DNA from: Syntrophus aciditrophicus SB
GTDB taxonomy: Bacteria; Desulfobacterota; Syntrophia; Syntrophales; Syntrophaceae
Direction of reading: 5' to 3'
Length of the DNA: 64,000 nucleotides
NCBI RefSeq assembly: GCF_000013405.1
Contig: NC_007759.1
Coordinates: 496,001-560,000 of the forward strand
Below are positions 1 to 64,000 of the stretch, piece after piece (the first letter of the stretch is position 1; each line of letters opens with the position of its first letter). The notes beneath the pieces were generated by a model. The model saw only the letters and a list, made by a program, of their open reading frames with translations, was not told the DNA's origin and made no database searches. The translations under genes were made by a program, and so were the position numbers.

Positions 1-109
1 TAGCGGATTTTTATTCTTCCTACCCGCAATAATTTTTTTAATTATACCTGAATAACCAGAGCGGATCAATAATTCCTCAACGCGCCGTCCCCCGCCGGAT
101 TCACAGACA

Positions 110-1045
110 TTAACCAGCCAGATTTCCGTGGAAAATAAAAAGCACAGGGAGGACAAAAACGATAAAAACAACCGTGTTTATGACAAAGAGATTGGTTGCA
201 AGCCTCGTGTCCAGATTAAAAAGAACCGGCGCCACAACGGAGTATATGGCTGTCGGCATGAATGATTGAATCAGGATCACTTGTGAAACCAGATTATCCA
301 GAGGTATGATTTTAAGGGTGATAAGGGTCATCATGGGTAGAAATAGAAACTTGATCGCGATGAGCGCGCCATTTTCCCTGAAGCACGAGAATATATTCTT
401 CACGTTAAAGTTGATTCCGAGGGTGAAATAATACACACTGACAGAGATCAAAAGGATCAAGTCAACAGGAAAGAATATACTCGGTCTTTTTATTCCGAGA
501 AGTTGCAGACAGAGCGCCGCCATAATCGCATATAACGGCATGTTCTGCATGTTGATGATGTTCTCCCGCAGGAATTTCATGCTGAACCGGACCTCTGATG
601 ACAATGATCGCGCGTAGGGAAACACAACCAGAAATATGCATGGCATAAAATACGATGTAAAGATCAGAGACAGGCCAAGCCCACGTTCCCCCAGAAAAAG
701 ATAACATAAGAATCCTCCCATGGTAAAACCATGATTCGCTAATGAGGAACTGATAATGAAAGTAGCTCTCGATTTTCCATGGAGGCGAACGAAAGGCATA
801 AACAGATAGCCCATGGCTCCACCGGCGAGGACCAGACAGAATCCTGAAAAGGGGAGAGCGATGTAAGTCGACTCGAGGTTTAACCCCCAGATGCTCCACA
901 AAGCAATGAGAGGTTCCAGACAGATCAGGTTCATCCTGATCAATGTCTGTGGCGCCTGTGCCATCTGTCTTTGCACAAGTGATCCCATGACGAAGGGTAT
1001 GAGAATGACCAGCTGAAAGATGATGAATTTTGAAATGATACTCAT
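110..1045 (-). CDS. AEC (auxin efflux carrier)-type permease
   Basis: A 311-residue, very hydrophobic protein with about nine or ten predicted membrane segments and short polar loops. The C-terminal half has the AEC-family pattern of a Pro-containing helix (QSFMPTAIYSVVAP) followed by LDTRLATNLFVINT. AEC carriers export or exchange small organic anions in the inner membrane; the substrate cannot be read from sequence. It stands alone on the minus strand, divergent from the cation transporter at 1240. Family assignment is by pattern recognition only, and a related bile-acid-type carrier is the main alternative. Confidence 0.7.
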   Translation of the reverse strand: MSIISKFIIFQLVILIPFVMGSLVQRQMAQAPQTLIRMNLICLEPLIALWSIWGLNLESTYIALPFSGFCLVLAGGAMGYLFMPFVRLHGKSRATFIISSSLANHGFTMGGFLCYLFLGERGLGLSLIFTSYFMPCIFLVVFPYARSLSSEVRFSMKFLRENIINMQNMPLYAIMAALCLQLLGIKRPSIFFPVDLILLISVSVYYFTLGINFNVKNIFSCFRENGALIAIKFLFLPMMTLITLKIIPLDNLVSQVILIQSFMPTAIYSVVAPVLFNLDTRLATNLFVINTVVFIVFVLPVLFIFHGNLAG

Positions 1046-1239
1046 TATATTTATATCCCTTAATAACCGTGTTCAAGATCTCAGACTGTGAACCCCGGTT
1101 AGTTGATAAACGTAATCATTTGAAGATTTACGGGTGAATTCTGTACAGATGACACATCTTTCACTTATGATGCCCGCTTTTCTCACAGCATCTGATCGTC
1201 AAGTCATTGAACAGAGCGCGTTCAAGCGAAAGGGAAACA

Positions 1240-2034
1240 ATGATTAAAACGACCTTCCATATATCGAAAATGGACTGTCCTTCAGAAGAACGAATGATAC
1301 GAATGAAATTGGAGGAATTGAACGGTATTCACTCCTTACAGTTTGATATACCTGGACGCAAATTGGAAGTATACCATACGGATAGCGGTGATAAAATTTA
1401 TAACGCCCTTGACTCCCTGCAGCTTGATACTCAGTTTGTTTCCTCTGAAGTGACAAAGCCGGCAAGTATCAGCGATGATCAACATCAGGAAAGCCGCGTT
1501 CTATGGCAAGTTCTCATTATCAACTTTTTCTTTTTTGCTTTGGAAATCATAACAGGTTTTATCGCGGGTTCAATCGGGCTTGTTGCTGACAGTTTGGATA
1601 TGCTGGCGGACAGCATGGTGTACGGGCTTGCACTGTTTGCCGTTGGAAGCCAAATTTCCAGAAAGAAAAAAGTAGCTGGCATTTCAGGTTATTTTCAACT
1701 CACACTGTCCATTCTTGGATTTGCGGAAGTTGTCAGGCGTTTCTTGGGGCATGGAGAAAATCCGGACTTTCTCATGATGATCGTCATCTCTTTGATGGCT
1801 CTTGCGGGGAATGCAAGTTGTCTGTACCTGCTTCAAAAGTCCAGAAGCCAGGAAGCTCACATGAAAGCAAGCATGATATTCACGTCAAATGATGTCATTG
1901 TGAACCTTGGCGTTATCGCTGCGGGGGGACTCGTGTATCTCACAGCATCAAAAGTGCCTGATCTGATAATCGGGACCATCGTTTTTATCCTTGTCGCGAC
2001 AGGCGCATACAGGATTCTTCAGCTATCGAAATGA
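1240..2034 (+). CDS. HMA domain-CDF family cation transporter
   Basis: 264 residues from the ATG at 1240, chosen because AAAGGGA lies just upstream; the frame stays open back to a TTG at 1207. Residues about 1-70 form an HMA-like fold in which the usual CxxC is reduced to a single Cys (KMDCPSEE). The rest is a cation diffusion facilitator membrane domain with four to six helices and the metal-site pattern VADSLDMLADSMVYG. Such proteins export divalent metal from the cytoplasm using the proton gradient. The single-Cys HMA variant is seen in other fused CDF proteins. The metal is unknown, and no regulator gene is adjacent. Confidence 0.8.
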   Translation: MIKTTFHISKMDCPSEERMIRMKLEELNGIHSLQFDIPGRKLEVYHTDSGDKIYNALDSLQLDTQFVSSEVTKPASISDDQHQESRVLWQVLIINFFFFALEIITGFIAGSIGLVADSLDMLADSMVYGLALFAVGSQISRKKKVAGISGYFQLTLSILGFAEVVRRFLGHGENPDFLMMIVISLMALAGNASCLYLLQKSRSQEAHMKASMIFTSNDVIVNLGVIAAGGLVYLTASKVPDLIIGTIVFILVATGAYRILQLSK

Positions 2035-2199
2035 CGCACCCTTTGTTTCCCTTTGTAATAGTTAAGTATGCTCAAAAAAAGCAGAACCATTCCTGATCCT
2101 GCCGATATTTTCGTTGATTCTCATGTTCTGGGCCAACCAGATCATTTTTCATCAGTGAGCTGCTCTGGGTTCGTATATCGCTGTTAGAGGAAAAAAGTA

Positions 2200-2266
2200 C
2201 CCAGTGTCCAGGAGCTGCCGATGGCTTTGTATGAATCAGTCCATGACAACCCTGACTGACACTGGG
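2200..2266. repeat. inverted repeat in the gap after the CDF gene
   Basis: CCCAGTGTC at 2200-2208 is the exact reverse complement of GACACTGGG at 2258-2266, leaving about 49 bases between the arms. It lies between two convergent genes (CDF on plus, small ORF on minus). No clear T-run follows, so it is at best a weak terminator or an mRNA 3' structure. Confidence 0.35.
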
Positions 2267-2283
2267 CATGGCTGAATAACCAT

Positions 2284-2499
2284 TTATAACAGGTCAAGAA
2301 CATCTCTGTACTCCCACATCACTTTCTGCATTTCCGCAGCGCAGAATTTTAATTGTAACTTCAATTCTTGCTTAATGAGATACATGTCTCCTTCCTCATT
2401 TAATCTTTCACGTGATTTCTTTAATAAATCAAGAACATCCTGCATCCTCCCGGCTTTCTCATTCAACATTTTGTTTATATCTTCTTTGCTCGCTCCCAT
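2284..2499 (-). CDS. small coiled-coil protein of unknown function
   Basis: 71 residues, mostly charged with heptad-like Leu and Met spacing (NKMLNEKAGRMQDVLDLLKK), so a short helical hairpin or coiled coil is likely. There is no signal peptide or membrane segment. On the minus strand an AAAGGG stretch lies about 9 bases before the ATG. I do not recognise the family. It stands alone between the CDF gene and the CoA-transferase and is probably cytoplasmic. Confidence 0.5.
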   Translation of the reverse strand: MGASKEDINKMLNEKAGRMQDVLDLLKKSRERLNEEGDMYLIKQELKLQLKFCAAEMQKVMWEYRDVLDLL

Positions 2500-2634
2500 A
2501 GCTTTTTCCCTTTCTTTTTTATGATTGTTGAAATTGGTAATTTCCCCTGCTTGTTTTCACCGCACAGGTGCGCTGCCACTGACACGCACGGCGCAGAGGC
2601 GCGTGAAAAATCCTGTATATCGCCTACTTCAACA

Positions 2635-3942
2635 TCAAATCAGGCTCAGATCCTCGGCCTCTTTCAGGAGATCATCGCGAAACCGGGGATCGGCGATGCT
2701 GATGATGTCCAGGGCGCGATCGCGGGTGGACTTGCCTTTGATGTTAATCACCCCATGTTCCGTAGCCAGGTATTGGGTATCCATGGGGGGGGTGGTAACG
2801 CCGGCGCCGGCAGCCAGGCGGGGGACAACCCGTGAAATCCTGCCCTCTTGCGCTGTTGAATAGAAGACAAGGATTGACTTTCCGCCTTTTGAACTGTATG
2901 CCCCACGGACAAAATCCAGTTGTCCACCTGTTCCGCTGAATTCAAATCCATCAAGGGTTTCCGCGTTGCACTGACCGGTAAGGTCGACTTCCAGAATGGA
3001 GTTGACGCTTATGAGGTTGTCATTCCGTGCAATATTCACAGGATCCATAATATATTCGGATGAATAGCTCTCCATCGTAGGATTGTCATCCATTAATTCA
3101 TACATTTCTTTTGGCCCGAAAGCGGCTGCAAAAAGATGCTTTCGAGGATGAAAGTTTTTTCTGCGGCCGGTAACAGCCCCTTTCTTGATGAGATTGGCCA
3201 TGCCGGGCACAAAGAGTTCCGAGTGAATGCCCAAATCTTTATGGCCTTCCAGGTATTCCGCAATCGCATTGGGGATGACCCCGATACCAAGCTGCAGGCA
3301 GGCCCCATCGGGGATAAGCTCGGCCAGCCTCTTGCCGATTATTTCATCTTCTGGTTTTCTGGGTGGAAAAACAGGGCTCAAAAGGGGTACATGATTTTCA
3401 ACAATCGCATCGACCTCCGATATGTGAATCTGGGTGTCGCCGAATATGCGAGGCGAGTTTTCATTGACCTCCACAATCACCTTTTTTGAAAGCCGTGAAG
3501 CCACGGTAATATAGGTCGCCGCCCCAATGCTGAAATACCCGGCCTTATCCATGGGCGATACGGTGGTTATGGTGGCGTCAATCTTCATGTTTTCCCGCAG
3601 AAACCTGGGGACCTGGTAAAACACCGAAGGAATGTAATAGGCCAGGCCGACACGGATCATCTTGCGAACAGGGGCGCTGACAAACCAGGCATTCGCCTGT
3701 ATGCAGTCAGCGACATCGGGGGCGAATATGGTGTTGCCTGCGTATTTCTGGGGATTGAACGAATAGGTTTTAATATTCTCCAGTTCTCCAGCTCTGGCTT
3801 TTGCGGCAATGGCATCGAGCAGAGCCGGGGGTTCGGAAAAATTCACTGCCACGACCACGCTGTTTCCGCTCTGAATGAGGCCGACCGCATCCAGAGGCGA
3901 CGACATCAGCTTATTCCTGTACTCGCCATGATACGAATTCAT
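2635..3942 (-). CDS. acetyl-CoA hydrolase/CoA-transferase family protein
   Basis: 435 residues, full length for the acetyl-CoA hydrolase/4-hydroxybutyrate CoA-transferase (Cat1/Cat2-like) family. The expected catalytic glutamate is in GIHSELFVPGM (about E242), and the C-terminal substrate-site signature GTGGQLDFVRGA is intact. Enzymes of this family move CoA between acyl-CoA and acetate or another short acid, which fits an anaerobic acid-metabolising host. It is read in the same direction as the sensor-phosphatase operon, 51 bases beyond it, so it may be co-transcribed. The exact acyl substrate cannot be assigned from sequence. Confidence 0.85.
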   Translation of the reverse strand: MNSYHGEYRNKLMSSPLDAVGLIQSGNSVVVAVNFSEPPALLDAIAAKARAGELENIKTYSFNPQKYAGNTIFAPDVADCIQANAWFVSAPVRKMIRVGLAYYIPSVFYQVPRFLRENMKIDATITTVSPMDKAGYFSIGAATYITVASRLSKKVIVEVNENSPRIFGDTQIHISEVDAIVENHVPLLSPVFPPRKPEDEIIGKRLAELIPDGACLQLGIGVIPNAIAEYLEGHKDLGIHSELFVPGMANLIKKGAVTGRRKNFHPRKHLFAAAFGPKEMYELMDDNPTMESYSSEYIMDPVNIARNDNLISVNSILEVDLTGQCNAETLDGFEFSGTGGQLDFVRGAYSSKGGKSILVFYSTAQEGRISRVVPRLAAGAGVTTPPMDTQYLATEHGVINIKGKSTRDRALDIISIADPRFRDDLLKEAEDLSLI

Positions 3943-3992
3943 ATTGCCTCCTTTGTCTGAAAAATATTATTAAAATCTGCCGTTACAGTATA

Positions 3993-5903
3993 TCACTCTC
4001 CCCTGTACTGGATCACCATCATTGTGATGTCATCGAACTGAGGAGCCTCTCCGGTAAACGCCCGGACATCAGCCATGATCCCGAAAACAACGTCCTTGAT
4101 TTCATATCCTTGCAAGGCACGCAGGCGCCGCTCCAGCCGGTCATTGGAAAAAGCCTCTTCCCGGGCGTTTATCGCTTCGTTCACACCGTCCGTGTAAAGA
4201 AACAGACAGTCTCCCGGTTCGAGCAGAATTCGTTCGCACCGGTAGGGTGCATCCTCCATAACGCCGACCATCAGGCTGCCTGATCTCGCCAGCCAGGCAA
4301 CTCCTCCGCCATGCTTCAGGTGCAGCGGAGGATTGTGGCCGCCATTGGCATAAATAACTTCCCCGCTCTCCGTATCCAGTATCCCTAAAAATGCGGTAAC
4401 GAACATGCAGGAATCATTTTCGCGCGCAAGCACGTTGTTGACCCTGCACAGGATTTCTTCGGGGGGAAGGCCATAGCGGGCCGTGGCCTTGATGAGCGTC
4501 AGGGACATGGCCATGAAAAGGGCTGCCGGAACTCCCTTGCCCGACACATCGGCGATAACGAAGCATAAGTGGGTGTCGTCGACGAAAAAGAAATCATAAA
4601 AATCCCCCGCCACCTCTTTGGCCGGCTCCATCACAGCGTAGAGCTCAAACTCCTGCCGATCCGGGAAAGGCGGGAAAGTCCTGGGAAGAAAGTCCCTCTG
4701 GATGTCGCGGGCAATGCGCAGCTCACTCTCGATCCGTTCCTTGGCGGCAGTTGTCTCCGTCAATCTTTTAATATATTCCTTGAGCGAACTTTTCATCGCC
4801 GCAAAGGCGTCAGCGAGCTTGCCTACTTCATCCTGCGTAGATACCGGCGGCAGTTCCACGTCAAAATCTCCCCGGGCAATCGCGGTTGTGGCCCCGGCCA
4901 GAGTCTTCAGCGGAAAGGTAATGGAACGGGCGATCAGGACAACAGCCATCGTTAGAAGCATAATGCCGCCCAGTCCGATGAGTGCGCCGGTCAGGCTCAA
5001 TGTTTTTACCTGATCCAGGAGTTCCGTTTCAGGAAAGACAACCGCCAGACTCCAGCCTGTGGAAGGGATGGGCGCATAATAGACCCAGCACTTGACGCCT
5101 TTGAGGTTCGTAAAGGGGATGAAATCCGAACCGCCCTTGATCATCTTCCTGCCCAGCTCACGCAGTGTCGGGTCTTTGGCGGCCTCGGCAAACCCAAAGA
5201 TAGTGACGTTCATGATCATCGCCCGATCCGGATGGGTTACAATGGTACCATAACGGGAAATAAGGAAGGCATAGCCGTTTTTGAGCACCTTGATCGAGGC
5301 GACCAGTTCCGTCAACCAATCCAATGAAACATTGGAGAACGCGACACCCTTCAGACGTCGTGCCCCGTCGGTTGTTTCATAAAAGGGAACCGAACAGGTT
5401 GCCATCAGGACGTTTCCTTCATAATAGGGTTCTGTCCACTCTTTCTTTCCGGTCTCCCTGCTGATCTGGTACCAATCCTTCTGAAGGTAGTTCAGGGTAT
5501 CGTCCGGGGCATAAACAATCCTGCCGTGATCTCTCTGAAAGTAGGTGATATAGGGGTGAGAATCCGGACCGGTGGCGTGAGGATCAAACGCAGCGCCGCA
5601 ACCGTAAATCTCGGGGTTTTCTGCCAGCGTGGATCTGAGCAGGGATGAAAGCTCCTCGCGTGTCGGTCTTGTATTCTCAAGTGAACGCGCCACACCTTCG
5701 GCAACTTTGGTGACTGCGGTCAATACCGTCTCTATCCGGTTTACGGACGCCATGGTTAAATTGCGGGCATTGCGCACCAGCTCTTTTCTCAGAACAAGTC
5801 GGGAACGGTAGTAGTTGTAGCCGAGAAGAGATGCAAAAATGCATGTGCTGCAGAGTGTGATAACCAGTGTCAATTTGAATGCGATGCTTTTATTGCTGAG
5901 CAT
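3993..5903 (-). CDS. dCache-HAMP-SpoIIE (PP2C) sensor phosphatase
   Basis: 636 residues from the ATG at 5903; the frame is open to 5951, but the downstream Met directly precedes the first membrane helix. Order: TM1 (about 8-30), periplasmic double-Cache domain (about 35-290), TM2 (about 300-325), HAMP (ITFPLKTLAG to DEVGKLADAF), then a SpoIIE-type PP2C domain with EVAGDFYDF and the metal-site stretch VIADVSGKGVPAALFMA. Known members dephosphorylate a STAS antagonist to start partner switching. The likely substrate is the STAS protein at 7332-7667 in the same operon. It overlaps the 3' end of the binding-protein gene by 14 bases, which suggests translational coupling. Confidence 0.9.
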   Translation of the reverse strand: MLSNKSIAFKLTLVITLCSTCIFASLLGYNYYRSRLVLRKELVRNARNLTMASVNRIETVLTAVTKVAEGVARSLENTRPTREELSSLLRSTLAENPEIYGCGAAFDPHATGPDSHPYITYFQRDHGRIVYAPDDTLNYLQKDWYQISRETGKKEWTEPYYEGNVLMATCSVPFYETTDGARRLKGVAFSNVSLDWLTELVASIKVLKNGYAFLISRYGTIVTHPDRAMIMNVTIFGFAEAAKDPTLRELGRKMIKGGSDFIPFTNLKGVKCWVYYAPIPSTGWSLAVVFPETELLDQVKTLSLTGALIGLGGIMLLTMAVVLIARSITFPLKTLAGATTAIARGDFDVELPPVSTQDEVGKLADAFAAMKSSLKEYIKRLTETTAAKERIESELRIARDIQRDFLPRTFPPFPDRQEFELYAVMEPAKEVAGDFYDFFFVDDTHLCFVIADVSGKGVPAALFMAMSLTLIKATARYGLPPEEILCRVNNVLARENDSCMFVTAFLGILDTESGEVIYANGGHNPPLHLKHGGGVAWLARSGSLMVGVMEDAPYRCERILLEPGDCLFLYTDGVNEAINAREEAFSNDRLERRLRALQGYEIKDVVFGIMADVRAFTGEAPQFDDITMMVIQYRGE

Positions 5904-6897
5904 CGGACTGCCCCGTGAATGCTTTGAAATCGGGAAGTGTCCGGATTTCACCGTTATTGAGCAGAATATGACCCGCCGCTGTATAATCGTTACGTGTCAG
6001 CCTTCCCATAACTCTCCGGTTTTCCTTGGGAATGACCAGGTCACGCATCCGCTCCAGCATCCATTTCTGGTGCATCCGGTCGGCCGGAAGCTTTGCCTCA
6101 CGCATATACCTGATGACGACATCCAGCGTTTCTTCAGGATGAGCGAAAGCATAGCTCCAGCCCTCCAGCGAGGCCTGCGCAAAACCCTTCGCCAGAGTTG
6201 GATCATTTTTTAGTGTCTTTTCAAGGGTGTAGAGACCGTCTTCAGGCAGGTCGATACCGTAATCCTTGAGCAGAAATATGCTCAGTTCATCGGGGTCAAT
6301 TCCGGCATTCAGAATTGTATGATATTCGTTGTACCACATGGCGGAGGCGACATCGATCCCGCCATGCAGGAAAAGGTTTATCGTGTAGGACTGTGGCACT
6401 TCATGGACGCGCAGGCCGTATTTCTTAAAAAAAGCGCGCGGAGGGATCGCGAATGGGCCTTGCCACAGCCCGACCTTCTTTCCGTTCATATCCGCCGGCT
6501 TGGCGATGCCGCTTGATTTTCTGGCAATCAGCATCATGGACGATTTTTGGATGATCTGTGCCAGATTGACCAGTCTCACTCCAGCCGCTCGCTCACGAAT
6601 GGCGGTGGCAAGCCAGAGCACGGCGAAATCCGCTTTCCCGCTGTGCAGATACTCTGAAGTCGAGGTCTCTGGTCCGCCGTTCAGGATAGACAGGTCAATG
6701 CCGTGTTTTTGATAGAAGCCCTTCTCCAGTGCCATGTAATACCCGGCGAACTGGGCCTGCGGATTCCAAGCCGGGATAAAGGAGACTTTTTTAAGCGTCC
6801 GTTCAGCAGCAGAGGCAGACGTAGAAGCGACCACGCAAAAAACTGCCGCGGCCAGTGCCAGAAATGCTCTCTTTGCCGTTGAAGGCGCCGCAACCAT
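5890..6897 (-). CDS. THI5/NMT1-type ABC substrate-binding protein
   Basis: 335 residues with a typical Sec signal peptide (hydrophobic run about 9-22, cleavage near SASA-AE). The mature part starts with the family pattern KVSFIPAWNPQAQFAGYY and continues with a two-lobed SsuA/THI5-like fold. Relatives bind hydroxymethyl-pyrimidine, sulfonates or similar compounds. No ABC permease or ATPase is nearby. Instead the gene is sandwiched between an RsbW-like kinase and a dCache phosphatase, so a ligand-sensing role feeding the Cache domain is a reasonable inference. The ligand is unknown. Confidence 0.85.
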   Translation of the reverse strand: MVAAPSTAKRAFLALAAAVFCVVASTSASAAERTLKKVSFIPAWNPQAQFAGYYMALEKGFYQKHGIDLSILNGGPETSTSEYLHSGKADFAVLWLATAIRERAAGVRLVNLAQIIQKSSMMLIARKSSGIAKPADMNGKKVGLWQGPFAIPPRAFFKKYGLRVHEVPQSYTINLFLHGGIDVASAMWYNEYHTILNAGIDPDELSIFLLKDYGIDLPEDGLYTLEKTLKNDPTLAKGFAQASLEGWSYAFAHPEETLDVVIRYMREAKLPADRMHQKWMLERMRDLVIPKENRRVMGRLTRNDYTAAGHILLNNGEIRTLPDFKAFTGQSDAQQ

Positions 6898-6910
6898 GAC
6901 AGTGCCTCCT

Positions 6911-7324
6911 CTATTTACGTGTGTGCAGAACCATCCTGAGGATATTCTGCCCGTCTTTTCTCCGGTAGCTCACATCGTCAATGAGCTTACGGATAAGATA
7001 GACACCCAGTCCGCCGATTTTACGTTCCATGATGTCGGCTGTTGTATCCGGATCGGGTAACGACAACATGTTGAAGGGGATCCCATTGTCTGCAATCTCA
7101 AACTCGAAGGCATCGTTTTTACCGCGGCAGGTCAGTTCGACCTCTCCCGTACCGCCGGGATAAGCATAATGACAGACGTTCACAAAGGCTTCCTCTACGG
7201 CGATCAGCGCCTTGTTTTTTTTTATGCCGGTCAGACCAATCCGGTCAGCGCATCCGTCGACGAAATTAATGACTTCTTCAAGATTGCCGATGCGGGCCTC
7301 ACATGTCATCCTGGTGACTTTCAT
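6911..7324 (-). CDS. RsbW-like anti-sigma/serine kinase (HATPase_c_2)
   Basis: 137 residues, the usual size for an RsbW/SpoIIAB-like GHKL ATPase. The N box (ALIAVEEAFVNVCHYAY), G1 box (FEIADNGIPF) and G2 box (IGGLGVYLIRKLID) are all present. These kinases phosphorylate a STAS antagonist and sequester a sigma factor or another partner. It starts 7 bases after the STAS gene and ends 14 bases before the binding-protein gene. No sigma-factor gene is visible in the window, so the sequestered target is unknown. Confidence 0.88.
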   Translation of the reverse strand: MKVTRMTCEARIGNLEEVINFVDGCADRIGLTGIKKNKALIAVEEAFVNVCHYAYPGGTGEVELTCRGKNDAFEFEIADNGIPFNMLSLPDPDTTADIMERKIGGLGVYLIRKLIDDVSYRRKDGQNILRMVLHTRK

Positions 7325-7331
7325 GTTTATA

Positions 7332-7667
7332 TCAGCCGATACCTTCCAGGGCGGAAGCCACCGAGTCGTGGATCTGGAAGATTGAGTCGAAGCCGGACGT
7401 TTCGAACACCTCCTTGACCGCCCCTTTCACATTGGCAAAATGAACTTCTCCCCCTTTACCTTTCAGCGCTTTGGCTGTCGAGAGAATCCCGCGCAGGCCG
7501 GCGCTGCCGATGTAATCGAGGCCTTCGAAATCTACTACAAAAGTTGTTGCTCCCTTTGCTATAAGCTCATTGAGCTTATCCTGGTAATCCGGAGCAGTCA
7601 GTGCATCCATCCGCCCCGTTACCGTCACGACTGTTATATTGTTTTCTGTCCTGCTTAGAATCTCCAT
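7332..7667 (-). CDS. STAS-domain anti-sigma factor antagonist
   Basis: 111 residues from the ATG at 7667, chosen for the AGGAGGG ribosome site just upstream; the longer frame to 7916 has no such signal. The STAS fold is evident, with the phosphorylatable serine in LDYIGSAGLRGIL and the C-terminal helix typical of RsbV/SpoIIAA. It is the first gene of the leftward STAS-kinase-binding protein-phosphatase operon. Phosphorylation by the neighbouring kinase and dephosphorylation by the SpoIIE protein would set its activity; this is inference from family and context. Confidence 0.88.
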   Translation of the reverse strand: MEILSRTENNITVVTVTGRMDALTAPDYQDKLNELIAKGATTFVVDFEGLDYIGSAGLRGILSTAKALKGKGGEVHFANVKGAVKEVFETSGFDSIFQIHDSVASALEGIG

Positions 7668-8528
7668 GGCGACCCTCCTGTTCCCTGGAGTCTGAAAATG
7701 GCAAAATGCAGTCTGTCTACCCGGAAGATACAAAAGTGTGCGGATATGCATTTCGGAAACATTTTCGCATGCCTTTCGCGGTCGAATTATGGCCATTAGA
7801 TGGATGCACAAACTGGCTGAAGACCTTTTGAACCATCGATGCGCAAAGGGCATCGATGGCAAGTGATTATGATGCATGAACAGGAAACTTATTCGGTAAT
7901 GGCGCATTCGAAACATGGCTATTATCCGATGAGGGTTTTGGTTTTCGATTGGGCGGTAGAAGTGAGAAGATGACTTTGCTTTTCAATGGAATCCAGGATC
8001 AGCATCCCGACTTTCCAGTCGATACAGTTTATTTTTATAATAAAAATAGGCGAATGTATAGAAATAAATGGGAATTTATGTTGGATAAAGAAAATTGACC
8101 GATGATATCTCCATGTCGGTTATTTAATTAAAGCCGATTAGACCGTGAAAACGACAATGGCAAACAGATGATTAATTATACAGTTTCCGGGAAAAAGTGT
8201 CGCCTTGGAGGCGGGAAAAGTGATGGCTGTAAACCGTTTACAAAGATTGTCTTTGTCATTTCCGAAAATGTATTCCTGACAGAGTTAACTTCTATTATTT
8301 CAATTACATAGTAGATTACGATCGTTATCTGTTAATCAATATCCGGATTAATCCTACCTCTTATCCATCTAAGACTATAATTATCCAATGTAAGAATTTT
8401 AGTATCAAAAAATCATCCCTCTCCTGATTGCTTTATGCCGCGTGATCATCTAGTGATAAAATGAGACAGTGTGGAAAAATAAACCTATTGCATCAGGTCA
8501 AACCGGGAGAGATTAAAAGGACTTTTAT
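7668..8528. other. 861-base intergenic region
   Basis: An A+T-rich gap between the divergent STAS operon and the acetyltransferase. No convincing ORF is present. It should hold both promoters, but no clear -35/-10 pair stands out. It contains copy A of a dispersed repeat (8114-8280) and, just after it, ACATAGTAGATTACGAT, which recurs with one mismatch near 13,990. Confidence 0.5.
8114..8280 (+). repeat. dispersed repeat family 1, copy A
   Basis: Aligns over roughly 155 bases with 16225-16378. The best block is 26 identical bases (8243-8268 and 16343-16368); another shared block is AAAGCCGAT-Y-AGACCGTG. Both copies lie on the plus strand 170 to 250 bases upstream of a plus-strand gene. A CGCCT-TGG-AGGCG hairpin (8201-8213) in this copy is not kept in copy B, so a conserved RNA fold is not shown. 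Confidence 0.6.
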
Positions 8529-9200
8529 ATGGACTTTTTAGATCCTCCTCCAAATATCATTATCCAGCCTATGCAGCCGGGCGATGTTGCCGAAGTTGTT
8601 AGAGTTCATCTCGCAAGTTTTCCCGGATTTTTCCTGACTTTTCTCGGGAATGATTTTCTTTCCCTGCTTTATAAAAGCATTCAGAGCGATCCAATTGGCT
8701 ATGTGCTGGTCGCTTCATGTAATGGGCAGATTCAAGGTTTTGTAGCCGGTGTGGCGCAGCAAAGCGGTTTCTACAGGCGGTTGATCGAAAAGCACAAATG
8801 GAAATTCGCTTTTGCGTCTGCATGGCCGGTTGTTAAAAAACCGCATATTGCCCCCAAATTATTGATGGCATTGCAGAAACCTGCCGATGTTCGCGATGCT
8901 GCCGCAGATGCTTGTTTAATGTCTATTGCCGTTCGGCCTGAGGCGGAAGGTCAAGGGATTGGAAGGCAATTGTTTGCCGCGCTTTATCGGGAATTTTCTG
9001 CATTCGGTGTCCCGGCAATATGCCTGACTACGGGTCGGGACGCGAATGAACGTGCTAATCGTTTTTATCAGAGACTCGGATTTGAACTTACTCGATGTTT
9101 CTTTACGCCCGAAGGTAGAGCCTTGAATGAATATGTGATTCAAGACTCAGGTACAAAACTAATCTTTGAATCCAGAGCAGATAATGGATGGTTGCATTGA
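8529..9200 (+). CDS. GNAT-family N-acetyltransferase
   Basis: 223 residues. The acetyl-CoA site is clear at about 135-150 (SIAVRPEAEGQGIGRQLF, the Q/RxxGxG/A signature), and the C-terminal GNAT pattern NERANRFYQRLGFEL is present. The N-terminal half, with MQPGDVAEVVRVH, is the usual first strand-helix unit. The acyl acceptor is unknown. The gene is alone and lies 250 bases downstream of repeat copy A. GCTC/GAGC arms with a T-run at about 9209-9238 could act as a weak terminator. Confidence 0.8.
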   Translation: MDFLDPPPNIIIQPMQPGDVAEVVRVHLASFPGFFLTFLGNDFLSLLYKSIQSDPIGYVLVASCNGQIQGFVAGVAQQSGFYRRLIEKHKWKFAFASAWPVVKKPHIAPKLLMALQKPADVRDAAADACLMSIAVRPEAEGQGIGRQLFAALYREFSAFGVPAICLTTGRDANERANRFYQRLGFELTRCFFTPEGRALNEYVIQDSGTKLIFESRADNGWLH

Positions 9201-9291
9201 TCAGGCTCCAGTAGCTCAGAAAAGAGAGCGGGTTTTTTATTGTTGATTGGCTCCCAAGGGCGAGACGGGATTTTTGATCGGAGGAATCAAC

Positions 9292-9975
9292 TTGAATTCT
9301 CTGCGAAATAGACTGAAGACCAGAATTCTCGTAGTCGCCGCGTCTCTTGCATTTACTTTATGGGTTTTTATAGAAGTGGCTGAAGAGGTTTGGGAAGGTG
9401 AAGCAGGAGTGTTTGATCGCTCCATTTTACTAAGTCTGCACACGTCCAGTGGCCCAGACAATGTGCTTGGGCCAATATGGCTGCAGGCAGTGGCACGTGA
9501 CGTCTCAGCGCTGGGCAGCATTACAGTGCTGGGCATTATCGTAGCAGTTGTTACCCTCTTTCTTCTTCTTACCGGCAGGCGCATGATTGCGATGTTTTTA
9601 CTGTTGGCCTCCACGAGCGGGGGGCTAGCAACATTCTTGCTCAAGGCGGTTTTCAACCGGCCCCGACCAGAGCTTTTTCAGCATGGAGACTATGTAATTT
9701 CGGCTAGTTTTCCCAGCGGACATGCAATGATTGCTGCTTTGGTATATCTGACGCTGGGAGCCTTGATGGCGCAGGTAATGCCGATACGCAAGCTCAAAGT
9801 GTATGTCATGACCGTCATGCTGGCGCTGACCGTAATTATCGGTGCCAGCCGTGTTTATCTAGGCGTACATTGGCCAACTGACGTGCTGGCTGGTTGGTTT
9901 GCAGGTGCATCATGGGCGCTCGGTTGGTGGATCATTGCTGAATTCTACAAGGTCAAATCGGGGAGCCGGGTTTGA
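9292..9975 (+). CDS. PAP2-family membrane phosphatase
   Basis: 227 residues starting at TTG 9292, chosen for the GGAGG eight bases upstream; the open frame extends to 9247 without a ribosome site. It has about five membrane helices and all three PAP2 motifs: KAVFNRPRP, SFPSGHAM and SRVYLGVHWPTDVLAG. It should act in the inner membrane on lipid phosphates such as phosphatidate or undecaprenyl pyrophosphate. It overlaps the DgkA-like gene by four bases, so the pair probably recycles lipid phosphates together. Confidence 0.88.
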   Translation: MNSLRNRLKTRILVVAASLAFTLWVFIEVAEEVWEGEAGVFDRSILLSLHTSSGPDNVLGPIWLQAVARDVSALGSITVLGIIVAVVTLFLLLTGRRMIAMFLLLASTSGGLATFLLKAVFNRPRPELFQHGDYVISASFPSGHAMIAALVYLTLGALMAQVMPIRKLKVYVMTVMLALTVIIGASRVYLGVHWPTDVLAGWFAGASWALGWWIIAEFYKVKSGSRV

Positions 9976-10328
9976 AAGGACAATCATTTTACAAGCGAGT
10001 GGGTTTTGCCCTGTGCGGTCTGAAGATGGCGGCGCGGCGGGAGAAGAGCTTTCGCACTCATCTGGTGGCTGCTGCGGCAGTTCTGATTGTCCTTTATGTA
10101 ACGCAGCCGGGAATCATTTGGTGGACAATAATAGCGTTAACGGTGGGTTTTGTTCTGGTAACGGAACTTCTTAACACTGCTTTTGAAACGTTGGCCGATC
10201 AGTTGTGTCCCGAAGAGCATTCCGGGATTGGTGCGGCAAAAGACATCGCTGCCGGAGCTGTTCTCGTTGCCAGCCTGATCGGCATCATAGTCGGTTTGGT
10301 CTTCATTCTTAACTGGATAGGTATATGA
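9972..10328 (+). CDS. dgkA: diacylglycerol/undecaprenol kinase (DgkA family)
   Basis: 118 residues, standard size, with three membrane helices and the family signature TELLNTAFETLADQL, which carries the catalytic glutamate and Asn. The best start is TTG 9972, overlapping the stop of the PAP2 gene and following GGGGAGCC. A trimeric inner-membrane kinase that phosphorylates diacylglycerol or undecaprenol is expected. Coupling to the PAP2 phosphatase suggests opposing steps of one lipid-carrier cycle. Confidence 0.85.
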   Translation: MKGQSFYKRVGFALCGLKMAARREKSFRTHLVAAAAVLIVLYVTQPGIIWWTIIALTVGFVLVTELLNTAFETLADQLCPEEHSGIGAAKDIAAGAVLVASLIGIIVGLVFILNWIGI

Positions 10329-10413
10329 AAATGGCGGCATTTGTGATCTGGCAAGAGTGTTAACGACGGTGGAATATTAAAACCATTTCTTAGAATTATG
10401 GAGGTATAAAATC

Positions 10414-10722
10414 TTGAACAAAGTATTTCTGGTTCTTTATTCACCCGGCCCTGCCTGGATTCCCGGCCTCTCAATCTTCGAACAGCATCTGGAGTCTCAC
10501 GGCAACTATGTTTGGAAACTCCATCAGGAAGGCAAAGCAAAAATGGGCGGTCCCTTCCTGGACAGCAGCGGAGGAGCCACTCTGCTTGAATTGGAAGGCG
10601 GCATAGAGGAAGCCCGTGCGATCGCCGAACATGATCCATGTGTCATTTCAGGGATCATGACGGTCGCCGTCCACCCCTGGCATACCATCAAGTGGGAGCA
10701 GTATGGCCAGAAGCAATTATAA
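10414..10722 (+). CDS. YciI/YCII-related small protein
   Basis: 102 residues, probably starting at TTG 10414 with GGAGG ten bases before it. It has the ferredoxin-like pattern of the YCII family: a start strand MNKVFLVLYSPG, a middle GPFLDSSGGATLLELEGG, and AIAEHDPCVISGIMTVAVHPWH. YCII proteins are small dimeric enzymes of mostly unknown reaction. It stands 85 bases after dgkA and may be a separate unit. Confidence 0.65.
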   Translation: MNKVFLVLYSPGPAWIPGLSIFEQHLESHGNYVWKLHQEGKAKMGGPFLDSSGGATLLELEGGIEEARAIAEHDPCVISGIMTVAVHPWHTIKWEQYGQKQL

Positions 10723-11058
10723 TTCAATATGAAATCCTTCTGGCTGTGTTTTATATTCATCCAGCTGTAACAACGCTTACAATGGCCTGCTCTCGTATTT
10801 ACCAAACCGCCACCGTTCAACAAAATGCAGAATCAACATCAATTATATCAAATGCAAATCATTATAGTATATACATGCCATTGGAAGGAAGATTAGAAAA
10901 TGCTGCACTGTGCAAGCATGATGGAGGGAATTTTAGTTTAACTAAAAAATGCCCGTTTCTTGTGAAATGAAGGGGTTTTTGACTATGACTCGATAAGGTC
11001 ACAGGGGTTTTATTCCGGCCCAAATAAAAATGTTAGCCACCTACAAGGGAGTGTAGAT
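10723..11058. other. intergenic region before copA with an operator-like palindrome
   Basis: No credible ORF. TTTTAGTT at 10931-10938 and AACTAAAA at 10940-10947 form a near-perfect 17-bp palindrome about 110 bases before copA. Its place and symmetry suit a metal-sensing repressor or activator site, but it does not match a consensus I can name with confidence. A purine-rich AAGGGAG about 10 bases before the ATG is the likely copA ribosome site. Confidence 0.4.
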
Positions 11059-13488
11059 ATGAATGCTGACTCAAAAGCAGAAGAAGATCGGCACGTAGAT
11101 CCTGTCTGTAGCATGGTGGTATCAAGTGACTCTGAATACTATTACGATTATAAAGAAAAACATTATTATTTCTGCAGTGAACATTGCTTGCGTAAATTTA
11201 AAGAACATCCAGAACAATATCTCAATAAAGAAATCTCCCCATCTCCTGAAAAATACAACAAGTTAATTACCTGCACATGCCCCATGCATCCTGAAATAAA
11301 GCAGCAGGGACCTGGCAATTGTCCCAAGTGTGGGATGGCACTGGAGCCAGTGGAAGTACAGGCAGCAGCGACCAAAACGGTTTACACCTGTCCCATGCAC
11401 CCTGAAGTAGTACAAGATCATCCCGGCAACTGTCCCAAGTGCGGCATGGCACTGGAACCGGTTAAATTCAGAGTTGAAGAAAAAAATGAAGAACTCATCT
11501 ACATGAGTCGTCGCTTTTGGGTCTGCACCATATTGGCACTGCCTGTGTTTTTCCTGGCCATGGTTGCTGATATGATGCCTGCCTGGTTGCCAAATTGGCT
11601 TTCGATGCAAGCAGTCCAATGGATTGAATTTGCGTTAGCCTCACCTGTTGTATTATGGGGGGGATGGCCATTTTTTGTTCGTGGCTGGCAATCCGTCCAG
11701 ACCTGGAATCTTAATATGTTTACCTTGATTGCACTGGGTGTTTCGGTTGCCTGGATATATAGTGTAGTGGCCTTGTTATTTCCACAGATTTTCCCGCTTA
11801 TCATGCAGATGGAAAGTGGATTGGTTCCCGTTTACTTTGAAGCTGCGGCAGTAATCACGACCCTGGTGCTTCTGGGGCAAGTACTTGAATTACGTGCACG
11901 CTCGCGAACCAATGCGGCCATTCAGATGTTACTCGGACTCGCTCCAAATACGGCACGCATTGTTCGAAATGATGGAACAGAAGAAGATGTCCCGCTGGAG
12001 CATGTACAGCCTGGAGATACCTTGCGTGTGCGTCCCGGCGAAAAAATACCAGTGGATGGTACGGTCATCGATGGTGAAAGTAACGTGGACGAATCCATGG
12101 TCACCGGAGAACCGATCCCGGTGGCAAAGTTAGCCGGTGAGAAACTCATCGGCGCGACGGTAAATGGGACGGGCAGCTTATTAATGCGGGCTGAAAAAGT
12201 CGGTTCCGATACATTGCTTGCACAAATTGTTGATATGGTGGCCGAAGCACAGCGTTCTCGAGCACCCATTCAAAAATTAGCAGATATCGTGGCAGGTTAT
12301 TTTGTACCAGCTGTGGTTGGTGTCGCCGTGGTTGCATTTATCGCCTGGTGGGTGTGGGGTCCGGAACCGCGCCTGGCACATTCCATTGTTAATGCTGTTG
12401 CTGTCCTTATCATCGCTTGCCCATGCGCACTGGGGCTTGCTACCCCAATTTCTATCATGGTGGGAACTGGGCGTGGCGCGCTTGCCGGAGTTTTAATAAA
12501 AAATGCTGAAGCATTGGAGATCATGGAAAAAGTCGACACTCTGGTTGTGGACAAGACTGGTACGCTGACCGAAGGAAAACCAAAGTTGGTCTTGGTGCAG
12601 GCGGAAGCAGGGTTTAACGAAGACGAAATATTGCGTATGGCTGCAAGCCTCGAACGCGCCAGCGAACATTCCTTGGCGGAAGCAATCGTACATGGAGCGG
12701 AAGAGAGGGGGGTTACGCTGGTTAAGGCCAATAACTTTCAGTCGATTACTGGAAAGGGCGTTACAGGCGAAGTTGATGGACATACAGTTGTGGCCGGCAA
12801 CGCAAAGCTGCTGGAAAGTTCAGGTATCAGAGCGGGAGACTTATTGCACCAAGCGGACAGGCAACGCGTCGAAGGAAACACGGTTATGTTGATTGCTATT
12901 AATGGAAAAGCAGCAGGTTTAATTGGCGTTGCTGATCCCATCAAAGACTCAACAACAGAAGCCATTCGCGATTTGCATGCCGACGGTATCAAGATAGTGA
13001 TGCTTACCGGTGACAGTCTTACCACAGCGAAAGCCGTTGCAGGTAAATTGGGGATCGACCAGGTGCATGCCGAAGTATTGCCTGAACAGAAAGCCGAACT
13101 AATTAAGGAGTTGCAAGCAGATGGTTGTATCGTTGCGATGGCAGGTGATGGTATTAACGATGCCCCTGCGCTAGCACAGGCCCAAGTCGGTATCGCCATG
13201 GGCACAGGTACAGATGTGGCAATAGAAAGTGCAGGGATCACTTTGATTAAAGGCGACCTGCGGGGCATCGTCAGAGCCAGAAGGTTAAGCCGAGCCACCA
13301 TGCGTAATATCAGGCAGAACTTATTTTTTGCCTTTATTTATAACACCATCGGCATTCCCATTGCTGCGGGAGTGTTATATCCATTCTTCGGGATACTGTT
13401 ATCACCAATGATCGCGGCTGCTGCAATGAGCTTCAGCTCAGTCTCCGTCATAGGAAATGCACTTCGATTACGAGGAGCAAAGCTTTAG
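11059..13488 (+). CDS. copA: copper-exporting P1B-type ATPase with YHS and two metal-binding repeats
   Basis: 809 residues. The N-terminus has a YHS domain (about 12-55: DPVCSMVV to [11 protein letters not shown]) and two copies of the heavy-metal-binding repeat CPMHPE[14 protein letters not shown] (about 73-100 and 113-140) in place of HMA domains. Eight membrane helices follow, with the copper-type CPC motif ([13 protein letters not shown]), the TGEP loop, the phosphorylation site [13 protein letters not shown] (P1B HP-like) and [11 protein letters not shown]. All catalytic motifs are intact. It should export Cu(I) (possibly Ag) across the inner membrane. The secreted CxxC protein downstream is a likely partner. 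Confidence 0.92.
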
Positions 13489-13572
13489 TTCACGACGTCC
13501 TGATTCGCTTGTAATGTCGACATATCTTCTTGTTGACGAATTGTATCCATTAAATAAAGAAAGGAGACGAAC

Positions 13573-13980
13573 ATGAAAAAGATTTTTGTTGTTTTCGCGT
13601 TTGTACTGGCTCTTGGAGTGGCATTTTACCCAGATGCGGGACAAAGCCAAGGTGGTTATGGATACGGTGGAAGACCCGGTTATGGCTATGGCATGGGGCC
13701 TGGCATGATGGGCGGTTATGGTCCCGGTGGTGGTTGGTACTGCCCCCACTGTGGTTCGTATATGGGTGAATATCGACAGCCTCAGAAACCGATTGATGAA
13801 AAAGAGGCCGTATCCATTGTGGCGAGATACCTTGAAGCTATGCAAAATCCAAACCTAAAAACTGGTGCAGTGAAAAATGTTGGTACTGCGTTTGAAGTAG
13901 AGATCAGGACCAAGGACAATTCGCTGGTCGACAAGATTCTCGTGGATAAGAACACGGGGTGGATAAGATCTGCTTACTAG
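13573..13980 (+). CDS. secreted Gly/Tyr-rich CxxC protein next to copA
   Basis: 135 residues: a signal peptide (about 1-25), a Gly-Tyr-Met-rich linker (about 28-55) with a YCPHCGSYMGEY zinc-ribbon half, and a C-terminal alpha-beta part resembling a PepSY-like fold (DEKEAVSIVARYLEAM to DKNTGWIRSAY). Met- and Cys-rich exported proteins beside copper ATPases often bind periplasmic copper; that role here is inference. AAAGGAG precedes the ATG. It is 84 bases beyond copA and may share its transcript. Confidence 0.65.
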   Translation: MKKIFVVFAFVLALGVAFYPDAGQSQGGYGYGGRPGYGYGMGPGMMGGYGPGGGWYCPHCGSYMGEYRQPQKPIDEKEAVSIVARYLEAMQNPNLKTGAVKNVGTAFEVEIRTKDNSLVDKILVDKNTGWIRSAY

Positions 13981-14184
13981 AAGCCTGTCGCACATAGTAG
14001 ATCACGATAGCATGTCATACTCATGGTAGGGTCTATATGCAGCCCTGCCATTTTCACACTTTTTAATCAATGATCGTCTTGGCCAAATAGGAACATTGCT
14101 TCCTCAGCTGATCACCTTCAATTCGTTCAAACTGACATCCTGTTTCAATGCACAATGGACACAGAGGTTAATGGCGAGCGGCCT

Positions 14185-14493
14185 TCAATGAAGTAGGTAA
14201 AACACAGTGATCAGGCCGCCCCCAATGACAACAGACAAGAGAATCATCTGGGACAGCTTCTCAGCAACCCGACAGTCTGGCTTGATTATTCCTGAGAAGA
14301 CAAAGCCCAATATGACAAAAAGTCCAAGTATGATCATTCCATGGGTTATCCAATGGTGGCCCGTGGCATCAGCCATGGTTTTCTTGAATGAAGGTGTCAG
14401 TTCCTTAAAAATCACCAGGAAGGCATTGAGAACATTTACAAAGCCGGCAGAAAGAACAAACCCGATTGTTGCCCTATCCAATGTATTTTTCAT
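14185..14493 (-). CDS. small membrane protein of unknown function
   Basis: 102 residues with three predicted membrane helices (about 10-30, 48-68, 78-100) and a polar loop containing GHHWITHG. Histidines near the membrane edge could bind heme or metal, but I do not recognise the family. It overlaps the preceding membrane gene by four bases (ATGA), so the two are almost certainly translated together. Confidence 0.6.
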   Translation of the reverse strand: MKNTLDRATIGFVLSAGFVNVLNAFLVIFKELTPSFKKTMADATGHHWITHGMIILGLFVILGFVFSGIIKPDCRVAEKLSQMILLSVVIGGGLITVFYLLH

Positions 14494-14966
14494 GGCCCTA
14501 CCTCCCCCATGCAGCCCATAAGAACCCCTCTGCTGATGACCGCTCCCGCGCCTTCCATGGCAAGGCCAATGAGAACGATCAGTGAAGTGACAATGAGAGT
14601 AAGTCTCCGGTTTTCAGGGATTAAGAGATTGTTTCGATAGGTAATGACAGGCAGAAGAATACTCAGAACGAGCAGAGAGAAGAAGAAATGTTCCTTCCAC
14701 TCCATGAAAAATGAATGTGCCCATTCCCATGGTCCATCAAGGATGATGGCCTTATCATGGGCATAGTGAACAACATACCACCATCCTCCGATAACATAAG
14801 AAACGACCAAGGACAAAGCCAAACAGAGGCTCAGCCCTCGAATTGTGGGGATATTTTTTTCATTCACATTCAGGACGTAGACAAAAAGTGCCACCGCCAG
14901 GAGAATCCCCAAAACGCCGAAAAGGACGTGAACCATGACAGAAACCTGGACTCCAAATAGTGACAT
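14490..14966 (-). CDS. membrane protein of unknown function, partner of the next gene
   Basis: 158 residues with four membrane helices (about 8-28, 42-62, 90-110, 120-145) and aromatic/His-rich loops (GGWWYVVHYAHD, WEWAHSFFMEWKEHFF). The repeated His, Trp and Glu near the membrane boundary recall heme- or quinone-binding membrane subunits, but no family is assigned. It is the first gene of a two-gene leftward operon facing away from the cytochrome b5-like gene. Confidence 0.6.
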   Translation of the reverse strand: MSLFGVQVSVMVHVLFGVLGILLAVALFVYVLNVNEKNIPTIRGLSLCLALSLVVSYVIGGWWYVVHYAHDKAIILDGPWEWAHSFFMEWKEHFFFSLLVLSILLPVITYRNNLLIPENRRLTLIVTSLIVLIGLAMEGAGAVISRGVLMGCMGEVGP

Positions 14967-15270
14967 AGCGCCCTCCCTTTAAGGAATTGACTGCATCTAT
15001 TATTAGCTTGGGAAACTGATCAAAACACGTTTTTATAATAATCCTGGTAAATTTTCTAATCAAGTAACTTTTCTTTTTTATAGATTTGGTAGAATTGGCT
15101 CTATAATGGCTGCAGAAATTTGGAGTAATATGATAAATTTTCTTTCAGAGAATCAAAGGAAGCGGCCCCATTTTGCAACGGGAAGTTGGGACTGAAAGTG
15201 AGGCCGTTTTTCATGCAAGGGTGAGTTCCTGGTCAGGTTCCATCAATTGACGACAGCAAGGAAAGGACTG
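14967..15270. other. 304-base divergent intergenic region
   Basis: Separates the leftward membrane pair from the rightward cytochrome b5/DUF2231 gene and must hold both promoters. I see no ORF, clear promoter consensus or hairpin in it. Confidence 0.4.
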
Positions 15271-15975
15271 ATGACACTCTATACTGCCGAAGAACTTAAA
15301 CTGGGCGATGGAAAAAACGGACGGCCTATTCTTTTTGCTTACGGAGGCAATGTATACGAAGTATCTCCAGAAAGTAAGCTATGGAAGAATGGGCTTCATA
15401 TGGGCAGACACGTGGCCGGAACGGATCTCACAAAAGACATGGAAAATTCTCCGCATGGTATAGATGCCCTGTCCAAAGCTCAGTTGGTAGGAAAGATAGT
15501 CGCCAGTCCTTTGCCATCAATTGAACATCCTCCTGCGTGGGTTAACCTATTGCTTTCCAAACATCCCCATCCCGTATCCTCGCATTTCCCTATCGCACTC
15601 TCTGTCACTGCTGCGCTGTTTTCAATTGTCAGTATCTTATTTGACTTACGGATCATGGAGCTGGCTAGTTTCTTCAATCTGGTTGTAGCAACAACGGTAA
15701 TGCCTTTTACAATCCTGACAGGTTATCTCAGCTGGCGTTACAATTACCGTCGTAAAAATTCATTTGAATTCAAGGCAAAGATCCTCTTGTCTATTCTTCT
15801 TCCATTTTCCATGCTGGGCGTCCTTTGTTTATTTGGATACCAATACTTTTTTACCGAGTCATATCCTACAGGGCCGATTCATGCACTTTATCATGTGCTG
15901 GTAATATGTACGGCCCTGAATGTTGTCGCACTTGGCTATTTTGGCGGCCGCATTACATTTCCTGAGAGACGTTGA
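15271..15975 (+). CDS. cytochrome b5-like heme-binding/DUF2231 membrane protein
   Basis: 234 residues from the ATG at 15271, preceded by AAGGAAAGG. Residues about 1-80 follow the bacterial cytochrome b5-like pattern (YTAEELKLGDGKNGRPILFAYGG, then HMGRHVAGTDLT and SPHG, where the His residues would hold heme). Residues about 95-234 form a four-helix DUF2231-type membrane domain beginning HPHPVSSHFPIALS. This suggests a membrane-tethered redox or heme-sensing protein; partner and role are unknown. It faces away from two His-rich membrane proteins. Confidence 0.75.
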   Translation: MTLYTAEELKLGDGKNGRPILFAYGGNVYEVSPESKLWKNGLHMGRHVAGTDLTKDMENSPHGIDALSKAQLVGKIVASPLPSIEHPPAWVNLLLSKHPHPVSSHFPIALSVTAALFSIVSILFDLRIMELASFFNLVVATTVMPFTILTGYLSWRYNYRRKNSFEFKAKILLSILLPFSMLGVLCLFGYQYFFTESYPTGPIHALYHVLVICTALNVVALGYFGGRITFPERR

Positions 15976-16551
15976 CAGAACAGATCTGTTCAGCCTGTCT
16001 ATAAATAAGGGTCAGAAAATTCCCCGCCTTATCGTCCATATTTCGAATGGTAATAGATGCTTTTTTTATTGCTCAGAGTGCATCCTTTGTAGATGCAAGG
16101 GCCAATGTGGCATAACGAAATGTATTTACCGGCATGTTTATTGTGCGACACTGGCCATCCATTTTTCATCATCAGTTGAAATCTCCTCGCAAAATCGCCT
16201 CTGCATTAACTAATGAAATCTTCATGTCTGTCCTTTAATCAAAGCCGATCAGACCGTGGAAACGAAATTGGCAAGCAGAAGATTACGGAAAGAAAGGTGT
16301 CAACTTAGAGGCGAGCAAATTGATGTTTCAAAACCGTTTATCAAGATTGTCTTTGTCATTTCCGAAAACTTCTTCCTTGTAACATAGCATCCAGCAATTC
16401 TGACAGAGATCCATCTTTTCAATTGGTAATAGTTCATTCAAGATTTTCAATAATTATGATATAAAATAAAAAATAATTGTCAAAATATCAATGTCTCCAA
16501 TACACGAAAGAGAAGGTTTTTATTAAGAAAATCTCGAAGGAGGGCCATGCC
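15976..16551. other. 576-base intergenic region with palindrome and repeat
   Basis: Immediately after the stop codon is a perfect 14-bp palindrome, GAACAGATCTGTTC (15978-15991). ATAAGG/CCTTAT arms follow near 16005-16032. Repeat family 1 copy B lies at 16225-16378. I see no convincing ORF. The last 80 bases are A+T-rich and probably contain the promoter of the hydrolase gene. Confidence 0.45.
16225..16378 (+). repeat. dispersed repeat family 1, copy B
   Basis: Counterpart of 8114-8280, same orientation, with a 26-base identical core at 16343-16368. It ends about 175 bases before the dienelactone hydrolase start. Divergence between the copies is spread along the length, so this is an old pair rather than a recent duplication. 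Confidence 0.6.
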
Positions 16552-17358
16552 ATGAAGCGCATCATGGTTATATCTCTTATTATCGCGGGCGTGCTTACGA
16601 TCGCCAACACTGCCGTCGCTGCGCATAAGATCATTGGCCGGAACGTTGAATACACGGCTGGCGGCATAACGATGAAAGGGTACCTGGCCTATGACGGAAA
16701 GGTCCAAGGAAAACATCCGGGTGTGCTCGTCGTCCATGAGTGGTGGGGACAGAACACCTACGTCCGCAAACGAGTCCGCATGCTGGCGCGGCTTGGCTAT
16801 ACGGTCTTGGCGCTCGATATGTACGGCGAAGGCCGGACCGCACAGCATCCAGATGATGCCGGCAGGTTCGCTTCCGAGGTGATGAAGAACTTTCCCGTAG
16901 CCAAGGAACGGTTCCTGGCAGCATTGGAGTTCCTGAAGAAGCAGCCGACCGTGGACCCTGACCGGATCGCAGCCATTGGCTACTGCTTCGGAGGAGGCGT
17001 CGTTCTGAACATGGCGCGCCAGGGCGTGGACCTGAAGGGTGTTGCAAGCTTCCACGGCAGTCTGGCGGTAGTAAAGCCCGACCAGCCAACGCCTATCAAG
17101 GCAGCAGTGCGTGTTTATAACGGAGCTGACGACAAGTTTTCCACGCCCGAACAGATCGAGGCGATCAAGAAAGAGATGGCCGAGCAGAAGGTGAACTTCA
17201 AGTTCGTGAACTACCGCGGTGCAGTACACAGCTTCACGAACCCCGAAGCCACAGAGATCGGCAAGAAGTTCAAGATGCCCCTTGCCTATAACGCCAAGGC
17301 GGATAAGGAGTCCTGGGCGGACATGAGGCAGTTCCTGAAGGTGATATTCACAAAGTAG
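16552..17358 (+). CDS. exported dienelactone hydrolase family protein
   Basis: 268 residues from ATG 16552, preceded by AAGGAGGG. A signal peptide (about 1-23, cleavage near AVA-A) is followed by a full alpha/beta hydrolase. The nucleophile is a cysteine in GYCFGGG (about C145), with Asp in GADDKFS (about D194) and His in GAVHSFTNPE (about H226), the classic Cys-Asp-His triad. VHEWWGQN near residue 62 carries the conserved Glu and oxyanion loop. It probably hydrolyses a lactone or ester in the periplasm; the substrate is unknown. It stands alone. Confidence 0.85.
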   Translation: MKRIMVISLIIAGVLTIANTAVAAHKIIGRNVEYTAGGITMKGYLAYDGKVQGKHPGVLVVHEWWGQNTYVRKRVRMLARLGYTVLALDMYGEGRTAQHPDDAGRFASEVMKNFPVAKERFLAALEFLKKQPTVDPDRIAAIGYCFGGGVVLNMARQGVDLKGVASFHGSLAVVKPDQPTPIKAAVRVYNGADDKFSTPEQIEAIKKEMAEQKVNFKFVNYRGAVHSFTNPEATEIGKKFKMPLAYNAKADKESWADMRQFLKVIFTK

Positions 17359-17544
17359 CCGGTGAAAGAGTGAGCCTCTCCGCCAAAGCTGAATAAGGCT
17401 TATCTGATCCCCCTCTCATACCGGAAATAGCAATCATTATGGTACAAGGCCTGAAGCCAATTACAATGGGTCATCTTCCCCTCAATTCTAGAATGGTCAT
17501 AGTCACATCTTCTATTGCCTGACGGTAATCAGGCCAAGGAATCA

Positions 17545-18039
17545 ATGAAACCAAATGGGAAATCAGTGTCCCTGAGTATGTTATTGGAGACAGAGTTGAA
17601 TCGATTGCACTATGAGAGAATCAGTCAAGACATCTTGGCATTCGCAGCGGTTTTATTCGGCCTTGCAACGATTATCGCAGGCACTCGTGTCCTTGTTGGC
17701 GCTGATCCGGGATACATCGTGTTTCGGCCACTTCTGATCTACAATGCAGCAATGGGAATAGCGTATGTTGCGGCAGGCATCATCATGTGGCGGAGCCTCG
17801 ACCACGGCAAGTATGCGGCTGCCACGATCTTCGTTCTCAATTTCCTCGTCCTGGGGACAATCGGCTACTTGTATGCTGTGGGAAGTGCGGTTGCTATTCA
17901 AAGTATTTGCGCGATGACCTTCCGAACCTTAGTATGGCTCATTCTGTTTCTCGGACTGGCGTGGATGAGCCACAGAGACAAGATCTCAGGTGTCAAGCGG
18001 GATGACCACCCCATCATTCCACCGGATGATGCTGGATGA
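17545..18039 (+). CDS. four-helix membrane protein of unknown function
   Basis: 164 residues from ATG 17545 (AAGGA five bases upstream); the frame is open from TTG 17515. Four hydrophobic helices lie at about 28-50, 60-85, 95-118 and 125-150, with short loops and a charged tail. I do not recognise the family. It precedes two tiny soluble ORFs and a cardiolipin synthase, all rightward, but gaps of about 100 bases make a single operon uncertain. Confidence 0.6.
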   Translation: MKPNGKSVSLSMLLETELNRLHYERISQDILAFAAVLFGLATIIAGTRVLVGADPGYIVFRPLLIYNAAMGIAYVAAGIIMWRSLDHGKYAAATIFVLNFLVLGTIGYLYAVGSAVAIQSICAMTFRTLVWLILFLGLAWMSHRDKISGVKRDDHPIIPPDDAG

Positions 18040-18152
18040 AGCCACGCAACACCGGTTTGCTCAAACGTTTCTCTCTTTCTAACCATAATCAGCAATTCTG
18101 AGAACTATCGCCCCATAACCCTATAAGAACACAAGACGCAAAGGAGAAACAA

Positions 18153-18383
18153 ATGAATAAAAGGCAAATGAAGAAGGCACAAAAGAAGATTTTGATACAG
18201 GCGTTTCATGCGGTTTTAGAAACATGTTTGGTATCGGATGATCCTCTGGCAACATTTAAGGAAATCAAGACTCAAGGCGAACAACATTTCAAAGAATTGG
18301 GCCTCGATGTTCCTCCAGCAATATTTCATGAAATCATGACTCAATTGGAACCAGTTGTCGAAGAATTGGTACCTAAGCAGTAA
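18153..18383 (+). CDS. small soluble protein of unknown function
   Basis: 76 residues with a strong AAAGGAG ribosome site. A basic N-terminus (MNKRQMKKAQKK) is followed by predicted helices rich in acidic residues. No motif is recognised. Good start signals and clean spacing argue that it is expressed. Confidence 0.55.
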   Translation: MNKRQMKKAQKKILIQAFHAVLETCLVSDDPLATFKEIKTQGEQHFKELGLDVPPAIFHEIMTQLEPVVEELVPKQ

Positions 18384-18426
18384 ATAGTTTCAGGGGAAGA
18401 CTGGTCCTTATATCCTATTTAACTGA

Positions 18427-18663
18427 ATGCGTAATAAAAGGGCAGCACGTCGTACAAAAAATTGCGCAGCTGATTTAATTGAGGACACCATTGATGATGT
18501 AAACGTATTAGTCAATGATTTAAGGAAAAGAACCGCTGGTGTGGCAGATCAGGGAGTAGATCTGTCGGACAAAGCCAAAAAAGAGATTATGGCAGCACTT
18601 GAGCAGGGACAGAAAGCGATAGCAAGGCAGAGACAAAAATTCACGGAAACCTTCGGCCTATAG
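18427..18663 (+). CDS. small helical, basic-to-acidic protein
   Basis: 78 residues; a basic start (MRNKRAARRTKN) is followed by long amphipathic helices ending in KAIARQRQKFTETFGL. It resembles small phasin-like or YtxH-like helical proteins in composition only. The ribosome site is weak. It lies 37 bases before the cardiolipin synthase and is probably on the same transcript. Confidence 0.5.
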   Translation: MRNKRAARRTKNCAADLIEDTIDDVNVLVNDLRKRTAGVADQGVDLSDKAKKEIMAALEQGQKAIARQRQKFTETFGL

Positions 18664-18700
18664 GGTTTTAAAGACCGATTACATTTTTACGGATGAGGCA

Positions 18701-20179
18701 ATGAGAGGCACTATACAAGTCGACAACCGTGAGCAGGATATCCTGGCAGAGATGCGCGTCCTCGCTAACCAAGCCTTCTCACGCGCTGCCGGTGCTCCTC
18801 TCGTCGAAGGAAATCATGTTCGACTGCTCAAAGACGCGAGTGAGAATTATCCGGCGTGGCTTAATGCCATCGGCGGCGCGAAACATCACATCCACATAGA
18901 GAACTATATCATTCGTGAAGACGATACAGGACATTTGTTCGCTGACGCTCTGATTGCAAAAGCCAAGGAAGGCGTACGCGTGCGGCTAATCTACGATTGG
19001 ATGGGTGGATTCGGCAAAACTTCTCAGCGGTTCTGGGACCGCTTATATCTGGGAGGGGTCGAGGTTCGTTGTTACAATCCGCCGCGTCTTGACAGCCCGC
19101 TCGGTTGGCTCTCACGCGATCACCGCAAGATGCTCGCAATTGATGGAAAAATAGGCTTCATAACAGGCTTGTGCATCGGGCAGATGTGGGAAGGCATCCC
19201 TGAAAAGGGTATCGAGCCGTGGCGTGACACCGGAGTCGAAGTGCGTGGGATTGCCGTCGCAGACGTCGAGCAAGCATTTGCGCAAGTCTGGGCTTTGATG
19301 GGTGAGCCGATCCCTGAACATGAAATAGTCAAAAGAGAAGCGCTTTGTCGGGCCGGCGATATGAGTATGCGCGTTGTGGCGAGTATGCCGACGACGGCCG
19401 GCATGTTCCGCTTAGACCAACTCATCGTCGCGCTCGCCAGAAAGAGGCTGTGGTTAACGGATGCTTACTACGCGGGGACGAGCGCCTACGTGCAGGCGCT
19501 GAGAGCGGCATCGAAGGACGGAGTTGACGTGCGCCTGCTTGTGCCGAACGGAACAGACATCCCTATTTTGAGACTTTTAGCCAGGGCAGGTTATCGCCCG
19601 CTCCTGGAGGCGGGAGTTAGGATCTTTGAGTGGAACGGCACGATGCTGCATGCGAAAACGGCAATAGCCGACGAAGGCTGGGCACGTGTCGGATCGACGA
19701 ATCTGAACGTTGCCAGTTGGTTCGGCAATTGCGAATTGGACGCTGTGGTCGAAGACGAATCTTTCGTGCAGGAGATGGAAGAGATGTACCTTCAGGATTT
19801 AACGAATGCGACAGAAATCGTCCTGGACGCAAAACTGAAGGTGTGCGCGCCGGGTGAGCCGCACTTGACGCACAAGGCAATGAAAAGAGGCGGTGGGAGT
19901 GTCGGAAGAGCAGCAGCCGGAACGATTCGTGTGAGTAACGTTATCGGCGCAGCATTCACCGATCGGCGCGTCTTGGAGCCCTTTGAGGCGCGCTTGATGA
20001 CAGTTGTTGGAACTTGCTTACTGGTATTAGCCAGCCTCTTTGCATACTTCCCGCGTGGGCTTGCGTACCCAGTGTTAATTATTTTCGTTTGGTTTGGTGT
20101 CGCTCTGCTTTACAGAAGCTATAAGTTGCATCTCAAAGGCAAGCAAACAAAAGCATCGGATACAAGCAGAAAACTGTGA
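18701..20179 (+). CDS. cardiolipin synthase/phospholipase D family protein
   Basis: 492 residues with two HxKxxxxD catalytic motifs: DHRKMLAID (about 148-156) and LHAKTAIAD (about 315-323), each followed by the usual Gly-Ser/Thr-rich segment. It lacks N-terminal membrane helices and instead has a C-terminal hydrophobic pair (about 430-475), a ClsB/C-like layout. The enzyme would join two phosphatidylglycerols, or phosphatidylglycerol and phosphatidylethanolamine, into cardiolipin at the inner membrane. Both active-site halves look intact. Confidence 0.85.
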   Translation: MRGTIQVDNREQDILAEMRVLANQAFSRAAGAPLVEGNHVRLLKDASENYPAWLNAIGGAKHHIHIENYIIREDDTGHLFADALIAKAKEGVRVRLIYDWMGGFGKTSQRFWDRLYLGGVEVRCYNPPRLDSPLGWLSRDHRKMLAIDGKIGFITGLCIGQMWEGIPEKGIEPWRDTGVEVRGIAVADVEQAFAQVWALMGEPIPEHEIVKREALCRAGDMSMRVVASMPTTAGMFRLDQLIVALARKRLWLTDAYYAGTSAYVQALRAASKDGVDVRLLVPNGTDIPILRLLARAGYRPLLEAGVRIFEWNGTMLHAKTAIADEGWARVGSTNLNVASWFGNCELDAVVEDESFVQEMEEMYLQDLTNATEIVLDAKLKVCAPGEPHLTHKAMKRGGGSVGRAAAGTIRVSNVIGAAFTDRRVLEPFEARLMTVVGTCLLVLASLFAYFPRGLAYPVLIIFVWFGVALLYRSYKLHLKGKQTKASDTSRKL

Positions 20180-20802
20180 TGAACTGTAAGAGGACGGACT
20201 TGAGTTGACAGTTCGTGAAAAAAGATGGTCAGATACCTCCCGGATTGTTAGGCAGAGTTTACTTGACAGCATTTGTAAAGACGGCCTCTGGTCATTACTT
20301 CCTGAAATCATGACGAATCTTGTCTTGTGTTGACGGTGTCTGTCAAGTTATGTATAGGTCAAAACAGATGAATAATTGCGGCAAGGCAGTGAGTTAACGC
20401 ACCCTCCATCAAGGCACCCATACCCCCCCCCCTGCTAGTTGGGCCGAGGATTAAAAATTCTTTCTATTCAGGTTCAGATTGCTGATTCTTATATAGCAAG
20501 TGTCGCTGAATCAGCATTTAAAAAGTTTCTAAGACGTTTTTTCCCATCAGACGACCGTTTACACGTCCTCCGAATTATCTCTCGAATTTGAACAATAGAA
20601 GCTTATTCAGCTTTGTTTTTTGGAGTTTGACTCTGTACAGCCTACCTCGCAGGATTCCTTCCAAATCAAAACAGGGAAATCACCGAATTCTCTCTTCCTA
20701 AATTGATGTTCATCGAGCAAGGATAATGATGTATATTTCAAACATGAAATGTGGATACATGCAAATATCTGGATTCGACGACTGGATATAGGGAGCTTGT
20801 AC
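20180..20802. other. 623-base intergenic region with repeat family 2
   Basis: No credible gene. It contains a run of nine C (about 20423-20431) and copy C of repeat family 2 (20470-20656). The final 140 bases probably hold the promoter of the pentapeptide-repeat gene. Confidence 0.45.
20470..20656 (+). repeat. dispersed repeat family 2, left copy
   Basis: Matches 22924-23103 in the same orientation. Shared blocks include GATTGCTGAT-Y-CTTATATAGC, TTTTTTCCCATCAGACGACC (20 bases) and a terminal GCAGGATT. The two copies flank the pentapeptide/TIR-like gene and the small minus-strand ORF. Confidence 0.65.
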
Positions 20803-22074
20803 ATGGAGACAGAGAAACTACTCAAGATTCTGAGGGAGGGGCCAGAAATTTGGAATCAGTTGAGATCCGAAAATCCACAGCCGTTCATTGACCTCAGTGG
20901 CACAAACCTCAGCGGGACAAACCTCAACAGGGTTAATCTCAGTGGGACAAGCCTCAGGAAGGCAGACCTCTGTAAAGCATATCTTAACGGTGCAAACCTG
21001 AGCAAGGCAGATCTCAACGGGGCAAATCTAGAGAAGGCGGAACTCATAGGAGCCAATCTCAGCAAGGCCAACCTCAAGAAGGCAGACCTCAGCGGTGCGG
21101 ACCTTGACGGGGCTAATCTCAGCGGGGCTAACCTCTGGATGGCAGATCTCATTGGTACAAACCTCTGGAAGGCCAACCTCCAAGGGGTAAACCTCGGCGG
21201 GGCAAACCTCAGAAAGGCATGTCTCAGTGGAGCGGACCTCCGAGAGGCATACCTTTTTAAAGCGAACCTCTGGAAGGCAAGCCTCCATGAAACGGATCTC
21301 CACGGGGCAAACCTTAACGATGCTTACCTCAGCTTAGCGGACCTCAGCAGGGCTAACCTCAGTAATGCAACTCTCAGGATGGCGGACCTCAGTGGGGCTA
21401 ACTTGCAAGAGGTAAACCTCTGTCATGCGGTTGTGGTACAAGCTGATTTAAAGTACGCCAAACTCAAACATTGTAGAATTTATGGGATTTCGGCGTGGGG
21501 AGTAGAGATCAATGAATATACTGAGCAACGGGACCTGATCATTACCCCTATTAACCAATCATCGATCACCGTCGATAACCTCGAAGTTGCTCAGTTCATC
21601 GACCTTCTATTGAATAATGTAAAAATTCGCCACATTATCGACGCTATAACGTCAAAGGTTGTCTTGATTCTGGGACGGTTCAGTAAGGAGAGAAAGACTG
21701 TTCTGGATGCCCTACGGGAGGAACTTTATCGGAGAGACCTTACACCAATAATTCTTGATTTCGAAAAACCTGCCAGCAGGGACATAACGGACACCGTTGA
21801 GACCATAGCTCGGATGTCTAAGTTTGTTATCGCCGATCTCACTGATCCCAGCAGCATCCCGCATGAACTCACCGCAATCGTGCCTTTACTCCGGAAGACC
21901 CCTGTGATTCCGCTGAGACATGTTGGCTCGGGAGACTATAGTATGTTTGATGAACTGAAGAACTACTCTTGGGTTTTGAAGATCCACGAATACGACGATG
22001 CTGGTTCCCTACGCTCGAACTTGCCGATGGTAATTGCTCCGGCTGATCAGATGGCGGAGAAACTGCGTAAGTAA
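20803..22074 (+). CDS. pentapeptide-repeat protein with TIR-like C-terminal domain
   Basis: 423 residues from ATG 20803 (GGGAG eight bases upstream). Residues about 25-220 are some 35 to 40 tandem pentapeptides of A(D/N)Lxx form, which fold as a right-handed quadrilateral beta-helix. Residues about 275-420 form an alpha-beta domain (VVLILGRFSKERKTVLDAL, FEKPASRDITDTVETIA, SKFVIADLTDPSSIPHEL) that I recognise as the TIR-like/nucleotide-binding module often fused to pentapeptide repeats. TIR domains often cleave NAD or signal in defence; no activity is shown here. It is bracketed by direct repeats. Confidence 0.8.
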   Translation: METEKLLKILREGPEIWNQLRSENPQPFIDLSGTNLSGTNLNRVNLSGTSLRKADLCKAYLNGANLSKADLNGANLEKAELIGANLSKANLKKADLSGADLDGANLSGANLWMADLIGTNLWKANLQGVNLGGANLRKACLSGADLREAYLFKANLWKASLHETDLHGANLNDAYLSLADLSRANLSNATLRMADLSGANLQEVNLCHAVVVQADLKYAKLKHCRIYGISAWGVEINEYTEQRDLIITPINQSSITVDNLEVAQFIDLLLNNVKIRHIIDAITSKVVLILGRFSKERKTVLDALREELYRRDLTPIILDFEKPASRDITDTVETIARMSKFVIADLTDPSSIPHELTAIVPLLRKTPVIPLRHVGSGDYSMFDELKNYSWVLKIHEYDDAGSLRSNLPMVIAPADQMAEKLRK

Positions 22075-22454
22075 GGGAAATTTTCTCTCCCCATCAAACT
22101 GGCATGGGGGGCCGAATCGGGTAAATCTCGCCTTGAGGGGAAAATATTATTCAGGGCAAAGTAGGGTGAGCTCTTGTCGGCAAACATAAGGGAGTTTCGT
22201 CCGTAAACGCAAAAGCCAAACGCTGGGAAACCTAAGCAATGCTTCCTTCGAAAGGCGTTCGCTGAAAAGTATTTACCTCTTTTGGCTGCACGTTATTCCT
22301 TCATACTATCGACCCACGAAATTGAAGCTGCCACGTTGGGGAACCAATGGTGCTCGTCAGTACGATTAGTTTAAAATTCTGCACCATAAAATGAAATGCC
22401 GGTCTTTTAGATATTTGACCGGCATCTATCACGTAAATTAGATTTTACAACTGG
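22075..22454. other. 380-base gap between convergent genes
   Basis: No ORF with coding character. Apart from the hairpin at 22396-22425 near its right end, nothing recognisable is present. Confidence 0.4.
22396..22425 (-). terminator. hairpin terminator of the small minus-strand gene
   Basis: ATGCCGGTC (22396-22404) and GACCGGCAT (22417-22425) are exact reverse complements around a 12-base loop, 30 bases past the stop codon of the minus-strand ORF. On the minus strand the stem is followed by TTCATTTTATGG, a moderate T-tract, so weak intrinsic termination is likely. Confidence 0.6.
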
Positions 22455-22694
22455 TTAATGTAAGGTTTTGTCGTGGTCTTTCCTGAATTCATCTCCTTGC
22501 TCGTACATAAAATTAGCTTTGTCATCAAATTCCGCTTTTTCAATTCCATTCTCGTCAAATTCCTTCATCATGTTGTCCATTGAATAATACTCTCTGAGTA
22601 TGGGATCTTTTTTGCCAATATTTACGACAAAGCGGTTAGAATTAAATGTAATCTTTACAGAATCTCTTTGTTCTTCCGTTAAATTCAGTATCAT
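22455..22694 (-). CDS. small acidic protein of unknown function
   Basis: 79 residues starting at the Met encoded at 22694, chosen because AAAGGAGG lies nine bases upstream; twelve more codons are open before it. A beta-rich first half (VKITFNSNRFVVNIGKKD) is followed by an acidic helical tail. I do not recognise it. It lies inside the repeat-bracketed segment with the pentapeptide gene, in opposite orientation. Confidence 0.5.
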   Translation of the reverse strand: MILNLTEEQRDSVKITFNSNRFVVNIGKKDPILREYYSMDNMMKEFDENGIEKAEFDDKANFMYEQGDEFRKDHDKTLH

Positions 22695-22923
22695 TTTTCC
22701 TAACCTCCTTTCGCTTTTTTCTTCCATCACATGTCAACTATTGCATTTCTTCTTGTTATTGTCTTGTCATTTTGTCACAAAAAATGCACTTTACCGCTGA
22801 AATTTACCCCATACAGAACGTTGCCATGCAAAATTATAAAAGTTACGATTATGATGTTTGTCAATGATTGGAGGCAGCTTTCCTGAAAAAATATTTATTG
22901 ACAGAATGCGCATCTTTAATAAT

Positions 22924-23103
22924 AGGCTCCGATTGCTGATCCTTATATAGCGAGTGTTGCTGAAGCGGCGTTTAAAATTTTCTAAGCCGTTTTTTCCCAT
23001 CAGACGACCATTTACCCGTTTTTCGAATTATCACTCGAATTTGAACGATAAACGGCCTTTCAGCGCCAGTGTACAGAGAGTCATTAGCTCCTGCCTTGCA
23101 GGA
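22924..23103 (+). repeat. dispersed repeat family 2, right copy
   Basis: Pairs with 20470-20656 (see that entry for the shared blocks). It lies in a 425-base gap (22695-23119) that otherwise shows no gene; the right edge touches the 3' end of the disrupted PAS-LuxR gene. Confidence 0.65.
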
Positions 23104-23119
23104 TTACGACAAAGAGTTT

Positions 23120-25087
23120 TTATGAATAAGACCTCAGCAAAATTGCAAGGCTCCCTTTTTTATTATTCAACCCCAACTTTTTTCTGATGTTTTCTCTGTG
23201 GAAGTCGATGACTCGCTTGTTTGAATTTAAGAGCTCAGCTATTTCCTTTGATGTCATGCCTTCTCTCACTAGAGATGCGATCTGGATTTCTGTTTTTGTA
23301 AGGTTCAGATAGTTGGAGGTCAATTTCTGTACAAAGGGTGAAGCGATTTCATCAAGATTGGTTTCTGCTATTTTAATGAGGCCTTTTTGAGTATCGTCCA
23401 ACGATGTATTCTTGAGTTTTTTCAGATAAGGCAGAACCTGTGCCTTGATATTGTCAAGGAATCTCTCTTTCAGTTTTTCTTGGTCATTTTCCATGGTATT
23501 CAGCAGGACCTTCATCGTGGTATTGACATCCGCCAGATTCTGCGCCTTAATGCTCAATTCTCTTTCGTTTTTTATTAAAGCTTCCTCCATTTGCTTTCGT
23601 TCAGCTACTTTTCCTAAACGGTCGGCAATGGCATCGATCAGATCACGCTCTTCTTTTAAAAAAGGTCCTCCGTCTCTCTGGGAAGTCTCTTTCAGATAGT
23701 GAACATTCACCGTGCCTGCCAGCCTGCCATTGACATTGATGTTAGCCGATATTTGCCATGGGGTCTCTTGAAAATTCGCAGTTTTAAATTCCAGATCTTC
23801 ATAGGTGATTCTTGCGCACATATGTTCCGGATAAGGGAAGCCGCTTGGCATGAGGTCGGCAGTATTCCGGAATATTTCCTCTATCGTATCTGCCTTCTCA
23901 ATCACATTAGCAATGGAATACAGGCAATTCAGTTCCTTGATTCGTTCCCGTAATTCCTCTTCTGCCCGTTTCCGCTCAGTGATGTCTTCCACGATTGCTT
24001 CCACATACTCGTCAACATCATTCTGTTTACTCACTTTCCGAGCCGCCACGTTGGCAAACATGATGCTCCCGTCCTTGCGGCGACAGGGCTGCTCTGAATA
24101 GATCCAGTTCTGTTGTTCCAAAATGCGAAGGGCTTTGTCATGATTGGCGGGATCGACCTGAATCTGGGTTGCTGGATCGGTGACGTTGAACATCAGGTCC
24201 TCCGGAGAATCATAGCCGAGCATCGACGCAAAGGCCTTGTTGACCCGGAGAATTCCATTTTCAGGGAGTGAGATTTGCAACATGCCGATTGAAGCATTTT
24301 CGAACAGGTTTCGATACAGTTTTTCGCTTCTCTCAAGAGCTTCCTCAGCCTTTTTTCTTTCGGTATTGTCAAATGCGGAACAACGATTCATCAGATAGTT
24401 GCCATTTTTATCAAAGATAGCCGTTGTATTGACAATCACATCAAGCACACTGCCATCCTTGCGAATCCATTTATCTTCGACATCACGCACCCATCCACGC
24501 TCTTTTAAAAGAGAAAAGTCCTGCTGAAATGCCTCTATTCCTTCAGGTGTCAGTAAATCAGTGATTTTCATCTTCCCGATGACCTCATCTCGGGAATAGC
24601 CCAGCCACCTCAGTTCCGTGTTATTAATACGGATAATCGTCCCGTCCTCCGCAAGAGAATGGTAACCACAGGGAGCGTTCTCGTACAGGTCGGTTATCTC
24701 GTCCAAGTGCTTCTTCTCTGTTTCTTCTAACCGTCTCTGCTCGGTAATATCTTCCACAAATCCGTCTGTGTAGTCTATCGTCCCATCGGGCTTGAGAACC
24801 TTACGAACCGCTACTTTTGCGATTATGATGCTACCGTCCTTTTGGAGAAGCGGCTGCTCGGCATAAAACCAGTCCCGCTCTTCCAGAGTTGCAAGCGTAT
24901 TGATGTAATTCTGAGGATCAGTGTGGATTTGGCTGGTGACATCAGTGATGGTTGAAATCATTTCTTCCGGCGATTCATATCCCAGCATCTTGGCGTAGGC
25001 GGCATTGACCCGAATCAGTCGGTTCTCAAGATGGGAATATTGGAACATGCCGATTGGAGAGTTGTCGAACAGGTTGCGATAAATTGC
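23120..25087 (-). pseudogene. PAS-LuxR regulator, 3' part (gene split by ISL3 element)
   Basis: Encodes about 650 residues: three more PAS/PAC modules (about 1-120, 125-245, 250-370 of this part), a GAF-like region (about 375-500, starting KELNCLYSIANVIE), a helical linker and a C-terminal LuxR-type HTH (LTKTEIQIASLVREGMTSKEIAELL). The gene is cut by the IS at 25088-26401. Joining the sides at the 8-bp target gives a continuous reading EAIYRNLFDNSPIGMFQY. The intact protein would be about 817 residues: a cytoplasmic multi-PAS sensor with direct DNA-binding output. An internal start could still make a truncated regulator. Confidence 0.85.
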
Positions 25088-26401
25088 GGTTCATCCGGTT
25101 AATGAGTACCTTGGTATTGCATAAAATCACATGGACATGGCAAGAGCCCTGTTGTTTGAGACCAATCGAACAACAAAAGGAGGCTCCAGACCATGTCCAC
25201 ATCGGTTCTTTATCATGCTTTCAATCTGAAGGGTATTACTTATAGAGCAACACGCTTCACGGGTGACGTCATCGAATATTTTGCAGATGTGAAAGAAGAA
25301 TACATTCGCTGTCCAAAGTGCGGGCAGCGTAAATTTACCTTTAAAGGACAGAAAACACGGAGTTTTCATCTGGGACCTATGGGGCGTAAGAGGTGTTTCC
25401 TTGTACTTTCCCTTCATCGAATAAAATGCAACACTTGCGACACCCTTTGGTGGCCCGATCTGCCTTTTATGGTGGGGAAGCATAGATTTGCCCGATCCTT
25501 TGCTCTGATTGTTCTGGATCTGCTTCGATTCGGCACGATTCGCTGGGTTGCCGATTACCTCGGCGTGGGTTGGGATATGATCAAAGAGATTCATAAGTTG
25601 AAATTGCAGCGCCTCTATCGGAACATTCCTCTTCATAAAGTTCGGTATATCGGTATCGATGAATTCAGCATCCGGAAAGGCCATGAGTACATGACCACGG
25701 TGATGGATCTCTCCGAAGGACGAATCCTTTACGCCACTGAGGGAAAGGGCAAGGAGGGGATTTTACCCTTCCTGAAAAAACTTGCACGCAAGGGGAAAAA
25801 ACTGCGAGCGGTTGCAATGGACATGGGAATTTCCTTCTTCTCCGCCGTCCGGGAAGCCCTTCCCAATATCGATGTCGTCTTCGACCGTTACCATATTATG
25901 GCTCTGATGAATCAAGGCATCGAAAACTTGCGCAGAAATCATCAGAAAGAACTTGATGATACCGGGAAGCAAACCCTCAAGGGAAACCGCTTCCTCCTTT
26001 TGCGAAATTATGATTCCCTGAAGCCGGACCATAAGGAACGTCTCGATGCCCTGATGCAGGCCAATCAGCCTCTATTCGTCATGCATTCCATGAAAGAGCA
26101 ACTCAGACTCTTCTGGGAAATACCGGAGTACGCCCAGGCTGTTACCTTCCTTGACACCTGGTGTAAGGACGCCATGCTGTCCGGAATCAAAGAACTCGTC
26201 AAAGTAGCCAAAACGCTCTCCGGATACAGGACTGCGATACTCAATTATTTCAAACATCACATTACAAATGCCGCCCTTGAGGGCACAAACAACAAGATTA
26301 AAACTTTAAAAAGGCAGGCCTATGGATTCCGGGATATGGAATACTTCAAACTCCGCCTCTATCACCTGCATACTCAGAGGTACTCATTAACCGGATGAAC
26401 C
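25088..26401 (+). mobile_element. ISL3-family insertion sequence, complete
   Basis: 1,314 bp with perfect 24-bp terminal inverted repeats (25088-25111 and 26378-26401, starting GGTTCATCCGG) and an exact 8-bp target duplication, TAAATTGC (25080-25087 and 26402-26409). It carries one intact transposase. Eight-base duplications are usual for ISL3. Perfect ends and an intact ORF indicate a recent, potentially active insertion. Confidence 0.95.
25193..26398 (+). CDS. ISL3-family transposase
   Basis: 401 residues, full length. The N-terminal zinc ribbon (CPKCGQR to CNTCDTLWW, about 38-85) is followed by an HTH region and the DDE_Tnp_ISL3 domain. The acidic residues appear in YIGIDEFSIRKG, VVFDRYHIM and NAALEGTNNKIK. 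GGAGG lies about ten bases before the ATG. The stop falls inside the right inverted repeat. It catalyses cut-and-paste movement of the element. Confidence 0.95.
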   Translation: MSTSVLYHAFNLKGITYRATRFTGDVIEYFADVKEEYIRCPKCGQRKFTFKGQKTRSFHLGPMGRKRCFLVLSLHRIKCNTCDTLWWPDLPFMVGKHRFARSFALIVLDLLRFGTIRWVADYLGVGWDMIKEIHKLKLQRLYRNIPLHKVRYIGIDEFSIRKGHEYMTTVMDLSEGRILYATEGKGKEGILPFLKKLARKGKKLRAVAMDMGISFFSAVREALPNIDVVFDRYHIMALMNQGIENLRRNHQKELDDTGKQTLKGNRFLLLRNYDSLKPDHKERLDALMQANQPLFVMHSMKEQLRLFWEIPEYAQAVTFLDTWCKDAMLSGIKELVKVAKTLSGYRTAILNYFKHHITNAALEGTNNKIKTLKRQAYGFRDMEYFKLRLYHLHTQRYSLTG

Positions 26402-26895
26402 TAAATTGCTTCACTTTCAGCAAGGGCCTCTTTTGCATGTTTCAGTTCCGTGATATCTGTGACAGTAGCTACAATGCCGCCCAAAGAACCGTCGGCTTTG
26501 TGAAAAAGGGCTTTATGGACTATGTCATTCCGCACATTGCCATCTTTGGGGCGGTTCTTTGCTTCATAAATCACACGGCCGCCTTTTTGAATCAATTCTT
26601 TATCCATTCTATGATGCAGTTCTATCATGTCTGCCGTCTCAATATCCTGAACATCTTTCCCCAAGATTCCTTCCTGTTGAACGTCCAAGTATTCCTCGAA
26701 AGCCTTGTTGCAGCCCATATACTTGCCATCAGGATCTTTATAAAAGACGGGATCGGGAACGTTATTGATAACTGCTTTGAGAAGATACACCTGTTGCTCC
26801 AATTCCTTTTGATGCAATTGGAGTTCATGGACGAGCCTCTTCAGTTCCCCTTCGTTCAAGGGGACAGCTACGCAGTCCTTCTTTCTATTCGTCAT
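26402..26895 (-). pseudogene. PAS-LuxR regulator, 5' part (gene split by ISL3 element)
   Basis: Encodes the first 164 residues: a charged start, a short coiled coil (about 15-40) and one PAS/PAC module (VINNVPDPVFYKDPDGKYMGCN to GIVATVTDITELKHAKEAL). AAAGGAC precedes the ATG. The frame runs into the IS right end after SEAI and resumes exactly on the other side of the element. See 23120-25087 for the rest. Confidence 0.85.
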
Positions 26896-27270
26896 GGTTT
26901 GTCCTTTCCTATATATGTACTGGTCTCGTGGATGTCCAGATGCTGAGAAACTGGTGACTTGGTGTCAGGCGGGCTAAATTCCTTTAATTTTATGCCACAA
27001 GAACTATTCCCATTCAAGCATGAATTACTGAAAGCATAATAATAGAATTTAAAGATCTACCCAATAATATGGCTCGGTTTTCATCTATGGAAATCCGTCC
27101 TTGATATTTTCTGATTCCTTTACTAGTTTACCAATCACAGCGGTGATTTGGATCGGTTACTTGCAACCGCTATAAAAATGATGCTAAAGGCCGGGATCAG
27201 AATGTCTGTTTTAAGCCCTATGCCTTTCTTGGCATGGGGTTTTTTGTTTTGCGAAAGGAGGAATACGACT
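26896..27270. other. 375-base intergenic region ending in a terminator
   Basis: Contains the presumed promoter of the disrupted regulator (minus strand) and, near its right end, the hairpin at 27216-27246. No gene is seen. Confidence 0.45.
27216..27246 (+). terminator. Rho-independent terminator-like hairpin
   Basis: CCCTATGCC (27216-27224) pairs with GGCATGGGG (27231-27239; one G-T pair), loop TTTCTT, followed directly by a seven-T run. It precedes a small ORF by about 25 bases, so it either ends an upstream rightward RNA or acts as an attenuator. Confidence 0.65.
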
Positions 27271-27441
27271 ATGCCAGTAGGGAAGAAGAAGGGACCACTA
27301 CCGGACGGGCATCCACTCAAGGGCGGGTTAATCATCGTCGGAATGAAGAAACCAGTGCCACTGGAGAGGCAATCGACAGAGGGACAGCCAGCAAAAGAGG
27401 AAATGCAATCAGACACGACAAACACAAACACAGATCAATAG
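27271..27441 (+). CDS. small Pro/Gly/Lys-rich protein
   Basis: 56 residues from ATG 27271 with an AAAGGAGG ribosome site. Composition is Lys/Gly/Pro-rich at the start (MPVGKKKGPLPDGHPLKGG) and Thr/Asn/Gln-rich at the end. No family is recognised. The strong start signal right after a terminator hairpin suggests a regulated small protein; it could also be a chance ORF. Confidence 0.45.
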   Translation: MPVGKKKGPLPDGHPLKGGLIIVGMKKPVPLERQSTEGQPAKEEMQSDTTNTNTDQ

Positions 27442-27460
27442 AAAAAATCGGGAGGAGAAT

Positions 27461-27767
27461 ATGGTTATGTCCAAAACTGGGCTGATGATACGGAAGGGAG
27501 CGGGATCATTGATCAGGGAAGCATCAGTGGATGAGCCGATTTACACTCGAGGATTCGCAATCTGAGGGTTTTATTCGATACAGTCCTTGAAAGATACAGC
27601 GGAGAAAACCTCGCCAGACTCGAACCAGAAATTGAAACAGCCGGACCAGAACGCTACTCAATCAAGGCCGGCATAGATAGAAGGAGGATTGGGAGGAGTT
27701 CGAGCGGAACGAGAAGCATCTGACGGAAGCGCTCAAAAAGCATAAACCCCAGCCCCGGTCAAAGTAA
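27461..27767 (+). pseudogene. degraded small gene(s), several frames
   Basis: A 34-residue ORF with GGAGGAG and ATG 27461 stops at 27565. From about 27535 another frame reads on with protein-like composition (LFDTVLERYSGENLARLEPE, then PERYSIKAGID) and, after a shift near 27680, a third frame gives KEDWEEFERNEKHLTEALKK to a stop at 27765-27767. The pattern suggests one short gene broken by two frameshifts. I cannot name the family. Confidence 0.35.
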
Positions 27768-28125
27768 CCTCGGTCCATTTTTCAGAGAAATTTGAAAAAG
27801 GCTCTTTTGAAATTACTCGCCACGGAAAGGCAGATGTATAAACGGAAGCGACCCTCAATTCCAGAGGCCACCACCCGGTCCTGTCTTCTTGGACCATTAC
27901 AAGAATTCTTGTCCGGACCTCGGGTTGCTTTTCAAAATGAAGCTGAAGGGCCTTTAAATTTGTGAGATTACTTTTAGTATGCGAAAAAGTAGGAACTGAA
28001 AAAGAGTTAATTTTTGTTGTGGGGAATCGGGATAAGGCGTGATTATTTGGGATGTTACGGGATAGATAATGCTTGGAGGTTAATTAAATGGAGGTTTGCG
28101 ACAGATTTTTGAAATTTAGTCATTT
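27768..28125. other. 358-base host/prophage junction region
   Basis: No gene. Sequence changes from host intergenic to the candidate prophage left end near 28,089. It includes a GGGAT-rich stretch (28021-28065). Confidence 0.4.
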
Positions 28126-28168
28126 TTAAGAAATTTTACATTTAGTTTGCGACACGTTTTTTTGATTT
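28089..28168. repeat. candidate prophage left end with two transposase-site-like repeats
   Basis: GTTTGCGACA followed by a T-run occurs at about 28093 and again at about 28144, in the same orientation, 51 bases apart. A TG dinucleotide at 28089-28090 precedes the first. Mu-type phages end in 5'-TG with several spaced transposase sites just inside. The right end is not in the window, so this cannot be confirmed by comparison. Confidence 0.35.
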
Positions 28169-28713
28169 TCTGTCTTTTTTTGTGCCTTTAGAAAGTAATC
28201 AAATACTCCAGCTAAGCGTAAAATGGCTAAGGCAGCGGCAACTGCAGAGAAGAGAGCATAAACAAAAGTCGTGAAACCGATAAAAGCAAATACGCCTGTC
28301 TTGACGTCCCATCCAAATGATATTAATGCAGCGAGAAGAGCAATGATCTGCAGAACAATGAAATGAATAAATGTGCCATTCACCTTCATGAAGGCAGATG
28401 GTTCACCATTGCCATCATCGCCAGCTAATAAATCCTGAAATTTTTCATTCCCGAAAGCCAGGAGCATTGCATAGCCACCTAAGGTAAATCCAAGTATATT
28501 GGGAATAACATCGACACAGATGCTGTACCATGCCCAGCCTTCATGCTCTATGGCCCAGACAGGGCGACACAATAAGGAAATTAGGATGGCGAAGTGAAAA
28601 TATGGTGAGCGCAGCAAGGCGCTGTACCCACCATATGATTTCCAATATATACCCCAGCTTTCACGCACGTGTTTATATTGGGTTAAAACTTCGTTTTGAT
28701 TTGAACGAGTCAT
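28126..28713 (-). CDS. accessory membrane protein paired with the DUF4747 protein
   Basis: 195 residues with four membrane helices (about 35-55, 65-88, 115-135, 140-165) and a charged Lys-rich tail. A polar loop (AFGNEKFQDLLAGDDGNGEPS) separates helices two and three. No family is recognised. It overlaps the DUF4747 gene by four bases, so the pair is a translationally coupled unit. It lies between the presumed phage left end and the repressor, where lysogeny-expressed cargo would sit. Confidence 0.7.
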   Translation of the reverse strand: MTRSNQNEVLTQYKHVRESWGIYWKSYGGYSALLRSPYFHFAILISLLCRPVWAIEHEGWAWYSICVDVIPNILGFTLGGYAMLLAFGNEKFQDLLAGDDGNGEPSAFMKVNGTFIHFIVLQIIALLAALISFGWDVKTGVFAFIGFTTFVYALFSAVAAALAILRLAGVFDYFLKAQKKTENQKNVSQTKCKIS

Positions 28714-29582
28714 TTATTCCCTTTAATTTTATGTAGCATAAATTCCGATGTTTCAAGAAGTGCGCTATGCTCCGTCTGTATTTCCGGATTATAAAGTGTC
28801 TGTTCTATGAAGGGATGTAAATCTGTTGATATTTCGACTTTCTGCTCGGCATCGTACCCTTTGGCTTCTATGCGCCCATTCGAAAGGGCCAGTTTCATCA
28901 GTGCCTGTGTTTCATCATCAGGTTTGATGCCAGCTTCATGCGTTGATGTTGCCGTTTGTTCAAGCTTCCTGATATTCATGTTATCTATCTTTTGCAATAG
29001 AGAAGCTGCCAAGCCGCCCAAGTCATCATCATTGGGCCGGTTGAACATAATGTGAAGCCTTGTTAGTCTTGGTATTGCCAATATTCTTTCAATAGCTTCA
29101 GATGTGGACTCTACAGACACATCAACTTGCCCGTATTTCGTGGCAATCGTATCATCTTTAAAGAGATCATTCATTAGTTTCATCATGTCTCCAGGAGAGA
29201 TATGACGACGGCTAAAGAAGAATCTATGGGATTTCGGGTAAAATACATAAGAGATCATTTTTAAATTTGGTTTTAGATGATCTGGTACGATCGGTCTGAT
29301 CTCGAGCTGCTCTTCGTCGATCGGAGTGTTGCTTTCGAGGTCAAGCCAGGGAGCTTTTGGGTCTATATTTAAGAAACGATACACCATTCCCCTGAGTATA
29401 GGAACATTATTGTGTCCTTCCTCTTCATAGAGAGATCCGATGATTCCCCAATCCGATCCTCTTATTTTCCCTGTGGCTTTAATTTTATGGGAATCTTTGA
29501 ATAGACTGATATAATTTTCTGAGGAATGCGGTTGTGTTGTAATGTTCAGCGCGGCAACTTTAAGTGTTTTTAAACGCGGCAT
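28710..29582 (-). CDS. DUF4747 family protein
   Basis: 290 residues from the Met at 29582 (GGAGG eight bases upstream; the frame is open to 29597). The sequence follows the DUF4747 pattern I recall: an N-terminal LKTLKVAALNITTQPHS, then VYRFLNIDPKAPWLDLE, FYPKSHRFFFSRRHISPGDM, VESTSEAIERIL and DDETQALMKLALSNGRIEAKG. The function of the family is unknown. It is coupled to a four-helix membrane protein and is transcribed with the repressor direction, so expression from the prophage is plausible. Confidence 0.75.
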   Translation of the reverse strand: MPRLKTLKVAALNITTQPHSSENYISLFKDSHKIKATGKIRGSDWGIIGSLYEEEGHNNVPILRGMVYRFLNIDPKAPWLDLESNTPIDEEQLEIRPIVPDHLKPNLKMISYVFYPKSHRFFFSRRHISPGDMMKLMNDLFKDDTIATKYGQVDVSVESTSEAIERILAIPRLTRLHIMFNRPNDDDLGGLAASLLQKIDNMNIRKLEQTATSTHEAGIKPDDETQALMKLALSNGRIEAKGYDAEQKVEISTDLHPFIEQTLYNPEIQTEHSALLETSEFMLHKIKGNK

Positions 29583-29646
29583 TAATACCTCCTGCATTGG
29601 TGTTTATCACAATTATCTTGATTCTCAGTGGTTTTATAAAAGCTTA

Positions 29647-29671
29647 AAGCGGCGTGATTGCCGCTTTTTTT
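29647..29671. terminator. hairpin terminator between repressor and accessory pair
   Basis: AAGCGGC (29647-29653) and GCCGCTT (29660-29666) flank a six-base loop. A T-run follows on the plus strand and a weaker T-rich tract on the minus strand. It could end repressor transcription leftward, leaving the DUF4747 pair to need its own promoter. Confidence 0.6.
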
Positions 29672-29775
29672 ATGCCATGTTTAATTCCAGCGATTGTTCA
29701 GGATTGAGGGAAGACGGCCGGTCTGGGTGTAATTCGTGAAGTCTGCGTGGATCACGTTGCCTTTGCGGATGGTGA

Positions 29776-30546
29776 TTACGCGGCGCCTTCCCCGGCGGCA
29801 CCGGCTGGCCAGTCCGACTTTGTGAGCTTTTCCTTCAAGTAGGCGTTCTCTTTCCTGAGGATTCCGATCTCCTCCTTCAATGCCGTGTTTTCTTCTCTGA
29901 GCACTTTGATCTCGGCCTTGAGTCCGGCGTTTTCCTCCCGCAGCGTGACGATTTCGCTGTTCAGGCCCGCTATTTCCTCTTTCATTGCCGTCATCATGGA
30001 TTGCATTCTTTCCTCGAAACTGCGGCTTTTGGCCTCCATTTCGGCTTGCATCTGTTCAACATGGGCGATGCGTCCCCGATCCGCGACGGCATCGGCGAAG
30101 GAACGGATATTGAGGTGCAGTGCGGTAGCGTAGGGCGTGCCGGAGGACAGCACCTGAATGGCTAAGGTGACATCGTCCCCGATGCTTATTTCTCCGGTCT
30201 CTGCGGATGGAGCTGAAATCGTGCGGGGAACAGTCGGGGGTTCCGGGACTGGGGAGCCGGATTGTTCAGGAGGGCCGCAGACTTCCGGGTATTTCTGCCG
30301 GGCGCCAGGGAAGGGTTCGCCTTCACCGTGAAAGAGCCACATGGGGTTGAAATGGTAGTGTTCGACAATGCGTTCGATCACCTCGCCTTTTAGAAGCCCT
30401 TTCTTATTGCGATAGGCCGCCAGGGTGTCTTTGTTAGTCCCGAGGATCTTGGCGAGTTTTATGTCCGTGATCCCTTCATCCAGATCCCGATCGGCCTTGA
30501 TTGTCTCGATGGCCCAGGCGACTCTTTCGGTTAAGTTGGAAGACAT
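29776..30546 (-). CDS. CI-like phage repressor with C-terminal coiled coil
   Basis: 256 residues. The N-terminal HTH (about 5-75: ITDIKLAKILGTNKDTLAAY then YHFNPMWLFHGEG) is of the phage CI/HTH_19 type. A Pro-rich linker (about 85-115) follows, and residues about 165-245 are a strong heptad coiled coil (repeated LREENAxLKxEI). There is no S24 peptidase domain, so LexA-like self-cleavage is not expected; the coiled coil probably mediates oligomer formation. AAGGA lies five bases upstream. It is divergent from the early operon and next to four operator copies, fitting a Mu c-type lysogeny repressor. Confidence 0.85.
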   Translation of the reverse strand: MSSNLTERVAWAIETIKADRDLDEGITDIKLAKILGTNKDTLAAYRNKKGLLKGEVIERIVEHYHFNPMWLFHGEGEPFPGARQKYPEVCGPPEQSGSPVPEPPTVPRTISAPSAETGEISIGDDVTLAIQVLSSGTPYATALHLNIRSFADAVADRGRIAHVEQMQAEMEAKSRSFEERMQSMMTAMKEEIAGLNSEIVTLREENAGLKAEIKVLREENTALKEEIGILRKENAYLKEKLTKSDWPAGAAGEGAA

Positions 30547-30561
30547 TTTTTCCTTAAATCA

Positions 30562-30709
30562 GGTTGTCACTTCGGTGCCTACTTTTTGTGCAGAAGTGAC
30601 AACCAAGTGACAACCAACCATCGAACGGTTTAATTTCTGATTATCTACAATAATACCAATTAGTTATTTCTGTTTAGCGAAAAAATAACACCCTTCGGAA
30701 GTGACAACC
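30562..30709. promoter_or_regulatory. operator cluster, four copies of AAGTGACAACC
   Basis: The 11-mer AAGTGACAACC occurs on the plus strand at 30594-30604, 30605-30615 (directly abutting) and 30699-30709, and inverted at 30562-30572. All lie between the repressor start and the early promoter, as repressor operators do in Mu-like phages. The repeat has no internal dyad, so binding by a head-to-tail or coiled-coil multimer is likely. Confidence 0.75.
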
Positions 30710-30720
30710 GAAAATATCGC

Positions 30721-30749
30721 TTGACGAAGCGAAATTTTCGGTCTATATC
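30721..30749 (+). promoter_or_regulatory. early lytic promoter (sigma-70 type)
   Basis: TTGACG (30721-30726), a 17-base spacer and TATATC (30744-30749) form a near-consensus promoter reading right. The -35 box begins 11 bases after the last operator copy, so bound repressor would block it. It drives the early operon that starts at 30833. Confidence 0.7.
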
Positions 30750-30832
30750 CCCTGTAAAAGTTAACATGAAATTTAAACAAACAAAATAACCACCCCGGCG
30801 ACCAGGCCGGGAGAGGTAAAAAAGGACTTCAT

Positions 30833-31486
30833 ATGACTGAGACAGAAATCCTCCAATCCATCTCCGGCGGATTAATCGCCCTGGGAGGCGTAATCACCGG
30901 TATAATCCTTACCCTTGCCGCTCAATTTTCTGATCAAGTTTTTTCCAAAATAGGCCGTTTTCATTGTGTCCTTAGAAAATTCGTCGACACAAAGCTCTTT
31001 CCTCATCGCATCGAGAGACGTCTTGCAGCCGAGGAGTACATCTTCCTTTATCAGATCCGTTCTGAACTCCGTCTCGAACGGGCTCTCCATTCTATGCGCA
31101 ACAATGTCCCTAACATCGACCGCTTTAAAGATAAAGCAATGAGCTTTCTGGAGGACATCGTCGGACATGACCGCCCCGTGACGCCAGAGACAGTTTCGCA
31201 GTTGATCGACGAGGGACGCAAACTCCGTCAGTTCGGCTACGAGATGGCTTTCATCAGGAGGAGCACCCTGGGCGTTCCTTGCGATGTCGATGATGGTCCC
31301 GGTCTTCATAAGCAGCTTCCGGCATCCTTCCGCAGCCTCTTTGTATGCGACAAGGCACTCTTTGTAGAGGACCTCCTTGAATTTCTCCTTGCGCAAAAAG
31401 AGCTGAGTGAGAAGCGTCCCGAGGATGCCCAGGATAACGCCCAAAAGAGTGAACAAACCGGTAACAACGTTTTGAGTCATCAGTAA
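30833..31486 (+). CDS. first early-operon protein, N-terminal membrane anchor (overlaps an antisense ORF)
   Basis: 217 residues with AAGGA six bases before the ATG, directly downstream of the early promoter and 23 bases before the Ner-like gene. A hydrophobic helix at about 9-32 (GGLIALGGVITGIILTLA) is followed by a mostly helical soluble part. The family is unknown. A 202-codon ORF lies on the opposite strand over almost the same bases (30872-31480). Promoter, ribosome site and operon order favour this strand; protein composition alone does not decide. Confidence 0.5.
   Translation: MTETEILQSISGGLIALGGVITGIILTLAAQFSDQVFSKIGRFHCVLRKFVDTKLFPHRIERRLAAEEYIFLYQIRSELRLERALHSMRNNVPNIDRFKDKAMSFLEDIVGHDRPVTPETVSQLIDEGRKLRQFGYEMAFIRRSTLGVPCDVDDGPGLHKQLPASFRSLFVCDKALFVEDLLEFLLAQKELSEKRPEDAQDNAQKSEQTGNNVLSHQ
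30872..31480 (-). CDS. antisense alternative ORF with membrane anchor
   Basis: 202 residues on the minus strand. It has a convincing N-terminal membrane helix (GLFTLLGVILGILGTLLTQLF) followed by a charged helical domain, a common layout for small phage membrane proteins. AAAGGG lies about 11 bases before the ATG. G+C at third positions is similar in both strands' frames (hand counts near 60 and 55 percent), so codon use does not choose between them. If real, it is expressed toward the repressor. Confidence 0.4.
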   Translation of the reverse strand: MTQNVVTGLFTLLGVILGILGTLLTQLFLRKEKFKEVLYKECLVAYKEAAEGCRKLLMKTGTIIDIARNAQGAPPDESHLVAELTEFASLVDQLRNCLWRHGAVMSDDVLQKAHCFIFKAVDVRDIVAHRMESPFETEFRTDLIKEDVLLGCKTSLDAMRKELCVDEFSKDTMKTAYFGKNLIRKLSGKGKDYTGDYASQGD

Positions 31487-31509
31487 AACACCCTTTAAGG
31501 AGCAGCATC

Positions 31510-31728
31510 ATGAAACCAAACCAGATAAAGGCCGCCCTGGCGGAGAGAGGGATTCGGCAGCGGGAGATCGCCCGCGAGTGTTCCGTTACGGATACCCAGG
31601 TCAGCCGGGTCATCAAGCAGTGCGACTTCATAGTCTCCACCAAGGTGGCGAAGGCTATCGCAAAACGGCTCGGCATGCCACTGGAGAAGGTTTTCCCGGC
31701 GTACCGACCGAAAAAACAGGCCGCGTAA
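31510..31728 (+). CDS. Ner-like/XRE small DNA-binding protein
   Basis: 72 residues, AAGGAG nine bases upstream. It is essentially one HTH: IKAALAERGIRQREIARECSV (first helices), then TDTQVSRVIKQCD (recognition helix) and VAKAIAKRLGMPLEKVFP. Size and position as an early HTH gene just right of the repressor match Mu Ner, which turns down early and repressor transcription. It has no other domain. Confidence 0.75.
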   Translation: MKPNQIKAALAERGIRQREIARECSVTDTQVSRVIKQCDFIVSTKVAKAIAKRLGMPLEKVFPAYRPKKQAA

Positions 31729-31852
31729 ACAATCAACTGCTTTTTACGTTAAATTTTAACGTTTGACAATGGAAAAAACAGGAAAAGATTTGAACAGGTT
31801 GCACGGGTTCACGTTGGTCATTTCGGGTTCATGTTTAAACGAGGAGGAGAGC

Positions 31853-32308
31853 ATGAGGAGACGGAATTGCGGAAACGGAAACCAGTTGTCACTGGAAGGC
31901 CTGATCGAATTGCCGAAGCCGCCGGAACTGATCGGGGGGAGCCTGGCTTACGGAGCGGAGCTGCGGGCGACCCTGGCAGCGGCGCTCAAGGAAACCCGGC
32001 TGTCCCGCTACGAGGTGGCGGCGAAGATGAGCGAACTCACCGGGACGGAGATCTCCAAGGCCCAGATTGATTCCTGGGCTGCGGAAAGCCGGGAGGGCTG
32101 GCGGTTTCCCTTCGAATACGCCGCGGCCTTCGAGGCCGCTCTGGGGACGTACTGCCTCACGGAGCTGCTCGCCCGGAAGCGGGGCTACAAGGTTTACATG
32201 GGAGACGACATCCGCCAGGCGGAGATCGGCAAGATTTCCCAGCAGATTGCGGACCTGAACGCCAAACTGGCCATCCTCAAGAAGGGGAAAATCGAAGAGA
32301 CTATATAA
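31853..32308 (+). CDS. Mu-like early protein of unknown function
   Basis: 151 residues from ATG 31853, chosen for GAGGAGGAG just upstream; the frame is open from 31763. A Pro-rich start (LIELPKPPELIGGS) leads to a helical region with an HTH-like stretch (LSRYEVAAKMSELTGTEISKAQIDSW) and a C-terminal coiled coil (ISQQIADLNAKLAILKKGK). It is probably DNA-binding. I know of similar early genes in Mu-like prophages but no named function. Confidence 0.65.
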   Translation: MRRRNCGNGNQLSLEGLIELPKPPELIGGSLAYGAELRATLAAALKETRLSRYEVAAKMSELTGTEISKAQIDSWAAESREGWRFPFEYAAAFEAALGTYCLTELLARKRGYKVYMGDDIRQAEIGKISQQIADLNAKLAILKKGKIEETI

Positions 32309-32322
32309 GGAAGGACAACGCC

Positions 32323-32466
32323 ATGACTAAGGAAATGCTGCGGGATAAATCACTGGACTGGTTCGACAGACTGATGAACAGCGCCCTGCTGGAGGTGATC
32401 TGCTGGTACGTGTGCGCTTTCGCCGTTCTATTTTTTACCGTGAATTTTGTTTATCGGCATTTCTGA
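32323..32466 (+). CDS. 47-residue single-helix membrane protein
   Basis: A short ORF preceded by AAGGAAGG. An amphipathic, charged N-terminus (MTKEMLRDKSLDWFDRLMNS) is followed by one membrane helix (about 23-43) and a short basic end (YRHF). It fits the operon cleanly, ending nine bases before the transposase start. It might be an early membrane toxin-like or exclusion peptide; function unknown. Confidence 0.6.
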   Translation: MTKEMLRDKSLDWFDRLMNSALLEVICWYVCAFAVLFFTVNFVYRHF

Positions 32467-32474
32467 GGTAGGTC

Positions 32475-34739
32475 ATGGGCTCCTTAACGGTGGACTGCAC
32501 AAAAGACCGGTTCTCGGCAAAGGAACTGGCTGTCATCATGGGCATATCATGGCAGGCGATCCAGAAGCGGGCGGATCAGGAAGGCTGGCCTTGTGAAATG
32601 GAAACGGGCAGAGGCGGCAAAAGGAAGCTTTTTCGCCGCGCCGTCCTCCCCGTCGATTGGCAGGCCCGCATCGCCAGACAGCGCGCCGCCCAGGCGGCCG
32701 CCGCCATCGCCCCCGAGTCTCCGGAAATGGCCGGCTATCGGGCCGCCCGGAACTATCTGGAAGACCTGGAAAGGGAGAAGGAAGAGAAACGCCTTATAAA
32801 GGAGAGGGGGCTGGTCGAATTCGCCCGGTTGCCGGAGGCCCGGAAACGGGAGGCGGAGGCCTGCTGGGAGGTCCTCAAGGCGAAAGACGCCTTCATCGAG
32901 GCCGGCGGTTTCGGAAGGATACAGGGAGCAGCCCTGTTCTGCGCCCAGTTCAATGAGGGCAAAATTCCCCTGGACGACGGGATTGTCGAGATCGTCAACA
33001 AGACCGGCAAGCTCCATCCCTCCACCCTGTACCGCTGGGAGGAGAAATACGAGACGCAGGGGCTCGCCGGCCTGGCCTGGCATTACGGGAAGAACGCAGG
33101 GCGCACGCTGCTGACGCCGGACATGCAGGACTTCATCCGCGCGATGATCCTGGAGCACAACCGGGTTTCGGTTCCCAAACTCATGGCGGGCCTGGAGGCG
33201 CGGTTTGCCGGGCAGGAGATCCCCGCTTCCCACGTCGTCTGGAGATGGGCGTCCCGCTGGCGGGACGAGAACCGCGTGCTGCTTTTATCCATTCACAATC
33301 CGGACGAGTGGAAATCGAGGTACGGCGCCGCGTTCGGCAGCGCCTCCGCCTCGGTGGGCCGCCTCAACCAGTTGTGGGAATCGGATGCCACCCCCGGCGA
33401 CATCATGCTCGCCGAAGGGCGGCACACGGTGATCGGAATGATCGACGTCTGGAGCCGCCGGGCGAAGGTACTGGTCGTGCCGTCATCGAAGGCCGTGGCC
33501 ATCGCGGCGCTTCTGCGGCGCTGCCTGCTGGACTGGGGCGTTCCCGAAGTCCTGCGGACGGACAACGGCAAGGACTTCACCGCCCGCCACATGACGCGCG
33601 TCCTGGAATCCCTGGAAATAGAACAGGATCTCTGCCCTCCCTTCACCCCAGAAATGAAGCCCCACATCGAACGCTTCTTCCATACCTTCTCTCACGGCAT
33701 CGTGGAACTGCTCCCCGGCTATATAGGCCACAACGTGGCCCAGCGCAAGGCCATCGAGTCCCGGAAGTCTTTTGCCGAGCGCCTGATGAAGAAGGGCGCC
33801 GTCCTGGATGTGAAGCTTGCCGCCCGGGAGTTCCAGGAGATCTGCGACCGCTGGATCGAGTCGGTCTATCATCAGGATCCTCACGGCTCCCTGGACGGGA
33901 AGCGCCCCGCGGAGATGGTCCGCTCCTGGACGGCCCCGGTGCGGAGGATCGCAGACGAGCGGGCCCTGGATGTGCTGCTCGCCCCCGCCCCGCAGGACGG
34001 CGGCGTCCGGAAGGTGGGCAAGAAGGGCGTGACGGTCAACCGGAGGCATTACGTCAACACGGCCCTGATCGGTTACGAGGATCAGTCCGTTCAGGTGCTG
34101 CTCGATTACGCCGATGTGGGGAAGGCCTACATCTTCGCCGCTTCCGGGGAGTATGTCTGCACGGCGGTGGATCCGGACTGGAGCGGCATTTCCGCCGCCG
34201 ATCTGGCGAGCCACGCGAAACACACGCAGAAGAAGGCCTACGCCGAAATGCGCAAGGAAGCCCGGAAGCTGATCCGGGAACACAAGATCGCCCTCGTCCC
34301 CGAAGACATCCTGGCGCACCGGGAGAGCCTTCTTGCGAACGTCGAGGAACTGCCTCAAAAGACGGTGGAATATTCCACGCCCGCCCTGAAGGAGGCCGCC
34401 TTTGCCGTGGCCGATGCCGACCGGACGCCCAACGCACAGGCTCTTGCCGGCAGGATCGAGCTGCCGCCTGAGGTCCTTGAATACGAGGAACGGCAGAAGA
34501 AGGTGGTCGACCTCCGGCAGAAGCGGCGGGAGCGACGGGTCTTCGCGAACAACGAAGAGATATACTGTTGGATTCTGGACCGGATCAAGGCCGGCACAGT
34601 CACGGAAACCCAGAAGCAGTGGAAGAAGGAATACGAAGCCTGGCAGGAAACCGAGGCCGGGAAAGCGAGAAGGAAGCCCTTCACCAGCACCATTGGAATA
34701 CGCGCACTGACAGGGGAAACCGCCGAGGCGGCCCTGTGA
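32475..34739 (+). CDS. Mu-type transposase A (DDE recombinase)
   Basis: 754 residues, somewhat longer than Mu A. The N-terminal Mu-type DNA-binding HTH (SAKELAVIMGISWQAIQKRA, about 14-33) is followed by end-binding helical domains (about 100-285) and an RNase H-like catalytic core. The catalytic triad is D304 (WESDATPGD), D363 (RTDNGKDF) and E399 (KPHIERFF), with 35 residues between the second and third, as in DDE(35). The C-terminal part contains the Mu-type beta-barrel and a basic tail. It joins phage ends to target DNA for integration and replication. Confidence 0.95.
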   Translation: MGSLTVDCTKDRFSAKELAVIMGISWQAIQKRADQEGWPCEMETGRGGKRKLFRRAVLPVDWQARIARQRAAQAAAAIAPESPEMAGYRAARNYLEDLEREKEEKRLIKERGLVEFARLPEARKREAEACWEVLKAKDAFIEAGGFGRIQGAALFCAQFNEGKIPLDDGIVEIVNKTGKLHPSTLYRWEEKYETQGLAGLAWHYGKNAGRTLLTPDMQDFIRAMILEHNRVSVPKLMAGLEARFAGQEIPASHVVWRWASRWRDENRVLLLSIHNPDEWKSRYGAAFGSASASVGRLNQLWESDATPGDIMLAEGRHTVIGMIDVWSRRAKVLVVPSSKAVAIAALLRRCLLDWGVPEVLRTDNGKDFTARHMTRVLESLEIEQDLCPPFTPEMKPHIERFFHTFSHGIVELLPGYIGHNVAQRKAIESRKSFAERLMKKGAVLDVKLAAREFQEICDRWIESVYHQDPHGSLDGKRPAEMVRSWTAPVRRIADERALDVLLAPAPQDGGVRKVGKKGVTVNRRHYVNTALIGYEDQSVQVLLDYADVGKAYIFAASGEYVCTAVDPDWSGISAADLASHAKHTQKKAYAEMRKEARKLIREHKIALVPEDILAHRESLLANVEELPQKTVEYSTPALKEAAFAVADADRTPNAQALAGRIELPPEVLEYEERQKKVVDLRQKRRERRVFANNEEIYCWILDRIKAGTVTETQKQWKKEYEAWQETEAGKARRKPFTSTIGIRALTGETAEAAL

Positions 34740-34767
34740 AATTAAGAGGAGGAAGTTGAAATAGGCA

Positions 34768-35487
34768 ATGAGACACGAACTGGCAAAAACGAAGAATGTG
34801 CGGCTGTTTATCTCCGCTGTCGGCGAGCTGCGCAACCGCCCCCTGGGGGTGGAAGGCATGGGCCTGCTGTGGGGAGAGCCGGGGGAAGGAAAGACAACGG
34901 TTGTCGCCTACGCGGCCAACACGATGGACGGGATCTTCCTGCGGGCGAATGCCTGTTGGACGGTGACGGCCATGCTGGGCGCCCTGGTCACGGAACTGGG
35001 AGGCGCTCCCCGCGCGCGGAGATCAGTCATGATGGACGACATCTCGCAGCGGCTCATGAATCAGGACCGGGTGATCTTCATCGACGAGGCGGATTATCTC
35101 TTCCGTCAGACGGAGATGCTGGACACCCTGCGGGACATCTACGACCTCACCGGGGCAGCGGTAGTCCTGATCGGCATGGAGCGCATCGCCCGCACGATCC
35201 AGGACCGCGGCCGCTTCGCCCGGCGGATCACCCAGTGGGTGGAGTTCAAGGGGGTGGATCTCGACGACGCCCGGACCCTGGCGGACACGGTCTGCGAGGT
35301 GAAGCTGGCGGATGATCTCCTGGAGCATCTGCACCGGGAGGCGAAGGCGAACGTAGGCCGGATGGTCGTCGGGCTGTCGCGGATCGAGCAGATGGCGAAG
35401 ACTTCGGGGCTGGAGACGGTAACCCTTGACGACTGGGCGGATCGCCCTCTGTACTTCGATCAGCCGAAGTTCCGGAAGAGGGGGTAG
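34768..35487 (+). CDS. MuB-like AAA+ ATPase, target-DNA activator
   Basis: 239 residues. The Walker A motif is WGEPGEGKTT (about 35-44) and Walker B VIFIDEADYLF (about 102-112). It is shorter than Mu B (312), lacking much of the N-terminal HTH, as in B3/D3112-type phages. MuB binds target DNA in an ATP-dependent filament, delivers it to transposase and provides target immunity. It follows the transposase by 28 bases, with AGGAGG about 15 bases upstream of the ATG, a rather long spacing. Confidence 0.9.
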   Translation: MRHELAKTKNVRLFISAVGELRNRPLGVEGMGLLWGEPGEGKTTVVAYAANTMDGIFLRANACWTVTAMLGALVTELGGAPRARRSVMMDDISQRLMNQDRVIFIDEADYLFRQTEMLDTLRDIYDLTGAAVVLIGMERIARTIQDRGRFARRITQWVEFKGVDLDDARTLADTVCEVKLADDLLEHLHREAKANVGRMVVGLSRIEQMAKTSGLETVTLDDWADRPLYFDQPKFRKRG

Positions 35488-35489
35488 CC

Positions 35490-35852
35490 ATGCCGGGAGT
35501 GAAGGGAATGAAACAGAAACCCGCCCTCTATTCGGCGCGGCAGAAAATGTGGACGACGATCCGGATCAAGCGGCGCTTCGATATCCGGGACCTGCTGATC
35601 ACCGTGCCGGGGGCGAAAGCGGACAACGCCCGCAAGCTGCTCAACCTGCTGGAAAAGGAAGGATACATCACCGCCATCGGCGGGTACGTTACCGGCCGGG
35701 GAGGCAACTATAAAGGATACCGGCTCGTAAAGGACGCCGGTCCGGAATGCCCGGTGAAATCGCCGTCCGTCCCGGCGCGGAAAAAAGAAGGACGGGAGGA
35801 GAGGCATCATGCCGCAAGAGGATCGCATCGCGCTGCTGCTGCGCACTATTGA
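35490..35852 (+). CDS. winged-helix-like early protein
   Basis: 120 residues. A winged-helix pattern covers about 20-80 (FDIRDLLITVPGAKADNARK, then LLEKEGYITAIGGYVTGRGG), and the tail is basic and low-complexity. It starts two bases after the MuB stop and overlaps the next gene by 44 bases. It is likely a DNA-binding accessory of the early operon; no precise role. Confidence 0.65.
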   Translation: MPGVKGMKQKPALYSARQKMWTTIRIKRRFDIRDLLITVPGAKADNARKLLNLLEKEGYITAIGGYVTGRGGNYKGYRLVKDAGPECPVKSPSVPARKKEGREERHHAARGSHRAAAAHY

Positions 35853-36123
35853 GGAAAAGGGGCAGGCCGCCACGGCGCGGGCCCTTGGCGTTTCGGCCTC
35901 CGCCCTCTCCCAGATCCGCAAAGGCACCTACGGGGCGGACATGTCCCGGATACTCCAGCGGGTCGGCGAGGTCTTCGGCTCGGAGACGGTGAACTGCCCG
36001 GTCATGGGGATTATCTCCCTGAAAAGGTGCGCCGCGGAACGGCGGAAGCCCTGCGCGGCCACATCCCCCCAGCGGGTGCGCCTATGGCGGGCGTGCCGGG
36101 AATGCAGGGAGGCGCAAAAATGA
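35809..36123 (+). CDS. small HTH protein with C-terminal Cys/Arg tail
   Basis: 104 residues. An HTH of lambda-repressor/LacI type is clear (IEEKGQAATARALGVSASAL, then SQIRKGTYG). A C-terminal segment with CPVMGIISLKRCAAERRKP and RVRLWRACREC resembles short phage regulators of this order. GGAGAGG precedes the start. It overlaps GemA by four bases. Confidence 0.7.
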   Translation: MPQEDRIALLLRTIEEKGQAATARALGVSASALSQIRKGTYGADMSRILQRVGEVFGSETVNCPVMGIISLKRCAAERRKPCAATSPQRVRLWRACRECREAQK

Positions 36124-36587
36124 CCATCTCGAAGAAGGAACTGGCGATCATCCACATCGCCAAGGCCCAGTGCGGCTGGACTGACGAGGAATACCGGCAC
36201 ACCCTGAAGGACGGCTTCGGGGTGTCTTCGTCGAAAGAACTGACCTCGAAGCAGGCGGACAGGCTGATCGCCCTGTTCCAGGCGGACGGCTTCCGGATCG
36301 TGAGCAGACCGAAGCGGCAACCCTCCGGCAATCCGGCGAATTGGGACAGGCTGCCCCTGCTGAAGAAGATCGGCGCGATCCTGGCCGACATCGGCAAGAC
36401 GGAAGCCTACGCCGACGGCATCTCCCGGAGGATGTTCAAGGTGGACGCCTGCCGGTGGTGCACGCCGGAACAGCTCTGGAAGATCGTCGTCGCCCTGGAA
36501 TACACGCGGAACAAGCTGACCGGCGAGGGGCCGACGGAATCGATAGCCCGGAGAAGAAAGAAAGCGCTCAAAGCGCGCAACGCTTAA
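36120..36587 (+). CDS. GemA/gp16-like regulatory protein (DUF1018)
   Basis: 155 residues from ATG 36120, with GGGAGG about seven bases upstream. The family pattern is clear: KELAIIHIAKAQCGWTDEEY, then SSKELTSKQADRLIALF and a C-terminal WCTPEQLWKIVVALEYTRNK. In Mu, GemA (gp16) alters host gyrase expression and DNA supercoiling. Here it lies in the expected early block between HTH genes and Gam. Confidence 0.85.
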   Translation: MTISKKELAIIHIAKAQCGWTDEEYRHTLKDGFGVSSSKELTSKQADRLIALFQADGFRIVSRPKRQPSGNPANWDRLPLLKKIGAILADIGKTEAYADGISRRMFKVDACRWCTPEQLWKIVVALEYTRNKLTGEGPTESIARRRKKALKARNA

Positions 36588-36601
36588 GGAAGGAGGCAGA
36601 A

Positions 36602-36781
36602 ATGGACGTGATTATCGTCAAGGACGAGGGAATCGTGGGCGTATACAACAAGTTCCAGCGGCTGGAAAAGCTGATTTACGTCATGGCCGATGAGCCCTAT
36701 GAACCGATTCATCACCGCATCCTGCGGGAAATGTGGGATGCCATCAAGGCCCACGCCACAGGGAAAGGAGGCCGGACATGA
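36602..36781 (+). CDS. 59-residue early protein
   Basis: Strong AAGGAGG ribosome site. The protein has a beta-rich start (MDVIIVKDEGIVGVYNKF) and helical remainder ending in a basic tail; no motif is recognised. It overlaps the next gene by four bases (ATGA), supporting translation. Confidence 0.6.
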   Translation: MDVIIVKDEGIVGVYNKFQRLEKLIYVMADEPYEPIHHRILREMWDAIKAHATGKGGRT

Positions 36782-37218
36782 ACAGCGGAACAGAAAATCT
36801 ACCGCCCCGGAAGAACCGGAAGGAGGCGCGGCAGAGGCTGCAGAAAGAACTGCATGAATCCCGGAAAAGCCGCCTGAAGGACGAGCTGATGGAGCACATC
36901 GGCCGCCAGAACGCCATCGGGATGGCGGAACTCCATGAGCTTATCTACGGGGAGAGCTGGGAGAACCGGATCAACGACACCCGGGGCATCCGGAAGCTGA
37001 TCACGGAGCTGCGCAACGAAGGCCGTCCGATCTGCTCGATCTCGAACCGCAACGGAGGCGGCTATTACCTGGCCGCGGCGGGCAGCGAGCTGGAGAATTA
37101 CCTGCAGGCCAACGAACGGCGCGCCCTGCGGGTGCTGGCCCGGAATTCCCGAATCAAGAAGATCGCCCTGCCGGAATACCTGGGACAGGTGCGGCTCAGT
37201 CTGGAGGAGGCGGCGTGA
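36778..37218 (+). CDS. winged-helix/HTH early protein
   Basis: 146 residues from ATG 36778. A basic helical start (about 8-35) is followed by a winged-helix-like unit (about 38-100) in which GIRKLITELRNEGRPICSIS and GGGYYLAAAGSEL match the recognition helix and wing. Phage replication-regulator and DUF-type HTH proteins show this layout. It overlaps both neighbours by one to four bases, typical of the compact early operon. Confidence 0.65.
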   Translation: MNSGTENLPPRKNRKEARQRLQKELHESRKSRLKDELMEHIGRQNAIGMAELHELIYGESWENRINDTRGIRKLITELRNEGRPICSISNRNGGGYYLAAAGSELENYLQANERRALRVLARNSRIKKIALPEYLGQVRLSLEEAA

Positions 37219-37382
37219 TGGAATTGAAACCGTGCCCGTTCTGCGGGGAGAATGATGTGGAGGTAATCCATACGGTTATGGGGAATTACTATTATGTGAT
37301 CTGTCGGGACTGCGGCGCTGCTGGTCCTGTCCAGTATTCATCAGCGGCGGCGATTCACATATGGAACAGGAGGGCGGCGTGA
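37218..37382 (+). CDS. Lar-like restriction alleviation zinc protein
   Basis: 54 residues, too short for most gene finders. The Lar pattern is complete: LKPCPFCGEND, then YYVICRDCGAAGP and a C-terminal AAIHIWNRR. The four Cys form a zinc ribbon. Rac-prophage Lar modifies EcoKI activity to relieve restriction. Here the start overlaps the previous stop, and the stop overlaps the Gam start, so it is translationally coupled to an anti-nuclease gene. Activity against a given restriction system is unproven. Confidence 0.75.
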   Translation: MELKPCPFCGENDVEVIHTVMGNYYYVICRDCGAAGPVQYSSAAAIHIWNRRAA

Positions 37383-37873
37383 TGGCGAAGATGACGGCGA
37401 CAATATGCGAAGGTGTTGACTTCCGTGAGAAGGCGGACGAACTGCTGCGGAGGCTCCTGTGGTTGAAGGCGGTGGAAGTTCAGGTGGAGACCGACGCCAA
37501 TGCCGAAATGGAAGCGCTGGCCGCCCGTTATCGGGACCAGCTTTCCCGGACTCAGCAGTCCATCAGGGACAAAGAGGCGGAACTCCAGAAGCTGATGAAG
37601 GCGGGCCGGAGCGTATTTTTCGCCGCCGGCGATGTCTGTCTGCTGGCCGCCGGATCGCTGCTTCGCCAGGTGGAGAACAAGGTGAGGATCCACGGGAAGA
37701 AGGACGAGGTGGTCGGGAGGCTGGAGGCCGCCGGCTTCCACGAGGCGGTTAAGGTGGAAAAGACCTTCGACCGGGACCTGATCAATACCTGGAACGATAT
37801 GAAGCTCGGTCTCATCGGCGCGGAGCGCAAGGCCGTGGAAACGTTCAACTACGATCTGAAAAAGACGTCCTGA
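37382..37873 (+). CDS. gam: Mu Gam-like host nuclease inhibitor
   Basis: 163 residues from ATG 37382 (coupled to the Lar-like stop); the open frame reaches 37361. It has the Gam fold of two long antiparallel helices (about 10-70, with IRDKEAELQKLMKAGRS) and a C-terminal beta/alpha part (KVEKTFDRDLINTWNDMK). Mu Gam is a Ku-like dimer that binds DNA ends and blocks exonucleases such as RecBCD. It protects the infecting DNA. Confidence 0.85.
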   Translation: MAKMTATICEGVDFREKADELLRRLLWLKAVEVQVETDANAEMEALAARYRDQLSRTQQSIRDKEAELQKLMKAGRSVFFAAGDVCLLAAGSLLRQVENKVRIHGKKDEVVGRLEAAGFHEAVKVEKTFDRDLINTWNDMKLGLIGAERKAVETFNYDLKKTS

Positions 37874-37960
37874 TGACGTCTTCCTTTCCTTCCGGAGGGC
37901 GGGGCGGCGACTTCTCTTCCGGAGGGGAGGAAAGATTTCATTTTGAGAAGGGATGGAAGA

Positions 37961-38263
37961 ATGACGGTTGACGAACAGTTGCGGGAAATGGTGAAGGCCT
38001 GCGGGCTTCCCGTGCGGGGAAGTTACCGGAACGCCGAGGTCTGCATGATCCTCGGGTTTTCCCGGGCGACGTTCTGCCGGCTCATCGATGCGTGGCAGCC
38101 CGACGACAACGGCAATCCCGTCGTTCCCTATTCCCTGAAATCCTACATGCTCCGGCAGGAACGCCGGGTAAGCTGGGACGAGCTGGCGGCCTTCCTGGAG
38201 CGCAACGACACATGGGAGCGCCGCTACGGGATGCAGGACGAGCGGCAACTGAGCCTGTTATAA
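37961..38263 (+). CDS. HTH-domain early protein
   Basis: 100 residues from ATG 37961; the frame is open to a TTG at 37943, but GAAGGG fits the ATG. A MerR/excisionase-like HTH is visible (NAEVCMILGFSRATFCRLID), followed by VPYSLKSYMLRQERRVSW. It may be a late-early regulator. It ends 24 bases before the convergent minus-strand gene, with no terminator between. Confidence 0.6.
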   Translation: MTVDEQLREMVKACGLPVRGSYRNAEVCMILGFSRATFCRLIDAWQPDDNGNPVVPYSLKSYMLRQERRVSWDELAAFLERNDTWERRYGMQDERQLSLL

Positions 38264-38287
38264 CAGGTGTTATCCGGCGACAAACTT

Positions 38288-38599
38288 TTAAGAACGGGGA
38301 GAGGCCATTTCCCGAATGGTATTCTCGTCAAAGAAATCGATAGCGGGCAGCCCGGCCCTTTCCCGCAGCTCGTTAATGGCGACGGCCAGCGCATTGTATT
38401 GCATCGCGTTTTGTATCGCCGCCCTGATCCTGCGGTCCTGCTCGGCTGCGGCTTCTTTTTCCCGGGCAATGCGCCGGCGGCGAAAAGCGTCATAGACGAG
38501 CCAGACATTAAGCCCCACGGCGAGAAAGAAGAAAGGCCAACCGAAAATTCTGCCGGGGTCGGCCTGAAAGTAAGCAATAACGTCCTTGAAGATGTGCAT
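38288..38599 (-). CDS. reverse-strand membrane protein inside the early operon
   Basis: 103 residues from the Met at 38599, chosen because GGAGGT lies seven bases upstream; the frame is open to 38710 and would add another hydrophobic segment. A membrane helix (about 15-38, IFGWPFFFLAVGLNVWLVYD) is followed by a basic stop-transfer (AFRRRRIAREKE) and a helical cytoplasmic tail. It is the only convincing opposite-strand gene within the early block, a typical place for a lysogeny-expressed moron such as an exclusion protein. That role is inference. Confidence 0.65.
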   Translation of the reverse strand: MHIFKDVIAYFQADPGRIFGWPFFFLAVGLNVWLVYDAFRRRRIAREKEAAAEQDRRIRAAIQNAMQYNALAVAINELRERAGLPAIDFFDENTIREMASPRS

Positions 38600-38779
38600 G
38601 GCATGACCTCCGTAATCAAGGAAGAACCTGAAAATAACGATGCAGTAAGAAGAGACCGTCAAGACGGTCATAATCCAGCGAGGGATCACGGGCGTTCTCC
38701 GGAGGGTCATTTTGATTGGCGAATCGGAATATAGTCCTCCGGAGCACCCGTGTCAATAACAGAAAAAGGACGCTTCAAG

Positions 38780-39352
38780 ATGTCTTCAACAACGATTAAA
38801 TGCCCAGTGTGCCTGGCGGAGATCGACGTCCTGGAAGCCCTGGCGGAAGGTGATCTGCGGGCGGTTCTGGAGATGCAGGACGCCTTTTATCCGCATGGCC
38901 GCCTGGTGCGGGCCTACTTCGAACTGTTCGGCGTGTCGCCGGGATTCCGGAATGTTCACCGACTGCGGGTCCTCACGGAAGAGATGCGGACGCTCTTCGA
39001 GCGGGAGGAATTCTCCTACAACCGGAAGTTCTACCGGATCTCCCGCGCCGGCATTGCCGAGGCCCTTTCCGGCATGGTCAAACGCCGCTTCCCGGAGCCC
39101 CTGAAGAACCACAATTATCTGAAGTCCTGTATGATCACGATTTCCGAGCGGGAAGCCTCGACAGCTTCGAAAACGGCGGAACGGGATCTGAGGAAGAAGG
39201 AAACCGGCCTGCGATCCGGAGCGCGATATCCCGTCACGGAGGAGACCGTGACGGTCCCGAAGATGAAGGACGTTCCTCCGGCCCGCCTGACGCCCGAGCA
39301 GATCGAGGCCAACCGGAAACGGCTCAAGGACATGATCACCGGAATCGGATAA
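38780..39352 (+). CDS. Mu-like phage protein with N-terminal CPVC motif
   Basis: 190 residues from ATG 38780. The start carries one Cys pair (IKCPVCLAEIDVLEAL) without a second pair, so a full zinc ribbon is unlikely unless it dimerises. The middle is helical (HGRLVRAYFELFGVSPGFRN), and the C-terminus is acidic/basic mixed with KRLKDMITGIG. I know of similar uncharacterised proteins in Mu-like prophages. It resumes rightward transcription after the reverse-strand gene. Confidence 0.65.
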   Translation: MSSTTIKCPVCLAEIDVLEALAEGDLRAVLEMQDAFYPHGRLVRAYFELFGVSPGFRNVHRLRVLTEEMRTLFEREEFSYNRKFYRISRAGIAEALSGMVKRRFPEPLKNHNYLKSCMITISEREASTASKTAERDLRKKETGLRSGARYPVTEETVTVPKMKDVPPARLTPEQIEANRKRLKDMITGIG

Positions 39353-39448
39353 GAAACATGCCGCCGCCCGGCGCCGAGGCGGGGAATATCGGGCCTCCAT
39401 ACTCAGGTCCCGCCGGAACCGCCCTGTGGAATCCGGCGATAAACCTTA

Positions 39449-39604
39449 ATGATAAACTGGCATATTTTTATACTTTCCCAAGCGTTCTGGTTGGCGGAGA
39501 CGGCATATTTCGGCTGGAACCTTACCCCGCAGAGTGATGCCGATATTATCTGTGATGGAATGGTTGTGCTCATCGGCGCTCTGGCATTCCTCAAGCCGAG
39601 TTGA
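39449..39604 (+). CDS. 51-residue two-helix membrane peptide
   Basis: A short ORF with two hydrophobic segments (about 3-18, WHIFILSQAFWLAETAY, and 33-48, CDGMVVLIGALAFLK). The ribosome site is weak. It fills the gap between two clear genes and ends 20 bases before the next start. A holin-like or signalling peptide is possible; it could also be spurious. Confidence 0.45.
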   Translation: MINWHIFILSQAFWLAETAYFGWNLTPQSDADIICDGMVVLIGALAFLKPS

Positions 39605-39624
39605 AAAACGACAAGGAGAAAAGC

Positions 39625-40371
39625 GTGAAACAGAAGTATTTTCCCACGGAAGAAGAGCTGGAACTGATCCGGAAGACATACGACGGCAGTTCGCTGGCTC
39701 TCAACCGGATCATGCGGCTTCTGGGCCGTAAATATCCCCGCTGGTATGTGCGCAGATTAGCTGCACACATGGGGCTGGCTATCCCGAAGCCTGCGGATTG
39801 GACGGCCGCCGAAGAATCCTATGTGGCGGAGCACTACCCGAAGATGGGAGTGAAAGCCCTGCAGAAAGGCCTGCGTCATAATTTTGGAGTATCCCGCTCC
39901 ACCACGGCAATTCACGTGAAAGTCAAGCGGCTCGGACTGCTTTCCGCCGACGGCGAAGGCTTCACGCTGCGAGGACTGTGCAAGCTGCTCTGGAACGACC
40001 AGGAGAATCATTCCATCGTTTACCGCTGGATGGAGAAGGGATGGCTGAAGGGGAAGCGTCGCGGAACGTTGCGCAAGAAATGCCAGGGCGGCGATCACTG
40101 GTATTTTGATCCGGAATGGGTGCGGAGTTTCATCGTCGCCCATCCCGAGGAGATCGACCTGCGCCTGGTGGATCCCGTGGCTTTCATCCGCCTGGTGGCC
40201 GGCGACAAGGAAATACTCAAGATCTGCAAGTGCCCGGCCTGCGGACTGGAGCATGAAACAAAAACAATCAACCCCGGTCTGGTCATGCCCCGGATTTACT
40301 GTCCGTCCTGCAAAAAGCGGATCGCGGAAACGAAGATGGACGATGACTGGGTGCGGGCAATGGAGGGATAA
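39625..40371 (+). CDS. HTH/SANT-like DNA-binding early protein with zinc ribbon
   Basis: 248 residues from GTG 39625 with AAGGAG seven bases before. Two tandem Myb/SANT-like HTH units occupy about 5-110 (FPTEEELELIRKTYDGSS; DWTAAEESYVAEHYPKMG), then an excisionase-like HTH (about 115-165), and a C-terminal four-Cys zinc ribbon (CKCPACGLE to IYCPSCKKR). The layout suggests a phage transcription regulator. It occupies the region where Mu carries its middle-transcription regulator Mor, but it is not homologous by eye. Confidence 0.7.
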   Translation: MKQKYFPTEEELELIRKTYDGSSLALNRIMRLLGRKYPRWYVRRLAAHMGLAIPKPADWTAAEESYVAEHYPKMGVKALQKGLRHNFGVSRSTTAIHVKVKRLGLLSADGEGFTLRGLCKLLWNDQENHSIVYRWMEKGWLKGKRRGTLRKKCQGGDHWYFDPEWVRSFIVAHPEEIDLRLVDPVAFIRLVAGDKEILKICKCPACGLEHETKTINPGLVMPRIYCPSCKKRIAETKMDDDWVRAMEG

Positions 40372-40372
40372 A

Positions 40373-40693
40373 ATGGAATTTTCGTCACTGTTAGAAGCGT
40401 TTGCTGTGTACCACCGGGAGCCGGAAGGCAGCCGGGCATATCTGGACGCAATCGCCTATATCCTGCGCAGCGTCCCGCCGGAGATCAAGGAAGAGTTCTA
40501 CCGGATCGTCTTCTCTCATTTTCCGGAACTGAAACCGGATTATTACGACAAAGAGGGAAACCCGCTTTACGACCTGGATCATGCCTGCGAATTTCTGGGC
40601 CTGTCGGACGAGGACAAGGAGCGGTTTATCGAGTGGGCGCAGGATCAACAGGGTATCTTCGCCGATCCGGAGCGCCTGCATAAGATACAGTAA
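40373..40693 (+). CDS. acidic early protein of unknown function
   Basis: 106 residues, acidic and helical (SVPPEIKEEFYRIVFSHFPE; FLGLSDEDKERFIEWAQDQQ). It starts one base after the previous stop. No domain is recognised. It is the last gene before the structured leader, so it closes the early operon. Confidence 0.6.
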   Translation: MEFSSLLEAFAVYHREPEGSRAYLDAIAYILRSVPPEIKEEFYRIVFSHFPELKPDYYDKEGNPLYDLDHACEFLGLSDEDKERFIEWAQDQQGIFADPERLHKIQ

Positions 40694-40716
40694 AAAATAA
40701 ACTTGACAAATTCAAA

Positions 40717-40889
40717 GGATTTGGGGAAGCTCTGGCTTCCTAAATATCCTACGGGGCTGCCCCGGCCTCAAGTGCGACCACGCATGGCGCGAAAGGGGGT
40801 TTTTATTTGGATCGAATGGTCCGAGTTGCCGGGATACCGCGAGGTCCTGGGCGCTACCGTAGGTGCGTAGGAACAACTCGGGCTTTTTT
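40717..40889 (+). promoter_or_regulatory. structured leader with terminator before the ORF6N gene
   Basis: Four hairpins follow one another: GGAAGC/GCTTCC extended by GGAT/ATCC (40717-40749), CGGGG/CCCCG (40752-40764), TGCG/CGCA (40773-40784), and CCGAGTTG/CAACTCGG (40821-40828 with 40874-40881) followed by six T. The last is an intrinsic terminator with a long folded loop. A TTGACA at 40703 has no matching -10. The next gene starts 35 bases after the T-run, so attenuation or antitermination is plausible. Confidence 0.6.
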
Positions 40890-40923
40890 GCGCCCCAACC
40901 CTAAAACTTACGGAGGAAGAACC

Positions 40924-41721
40924 ATGAGCAACAAGCACAGCATCGCCCCCGAGCACCCCAGCCATCCGTCTTTTGATTCCCTCAACGAACTCTGCCGTCC
41001 CCTCTTCGGCGGCAACGCCTTCGGCGATCCGCGGGAGGAGCAGGCCGTCCATCTCCTGCCTGGCCGGGAACCCTTCATGCTGGACCGGCAGGTCGCCGCC
41101 GTCTACGGCGTTCCGACAAGGCGGTTGATGGAGCAGGTCCGGCGGAACGCCCAGCACTTCGATTCCGACATGCTCTTCCAGCTCACCGCGGAAGAGCTGA
41201 AAAGCCTCCGGTCGCAAAATGCGACCGCCCCCGTCAACCAGTATCTGCCCTACGGCTTCACCCAAATCGGGGCGAACCATGTGGCCTTCTTCCTCAAGTC
41301 CGAACAGGCCCTGGAGCGTTCCAAGAAAATCAGCCGGTACTTCGTCGCCTTCGAGAACCTCCTGCGCTCCGCAAAAGGACGGTCGGAGCTGGGGAAACTG
41401 GCCCGGTCGCAACCGGAGACCGCCCCGCAAACCGGCGCCGTTCCTGACGGCAAGACGCTGATGGACACGGACCGGGTGATCGAAATGTATGAGCTCATCA
41501 TTGCCATGCAGAAGGAGAAGATCGAGCATCTGAAGTCGGGGGCCGGTTCCCGCAAGGCGGTCAGCCTGGAAGAGGTGCGGCGCATCCTGAAGCTGGCTGC
41601 CGCCGGTTACGGTTACGCGGACATCGCCAAGGCTGTGGGCCGGAAGAAAGAGACCGTGGAGACCGTACTGCGTCGGGAAAGGCAGCGTCAGGCGTCCCTG
41701 AAGAAGGAGGCCCATCAATGA
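40924..41721 (+). CDS. ORF6N-domain protein with C-terminal HTH (antirepressor-like)
   Basis: 265 residues from ATG 40924 with CGGAGGAAG upstream. An ORF6N domain spans about 40-140 (MLDRQVAAVYGVPTRRLMEQ, then FQLTAEEL and GFTQIGANHVAFFL). A helical linker follows, and the C-terminus has an HTH (SLEEVRRILKLAAAGYGYAD, then IAKAVGRKKETVETVLRRER). ORF6N proteins are often antirepressors. Position at the early/late boundary and the leader in front suggest a regulatory role in the lytic switch, perhaps in place of Mor; that is inference. Confidence 0.75.
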   Translation: MSNKHSIAPEHPSHPSFDSLNELCRPLFGGNAFGDPREEQAVHLLPGREPFMLDRQVAAVYGVPTRRLMEQVRRNAQHFDSDMLFQLTAEELKSLRSQNATAPVNQYLPYGFTQIGANHVAFFLKSEQALERSKKISRYFVAFENLLRSAKGRSELGKLARSQPETAPQTGAVPDGKTLMDTDRVIEMYELIIAMQKEKIEHLKSGAGSRKAVSLEEVRRILKLAAAGYGYADIAKAVGRKKETVETVLRRERQRQASLKKEAHQ

Positions 41722-41954
41722 ACACGCTGTTCTGCCCCTGGGCTCCCGTCTGGGACGCCCACATCGAGGTTGCCCGACTGCGGGGCGTCGTGGATCTGAT
41801 TGCCATCCTTACCGGCCCCGTCCATTGCAAGGATGACTCGGAGATCGCCATCTTTCATGAGGTCTTTGCCGATCTCTCCGAGCGCCTTGCCGAAGTGGAA
41901 AAAACGCTGACCGGCAGTCTGGACCATATGAAGACACTCCCAACGCAGACCTAA
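41718..41954 (+). CDS. small protein coupled to the ORF6N gene
   Basis: 78 residues, ATGA overlap with the ORF6N stop. Helical, with a hydrophobic patch (VARLRGVVDLIAILTG) that is short for a membrane span. No family is recognised. It ends directly at the double hairpin. Confidence 0.6.
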   Translation: MNTLFCPWAPVWDAHIEVARLRGVVDLIAILTGPVHCKDDSEIAIFHEVFADLSERLAEVEKTLTGSLDHMKTLPTQT

Positions 41955-42024
41955 CCATTTTGCCGTCCCCGGCAAAATGGCAAAGCCCAAAAGGCCCGGA
42001 ACCCCTCCGGGCCTTCTCTTTCTT
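41955..42024 (+). terminator. tandem hairpins ending the middle operon
   Basis: First hairpin: CCATTTTGCCG (41955-41965) with CGGCAAAATGG (41970-41980), 11 perfect pairs, four-base loop. Second: AAGGCCCGG (41991-41999) with CCGGGCCTT (42007-42015), then CTCTTTCTT. The second is a good Rho-independent terminator; the first may protect the mRNA end. The late promoter should lie in the next 100 bases. Confidence 0.8.
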
Positions 42025-42126
42025 AACCCGTTTCACCCCCCTTAATCCCTGTCTCAAACCCCATCACACCAGAAGGCCATCCTTTTATACCCCTGCTAAA
42101 GTGCACGGGAAATTAAGGAGGCCGTC

Positions 42127-42378
42127 ATGTCGGAAGGGCTAATCACCTGGGAATCAGTCAAGAAGAAAGGTTCGGAGCATTACAAGAGCAAGGGAGGCGT
42201 CGAGCCCATCGATCTGTACCGCTCCCTGGGCATCCTGGACAGCTTTGCCCTGGGCAGCATCATCAAGTATGCCTCCCGGCAGGCAAGAAAGGGGCTGAAT
42301 TCGGACGACTGCCTGAAGATCAAGCATTATGCGGACATCCTGATCTCATCCCTGTCGGTGAAGGAGCCCAAGCCATGA
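42127..42378 (+). CDS. DUF3310 family protein
   Basis: 83 residues with AAGGAGG upstream. It has the DUF3310 pattern of phages: a His-Tyr start (EHYKSKGGVEPIDLY), LGSIIKYASRQARKG and a paired helix (DCLKIKHYADILISSL). These are small helical phage proteins linked to nucleotide metabolism by annotation only. It is the first gene of the late operon and overlaps the endolysin by four bases. Confidence 0.75.
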   Translation: MSEGLITWESVKKKGSEHYKSKGGVEPIDLYRSLGILDSFALGSIIKYASRQARKGLNSDDCLKIKHYADILISSLSVKEPKP

Positions 42379-42773
42379 GCCGCCTGATTTCCGACTGCCT
42401 TCCCGAACTCCAGGAGAAGGCGGAAGCCTTTTCCGTGGCGATGGTCAACGCGGGGATCCCTTTCATGTACACCTGCACCAGGCGGACACAGGAAGAGCAG
42501 GACGCCCTCTATGCCCAGGGGCGGACGAAGCCGGGAAAGATAGTCACCTGGACGCGCAAGTCCAAGCATATCGACGGCAAGGCCTTCGACATCGCCATCC
42601 TCAGGGATTTCAAGCCCTGCTGGGATGTGAAGGTCGACGTGAACGAAAACGAGATTCCCGATTACGAGGAAGCGGGCCGGATCGGCGAATCCGTGGGTCT
42701 GCGCTGGGGCGGGAGATTCAGGAACAGCAAGGGGAAGCCGCGCCCGGATTATCCCCACTTCGAGATCGCTTAG
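42375..42773 (+). CDS. M15-type endolysin (L-Ala-D-Glu peptidase-like)
   Basis: 132 residues. Zinc-site and catalytic residues of VanY/M15 enzymes are visible: SKHIDGKAFDIAI gives the HxxxxxxD pair, and the C-terminal YPHFEI gives the second His. No signal peptide or cell-wall-binding domain is present, so a holin should be needed. It cuts peptidoglycan stem peptides for lysis. Being first in the late block matches the position of the Mu lysis gene. Confidence 0.88.
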   Translation: MSRLISDCLPELQEKAEAFSVAMVNAGIPFMYTCTRRTQEEQDALYAQGRTKPGKIVTWTRKSKHIDGKAFDIAILRDFKPCWDVKVDVNENEIPDYEEAGRIGESVGLRWGGRFRNSKGKPRPDYPHFEIA

Positions 42774-42782
42774 GAGGAAACA

Positions 42783-43139
42783 ATGAGCAGATGGTTCTGT
42801 GTGAAGGAAAGCGTTGAACCGGCCGTCTCCATGCTGGCCTTTGTGGCCGGCGGGCTGGTGAAGGCCAACAATCCTGCTTTGATCGAACCGGCCACGCCGG
42901 TGGCGAAAGGACTGCTGGAGACCATCGAAAGCGGGGCGAGCCGGGAGGCGGTCAATGCCCTGCTGAAGGAAGTCGTCTCCACCCTGTTGGAGAAGGTGGA
43001 CAAGCCTGAAGTTCAACTGGCCGTCAAGGCGGCCCTGAGCAAGGTCAGCTACAATGCCGATTCCGGGGACATGCCGGACATCGATCTTCCCCTGATCAGG
43101 AGCCTGACGACAGGGTTCCTGGAAGGACTGACGGCATAG
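42783..43139 (+). CDS. late protein of unknown function, possible holin-associated
   Basis: 118 residues with GGAGGAAAC upstream. A mildly hydrophobic stretch (about 14-32, AVSMLAFVAGGLVKANNPAL) is followed by amphipathic helices. It sits directly after the endolysin, where holins or spanins occur, but it does not show a clear membrane topology. Confidence 0.55.
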   Translation: MSRWFCVKESVEPAVSMLAFVAGGLVKANNPALIEPATPVAKGLLETIESGASREAVNALLKEVVSTLLEKVDKPEVQLAVKAALSKVSYNADSGDMPDIDLPLIRSLTTGFLEGLTA

Positions 43140-43148
43140 GGGTTGACG

Positions 43149-43583
43149 ATGACGAAAATCCTGGGTCCGCTGCTGACAGACAATATTGACGATACGAAAT
43201 ACGTCCGTCTCATCGCTCCTTTCCGCTTTGTCTCGGACGTTCTTTACAGGGAGGGCCTGGCCAATGATGTCACGATGCCGGCGGGTTTTGTCATGGATTT
43301 CGAGAGCGTTCCGCTCATCCGGGGAACGAGCAAAAGAGCGGGGGCGGCCCACGATTACCTCTGTCGATCTGATTCGGATCCGGTGGTGAGCAAGGCCGTC
43401 GCTGCGCAGGTTTATCTGGAGATCATGGCGTATCGGGACGGCCTCCTGGAAGACGGACTGCTGGGAAAACTCGACCGCTGGTGGCGCCGCCGGCTGAAAT
43501 ATGCCGTAGTCCGCGTGGCTCCCGGCTATTTCCACAAGCATAAGGTGTCGGCCACCTACGAAGAACTGGCAGGGCTGATCTGA
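43149..43583 (+). CDS. DUF1353 phage protein
   Basis: 144 residues from ATG 43149; the frame is open from TTG 43143. The DUF1353 pattern is present: strand-rich VRLIAPFRFVSDVL, MPAGFVMDFESVPLI, then RAGAAHDYLCR and helices ending in a basic part. Family members occur in phage late regions, and some have been suggested to be peptidases; the function here is unknown. Confidence 0.75.
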   Translation: MTKILGPLLTDNIDDTKYVRLIAPFRFVSDVLYREGLANDVTMPAGFVMDFESVPLIRGTSKRAGAAHDYLCRSDSDPVVSKAVAAQVYLEIMAYRDGLLEDGLLGKLDRWWRRRLKYAVVRVAPGYFHKHKVSATYEELAGLI

Positions 43584-43584
43584 C

Positions 43585-43845
43585 ATGGATGAAATCGATC
43601 ACGCCCAGCAGCACGAAGCCATGCACCGGGAGATCGCCCTGCGGGAGCACTTCCGGAGAAGAGACAATTATTCAGAGAGAGGCCGGAACCCCGGCCTGCA
43701 TCCGAAAGGAGCGGGACCGGGGGAAAGGCGAATCTGCCGGGACTGCGGCGAGGAAATTCAACCCGCCCGGCTGGCCGCCATGCCCTTCGCCGTGCGGTGC
43801 ATCGAATGCCAGGGGATAAAGGAACGGAGGGAGCGTCATGGGTGA
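43585..43845 (+). CDS. DksA/TraR-type C4 zinc finger protein
   Basis: 86 residues. An N-terminal helix (HAQQHEAMHREIALREHF) is followed by a C4 finger, ICRDCGEEIQPARL and VRCIECQ. Short phage TraR/DksA homologues can bind the RNA polymerase secondary channel and mimic ppGpp effects. It overlaps the next gene by eight bases. A role in late transcription control is inferred. Confidence 0.8.
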   Translation: MDEIDHAQQHEAMHREIALREHFRRRDNYSERGRNPGLHPKGAGPGERRICRDCGEEIQPARLAAMPFAVRCIECQGIKERRERHG

Positions 43846-44152
43846 ATCCTGGCCGCTTTTCCTCTTTCTCGCCGGCCTGATCGCCGCCTGGAGCATGCTG
43901 ATCCTGGGCGTCATGCGGTCGATGCTGAGCAAGTGCATTGGAGACCTGGAAGATAAGATATCCGGCATCAGCGGCCTCGGCAAGGATCTCCAGCGCCTGG
44001 AGCGGGAGTTTCTGGAGATGAAGGCGACGCTGCCTCTGGATTACGTGCGCAAGGAAGATCACATGCGCTTTGAACTGGTGCTGAATACCAAGTTGGATCG
44101 ACTGCATCAGGATATGATGACAGCCATCAATGCCAAGGAGAAAACCCGATGA
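43838..44152 (+). CDS. Mu gp25-like protein (DUF2730), membrane-anchored coiled coil
   Basis: 104 residues: an N-terminal membrane helix (about 5-27, WPLFLFLAGLIAAWSMLIL) and a coiled coil (about 35-100). Size, topology and place two genes before gp27 match Mu gp25. Its function is not established in Mu. It overlaps both neighbours by short ATGA-type junctions. Confidence 0.7.
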   Translation: MGESWPLFLFLAGLIAAWSMLILGVMRSMLSKCIGDLEDKISGISGLGKDLQRLEREFLEMKATLPLDYVRKEDHMRFELVLNTKLDRLHQDMMTAINAKEKTR

Positions 44153-44478
44153 AAGAACCTTGCCCTGTGCCCGTGGATATCGAAAAAGCCCGCCGTGAAG
44201 AGCTGCGCTGGCTGATCCTGCGCGCCCTCTATGCCGCCCGTCCCATCGGGACGACGGAAACGATCATCAAGAACGCCATCGAGCCGGTGATGCTGGACAT
44301 TACCCTGCTGGAGATCCGCCGGGAGCTGGACTATCTGGAAGACCGGGAACTGCTCGCCGTCGAACGCTCCCGCGCCGTTCCCGTCTGGTCCGCGAAGATC
44401 AACCGTCTGGGCGTCGATCTCGTGGAATACACGGTGCCCTGTGATCCCGGAATCGCCCGCCCGGAGAAGTGGTGGTAG
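44149..44478 (+). CDS. Mu gp26-like protein, winged-helix-like
   Basis: 109 residues, helical with a winged-helix tone (ELRWLILRALYAARPIGTTE; EIRRELDYLEDRELLAVE). Position before gp27 matches Mu gp26. No enzymatic motif. It may be DNA-binding in packaging regulation, but that is only suggested by fold. Confidence 0.65.
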   Translation: MKEPCPVPVDIEKARREELRWLILRALYAARPIGTTETIIKNAIEPVMLDITLLEIRRELDYLEDRELLAVERSRAVPVWSAKINRLGVDLVEYTVPCDPGIARPEKWW

Positions 44479-44480
44479 CC

Positions 44481-45014
44481 ATGCCGCGAAGATCGAAAAT
44501 CCTCGACCTGCCCCCGGATGTAAAAGCCGAACTGGACCGCCGCCTGATTACGGGCGGTTTCTGCGACTACGAAGGGCTTTCCGCCTGGCTCCAGGAGCAG
44601 GGTTACGACATTTCCCGCTCGGGGGTTCACCGTTACGGCCAGGGGTTTGAGGGCCGTCTGGCATCCATCCGGATCGCCACCGAGCAGGCCCGCGCCGTTT
44701 CCGAAGCCGTGGGGGACAGCGAAGGCCACATGAACAACGCCCTGATCACCCTGGTGCAGGAAAAGGCCTTTGACGTCCTGGTCAATCTCCAGACGGAAGA
44801 CCCGCAAGCCTTCGCGAAGATCTTCCCGAAGCTGGGCGTCATGGTGGCGAAACTGAGCAAGGCCAGCGTGGATCAGAAGAAATGGATGGCGGAGAGCCGG
44901 AGAAAGGCCTTGGAAGATGCCGCTGATGCCGCTGAGAAAACGGCGAAACAGGAAGGCGTTTCCCCGGCGACCATCGAGAAGATCCGGCGCGACGTCCTGA
45001 TGATGGCGGGCTGA
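44481..45014 (+). CDS. Mu gp27-like small terminase (DUF3486)
   Basis: 177 residues from ATG 44481. The DUF3486 pattern is complete: PRRSKILDLPPDVKAELDRR, then YEGLSAWLQEQGYDISRSGV as an HTH, and a long helical oligomerisation part. It precedes the large terminase, as in Mu. Small terminases recognise packaging sites and regulate cutting. Confidence 0.85.
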   Translation: MPRRSKILDLPPDVKAELDRRLITGGFCDYEGLSAWLQEQGYDISRSGVHRYGQGFEGRLASIRIATEQARAVSEAVGDSEGHMNNALITLVQEKAFDVLVNLQTEDPQAFAKIFPKLGVMVAKLSKASVDQKKWMAESRRKALEDAADAAEKTAKQEGVSPATIEKIRRDVLMMAG

Positions 45015-45018
45015 TGAG

Positions 45019-46458
45019 ATGAGCAAAGGCAACGCGAAGATCACGCCGGCCAACCCCGGCGGTCTTTTTCTCCCCTACCAGGAGCGGTGGATTCTCGACC
45101 GGTCCCGCCTGAAGCTGATGGAGAAGGCCCGGCAGATCGGCCTTTCCTGGAGCACGTCCTACGCCTGCGTGGAGCGCACCGCCGAAGCGGGCGCCCGTCA
45201 TGATCAGTGGGTCTCCAGCCGCGACGACCTTCAGGCCCGACTCTTCGTGGAAGACTGCAAAATGTGGGGAAAGGTGCTTCAGCTCGCCGCCGAGGATCTG
45301 GGGGAACGGGTCATCGACGAGGAAAAGAAGATCTCCGCCTATGTCCTGCATTTTTCCTCCGGGAAGCGGATCCACTCCATGAGCTCCAACCCGGACGCCC
45401 AGGCCGGCAAACGCGGCGGCCGCGTCCTGGACGAGTTCGCCCTGCATCCCGATCCTCGCAAACTGTGGAGCATCGCCTATCCGGGCATCACCTGGGGCGG
45501 TTCCCTGGAGGTCATCTCCACCCACCGGGGGAGCGCGAATTTCTTCAACGGCCTGGTGCGCGAGGTCAAGGAACACGGCAACCCCAAGAACATCAGCCTG
45601 CACCGGGTCACCCTGGAAGACGCCCTGACCGACGGCTTCCTCTACAAGCTCCAGCAGTCCCTGCCTGCGGACGACGAGATTCAGGGGATGGACGAGGCAA
45701 CCTATTTCGATTTCGTCAAGTCCGGCTGCGCCGACGAGGAATCCTTTCAGCAGGAATACATGTGCAACCCCGCGGACGACGCCACGGCCTTTCTGGAATA
45801 CGACCTGATCGCCGCCTGCGAGTATGGAGCGACGGAAAACTGGCGGATGAGCCTGGACGGGCGAAGGCCGGAAGGCCCGCTGTACGCCGGACTGGACATC
45901 GGACGGAAGAAGGATCTGACGGTGCTGTGGGTCCTGGAGAAGCTCGGGGACGTCCTCTATACCCGCGAGGTCATCGCCCTGAGAAACATGAGCAAGCCCG
46001 ACCAGGAAAAGGTGCTCTGGCCCTGGCTGGCCCGAATGAACCGGGCCTGTCTGGATTACACCGGCCTGGGCATCGGCTGGGGCGACGACGCGAAGAAGAA
46101 GATCGGCGAATACCGCATCGAAACCGTGACCTTCACCCCCCATGTCAAGGAGGCCCTGGCCTATCCCGTGCGGGGGACGATGGAGGACCGGAGGCTGCGG
46201 ATTCCCTACGACCCCAGGATCCGGGCCGATCTGCGGTCCGTGACGAAGGAAACGACGGCTGCGGGAAACATCCGCTTCACGGCGGAACGCTCGGAAGACG
46301 GCCACGCCGACCGCTTCTGGGCCCTGGCCCTGGCGATTTCCGCGGCGGGTACTGACATCGGCGGCCCGGTGGAATATCAGGCCGTCTCCCGAAGACGGTT
46401 CTCGACAACATCTGATCAATCGCCGACGGGCGTCTATCGACAGCGAGGTGCTTACTGA
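45019..46458 (+). CDS. Mu gp28-like terminase large subunit
   Basis: 479 residues. The ATPase half has a relaxed Walker A (EKARQIGLSWST, about 34-45) and Walker B (GRVLDEFALH, about 133-142). The nuclease half starts with YAGLDIGRKKDLTVLW (about 290-305), carrying the first catalytic Asp of the RNase H-like fold. It translocates DNA into the prohead and cuts it; Mu packages headful DNA from the left end into host DNA. The stop overlaps the portal start. Confidence 0.93.
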   Translation: MSKGNAKITPANPGGLFLPYQERWILDRSRLKLMEKARQIGLSWSTSYACVERTAEAGARHDQWVSSRDDLQARLFVEDCKMWGKVLQLAAEDLGERVIDEEKKISAYVLHFSSGKRIHSMSSNPDAQAGKRGGRVLDEFALHPDPRKLWSIAYPGITWGGSLEVISTHRGSANFFNGLVREVKEHGNPKNISLHRVTLEDALTDGFLYKLQQSLPADDEIQGMDEATYFDFVKSGCADEESFQQEYMCNPADDATAFLEYDLIAACEYGATENWRMSLDGRRPEGPLYAGLDIGRKKDLTVLWVLEKLGDVLYTREVIALRNMSKPDQEKVLWPWLARMNRACLDYTGLGIGWGDDAKKKIGEYRIETVTFTPHVKEALAYPVRGTMEDRRLRIPYDPRIRADLRSVTKETTAAGNIRFTAERSEDGHADRFWALALAISAAGTDIGGPVEYQAVSRRRFSTTSDQSPTGVYRQRGAY

Positions 46459-48050
46459 TGGCAATACTATTCGATCAATTCGGGCGGGAAATCCAGGTCG
46501 AAAAACGACCGGAAACCCGGCAGATCGCCGTGACGACGATCCGGGACCGGTGGAGCAATTATCCGTCGCAGGGGCTGACTCCCGAACGGCTGAGTGCGAT
46601 CTTCAAGGAGGCCGACGGCGGGGATGTGGCCCGGCAGGCGGAACTCTTCGAGGAAATGGAAGAGAAGGACACACACCTGTTCTCGGAGCTGCAGACCCGG
46701 AAGAATGCCGTCCTGGGGCTGGACTACGACATCACGCCCTGGTCGGAATCCGCCGAAGACCGGAAGATCCGCGATTTTGTAGCCGACTGCCTGTTTTCCC
46801 TGGAACCCCTGGAGGAATCCCTGCTTGATTTGCTGGACGCCGTCGGCAAGGGCTATGCTCTGTCGGAGATCCTCTGGGGATTCGACGGCTCCCGTGCAGT
46901 GATTGAACGCCTGGAGTGGATTCACGCCAAGAAAGCGGTCTTCTACGAACGAGGCGCTGATATTACAGCCCGGAGCTTCGAGGTTCCCCGGATACTCACG
47001 GAAGCGGAGCCTGTTTACGGGGAGATTATGCCTCCCTTCAAGCTCGTCTATCATAGATACAAGGCCCGCTCAGGATATGATACCCGCGCGGGAGTGTTGC
47101 GGGTTTGCGGCTGGATGTACCTCTTCAAGAACTATGTATTGAAGGACTGGGTGGCCTTCGCCGAAGTCTTCGGCATGCCTCTGCGCCTGGGGAAATACGA
47201 TCCGCTGGCAGGCAGGGACGAAAAGGACGCTCTGCTTGCCGCCGTCCGTTCCCTGGGTTCCGATGCAGCGGGGATCATTTCGAAGAATACGGAGATCGAT
47301 TTTATTGAGTCCGCCAAGGCCACAGGGGCAGACAACCTCTACGATGCACTGGCGAATTTCTGCGATAAACAGATGTCCAAGGCCATTCTCGGCCAGACTG
47401 CGACGACGGAAGGCACCCCGGGCAGGCTGGGCAACGATGATGTCCAGGACAAGGTGCGCCATGACCTGGTGGTGTCCGACGCCGAAGCCCTGTGCAGGAC
47501 GATCCGTTTTCAGATCATTCGCCCCCTGGTGGGGTGGAACTTCGGCTGGGACAAGCCCTTGCCGTGGTTCAAGATTTTCCATGAACAGCCGGAAGACCTC
47601 AAGACCACCTCCGAAGTTTACGTCAATTTGAGCAAGATCGGTTTTTACCCCTCTGCCGAGCATGTGGCGGAAAAGTTCAAGATCCCGATGCCTCAGAAAG
47701 GGGAAACGATCCTGATGCCGCCGGAAAAGGCGGAGCCTCCGGCACCCGTAGCGAACAAAACGCCGGGAACTCGGGTCATCGCCGCCAAGGATGGAGCGAC
47801 GGAAGCGGAAAAGGACGCCGCCGACCTGATCGCCGACCGTCTTGGCCGGGAAAGTCTGTCCCTTACGGATGAATTCTTCCTGACGCCGCTCAAGCGGCTC
47901 GTGGAAAAGGCGGAAAGCCTGGAAGAGCTTCGGGACAGCATCCTGGATCTCTACAGCGGCATGGACCCGGCAGACCTCGGCGGCTTGATGGCGCAAGCCA
48001 TGATGATCGCGGATATGGCGGGCCGGTATGAGGTCGGCGATGGCAATTGA
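46458..48050 (+). CDS. portal protein (DUF935, Mu gp29-like)
   Basis: 530 residues, the usual length for the DUF935 family. Recognised segments include a start IQVEKRPETRQIAVTTIRDR, the clip region KNAVLGLDYDITPW, and the hallmark AILGQTATTEGTPGRLGND. A dodecamer forms the DNA entry vertex and binds the terminase. It overlaps the MuF gene by about ten bases. Confidence 0.93.
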   Translation: MAILFDQFGREIQVEKRPETRQIAVTTIRDRWSNYPSQGLTPERLSAIFKEADGGDVARQAELFEEMEEKDTHLFSELQTRKNAVLGLDYDITPWSESAEDRKIRDFVADCLFSLEPLEESLLDLLDAVGKGYALSEILWGFDGSRAVIERLEWIHAKKAVFYERGADITARSFEVPRILTEAEPVYGEIMPPFKLVYHRYKARSGYDTRAGVLRVCGWMYLFKNYVLKDWVAFAEVFGMPLRLGKYDPLAGRDEKDALLAAVRSLGSDAAGIISKNTEIDFIESAKATGADNLYDALANFCDKQMSKAILGQTATTEGTPGRLGNDDVQDKVRHDLVVSDAEALCRTIRFQIIRPLVGWNFGWDKPLPWFKIFHEQPEDLKTTSEVYVNLSKIGFYPSAEHVAEKFKIPMPQKGETILMPPEKAEPPAPVANKTPGTRVIAAKDGATEAEKDAADLIADRLGRESLSLTDEFFLTPLKRLVEKAESLEELRDSILDLYSGMDPADLGGLMAQAMMIADMAGRYEVGDGN

Positions 48051-49233
48051 TCCAGCACTGTCAATAGTTTTTAAACTGCCTTTCCAGGAGCAGGAATCGT
48101 TCTTTAAAAACAAGCTGAACATCCCCACGGCCCGCTGGGACGATCTGTGGAAAGGCCAGCACGCCAGAGGATTCATGATCGCCGGGGCGATGAAGGCCGA
48201 TCTTCTTGCGGATTTCCGGACCGCCGTGGACAAGGCGATCAGCGACGGCGTCACCCTTCGGGATTTCCGCAAGGACTTCGACCGGATCGTGGCGAAGCAC
48301 GGCTGGAGCTACAACGGTTCCCGCAACTGGCGCAGCGAAGTGATCTACTCCACGAACATCCGGACGTCCTACGCCGCTGGACGCTGGGCGCAGCTTACCG
48401 ATCCGGACATGCTGAAGTTCTACGGCTATCTGGTTTACCGCCACGGCGACAGCATCCATCCCCGCCCCCTGCATCGGTCCTGGGACGGCACGACGCTGCC
48501 GGCCAACGATCCCTGGTGGGATTCCCACTACGTCCCCAACGGCTGGGGATGCAAGTGCAAGGTCTTTGCCGCAGGAAAGGACGAATGGCAGGCCGCCCGC
48601 AAAAACGGCAAGGGCGAGGCCCCTCCTTCCCCCATCGACCCGAAGACGGGCGAGCCGGTGGGGATCGACAAGGGCTGGGGCTACAACGTCGGCAAGGCGG
48701 CTTTCGGCAAGAGTTGGATTCAGGAAACTGGAAAGTTCATCGAACTGGGACCCTGGCGCCGGGCGGAATACCCCTTCCTGCCGAAGAAGCTGACGGGAGA
48801 GCGACCGCCGGTGGAATTGGGAGAGCGGATCCGCAAAGGAGATGTGCAGGCCCTGCGCACCGCAGTTCCGGAAGGAATCTATCGGGACAAAATGGGGGAT
48901 TCCGTGAGCGTTACAACAGCCATCGCCGATCATATTGCCGGTGACGAGCAGCGGTGGGACGGTCGGGAACAATACCTGCCGCTGATTCCGGACATCCTGG
49001 AGAATCCTCAGGAAATATGGGTGGGATTCATGCAGTTTGTGGACAGCGGCCGGGTATATCTCCGAAGACGGTACGTCAAGGCGTATGACGTCGGAAAAGG
49101 ACGCGTGGCGGGGATCGTGGCGGATACAATTAAAGGACAGACAATCGCGTTTGACGTGATTCGAAGCGAAAATCCGAGCGGCGGCAGATTAAGATCCGGA
49201 AGGCTGATTTATCCGGAACCGGAAGAGAGATAG
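48040..49233 (+). CDS. MuF-like minor head protein with C-terminal PBECR2 nuclease fold
   Basis: 397 residues from ATG 48040 (AGGTC upstream; ATG 48028 also open). Residues about 1-200 are the gp30/MuF head-morphogenesis domain (SDGVTLRDFRKDFDRIVAKH; the Trp/Cys-rich VPNGWGCKCKVFA). After a linker, residues about 300-390 match the PBECR2 domain: YLPLIPDILENPQEIWVGF, then RVYLRRRYVKAYD and GGRLRSGRLIY. PBECR domains are toxin-like RNase folds (Barnase/EndoU/ColicinE5-D/RelE group) carried on phage virion proteins. This copy may be injected with phage DNA. Confidence 0.9.
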   Translation: MAIDPALSIVFKLPFQEQESFFKNKLNIPTARWDDLWKGQHARGFMIAGAMKADLLADFRTAVDKAISDGVTLRDFRKDFDRIVAKHGWSYNGSRNWRSEVIYSTNIRTSYAAGRWAQLTDPDMLKFYGYLVYRHGDSIHPRPLHRSWDGTTLPANDPWWDSHYVPNGWGCKCKVFAAGKDEWQAARKNGKGEAPPSPIDPKTGEPVGIDKGWGYNVGKAAFGKSWIQETGKFIELGPWRRAEYPFLPKKLTGERPPVELGERIRKGDVQALRTAVPEGIYRDKMGDSVSVTTAIADHIAGDEQRWDGREQYLPLIPDILENPQEIWVGFMQFVDSGRVYLRRRYVKAYDVGKGRVAGIVADTIKGQTIAFDVIRSENPSGGRLRSGRLIYPEPEER

Positions 49234-49247
49234 TGCGCATCACGCCG

Positions 49248-49447
49248 CCGCACCGGCGCATGGCCTACGCCTGCCGGTTAAGGGTGCGGCCCCGACAGGC
49301 CAGATAGCAATAAGATAGCACAATATTCAGGAACCGCAAGGATGAACTGTAAAAGGCTTCGGGTGGGGCCTCCCATTGAACCCCACATATCAGTCCGCCT
49401 GACGGTGTCTTACGGCCGGGAGAATGTCACCGTGTCACCGAAGCCTT
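49248..49447 (+). ncRNA. branched structured RNA between MuF and gene G
   Basis: In a 262-base gap with no ORF. Element 1: CCGCACC (49248-49254) pairs with GGTGCGG (49283-49289), enclosing GGCG/CGCC. Element 2 is a three-way junction: a 10-bp closing stem (49353-49362 with 49438-49447, AAGGCTTCGG/CCGAAGCCTT), hairpin GTGGGG/CCCCAC (49363-49368 with 49381-49386) and hairpin ACGGTG/CACCGT (49402-49407 with 49428-49433). No known Rfam family is recognised. It may be an independent RNA or an mRNA processing/attenuation site. Confidence 0.5.
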
Positions 49448-49495
49448 AATAAAAATATCAGCCCCTTGCGGTGAAAAGTCAAGGAGAAACGGCAG

Positions 49496-49945
49496 ATGCC
49501 CGACATCACCATTCGAATCGACGACAAACCCGTCCTGGACGCCCTCAACCGGCTGTCCCGGAAAATGGGCGACCTTTCCCCGGTTCTCAGGGTGATCGGC
49601 GAGGAACTGGTGAAGTCCACGGAGTCGCGGTTCAACAGTCAGGGTCCTGCTCCCGACGGCGCCCGGTGGGCGGCGCTGTCCCCGGCCACCCTGAAACGGA
49701 AGAAGCATTCCAAGATTCTGACGGAATCGGGACACCTCCGGGGAAGCATCCGCTCTCAACTCATGGGGACGCATGCCGTGGCTGTGGGGACGAACAGGGT
49801 TTACGGGGCGATCCACCAGCTCGGCGGAACTGCAGGAAGGGGCCGCAAGGTTCGCATCCCCGCCCGGCCCTACCTGGGGATCAGCCGGGAGGACAGCGGG
49901 CGGATTGCGGGGATCGTGGAACGGTATCTGGAGGGCAAGGTTTAA
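49496..49945 (+). CDS. virion morphogenesis protein, Mu gene G (gp31)-like
   Basis: 149 residues with AAGGAG ten bases upstream. The family pattern is KSTESRFNSQGPAPDGARWA, then LSPATLKRKKHSKILTESGH and PARPYLGISREDSGRIAG. Mu G is a tail/head-joining protein. It is followed by a 271-base non-coding gap. Confidence 0.88.
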   Translation: MPDITIRIDDKPVLDALNRLSRKMGDLSPVLRVIGEELVKSTESRFNSQGPAPDGARWAALSPATLKRKKHSKILTESGHLRGSIRSQLMGTHAVAVGTNRVYGAIHQLGGTAGRGRKVRIPARPYLGISREDSGRIAGIVERYLEGKV

Positions 49946-50216
49946 TGCTTTTTCACTTAGCTTCTTAAGCCACACTTTAAGGGGTTCATTTTATGAAGAA
50001 AATGAACGTTGACCGTCCGGAAAAACGAAATCGGTGACAGACTGGAGGACCCTTTTGAGGTCTTTTGGCGGAAAAACGACGCTCAAATTTGCCCTGTAAG
50101 CGGTTATCTGTGTCAGGCGCGATCAAACCTTCGCGCGAAAAACGATCTCAAAATTTAAAGTATGTTTAAAGCTATTTCCGGGGAAATTGCAGTCTGAGTC
50201 AGGAGGGGTTTTGACG
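49946..50216. other. non-coding gap between genes G and I with palindrome and iterons
   Basis: Contains a perfect 9-bp inverted repeat, GTTCATTTT/AAAATGAAC (49984-49992 with 49999-50007), and three copies of GAAAAACGA (50020-50028, 50071-50079, 50137-50145), the last two extended by CTCAAA-TTT. In Mu the centrally placed strong gyrase site lies at this same G-I junction. A functional equivalent is possible. AGGAGGGG at 50200-50207 serves gene I. Confidence 0.5.
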
Positions 50217-51248
50217 ATGGGAGAGAAAATCCGGGTTCTTTTGAAGGAAATGACGGGAGTGCCCGGGGAATTCCAGGTACTGCCCGCGGGCAGGATCGAC
50301 ATGAAAGGTTACGGGTCGGCAACCCTGGACGAAGCCGGCGCGACGGAGATCATCGCCGAGTTCGCCAGACGCGGCCTGGATATGGTTATCGACTACGAGC
50401 ACCAGACCTTGAAGGACAGCCAGGCCCCCGCGGCGGGATGGATCAAGGCGCTGACCTGGAAGGGCTCCGATGGACTCTGGGCGGTCGTGGACTGGACGCG
50501 GCAGGCGTCGAACTATCTGGCCAACAGGGAATACCGGTATTTTTCCCCGGTGGTGCTCATCGAGGAGGCGTCGGGACGGATTGTCGCCATGCTTAACGTG
50601 GCCCTGACCAACATGCCCCGGATCGACAACCTGAAGCCCCTGGTGGCGAAATGGAATTTAACCGGAGACGGGGAACCCGCCTCCCAAAACAAAGCGAAGG
50701 AGATTGTCATGATCGAAAAATTGAGGAAACTCCTCGGCCTGGCGGACGATGCCGGGGAAGACAAGGTTCTCGAAGCGGCGACCCTGGCCGTCAACACGGC
50801 GAAGGAGGCGGGCGGCAAGGGGGAAGTCGTCGCCTGCAGGGAAGTCCTGGAGGCCCTGGGAGCGAAAGAGAATGCAGACAGGGAAGAGGTGATCCGGATC
50901 GTCGCTTCCCTCAAGACCCCCGGTGACGTCGCCGTGCAGTTAAGCCACCAGGTGGCTGAGCTCACCCGGAAAATCGCCGAAATGAATCAACAGGATCTGA
51001 TTGCCCTGTCCCTCAAGGAGGGGAAGACCTCTCCCGAAGAACTGGACAAGTGGGGGCGGGACCTGGCCCTGAAAAATCCGGATCAGTTCAAACTCATCGT
51101 CCTGTCCCGTCCCGCGGGAAGCGTCATCCCCGTGGAAGGGCTGCGCGTTCTGAAAGACTCCGATCCGGGGAAGATGGACGATGCCCAGAAGAGCATCAAC
51201 GCGATGATGGGCATCGATGAAGACACGTTCAAAAAATACAACCAGTAG
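50217..51248 (+). CDS. Mu I-like prohead protease/scaffold (gp32)
   Basis: 343 residues from ATG 50217, with AGGAGGGG upstream. The N-terminal half is the Mu I protease domain (GLDMVIDYEHQTLKDSQAPA and YFSPVVLIEEASGRIVAML). After NMPRIDNLKPL, the C-terminal half is helical scaffold (about 180-343), probably also made from an internal start (MIEKLRKLLGL, 50709) like Mu Z. The enzyme would process head proteins during maturation. Confidence 0.88.
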   Translation: MGEKIRVLLKEMTGVPGEFQVLPAGRIDMKGYGSATLDEAGATEIIAEFARRGLDMVIDYEHQTLKDSQAPAAGWIKALTWKGSDGLWAVVDWTRQASNYLANREYRYFSPVVLIEEASGRIVAMLNVALTNMPRIDNLKPLVAKWNLTGDGEPASQNKAKEIVMIEKLRKLLGLADDAGEDKVLEAATLAVNTAKEAGGKGEVVACREVLEALGAKENADREEVIRIVASLKTPGDVAVQLSHQVAELTRKIAEMNQQDLIALSLKEGKTSPEELDKWGRDLALKNPDQFKLIVLSRPAGSVIPVEGLRVLKDSDPGKMDDAQKSINAMMGIDEDTFKKYNQ

Positions 51249-51274
51249 CCCTGAGCGGGGGAAGGAGGAATAGC

Positions 51275-52354
51275 ATGACTGCTTTAGCAGATGACAAGAA
51301 AACCGAATACCGGGAAGGCGTCGAGATTTCCATTCCTGTCGATGACGGAGACAAGATTTATGCCGGCGCGATGGTCTGCGCCAATGCCGACGGTTACGCC
51401 GTTCCCGGCGCCGATACGGCAGGGTTGATCTTCATGGGCATCGCCCGTGAACAGGCCGACAACGCATCCGGCCAGGCCGGCGACATCAGTGTTCTGGTCC
51501 GTCGGCGCGGCCTGTTCAAGATGTCCTTTGCTACGGCGATTACCGAGGCCAACGTGGGAGACAGCGTCTATATTGCCGACGATCAGAATGTCGATCTGGT
51601 CGGGAACGTGACCAACGACATTTTCGCGGGAATTATTGCCGAATACATCGACACGACCCACGCCTGGGTGGACATCGAACCGGCCGTCCGGCAGTCGGAT
51701 GCCGCCGCGCACATCGCCGACGGGAACGCCGCCCATGCAGCCAGCGCGATCTCCATTGCCGACGCGGGATCGTTCACCTCCCAGACCGAAGTGGAGGCGG
51801 CCCTGCAGGAGATTTACCAGCATCTGAAAAGCGCGAAGGGGATTATCGATATCCCGATCCCGTATTTTACGAATGCAGGCGTAGCCCTCGCCGCTTTTTC
51901 CGACGGCGCCAGCGCCACTCCCGGATTCTGTGTCACGGCGAAGGGTCTGGGGATCCGCTGGAACAACCACGCCACGCCCGGCGCGGTGGGAACGAAGGTT
52001 ATCGTTCCCCCCGACATGGATGTGACCGCGAACGCGGTTCTGCACGTCCTTGCCGCAAAGACCGGCGCAACGGTTGGCGACGCCACGAAGTTCACCGTCG
52101 CGGCTTACAACAACGTGGTTGACGCGGCCTACGACGCGGATGACGACTTCGGTGGCGACACCAGCGCCATGACCGGCGACGCCACGGCCAAAACGGTCCA
52201 GCACGAATCGCTCACCCTGGCCCTGGCCAACCTGGCAGCCTATCCGGCGGCGATGGAGTTGACCATCAAACCGAAGGACGGCACGCTCGGAACGGACGAT
52301 GTGATCCTGCTGGCGGTCTGGATCGAATACAAGAAGAAGCTGCTGACGGCGTAA
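51275..52354 (+). CDS. gp33-like decoration/head protein, two domains
   Basis: 359 residues with GGAAGGAGG upstream. Residues about 1-140 resemble the beta-rich DUF2190-type decoration fold (VDDGDKIYAGAMVCANADGY; GDSVYIADDQNVDL). Residues about 185-355 form a second beta-sandwich-like domain (FCVTAKGLGIRWNNHATPGA). Joined by an Ala-rich helical linker. It lies between scaffold and capsid, where Mu has gp33. A capsid-surface role is inferred. Confidence 0.65.
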   Translation: MTALADDKKTEYREGVEISIPVDDGDKIYAGAMVCANADGYAVPGADTAGLIFMGIAREQADNASGQAGDISVLVRRRGLFKMSFATAITEANVGDSVYIADDQNVDLVGNVTNDIFAGIIAEYIDTTHAWVDIEPAVRQSDAAAHIADGNAAHAASAISIADAGSFTSQTEVEAALQEIYQHLKSAKGIIDIPIPYFTNAGVALAAFSDGASATPGFCVTAKGLGIRWNNHATPGAVGTKVIVPPDMDVTANAVLHVLAAKTGATVGDATKFTVAAYNNVVDAAYDADDDFGGDTSAMTGDATAKTVQHESLTLALANLAAYPAAMELTIKPKDGTLGTDDVILLAVWIEYKKKLLTA

Positions 52355-52368
52355 CATGAACCATGAAC

Positions 52369-52393
52369 CGGGAGAGAGCGCCGCTCTCTCCCG
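52369..52393 (+). other. perfect hairpin upstream of the capsid gene
   Basis: CGGGAGAGAGC (52369-52379) and GCTCTCTCCCG (52383-52393) form 11 perfect pairs with a three-base loop, between the stop of the decoration gene and the capsid ribosome site. No T-run follows, so termination is unlikely; mRNA stabilisation or processing is more likely. Confidence 0.7.
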
Positions 52394-52417
52394 AAAACCG
52401 GAAAAGGAGTGCATGAC

Positions 52418-53296
52418 ATGATTGTCAATCAAGCGAATCTGCAGGGAATTTACAAATCCTTCAACACGATCTTCAACCAGGCATTCGATGCTGCCCCCAG
52501 CCAATGGCCCCTGGTGGCCATGCAGGTGCCGTCCACGGGGCGCAGCGTGGATTACAAATGGCTGGGCGATTTCCCCATGATGCGGGAGTGGCTCGGCGAC
52601 CGGGTTTTAAAGGACCTGTCCGCCTTCAAGTACGAAATCACCAACAAGGACTATGAATCCACCATCGAGGTGGACCGCAACGATATCGACGACGATCAGA
52701 TCGGCGTCTACACGCCCATGATTCAGGGGCTTGCCCAGGCCGCGAAAGTGCACCCGGACATCCTGGTCTTCGCCCTCCTCAAAGCGGGATTCGACACGGG
52801 ATGTTTCGACGGACAGTATTTTTTCGACAGCGATCACAGCGTCAACGGCGCTTCCGTTTCCAACACCGGCGGTGGAGACGGAACTCCCTGGTATCTCCTC
52901 GATCTGTCCCGGCCCATCAAGCCCATCGTCCTGCAGATCAGGAAGCGCCCCCAGTTCGTCGCGATGGACAAACCGGACGACGAGAATGTCTTTATGCGGA
53001 AGAAGTTCCGTTACGGTGTGGATGACCGGAAAAATGTCGGCTACGGTCTGTGGCAGCTTGCCTACGGCAGCAAGCAGACCCTGGACGCGACAAACTATGC
53101 CGCGGCCCGGGCGGCCATGATGGCCTTCACCAACGACGAGGGCGTGCCGTTGGGCATTACGCCGACCCACCTGGTGGTCCCCCCGACGCTCGAATCCAAC
53201 GGCCGGACCGTTGTGGAAGCGCAGTTCGACGCCAACGGGGCAAGCAACGTATGGTACAACACCGCGAAGCTGGTGGTTGTGCCCTGGCTGGCTTAG
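52418..53296 (+). CDS. major capsid protein, Mu T (gp34)-like
   Basis: 292 residues from ATG 52418 with AAAGGAG eight bases upstream. The Mu T pattern is clear: an N-terminal MIVNQANLQGIYKSFNTIFN, DYKWLGDFPMMREWLGDR, and a C-terminal GITPTHLVVPPTLE then NVWYNTAKLVVVPWLA. HK97-fold shell protein, the most abundant virion component. It is flanked by perfect hairpins on both sides. Confidence 0.93.
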   Translation: MIVNQANLQGIYKSFNTIFNQAFDAAPSQWPLVAMQVPSTGRSVDYKWLGDFPMMREWLGDRVLKDLSAFKYEITNKDYESTIEVDRNDIDDDQIGVYTPMIQGLAQAAKVHPDILVFALLKAGFDTGCFDGQYFFDSDHSVNGASVSNTGGGDGTPWYLLDLSRPIKPIVLQIRKRPQFVAMDKPDDENVFMRKKFRYGVDDRKNVGYGLWQLAYGSKQTLDATNYAAARAAMMAFTNDEGVPLGITPTHLVVPPTLESNGRTVVEAQFDANGASNVWYNTAKLVVVPWLA

Positions 53297-53311
53297 TCGA
53301 CAACCAATAAA

Positions 53312-53337
53312 CAGGCGGTGGCATGTCCCACCGCCTG
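53312..53337 (+). other. perfect hairpin downstream of the capsid gene
   Basis: CAGGCGGTGG (53312-53321) and CCACCGCCTG (53328-53337) form 10 perfect pairs with a six-base loop, 15 bases after the capsid stop. No T-run follows. Together with the upstream hairpin it encloses the capsid mRNA. Confidence 0.7.
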
Positions 53338-53356
53338 AATTACAAGGAGAAGGACG

Positions 53357-53623
53357 ATGATTCGTATCAGAAGCAAAAGGGACGGCTTCCGCAGATGCGG
53401 AATAGCTCACCCATCGATGACCGTTGAATATCCGGACGGCCGGTTTTCCAGGGAAGAACTGGCAGTGTTGAAAGCTGAGCCGATGCTGCTGGTGGAGGAA
53501 ATCGAGGAGGAGGAAAATCCCGGTCCGGAAACAGAAACAGGGGGCGGGGGAGAGAAAAATCCCTCTGCCGGAGAAAACAGAAAAGAGCAGGTCAAAACCG
53601 GAAAGAAAGGTAAGACATCGTAA
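53357..53623 (+). CDS. gp35-like protein (FluMu N-terminal domain)
   Basis: 88 residues. The first 45 residues match the short FluMu/gp35 domain (IRSKRDGFRRCGIAHPSMTV, then RFSREELAVLKAEPMLLVEE), and the tail is acidic and low-complexity. Function is not known in Mu. It overlaps the next start by one base. Confidence 0.75.
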   Translation: MIRIRSKRDGFRRCGIAHPSMTVEYPDGRFSREELAVLKAEPMLLVEEIEEEENPGPETETGGGGEKNPSAGENRKEQVKTGKKGKTS

Positions 53624-54060
53624 TGGCTTACTGCACCCAGGAAGAGTTGGAACAGCTGGTTCCGGAACAGGATCTGATCCAGTTGACCGACGACGCGATC
53701 CCCCCCGCGGCGATCGACGCGGACAACGTGGCCCGCGCCATTGCCGATGCCGGGGAACTCATCGACGGCTATCTGCGGGAGCGCTATACGCTGCCTCTGG
53801 AGCCCGTTCCCGGTCTGCTCAACACCCTGGCCGCGGACATCGCAGTCTGGCGGCTCTACGCCCGGAGGGCGAACATCGACCCGATGGAGGGCGTCAAGGA
53901 ACGGTACCGTAACGCCCTGAAGCTGCTGGAGCAGATCCGCGACGGCAAACTCGCTCTCGGGGTTGGGGCGCTGACCACCCCGGAGACAGGCGGCGGTTCC
54001 GCTGCCGTCTCCACACCGGGAAATCGCATCTTCACCCGCGTCACCCTGAAAGGATACTGA
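53623..54060 (+). CDS. gp36-like protein (DUF1320)
   Basis: 145 residues with the DUF1320 pattern: MAYCTQEELEQLVPEQDLIQ, then AGELIDGYLRERYTLPLEPV and LLNTLAADIAVWRLYAR. It corresponds to head-tail connector proteins of this position. Confidence 0.85.
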   Translation: MAYCTQEELEQLVPEQDLIQLTDDAIPPAAIDADNVARAIADAGELIDGYLRERYTLPLEPVPGLLNTLAADIAVWRLYARRANIDPMEGVKERYRNALKLLEQIRDGKLALGVGALTTPETGGGSAAVSTPGNRIFTRVTLKGY

Positions 54061-54061
54061 G

Positions 54062-54598
54062 ATGCTCAGCGAAATCGAAGAGGCAATCGCCGCCCGGATC
54101 AAGGAGAAGCTCGCCGCCGCGGCGGGTTATGTGGCCGTGCAGCGGGGAACGGAAGGGATTCCGCAGCCGGCGGTCTATGTCTCCCTGGAAGAAGGGGCCT
54201 TCGAGAAGGTGTCCTCCGATTCGTTCCGCCAGACGGTGAAGGGGTATGTGGACATCGTTTTTTCCCATCTGGGAAACGAGGAGCAGCGCCGCCGGGGGAT
54301 CTATCCGATCCTGGAAGGGATCGTCCAGACCCTCCTGCTCCAGACCCTGGGGCTGGGGATTGCCCCCCTGAGGCCGAAGGCCTTCCGGAACGTCACGTCG
54401 GAGGCCCTGCGGGCGAAAGGCCTGCTGGTTTATTCCCTGGAATTCGAGACGGGCTGCCATCTCCGGAAACTGGACGAGGAGGCGGCTGCCGATCTCCTGC
54501 GGGTGGGGCTGAACTATTACCTGCAGGATCCCGAGGACGACGAGGTGGCCGATGCAGCCGATCTGATCGGCGAACCGGCCCCCGAACCGGAGCCGTAA
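54062..54598 (+). CDS. gp37-like protein (DUF1834)
   Basis: 178 residues, matching DUF1834 in length and order: MLSEIEEAIAARIKEKLAAA, VYVSLEEGAFEKVS, and a C-terminal GLLVYSLEFETG. Probably a tail-terminator/connector protein by position; function in Mu is uncertain. Confidence 0.8.
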   Translation: MLSEIEEAIAARIKEKLAAAAGYVAVQRGTEGIPQPAVYVSLEEGAFEKVSSDSFRQTVKGYVDIVFSHLGNEEQRRRGIYPILEGIVQTLLLQTLGLGIAPLRPKAFRNVTSEALRAKGLLVYSLEFETGCHLRKLDEEAAADLLRVGLNYYLQDPEDDEVADAADLIGEPAPEPEP

Positions 54599-54631
54599 CA
54601 CCAACGATCATCTCATAAAAGGAGAAAGCTC

Positions 54632-54811
54632 ATGAAAGTGCTGGCCAAACCGGGCGCGAAATGCCCGATGGAACACAAACCCCGGGCGTACATCACGGAC
54701 TCCGTTCCCGTGGACGTTCCGGATTCGATCTATTATCGGCGGCTGCTCGCCGACGGCTCCCTGATTTTCGCGGGAGCGGACGCGGCCGTAGAACCGGGAG
54801 GTGAAAAGTAA
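54632..54811 (+). CDS. gp38-like small protein (DUF2635)
   Basis: 59 residues with AAAGGAG upstream, below many gene-finding cut-offs. The DUF2635 pattern is plain: MKVLAKPGAKCPMEHKPRAY, then DVPDSIYYRRLLADGSLI. The stop overlaps the sheath start by one base. Always located before the sheath gene in Mu-like phages. Confidence 0.82.
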   Translation: MKVLAKPGAKCPMEHKPRAYITDSVPVDVPDSIYYRRLLADGSLIFAGADAAVEPGGEK

Positions 54812-56250
54812 TGGCATCGGAAAACATTTCCTTTGATTCCATCCCCGCGTCCATCAGGAAACCGGGGAAGTATTTCGAGTACAACACCAAACTGGCCGTG
54901 CGCACCCTGCCGGCCAACAGGCAGCGCCTGCTCATTGTCGCCCAGCGGCTGAGCACCGGGTCGGTGGCGCAGAAAGTGCCGGCGCAGGTCTTCTCCGACT
55001 CGGAAGCGGCCGCGTATTTCGGCGAGGGCTCCATCGCCCACCTGATGGTCCGGGCGGCGATCAAGGCCTATCCCTATCTGGATCTTTCCGTCTGCGCCCT
55101 GGACGATTCGGCCACTAATCCCGTCGCCCGCGCGGAAACCCTGACCCTTACCGGCCCGGCGACGACGTCGGGAGTCATTGCGCTTTCCGTCGGCAATGTC
55201 GTCATTGAAGTGGGCATCGCCACCGGGGATACGGCGGTCGAAATCGCCACGGCGATCAAGGCGGCCCTTGACGACGGATATCCCGATCTGCCCTTCACGG
55301 TTTCCCAGGGAACCGCTCCCAACGACCACATCCTCACTTTCACGGCCAGGAACAAGGGAACCGTCGCCAATCAGGTGGACTTCGCCGCCGAGGCGACCGC
55401 ATCCGGCGTGACGGCGGCTCTGGCCGAAACGACCCCCGGTTCCGTCGATCCCGACATCGACGACGCCCTGGAAGCGGTATTCGCCGAGGATTACACCCTC
55501 ATTGCGACCCCATTCAACGATCAGACCTCCCTGACGGCCCTGCGGGATCATCTGGACAGCGTCTCCGGCCCGATGGAGCAGCGGCCCGCCGTTGGGATTT
55601 ACGGATACGACGGGGTGCTCGCCGACTGCACGACCCTGGCGGGGAACATCAACTCCGGCCGCATCCTGTGCGCCTATCTCCGCGGAACGAAATCCCCCGC
55701 CTACGAGATTGCGGCGGCAATGGCGGCGGTCATGGCCTCCGAGGAAGACCCGGCACGGCCCCTGAACACCCTGGAGTTAAAGAAGATCGCGGCGCCCCCC
55801 GTGGCCTCGCGCCTGTCCCGGACGGAGCAGGAAAGCCTCCTCTATAACGGCGTCACGCCCCTGGAAGTGGGGCCCGGAGAAAAGGTGCAGATCGTCCGGG
55901 CGATCACGACCTACATCCACGATCCCCAGGGCATCGATGACGTCTCCCTGCTGGATGTGACGACCATCCGCACCCTGGATTACGTGCGCAAGGCCTGCCG
56001 GGAACGGATCGCCCTGCGCTTCCCGCGGGAAAAGCTCTCTTCGAAGACCCCGGACAAGGTACGCGATCAGCTCCTCGACGTCCTCTATTCCCTGGAGTCG
56101 CTGGAAATCGTGGAGGAAGTGGACGCCAACGCCGCCGGTCTCGTGGTGGAACGGGATCTCCAGGACGTCAACCGCCTCGATGCGAAGATCCCCGTGGACG
56201 TCGTCAACGGCCTGCATGTCTTTGCCGGGCGCATCGATCTCTTGCTGTAA
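54811..56250 (+). CDS. contractile tail sheath protein, Mu L (gp39)-like
   Basis: 479 residues. Sheath-family pattern: ENISFDSIPASIRKPGKYFE at the start, RPAVGIYGYDGVLADCTTLA in the middle and a C-terminal INPRLD-like region with DVVNGLHVFAGRIDLLL. It polymerises around the tube and contracts during DNA injection. Length agrees with Mu L (495). Confidence 0.93.
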   Translation: MASENISFDSIPASIRKPGKYFEYNTKLAVRTLPANRQRLLIVAQRLSTGSVAQKVPAQVFSDSEAAAYFGEGSIAHLMVRAAIKAYPYLDLSVCALDDSATNPVARAETLTLTGPATTSGVIALSVGNVVIEVGIATGDTAVEIATAIKAALDDGYPDLPFTVSQGTAPNDHILTFTARNKGTVANQVDFAAEATASGVTAALAETTPGSVDPDIDDALEAVFAEDYTLIATPFNDQTSLTALRDHLDSVSGPMEQRPAVGIYGYDGVLADCTTLAGNINSGRILCAYLRGTKSPAYEIAAAMAAVMASEEDPARPLNTLELKKIAAPPVASRLSRTEQESLLYNGVTPLEVGPGEKVQIVRAITTYIHDPQGIDDVSLLDVTTIRTLDYVRKACRERIALRFPREKLSSKTPDKVRDQLLDVLYSLESLEIVEEVDANAAGLVVERDLQDVNRLDAKIPVDVVNGLHVFAGRIDLLL

Positions 56251-56263
56251 GGAGGGTTAAATC

Positions 56264-56626
56264 ATGTCTGAACTGTTTGTATCCCGGGTGCTCCTGGAAG
56301 TGAACGGGCAGAGCGTGACGGACTTCGCGTCCGTCGAGGAAAACGAATACGAGGTTTACAAACCCGTGAACCTCATGAACGGGACGGGCCACTTCAAGAC
56401 CACGGAACGCTATGGGCTGAAGCTGGACTACGTCGTCCCCGCCGACGGCGAGGAATTCGATTTCAACAGCGTGGCCGGCGGCGTGATCACCATCGACAAG
56501 CAGAACGGGAAGCGGACCACCTATACCGGCGTCTATGTCACCAAGATCGGCGCGGCCAAATACGGCGATGACAAGGAAGTCGTCAAGACCATCGAGTTTT
56601 CCGCGAAGGCCAGAAAGGAGAATTAG
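56264..56626 (+). CDS. tail tube protein, Mu M (gp40)-like
   Basis: 120 residues, matching Mu M (118). Pattern: ELFVSRVLLEVNGQSVTDFA, GTGHFKTTERYGLKLDYVVP, and TYTGVYVTKIGAAKYGDDKE. Stacks of hexamers form the inner tube. A GGAGGG lies ten bases upstream. Confidence 0.9.
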   Translation: MSELFVSRVLLEVNGQSVTDFASVEENEYEVYKPVNLMNGTGHFKTTERYGLKLDYVVPADGEEFDFNSVAGGVITIDKQNGKRTTYTGVYVTKIGAAKYGDDKEVVKTIEFSAKARKEN

Positions 56627-56629
56627 CCC

Positions 56630-56950
56630 ATGCTGACGGAAAAGGGAAGTCTTCCCGTGGGGATTGAATACGCGGGGAAAGTGCACCGGGAGTTCGAAAT
56701 CCGGGAGCAGCGGGTCCGTGACCTGGTGGCCGTCTATGACAACCCGGAAACGGCGAAGCGTGCCGAAATGAACGACGCCTTCATGGGCTTATGCATCCTG
56801 GCCGGCCAGGTCGTGTCCCTGGGGAGCCTCCCGGCGGAAGCGATCACGCCCGAGCTGCTCCTGGATATGGCCCAGGAGGATTTCAACGAACTGAGCGCGG
56901 CGGCGAAGCGGCTGGAGGAACGCCGCAAATCCTTTCGCGGCGAGGCGTAG
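56630..56950 (+). CDS. tail assembly chaperone, Mu gp41-like (upstream frame)
   Basis: 106 residues, starting GIEYAGKVHREFEIREQRVR and ending in a basic KRLEERRKSFRGEA. It is the first product of a programmed-frameshift pair before the tape measure gene, equivalent to lambda G. It binds tape measure during tail assembly. Confidence 0.85.
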   Translation: MLTEKGSLPVGIEYAGKVHREFEIREQRVRDLVAVYDNPETAKRAEMNDAFMGLCILAGQVVSLGSLPAEAITPELLLDMAQEDFNELSAAAKRLEERRKSFRGEA

Positions 56951-57113
56951 GGACACGTACCGGAAGATCGTCGCCCTGCTGAAGCTGGGCGTCGATTATC
57001 CGTCGATTCTGGCCATGCCCCTCGGCGAGGCGGAGAACCTCCTGGAGGTCTGGCACGAGATGGTCAACCCGGAAGAGAAAAGGTCCGTGAAATACCGGGT
57101 GAAGAGGGATTGA
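56949..57113 (+). CDS. tail chaperone frameshift extension (gp41')
   Basis: Immediately past the gp41 stop another frame is open to 57113 and reads RDTYRKIVALLKLGVDYPSI, then AMPLGEAENLLEVWHEMV and a basic end. It has no own ribosome site. It is in the +1 (equivalently -2) frame. Mu tail chaperones are known to use a -2 frameshift, so a long gp41-gp41' fusion of about 160 residues is expected. TCC-TTT-C at 56930-56936 could alternatively permit a +1 slip. Confidence 0.75.
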   Translation, partial: RDTYRKIVALLKLGVDYPSILAMPLGEAENLLEVWHEMVNPEEKRSVKYRVKRD

Positions 57114-57120
57114 TACCACC

Positions 57121-58863
57121 ATGACGAACATGAAGGTCTTCTTGGAACTGGTCGCAGATTCCCGCAGGATGAAAGACGGGATGAAACAGGGCGAACGCGC
57201 CATGTCCGGTTTTACGCACAAGGCGAAGGCGGAAATGGCGTCGCTCCGGAATGCCGTCGGCAGCCTCCAGGGCAGGCTTGCCGGGCTGGGCGTGTCGATT
57301 GGAGCGGGCGCCCTGATGTGGCAGTCGGCCAATCTGGACAAGTCTCTCACGCAGATCGGCCAGACGGCGGGCGCAACGGCCCTTCAGGTGCGGCAACTCC
57401 GCGGCGATCTGTTCCGGCTGGGAAAAGACTCCGGGCAGGATGTGGATAACCTCAAGGAAGGTTTCAATGTCCTGGTTCAGTCCGGACTGAACATGAAGGA
57501 AGCGAAGGCGACCCTGGAAGGGGTCAACACGGCGATGGCGGTCACCGGCTCCGAGGCCCGGACACTGGCCGGTGGTCTCACCGTGGCGTCAACGGCTTTT
57601 CAGTTCGATCTGGCCAAACCGGGGCTGGCCCTGGAACTGCTGGACAAGATGACCGTAGCGGGGCGGCTGGGGAATGCCGAACTGGAAAACCTGTCCGGTA
57701 TTTTTGCCCGCGTGGGGGTCAACGCCGCCTCGGCGGGAATGAACTTTGACGCGACCCTGGCCTTTGTCGAGGCGCTCTCCCAGATCGAACGGGAGCCGGA
57801 GAAGCTGGCTACGCTGGCAGACAGCACTCTGCGCGTCTTCACCAATTTGAGATATATGGCGGAGGCCCAGAAGGCCACGGGCGTCCGCTTCTTCGATGCC
57901 GAGGGGCAGCGTCGGGACGCGATGGCCGTCCTGGAGGACATCCGGAAGAAATACAAGACGTTGACCACGGATGCCCAGCGGGCCGAATTCGTGCAGAAAG
58001 CCTTCGGAAAGGCGGATCTCGACACGATCAAGGGATTCAGAACCCTCTTGAGCGGGAACTCCCTGGACGACGTCCGCCGGTTTTCCCAGGAGATCGGCCA
58101 GGCGGGTGGGACACTGAAGCGGGACATGAAGGACGCCACGGCGAATCTCGTCGATCAGGCAGGCCGGTTGAAGGCTTCTCTGCGGGAAGCGGCGGACGGG
58201 TTTGCCGCTCCAGTCAACAAGGCCCTGGCGGATCTGATTGCCTGGAGCATGGCAGGCAAAAAGGACGGTGGACTGGGTCTGTCGGGCAAGGAGATGCTCG
58301 GCTATGGGGCAGGAATCAGCATCGCAACCATGCTGGCCGGTCGGTATGGCGGGAAGGCAATCGGGGGATTCCTGAAGAAACGGGCGGGAACGGCGGCGGG
58401 CATCGCTGAAGGAAAGGCCGTGCAGGCCGCCACGGGTGTGACGCCTGTCTTCGTGACGAACTGGCCGGGAGGATTCGGGGGAGCAGCCCTGGAGGCGGCA
58501 GGTGCGGGCGCGGTTGCCAGAACGGGCCTGGGAACCCTGAAAAAACTGGGAGGAAACGCCCTGAAATTCGCCCCGGCGGCGGGCGTCTGGGGACTGGGAG
58601 CGGGAACGTCAGCCCTGGCAGGCTACGGTATCGGCAACCTGCTTAACCGGGGTCTCGGCTGGCTGTCCGGAAAGGCCAGCGGCGGAAAATACAAAGGGGA
58701 AGGCTGGCTGGGCGACATGCTTTACAGCCTGGTGCATAAGGAGAAAAAACAGGAAAACAAGATCAATCTCTCTATCCGGGTTGACCAGTACGGCCGGGTG
58801 ATCACCAACTCGAACGACATGAATACGACACTGAACGTAAGCATGGCAAGGGGGGCCTTCTAA
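57121..58863 (+). CDS. tail tape measure protein, Mu gp42-like
   Basis: 580 residues. The TP901-type tape measure domain covers about 40-340 (DKSLTQIGQTAGATALQVRQ; LKEGFNVLVQSGLNMKEAKA). Hydrophobic, Gly/Ala-rich helices fill about 390-520 (MLGYGAGISIATMLAGRYGG). Its length sets tail length. The short size fits a shorter tail than Mu's 100 nm or the presence of fewer repeats. Confidence 0.9.
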   Translation: MTNMKVFLELVADSRRMKDGMKQGERAMSGFTHKAKAEMASLRNAVGSLQGRLAGLGVSIGAGALMWQSANLDKSLTQIGQTAGATALQVRQLRGDLFRLGKDSGQDVDNLKEGFNVLVQSGLNMKEAKATLEGVNTAMAVTGSEARTLAGGLTVASTAFQFDLAKPGLALELLDKMTVAGRLGNAELENLSGIFARVGVNAASAGMNFDATLAFVEALSQIEREPEKLATLADSTLRVFTNLRYMAEAQKATGVRFFDAEGQRRDAMAVLEDIRKKYKTLTTDAQRAEFVQKAFGKADLDTIKGFRTLLSGNSLDDVRRFSQEIGQAGGTLKRDMKDATANLVDQAGRLKASLREAADGFAAPVNKALADLIAWSMAGKKDGGLGLSGKEMLGYGAGISIATMLAGRYGGKAIGGFLKKRAGTAAGIAEGKAVQAATGVTPVFVTNWPGGFGGAALEAAGAGAVARTGLGTLKKLGGNALKFAPAAGVWGLGAGTSALAGYGIGNLLNRGLGWLSGKASGGKYKGEGWLGDMLYSLVHKEKKQENKINLSIRVDQYGRVITNSNDMNTTLNVSMARGAF

Positions 58864-60149
58864 TGGCCGCCGAACTGAACGTCGGAGTTCTGGCCGGCAT
58901 TCCCCTGGAAATGGAGATGCTCGACGATTCCTTCGCCTGTGCCATCGCCCGGTACGCCTATCCCTTCGCCGACGGCGCGGATCTGGAGGACATGGGCCAG
59001 CGGGCCCGCATGGTGCGGGTGCGGGCGTACTTTTACGACAATGCCGAAAAGGACACCTACGATGACCATATCGCCCTGATCTCCCTCCTGTCCGACCGGA
59101 AGCTGGTGGATTTCGAACATCCGAAATACGGCCTGATGAAAGGCAAGATCGAGGAGCTTAACGTCCGCCACGACGACCGTCAGCGGTGCGCCGAGGTGGA
59201 CATCGCCTTTGTCGAACAGATGCGGGGAACCATCGAGCCCCTGACGCGGCCCGCGGTCCTGTCCACGGTGGAGGAGGCGTACATCGCCGGGCAGGAAGAA
59301 CAGATCGCCGTCCTGCGGGAGGACCTTCTGGGGACGATCCCCGTCACGGATGCCGCCGTCCTGACGCAGATCCTCGATGCCGCCTCGACGATGCTCTCTC
59401 ATGTGCAGGGCTTTTCGGCGGATCTCCGCAACGTGGTGGGCGCGGTGGAAACTTTGCTCGGCACGGCGGAGGCGACCGTCGCCGATGTCACCAGTCCTGT
59501 CGATTCCCTTCAGTCCACGCTCACCTATGACCTGACAATCCCCGGCCGCATCACGGGCGGTCTGGCCGCGGCGCTGGAAAAGACCGCCCGTCTCTGCGAT
59601 TCATTGCGTAACTATCCCGCCCGGTATGTGCAGAGCCTCGATCTGGCCATGAAGGATCTGGAGGACTCCTTCGACAATCCGGCCGGTTCTCTTTCCGGAT
59701 CAGCGGAAACGGATGCCGGCAGTGTCATGGCATCCCACCTGCGGATTGCCTGCGCCCAGAGGATGGCCCTGGAAACGGCGCAGGTGTTCGAGGAGGATCA
59801 GACCGCCTTTTCCGATCCGGACGATGCGGATGATTATGAGGTGCTGACGCTGCCGGAACTGGAGCAAACCCTCGCTGTCGCCCGCCGCCGTCTGGATGAG
59901 GCCGTGGATGCGGCGCGGGAGATGGGGAGTCTCAAGGAGATGGCGAAAGCCCTGCTGGAGCATGTCAACGCCGTCCGGCTGGAGCGGGAAAAGATGAAAG
60001 CGGTGCTCCTGGACAATCCCCTCCCCCTGCATCTGGTCTGCCTGCGCTACGGCTTGCCCTGCAAGGATGCGGAGAGGCTGCTTAAGGTCAACCGGGGGAT
60101 CCGGAACCCGAACTTCGCCTCCGGGGAGGTTCTTGTCTATGTCCGATAA
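58863..60149 (+). CDS. DNA circularisation-like protein, Mu gp43 (N)-like
   Basis: 428 residues. The N-terminal 95 residues match the DNA_circ_N domain of Mu N (GVLAGIPLEMEMLDDSFACA; RARMVRVRAYFYDNAEKDTY). A helical middle and a C-terminal LysM-like ending (PLHLVCLRYGLPCKDAERLL) follow. It is a tail/baseplate component and overlaps the tape measure stop. Confidence 0.85.
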   Translation: MAAELNVGVLAGIPLEMEMLDDSFACAIARYAYPFADGADLEDMGQRARMVRVRAYFYDNAEKDTYDDHIALISLLSDRKLVDFEHPKYGLMKGKIEELNVRHDDRQRCAEVDIAFVEQMRGTIEPLTRPAVLSTVEEAYIAGQEEQIAVLREDLLGTIPVTDAAVLTQILDAASTMLSHVQGFSADLRNVVGAVETLLGTAEATVADVTSPVDSLQSTLTYDLTIPGRITGGLAAALEKTARLCDSLRNYPARYVQSLDLAMKDLEDSFDNPAGSLSGSAETDAGSVMASHLRIACAQRMALETAQVFEEDQTAFSDPDDADDYEVLTLPELEQTLAVARRRLDEAVDAAREMGSLKEMAKALLEHVNAVRLEREKMKAVLLDNPLPLHLVCLRYGLPCKDAERLLKVNRGIRNPNFASGEVLVYVR

Positions 60150-61179
60150 GATCTCCCTCCGGATCGGGGACAAGGCTATCGAGCATTTCCTTTCCTACAG
60201 CATCGACACCGACCTCTACACGCCGGCGGACGCCTTCCGGATGGAGCTGTCCGCACCGGAAACACAGGTTGAGGCGGGGATGCGCTGCGAGGTCTGGGTC
60301 AACGATCAACGGGAGCTCACGGGTATCATCGACCGGGTGACCCGCCGGGTCACCGAGCACGGTCAGACCCTCTCCGTGGAGGGCCGCGACCTCATGGGGC
60401 TGCTCGTGGATTCCTGCTGCGAATCGTTTGTATCTGTTAAGAACAAGTCTCTCAGGGAGCTGGCCGCGCTGCTGCTGCGCGCGGTTCCCTACATCAACAG
60501 GAAGGCCGTCGTTTATCAGTCTGCCGCCTCCGGCAAGGCGAAAACCACGACGGATCTCCTCGATGAGCCGCAGACGATCACGCAGATCGAACCGGGGATG
60601 ACCGTCTTCGAAGTGCTCAAGGCCGCCGCGGTATCCCGCGGCCTGCTCTTCTACTCCCTGCCCGACGGGACTCTTGTTTTCGGCAGGCCGAAGGCGAAAG
60701 GGGAACCGGCCTTTACGCTCCAGTTGACCCGGGATGGGAAGGGAAACAACGTCATCGAAAGCGAACTGGCGCGGGACATTTCCCGCCGCTGGTCGAAGAT
60801 TACGGTGCTCGGACAGCGGCAGGGGCAGGACAGCTTCGGCGCGGACGCGACGGCGATCAGGACCGGAGCGTCCCGCACGGATTCGGAAATTTCCTTCTAC
60901 AAGCCCTTTGTGCAGTGCAGCAACAACGACGGCGTTTCTCCGGCCCTGATGGCCAGACTGCTGATGGAGAAAGGGAGAAAGGAAGGCTGGCAGTACGGCG
61001 TCACGGTGGCCCGGCACTCCAGCAACGGAAAAAACTGGACGGTCAACGAACTGGCCCGCGTGACGGACGAGGTGCAGGGTCTGGACGGGGTGTATCTCAT
61101 CTACGGAAGGACCTTCGAACTGGACAAGAATCTGGGGCCGACAACGCGGCTGAAGCTCGGCCGGGTAGGCCTTATATAA
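60139..61179 (+). CDS. baseplate hub protein, Mu P (gp44)-like
   Basis: 346 residues from ATG 60139 (the frame is open from 60067 inside gp43). The start is KISLRIGDKAIEHFLSYSID, and the hub-like domains include NDQRELTGIIDRVTRRVTEH and EGRDLMGLLVDSC. It resembles the T4 gp27-like hub and links tube and spike. Confidence 0.88.
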   Translation: MSDKISLRIGDKAIEHFLSYSIDTDLYTPADAFRMELSAPETQVEAGMRCEVWVNDQRELTGIIDRVTRRVTEHGQTLSVEGRDLMGLLVDSCCESFVSVKNKSLRELAALLLRAVPYINRKAVVYQSAASGKAKTTTDLLDEPQTITQIEPGMTVFEVLKAAAVSRGLLFYSLPDGTLVFGRPKAKGEPAFTLQLTRDGKGNNVIESELARDISRRWSKITVLGQRQGQDSFGADATAIRTGASRTDSEISFYKPFVQCSNNDGVSPALMARLLMEKGRKEGWQYGVTVARHSSNGKNWTVNELARVTDEVQGLDGVYLIYGRTFELDKNLGPTTRLKLGRVGLI

Positions 61180-61193
61180 AGGAAGGATGACGT

Positions 61194-61745
61194 ATGGGAA
61201 TGATCCGCGGCATCGTGATGTCTGTTCTGGAAGGCATGATCAAGCGGTTTTCCGCCTCCGGTCGATCCGATGAAACGATCGAGGATCGGGAGTATCTCCA
61301 GCATTACGGCTTCACCTCCCGACCGAAGACAGGCGCGGAGCTGATCATCGTCAACGAGGGCAATCACTACGTGGCCGTCGCTTCCGACGACCGCCGTTAC
61401 CGGGTCGCCGTCGAGGACGGGGAAGTCTGTCTCTATACGGATGAAGGCGACAGGATCCACTTCAAGCGGAACAGGACCATCGAGATCGTCAGCGGCAACA
61501 GGCTCAAGGCGACCGTGGAAAATGACGTGGAAATCACCAGCAAAACGGCCCTGGTGACCGCGTCCGTCAGTTGTCAGGTGAACAGCCCCCTGATCAACCT
61601 GGGCGGCGACCGCGGCGGGTTGAAGGCGATCTGCGACGAGCGGCTGATCTCCTGGCTCGGTTCCCACACTCACGACGGGGGGGCAACCCCGGATCAATCC
61701 CTGACGGCGTCCGATGTCTGCACGGCCATCACGAAGGCGGGATAA
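61194..61745 (+). CDS. baseplate spike/assembly protein, Mu V (gp45)-like
   Basis: 183 residues. An OB-fold-like N-terminus (about 25-75) is followed by beta-helix-like repeats (GNRLKATVENDVEITSKTAL) and a C-terminal SHTHDGGATPDQS, which contains the metal-binding HxH typical of membrane-piercing spikes. It punctures the outer membrane. Confidence 0.88.
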   Translation: MGMIRGIVMSVLEGMIKRFSASGRSDETIEDREYLQHYGFTSRPKTGAELIIVNEGNHYVAVASDDRRYRVAVEDGEVCLYTDEGDRIHFKRNRTIEIVSGNRLKATVENDVEITSKTALVTASVSCQVNSPLINLGGDRGGLKAICDERLISWLGSHTHDGGATPDQSLTASDVCTAITKAG

Positions 61746-61757
61746 AACGGGCATGAA

Positions 61758-62129
61758 ATGGACTTCAAAATAGAAATCGACAATACGACCGGGCTGGCCG
61801 CCATGACGTTCGACAAGGCGGACACCATCATGAACAATGTCTGGCTTTCTCTGACGGTACAGCGGGGGAGTTTCTTCGCGAATCCGGGCTTCGGGTCCCG
61901 TCTGCACCTGCTTAAACGGGCGAAGCTCACTGCCGCGACGGCGAGGCTCGCGGAGGATTACTGCCGGGAGGCCCTGCAATGGATGCTGGATTCAGGAAAG
62001 GCGACCGCGATTTCCGTAACCGCCGAGCGGGACAGGACGCAGAACATCAACCGGCTGAAGCTCCTGGTGGAGGTGACCCCGGCCTCCGGGGAGCCCGTGG
62101 AATTTTCGGCCTTCGTAACCGTGGTGTGA
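61758..62129 (+). CDS. baseplate wedge protein, Mu W (gp46)-like, GPW/gp25 family
   Basis: 123 residues. It has a C-terminal half typical of the GPW family (AEDYCREALQWMLDSGKATA; FSAFVTVV). The start is LSLTVQRGSFFANPGFGSRL. It corresponds to T4 gp25 and starts sheath assembly. Confidence 0.87.
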   Translation: MDFKIEIDNTTGLAAMTFDKADTIMNNVWLSLTVQRGSFFANPGFGSRLHLLKRAKLTAATARLAEDYCREALQWMLDSGKATAISVTAERDRTQNINRLKLLVEVTPASGEPVEFSAFVTVV

Positions 62130-62139
62130 GGACTTTTAA

Positions 62140-63132
62140 ATGAATTTTCAACGCGATTTCAATGATCTTTTGAACGCCCTGCTTACGGACTGGCGAAACC
62201 AGTTCCCTGATGCCGACCTCTCCCAGGGGAGCCTGATTTACATGAAGTCCGCCTGCCTCGCCTCCGCCCTGTGGGGCCTTTACAAGTATCAGGAATGGAT
62301 CTCGAAACAGATTTTTCCCGATACGGCGGAAACGAAATACCTGGAGCATCACGCCTGGGTGCGGGGTCTCTCCCGGCGTTCCGGAGAAACGGACGAGGAG
62401 CTGCTGGCGCGACTGCTGGAATACATCCGCCGGCCTCCGGCGGGCGGAAATAAATATGACTACCAGAAATGGGCGCTGGAAATCGACAACGTGGCGAATG
62501 CCTGGTGCATCCCTCTGAGTCAGGGACCGGGTACGGTGGACGTGATCATTGCCGCCGACGAAACAGTCACGGGTTCGGAAATCCCCAGCTCCCATGCCCT
62601 GACGGGGACAACCACGGCAATTACGGAAAACAAACTGGTGGACGGCGCCGCTGATTTTATGGCCACCGGCGACGGCGGACCGGTCCGGATCGGCGACATC
62701 GCCGTCAATGACGACACCGGCGGCCAGGCAGTAATTACAGCAGTGGACAACGCCACCCAGTTGACTCTGGATACGGACATTTTCAGCTCAATCGGCCAGT
62801 CCTACACCCTGAAGTCCCTGACGGCGCAGGTTGGAGAATACATCGACGACGTGCGGCCCGTGACGGTTTCCATCGTCCGTATCCTGCCGCCGGCGGTAAC
62901 CCTCCAGGATGTCACAATGACCGTCACCGGAACCGTGAACAAAGAGGCTATCGCATCCGCAATCACATCCCTTTTGCGCAGCCTGGTTCCCGGGCAGACC
63001 CTGTATCTCAGCCGGCTGATCGCCATCGCCATTCAGGAGGGAGCGACCAATGCGTCGATATCCGCGCCGGCTGCCGACATGTCCCCCGGCCCGTACGAAA
63101 TGCTCAGGCCGGGAACGATAACCGTATCATAA
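62140..63132 (+). CDS. baseplate J-like protein, Mu gp47-like
   Basis: 330 residues. The Baseplate_J pattern is present: HHAWVRGLSRRSGETDEELL and RLLEYIRRPPAGGNKYDYQK, followed by GTVDVIIAADE and a C-terminal TVTGTVNKEAIASAITSLLR. An insertion of about 70 residues (about 150-225, starting SHALTGTTTAITENKLVDGA) separates the halves and looks like an extra beta-sandwich. Confidence 0.9.
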   Translation: MNFQRDFNDLLNALLTDWRNQFPDADLSQGSLIYMKSACLASALWGLYKYQEWISKQIFPDTAETKYLEHHAWVRGLSRRSGETDEELLARLLEYIRRPPAGGNKYDYQKWALEIDNVANAWCIPLSQGPGTVDVIIAADETVTGSEIPSSHALTGTTTAITENKLVDGAADFMATGDGGPVRIGDIAVNDDTGGQAVITAVDNATQLTLDTDIFSSIGQSYTLKSLTAQVGEYIDDVRPVTVSIVRILPPAVTLQDVTMTVTGTVNKEAIASAITSLLRSLVPGQTLYLSRLIAIAIQEGATNASISAPAADMSPGPYEMLRPGTITVS

Positions 63133-63144
63133 TGAGGCTGAACA

Positions 63145-63693
63145 ATGACCCATGAAGAGGTCCTGAATCTCCTGTTCCCCGTTCGATTGACGGGGGTGCA
63201 TGCGAAGGACACGGCCAGGGAAGGCGCGGCCCTGGATGACGTGCAGATCTCGGCGGAGCGGCTCCTGACAGAAATGTTCCCCGATGTGGCCCATAGCCTG
63301 TTATCGGACTGGGAGCGGATCTGTGCCCTGATCCCCGATGAAGACGCTCCCCTGCAAGCCCGCCGCAACGCCGTTCTGAAAAAACTGAGGGAGATCGGCG
63401 GATTGTCGCGCTCTTATTTCATCGACCTGGCTTCTTCCTACGGCTGGATCATCGCCATCGATGAACTGCTGCCTTTCATGGCGGGCTGGGGTCGCTGCGG
63501 CGATCCGCTCTATGAGGAGCAGGTCCGCTGGATCTGGCGGGTCAATGTCTCGGGCCAGGCTGCCTATTCGTTCCGGGCAGGATCATCCGCCGCCGGAGAA
63601 CGTCTTTCCTGGTGGACACCCAACATAGAGCTGGAAACCCTTCTGGAGGAGCTGAAACCAGCCCATACGGTCGTGATCTTCAACTATGCATAG
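63145..63693 (+). CDS. baseplate protein, Mu gp48-like (DUF2313)
   Basis: 182 residues, matching the YmfQ/DUF2313 family: LTEMFPDVAHSLLSDWERIC, then LQARRNAVLKKLREIGGLSR and a C-terminal ELKPAHTVVIFNYA. It attaches tail fibres to the baseplate. Confidence 0.87.
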   Translation: MTHEEVLNLLFPVRLTGVHAKDTAREGAALDDVQISAERLLTEMFPDVAHSLLSDWERICALIPDEDAPLQARRNAVLKKLREIGGLSRSYFIDLASSYGWIIAIDELLPFMAGWGRCGDPLYEEQVRWIWRVNVSGQAAYSFRAGSSAAGERLSWWTPNIELETLLEELKPAHTVVIFNYA

Positions 63694-63760
63694 AGTGACG
63701 GAAACGCAAAACCCGGTGCTGCAGTTATTATTGAACACTATTGAACAATAAGGAGGAATT

Positions 63761-64000
63761 ATGGCCAAAACAAATTTTGTGGACGGCAATCCCGCCGAGC
63801 AAATCGAAGGGACGATCGTCACCGCGGCGTTCCTCAACGCCCTGAACAACCACCGTCACCGGGGCCTGGCCGAGGACGGCGACGGCGCAATCGACTATGC
63901 CGCCGACACCGGATCGGCAGATGCATACGCGATAGCCCTGTCTCCGGCCCTGGCAGCCCATGTGACTGGAATGCCGATATCGTTTAAGGCGGCCAATGCC
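63761..64000 (+). CDS. tail fibre protein, 5' part (runs off the window)
   Basis: 80 codons from ATG 63761 with AGGAGG five bases upstream; the frame is open to the window edge. The start MAKTNFVDGNPAEQIEGTIV and FLNALNNHRHRGLAEDGDGA are typical of phage tail-fibre/collar N-termini in Mu-like phages. Host-range parts and any fibre assembly gene lie beyond the window. Confidence 0.75.
   Translation, partial: MAKTNFVDGNPAEQIEGTIVTAAFLNALNNHRHRGLAEDGDGAIDYAADTGSADAYAIALSPALAAHVTGMPISFKAANA

Follow-up and report, generated by a model that had tools for sequence, protein, structure and literature searches.

A DUF4747 gene and a four-helix membrane protein gene at the left edge of a Mu-like prophage: a likely Rex-type superinfection-exclusion cassette

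What function is served by two overlapping genes lodged between the left tip of a prophage and its repressor gene? The genes reside in a stretch of 64,000 nucleotides of Syntrophus aciditrophicus SB DNA, analysed at its full length and called here the window. A preliminary description had viewed them as a candidate defence or exclusion system, made by a DUF4747 protein and a membrane partner. By analogy with proven gene pairs of the same layout, the two genes, which a Mu-like prophage carries as cargo, likely constitute a Rex-type cassette for superinfection exclusion (abortive infection). Features of the region are listed in Table 1.

Table 1. Features of the cassette and of the prophage which hosts it (window coordinates)
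Feature	Position	Strand	Remarks
Mu-like prophage	27961–66810 (38.85 kb)	+	inverted tips, 5-bp duplication, Mu-type transposase; right tip beyond the window, at 2810 of locus L071
5-bp target duplication AAATT	27956–27960 (left); 66811–66815 (right)		right copy beyond the window (L071)
End-site-like repeat ATTTAGTTTGCGACACG	28140–28157	+	inverted copy at the right end, 66761
Partner gene	28126–28713	-	195 aa, four-helix membrane protein; proposed RexB-like effector, by analogy
Stop/start overlap ATGA, DUF4747 gene/partner gene	28710–28713	-	
DUF4747 gene	28710–29582	-	290 aa; proposed infection sensor, predicted RexA/RdgC fold
Promoter-like site 5' of the DUF4747 gene	29612–29640	-	9/12; no more such sites in the scan than expected by chance
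Hairpin, interval between repressor gene and cassette	29646–29667		terminator-like mainly for + transcripts
Repressor-like HTH protein	29776–30546	-	same direction as the cassette
Ner/Cro-like HTH protein	31510–31728	+	start of the lytic operon
Mu-type transposase	32475–34739	+	rve, Mu-transpos_C; phrog_310

Both open reading frames are present and share the ATGA tetranucleotide, as first described. The assignment of the first gene to DUF4747 is firm: its product matches PF15931 over the entire model (positions 1–257 of 257, residues 13–264 of the protein), with an E value of 4.8e-105 and 351 bits against a Pfam cut-off of 27. A second possible ATG for this gene is found at 29597. The protein falls in phrog_10040 and the partner in phrog_20580 (E 4e-26), both phage families without known function. 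The partner was assigned to no family in a Pfam search, neither protein was matched in NCBIfam, and neither was matched by the PADLOC 2023 defence models at E values up to 10.

The left end of the prophage, only presumed at the outset, is real. When inverted tips flanked by a 5-bp target duplication were sought, a single solution stood out: the left tip begins with TGTGAGATTACTTTTAG, the matching inverted tip is found at 66810, and AAATT is present on both sides. When the tips are compared (TGTGAGATTACTTTTAGTATGCGAAA at 27961, TGTCATTTTACTTTTATTTTGCGACT at 66810 as reverse complement), 19 of 26 residues are identical. The distance from the left tip to the end of the partner gene is thus 165 bp, and the space from the tip to the repressor gene is occupied by the cassette alone, transcribed in the repressor direction as had been proposed. 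The end-site-like repeat near the left tip is placed in the final codons of the membrane protein gene (VSQTK), so that coding and transposition signals overlap. The view of the cassette as cargo is borne out by base composition: the two genes are regarded as imported because they measure 41.1% GC within a prophage of 57.9% GC, a value falling in the lowest 0.5% of prophage segments of the same size. Third-position GC is 38–39% in the cassette, as against 67–81% in the repressor, portal and transposase genes. The hairpin listed in Table 1 separates the cassette from the repressor gene, and is counted against the Rex-type reading.

A recurrent partner of DUF4747 genes was sought in both directions. 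In the forward search, PF15931 was looked for in about 395 genomes from each of three phyla, and in two plasmids. Fifteen intact DUF4747 genes were counted, including the one in the window and excluding two found via the partner, and the partner is located directly 3' in all of them (15/15). The reverse search relied on the partner and its LGFxLGGYA motif, since the DUF4747 alignment is too divergent to scan with. DUF4747 was found directly upstream in 43 of 44 loci in a first scan with the partner alignment alone, and in 71 of 74 loci (59 non-redundant) in a larger one; in the partner-search loci, gaps between the paired genes range from -52 to +32 nt. The pairing is obligate, far beyond chance. 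The family is rare, being found in 1–2% of genomes, and in 13 of 5,426 E. coli genomes. Searches by tblastn with the DUF4747 and partner proteins of the window gave no match in annotated phage records, and two distant matches in plasmids for the DUF4747 protein; a scan of viral contigs with single proteins found none.

Small phage membrane proteins often block DNA entry, and the prophage location would suit a membrane protein which halts the DNA of superinfecting phages at the envelope, without abortive infection. A conserved partner of RexA fold would be superfluous to such a block, yet the pair is obligate, and this explanation is very improbable.

DUF4747 is missing in three of the 74 partner loci. 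L042 is cut by a contig end. L084 and L085 (9925–10579) are phages closely related to L086 (9000–10579), in which DUF4747 has been deleted at a short GATA-type repeat. Only the last codons of the gene remain, and the membrane ORF is open and about 97% identical. An intact membrane gene is expected after loss of DUF4747 if the partner is harmless until activated. A coupled pair of small genes in a mobile element may also call to mind an addiction module, in which the membrane protein would be the toxin and DUF4747 the antitoxin. The persistence of the membrane gene in L084 and L085 led us to reject it; the predicted RexA fold and the phage contexts fit a sensor better, and a toxin-antitoxin pair is hardly credible.

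Enrichment of the pair in prophages and defence islands had been suggested as a further check. The pair recurs in prophages, in P4 satellites and beside restriction genes, in a tally made without a random-gene baseline. The outcome runs opposite to the refuting condition set in the preliminary description, a DUF4747 family lacking both a recurrent partner and a prophage or defence-island setting. In partner-search loci, phage repressors are the commonest upstream neighbours, followed by Psu, Mor and others, and integrases are found among the downstream neighbours. In several of the loci, which are Mu-like phages, the pair resides between early genes and the portal gene; the left edge is thus not the sole slot. 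The repressor-side slot, proposed as the classical place for such cargo, holds for the prophage in the window, but not as the only location. In E. coli NCTC10973 the pair is inserted exactly between psu and the integrase gene of a P4-like satellite at ssrA, and the psu-int interval of P4 satellites is a known defence hotspot (PMC9122126). In L109 (3860–9860), from an unselected genome, a complete type I restriction-modification operon is followed on the same strand by the pair, 48 bp after the specificity gene. In other unselected genomes, a mad3-like gene precedes the pair (L113), or a HEC-06/Orf5-like gene is found at a distance of up to about 4 kb (L116); repressor, transposase, portal, terminase and integrase genes are also neighbours in such genomes.

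These contexts bear on whether the main role of the pair is to tune the lysis-lysogeny switch of its own prophage instead of keeping other phages out. On its own, RexA binds DNA and tilts the lambda switch in the direction of lysis (PMC11077077), and the cassette adjoins the repressor gene. Homologous pairs are found in P4 satellites, in plasmids, behind restriction genes and at sites distant from any repressor, and a membrane partner is unnecessary for a switch role, which makes tuning quite improbable as the main function.

The structure of the DUF4747 protein was modelled from 38 relatives (pLDDT 92.4, pTM 0.89). The best match to a solved structure in Foldseek is lambda RexA (8twq, chain 8twq_B; E 3e-5, prob 0.99), followed by E. 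coli RdgC (6e-4), and then by CENP-N/L. The same folds are named as relatives of RexA in the paper describing the RexA structure (PMC11077077). VIA-align of the model with RexA gave a Z score of 7.7 and an rmsd of 4.4 over 136 residues, a middling result tied with CENP-N. TM-scores are low, as expected if two domains differ in orientation. The middling Z score and the low TM-scores indicate that the model and RexA have a domain architecture in common but are not close in structure. As modelled, the DUF4747 protein has the RexA/RdgC fold. A sequence search of solved structures with the DUF4747 profile found nothing beyond chance-level matches to odorant-binding proteins.

Four membrane helices had been attributed to the partner. 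A hydropathy scan of the single sequence reveals three strong helices only, but four peaks are seen in the family average (at about 40–46, 70–82, 118–130 and 148–163), and four membrane helices, in agreement with the family profile, are found in the AlphaFold2 model (pLDDT 93). N- and C-termini are basic, and a central loop (88–106) separates TM2 from TM3. Strongly conserved residues are LGFxLGGYA in TM2 and N..F.HF...Q in TM3, with G75 and Q122 invariant. Matches of the model in the PDB (Orai, NINJ1, vinculin-type bundles) all lie within the background of helical proteins and are uninformative. A holin was considered as well, and discarded because the gene shares the strand of the repressor gene and adjoins no lysis gene.

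The layout of the cassette is that of lambda RexAB. In both, a gene pair is found at the repressor side and runs in the repressor direction (cI-rexA-rexB in lambda), and a cytoplasmic protein is encoded first, a four-helix membrane protein second. The partner is longer than RexB (195 versus 144 aa), and RexA and RexB (PF15969 and PF15968) are Pfam families separate from DUF4747. No match to PF15969 or PF15968 was found in a Pfam search of the cassette proteins, the first of which gives DUF4747 only; lambda RexA does not match PF15931, and hhalign was negative for both the DUF4747 alignment versus RexA and the partner alignment versus RexB.

Other exclusion pairs feature the same architecture. 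CarolAnn gp44/gp43, from a Gordonia phage, and Sbash gp30/gp31, from a Mycobacterium phage, have a four-helix second protein, and are proven exclusion pairs in which both genes are required; the excluded phage itself makes the proteins which activate them (PMC6426606, PMC6426596). Defence is lost when central-loop residues of Sbash gp31 are substituted. The CarolAnn pair adjoins the repressor gene in the same direction (45-44-43), as the cassette does, and gp44 measures 370 aa versus 290 aa for the DUF4747 protein. In Pseudomonas putida, RexABpp (PP_5643-5644), here compared by its published description, is a prophage pair made by a RexA-like DNA-binding protein and a four-helix effector. RexApp binds DNA, and its overproduction leads RexBpp to permeabilise the membrane (PMC12894663).

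The presence of DUF4747 in CarolAnn gp44, Sbash gp30, Butters gp30 and RexA has been claimed in print on weak HHpred matches. CarolAnn gp44 (L057, 10976–12088) and Butters gp30 (L058, 4689–5900) do not match PF15931 at E values up to 10. Comparisons by hhalign with the CarolAnn, Sbash and Sejanus families were negative for both the DUF4747 protein and the partner, and profile comparison with the single Butters proteins gave no sequence relation. The true DUF4747 family is thus tied to RexA by predicted fold and gene architecture, not by detectable sequence. The lack of detectable similarity to RexA/RexB and to the CarolAnn pair would mark a separate lineage working like them, and the best reading is that the DUF4747 pair is Rex-type by its working, outside the RexA/RexB sequence families.

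The statement that DUF4747 has no functional lead no longer stands. In one 2026 report, 'DUF4747/CarolAnn' genes are already tied to exclusion, their operons being listed, apparently without an assay, as immune operons beside CapK/CapS, with 17 cases adjoining a DNA-damage-controlled regulator (PMC13373217). The neighbours of the cassette in the window are the repressor gene and the prophage tip, not capK/capS. The literature searched holds no defence assay for any protein matching PF15931.

The early view of a sensor-effector pair fits the predicted fold of the DUF4747 protein and the existence of proven Rex-type pairs of the same layout. The sequence of events proposed here is modelled on those pairs. 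A lysogen would make both proteins, and both would be silent. The DUF4747 protein is expected to dimerise and to hold DNA without sequence preference. On entry of a rival phage, it would sense a product of the infection, be it a phage protein or an intermediate of replication or recombination, and would then activate the four-helix partner, probably via its central cytoplasmic loop. The partner would open or damage the inner membrane, and the resulting loss of energy would stop growth before progeny of the rival phage are formed.

Roles may be reversed. In the Mycobacterium phage Butters, the gp30/gp31 pair has the layout of the cassette but the roles of the two proteins are reported as reversed, and gp30 by itself accounts for most of the defence (PMC7542560). 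By this example, the DUF4747 protein would be the antiviral agent, restrained by the membrane protein until infection. Both genes are required in the lambda, CarolAnn, Sbash and P. putida pairs, where the membrane protein is the effector. L084 and L085 lost DUF4747, not the membrane gene, and a lone restrainer would have little reason to persist. An arrangement of the Butters type is unlikely for the cassette, and the DUF4747 protein is preferred as sensor, the membrane protein as effector.

A broader view is advanced tentatively, and is somewhat doubtful. On more than one occasion, DNA-holding proteins of RdgC/RexA fold may have become linked with unrelated four-helix membrane effectors, and the DUF4747 pair may be an independent and widespread lineage of DNA-sensing, membrane-effector immunity, mobile among Mu-like phages, P4 satellites, plasmids and restriction islands. 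Only five RexAB-like systems are described in a 2026 paper (PMC12894663). If DUF4747 pairs act alike, Rex-type exclusion would be far more widespread, and would include P4 satellites and restriction islands. DUF4747, a domain of unknown function in several phyla, gains a predicted fold and a testable role. Since E. coli holds homologous pairs, the activation of Rex-type systems, a long-open question, becomes approachable in a laboratory strain.

The entire left module of the prophage, immunity plus cargo, appears exchangeable among related phages. L122 is a close relative, about 89% identical in early-region DNA. Its similarity stops at position 30775 of the window, just 5' of the repressor gene; beyond that point L122 (1–607) has a different immunity region, and no relative of the window repressor was found in it; both the break and the missing repressor point to an exchangeable module. 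The sequence of L122 stops short of its left tip, and no sister copy of the prophage with other cargo was found in the same or related genomes.

Two long ORFs, 30872–31480 on the minus strand and 30833–31486 on the plus strand, overlap almost completely and adjoin the repressor gene. When the minus ORF is compared with L122, 11 of 15 substitutions fall at third positions of its frame, and amino-acid changes are 5 of 203 in the minus ORF versus 16 of 218 in the plus ORF. The third-position bias and the fewer changes indicate that, of the two, the minus-strand ORF is probably the genuine gene; its product features a membrane helix at the N-terminus. Overlapping exclusion genes are known at the corresponding place in Pseudomonas phage Fc02 (PMC9936078), and by analogy the minus-strand ORF may be a second lysogeny gene.

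Outside the prophage, an ISL3-family transposase gene (25193–26398, plus strand) is located between two minus-strand ORFs, 23120–25048 and 26401–26895. The latter encodes a PAS protein, and the former holds repeated, similar PAS-like stretches; the two ORFs may be parts of a single sensor gene interrupted by the ISL3 element.
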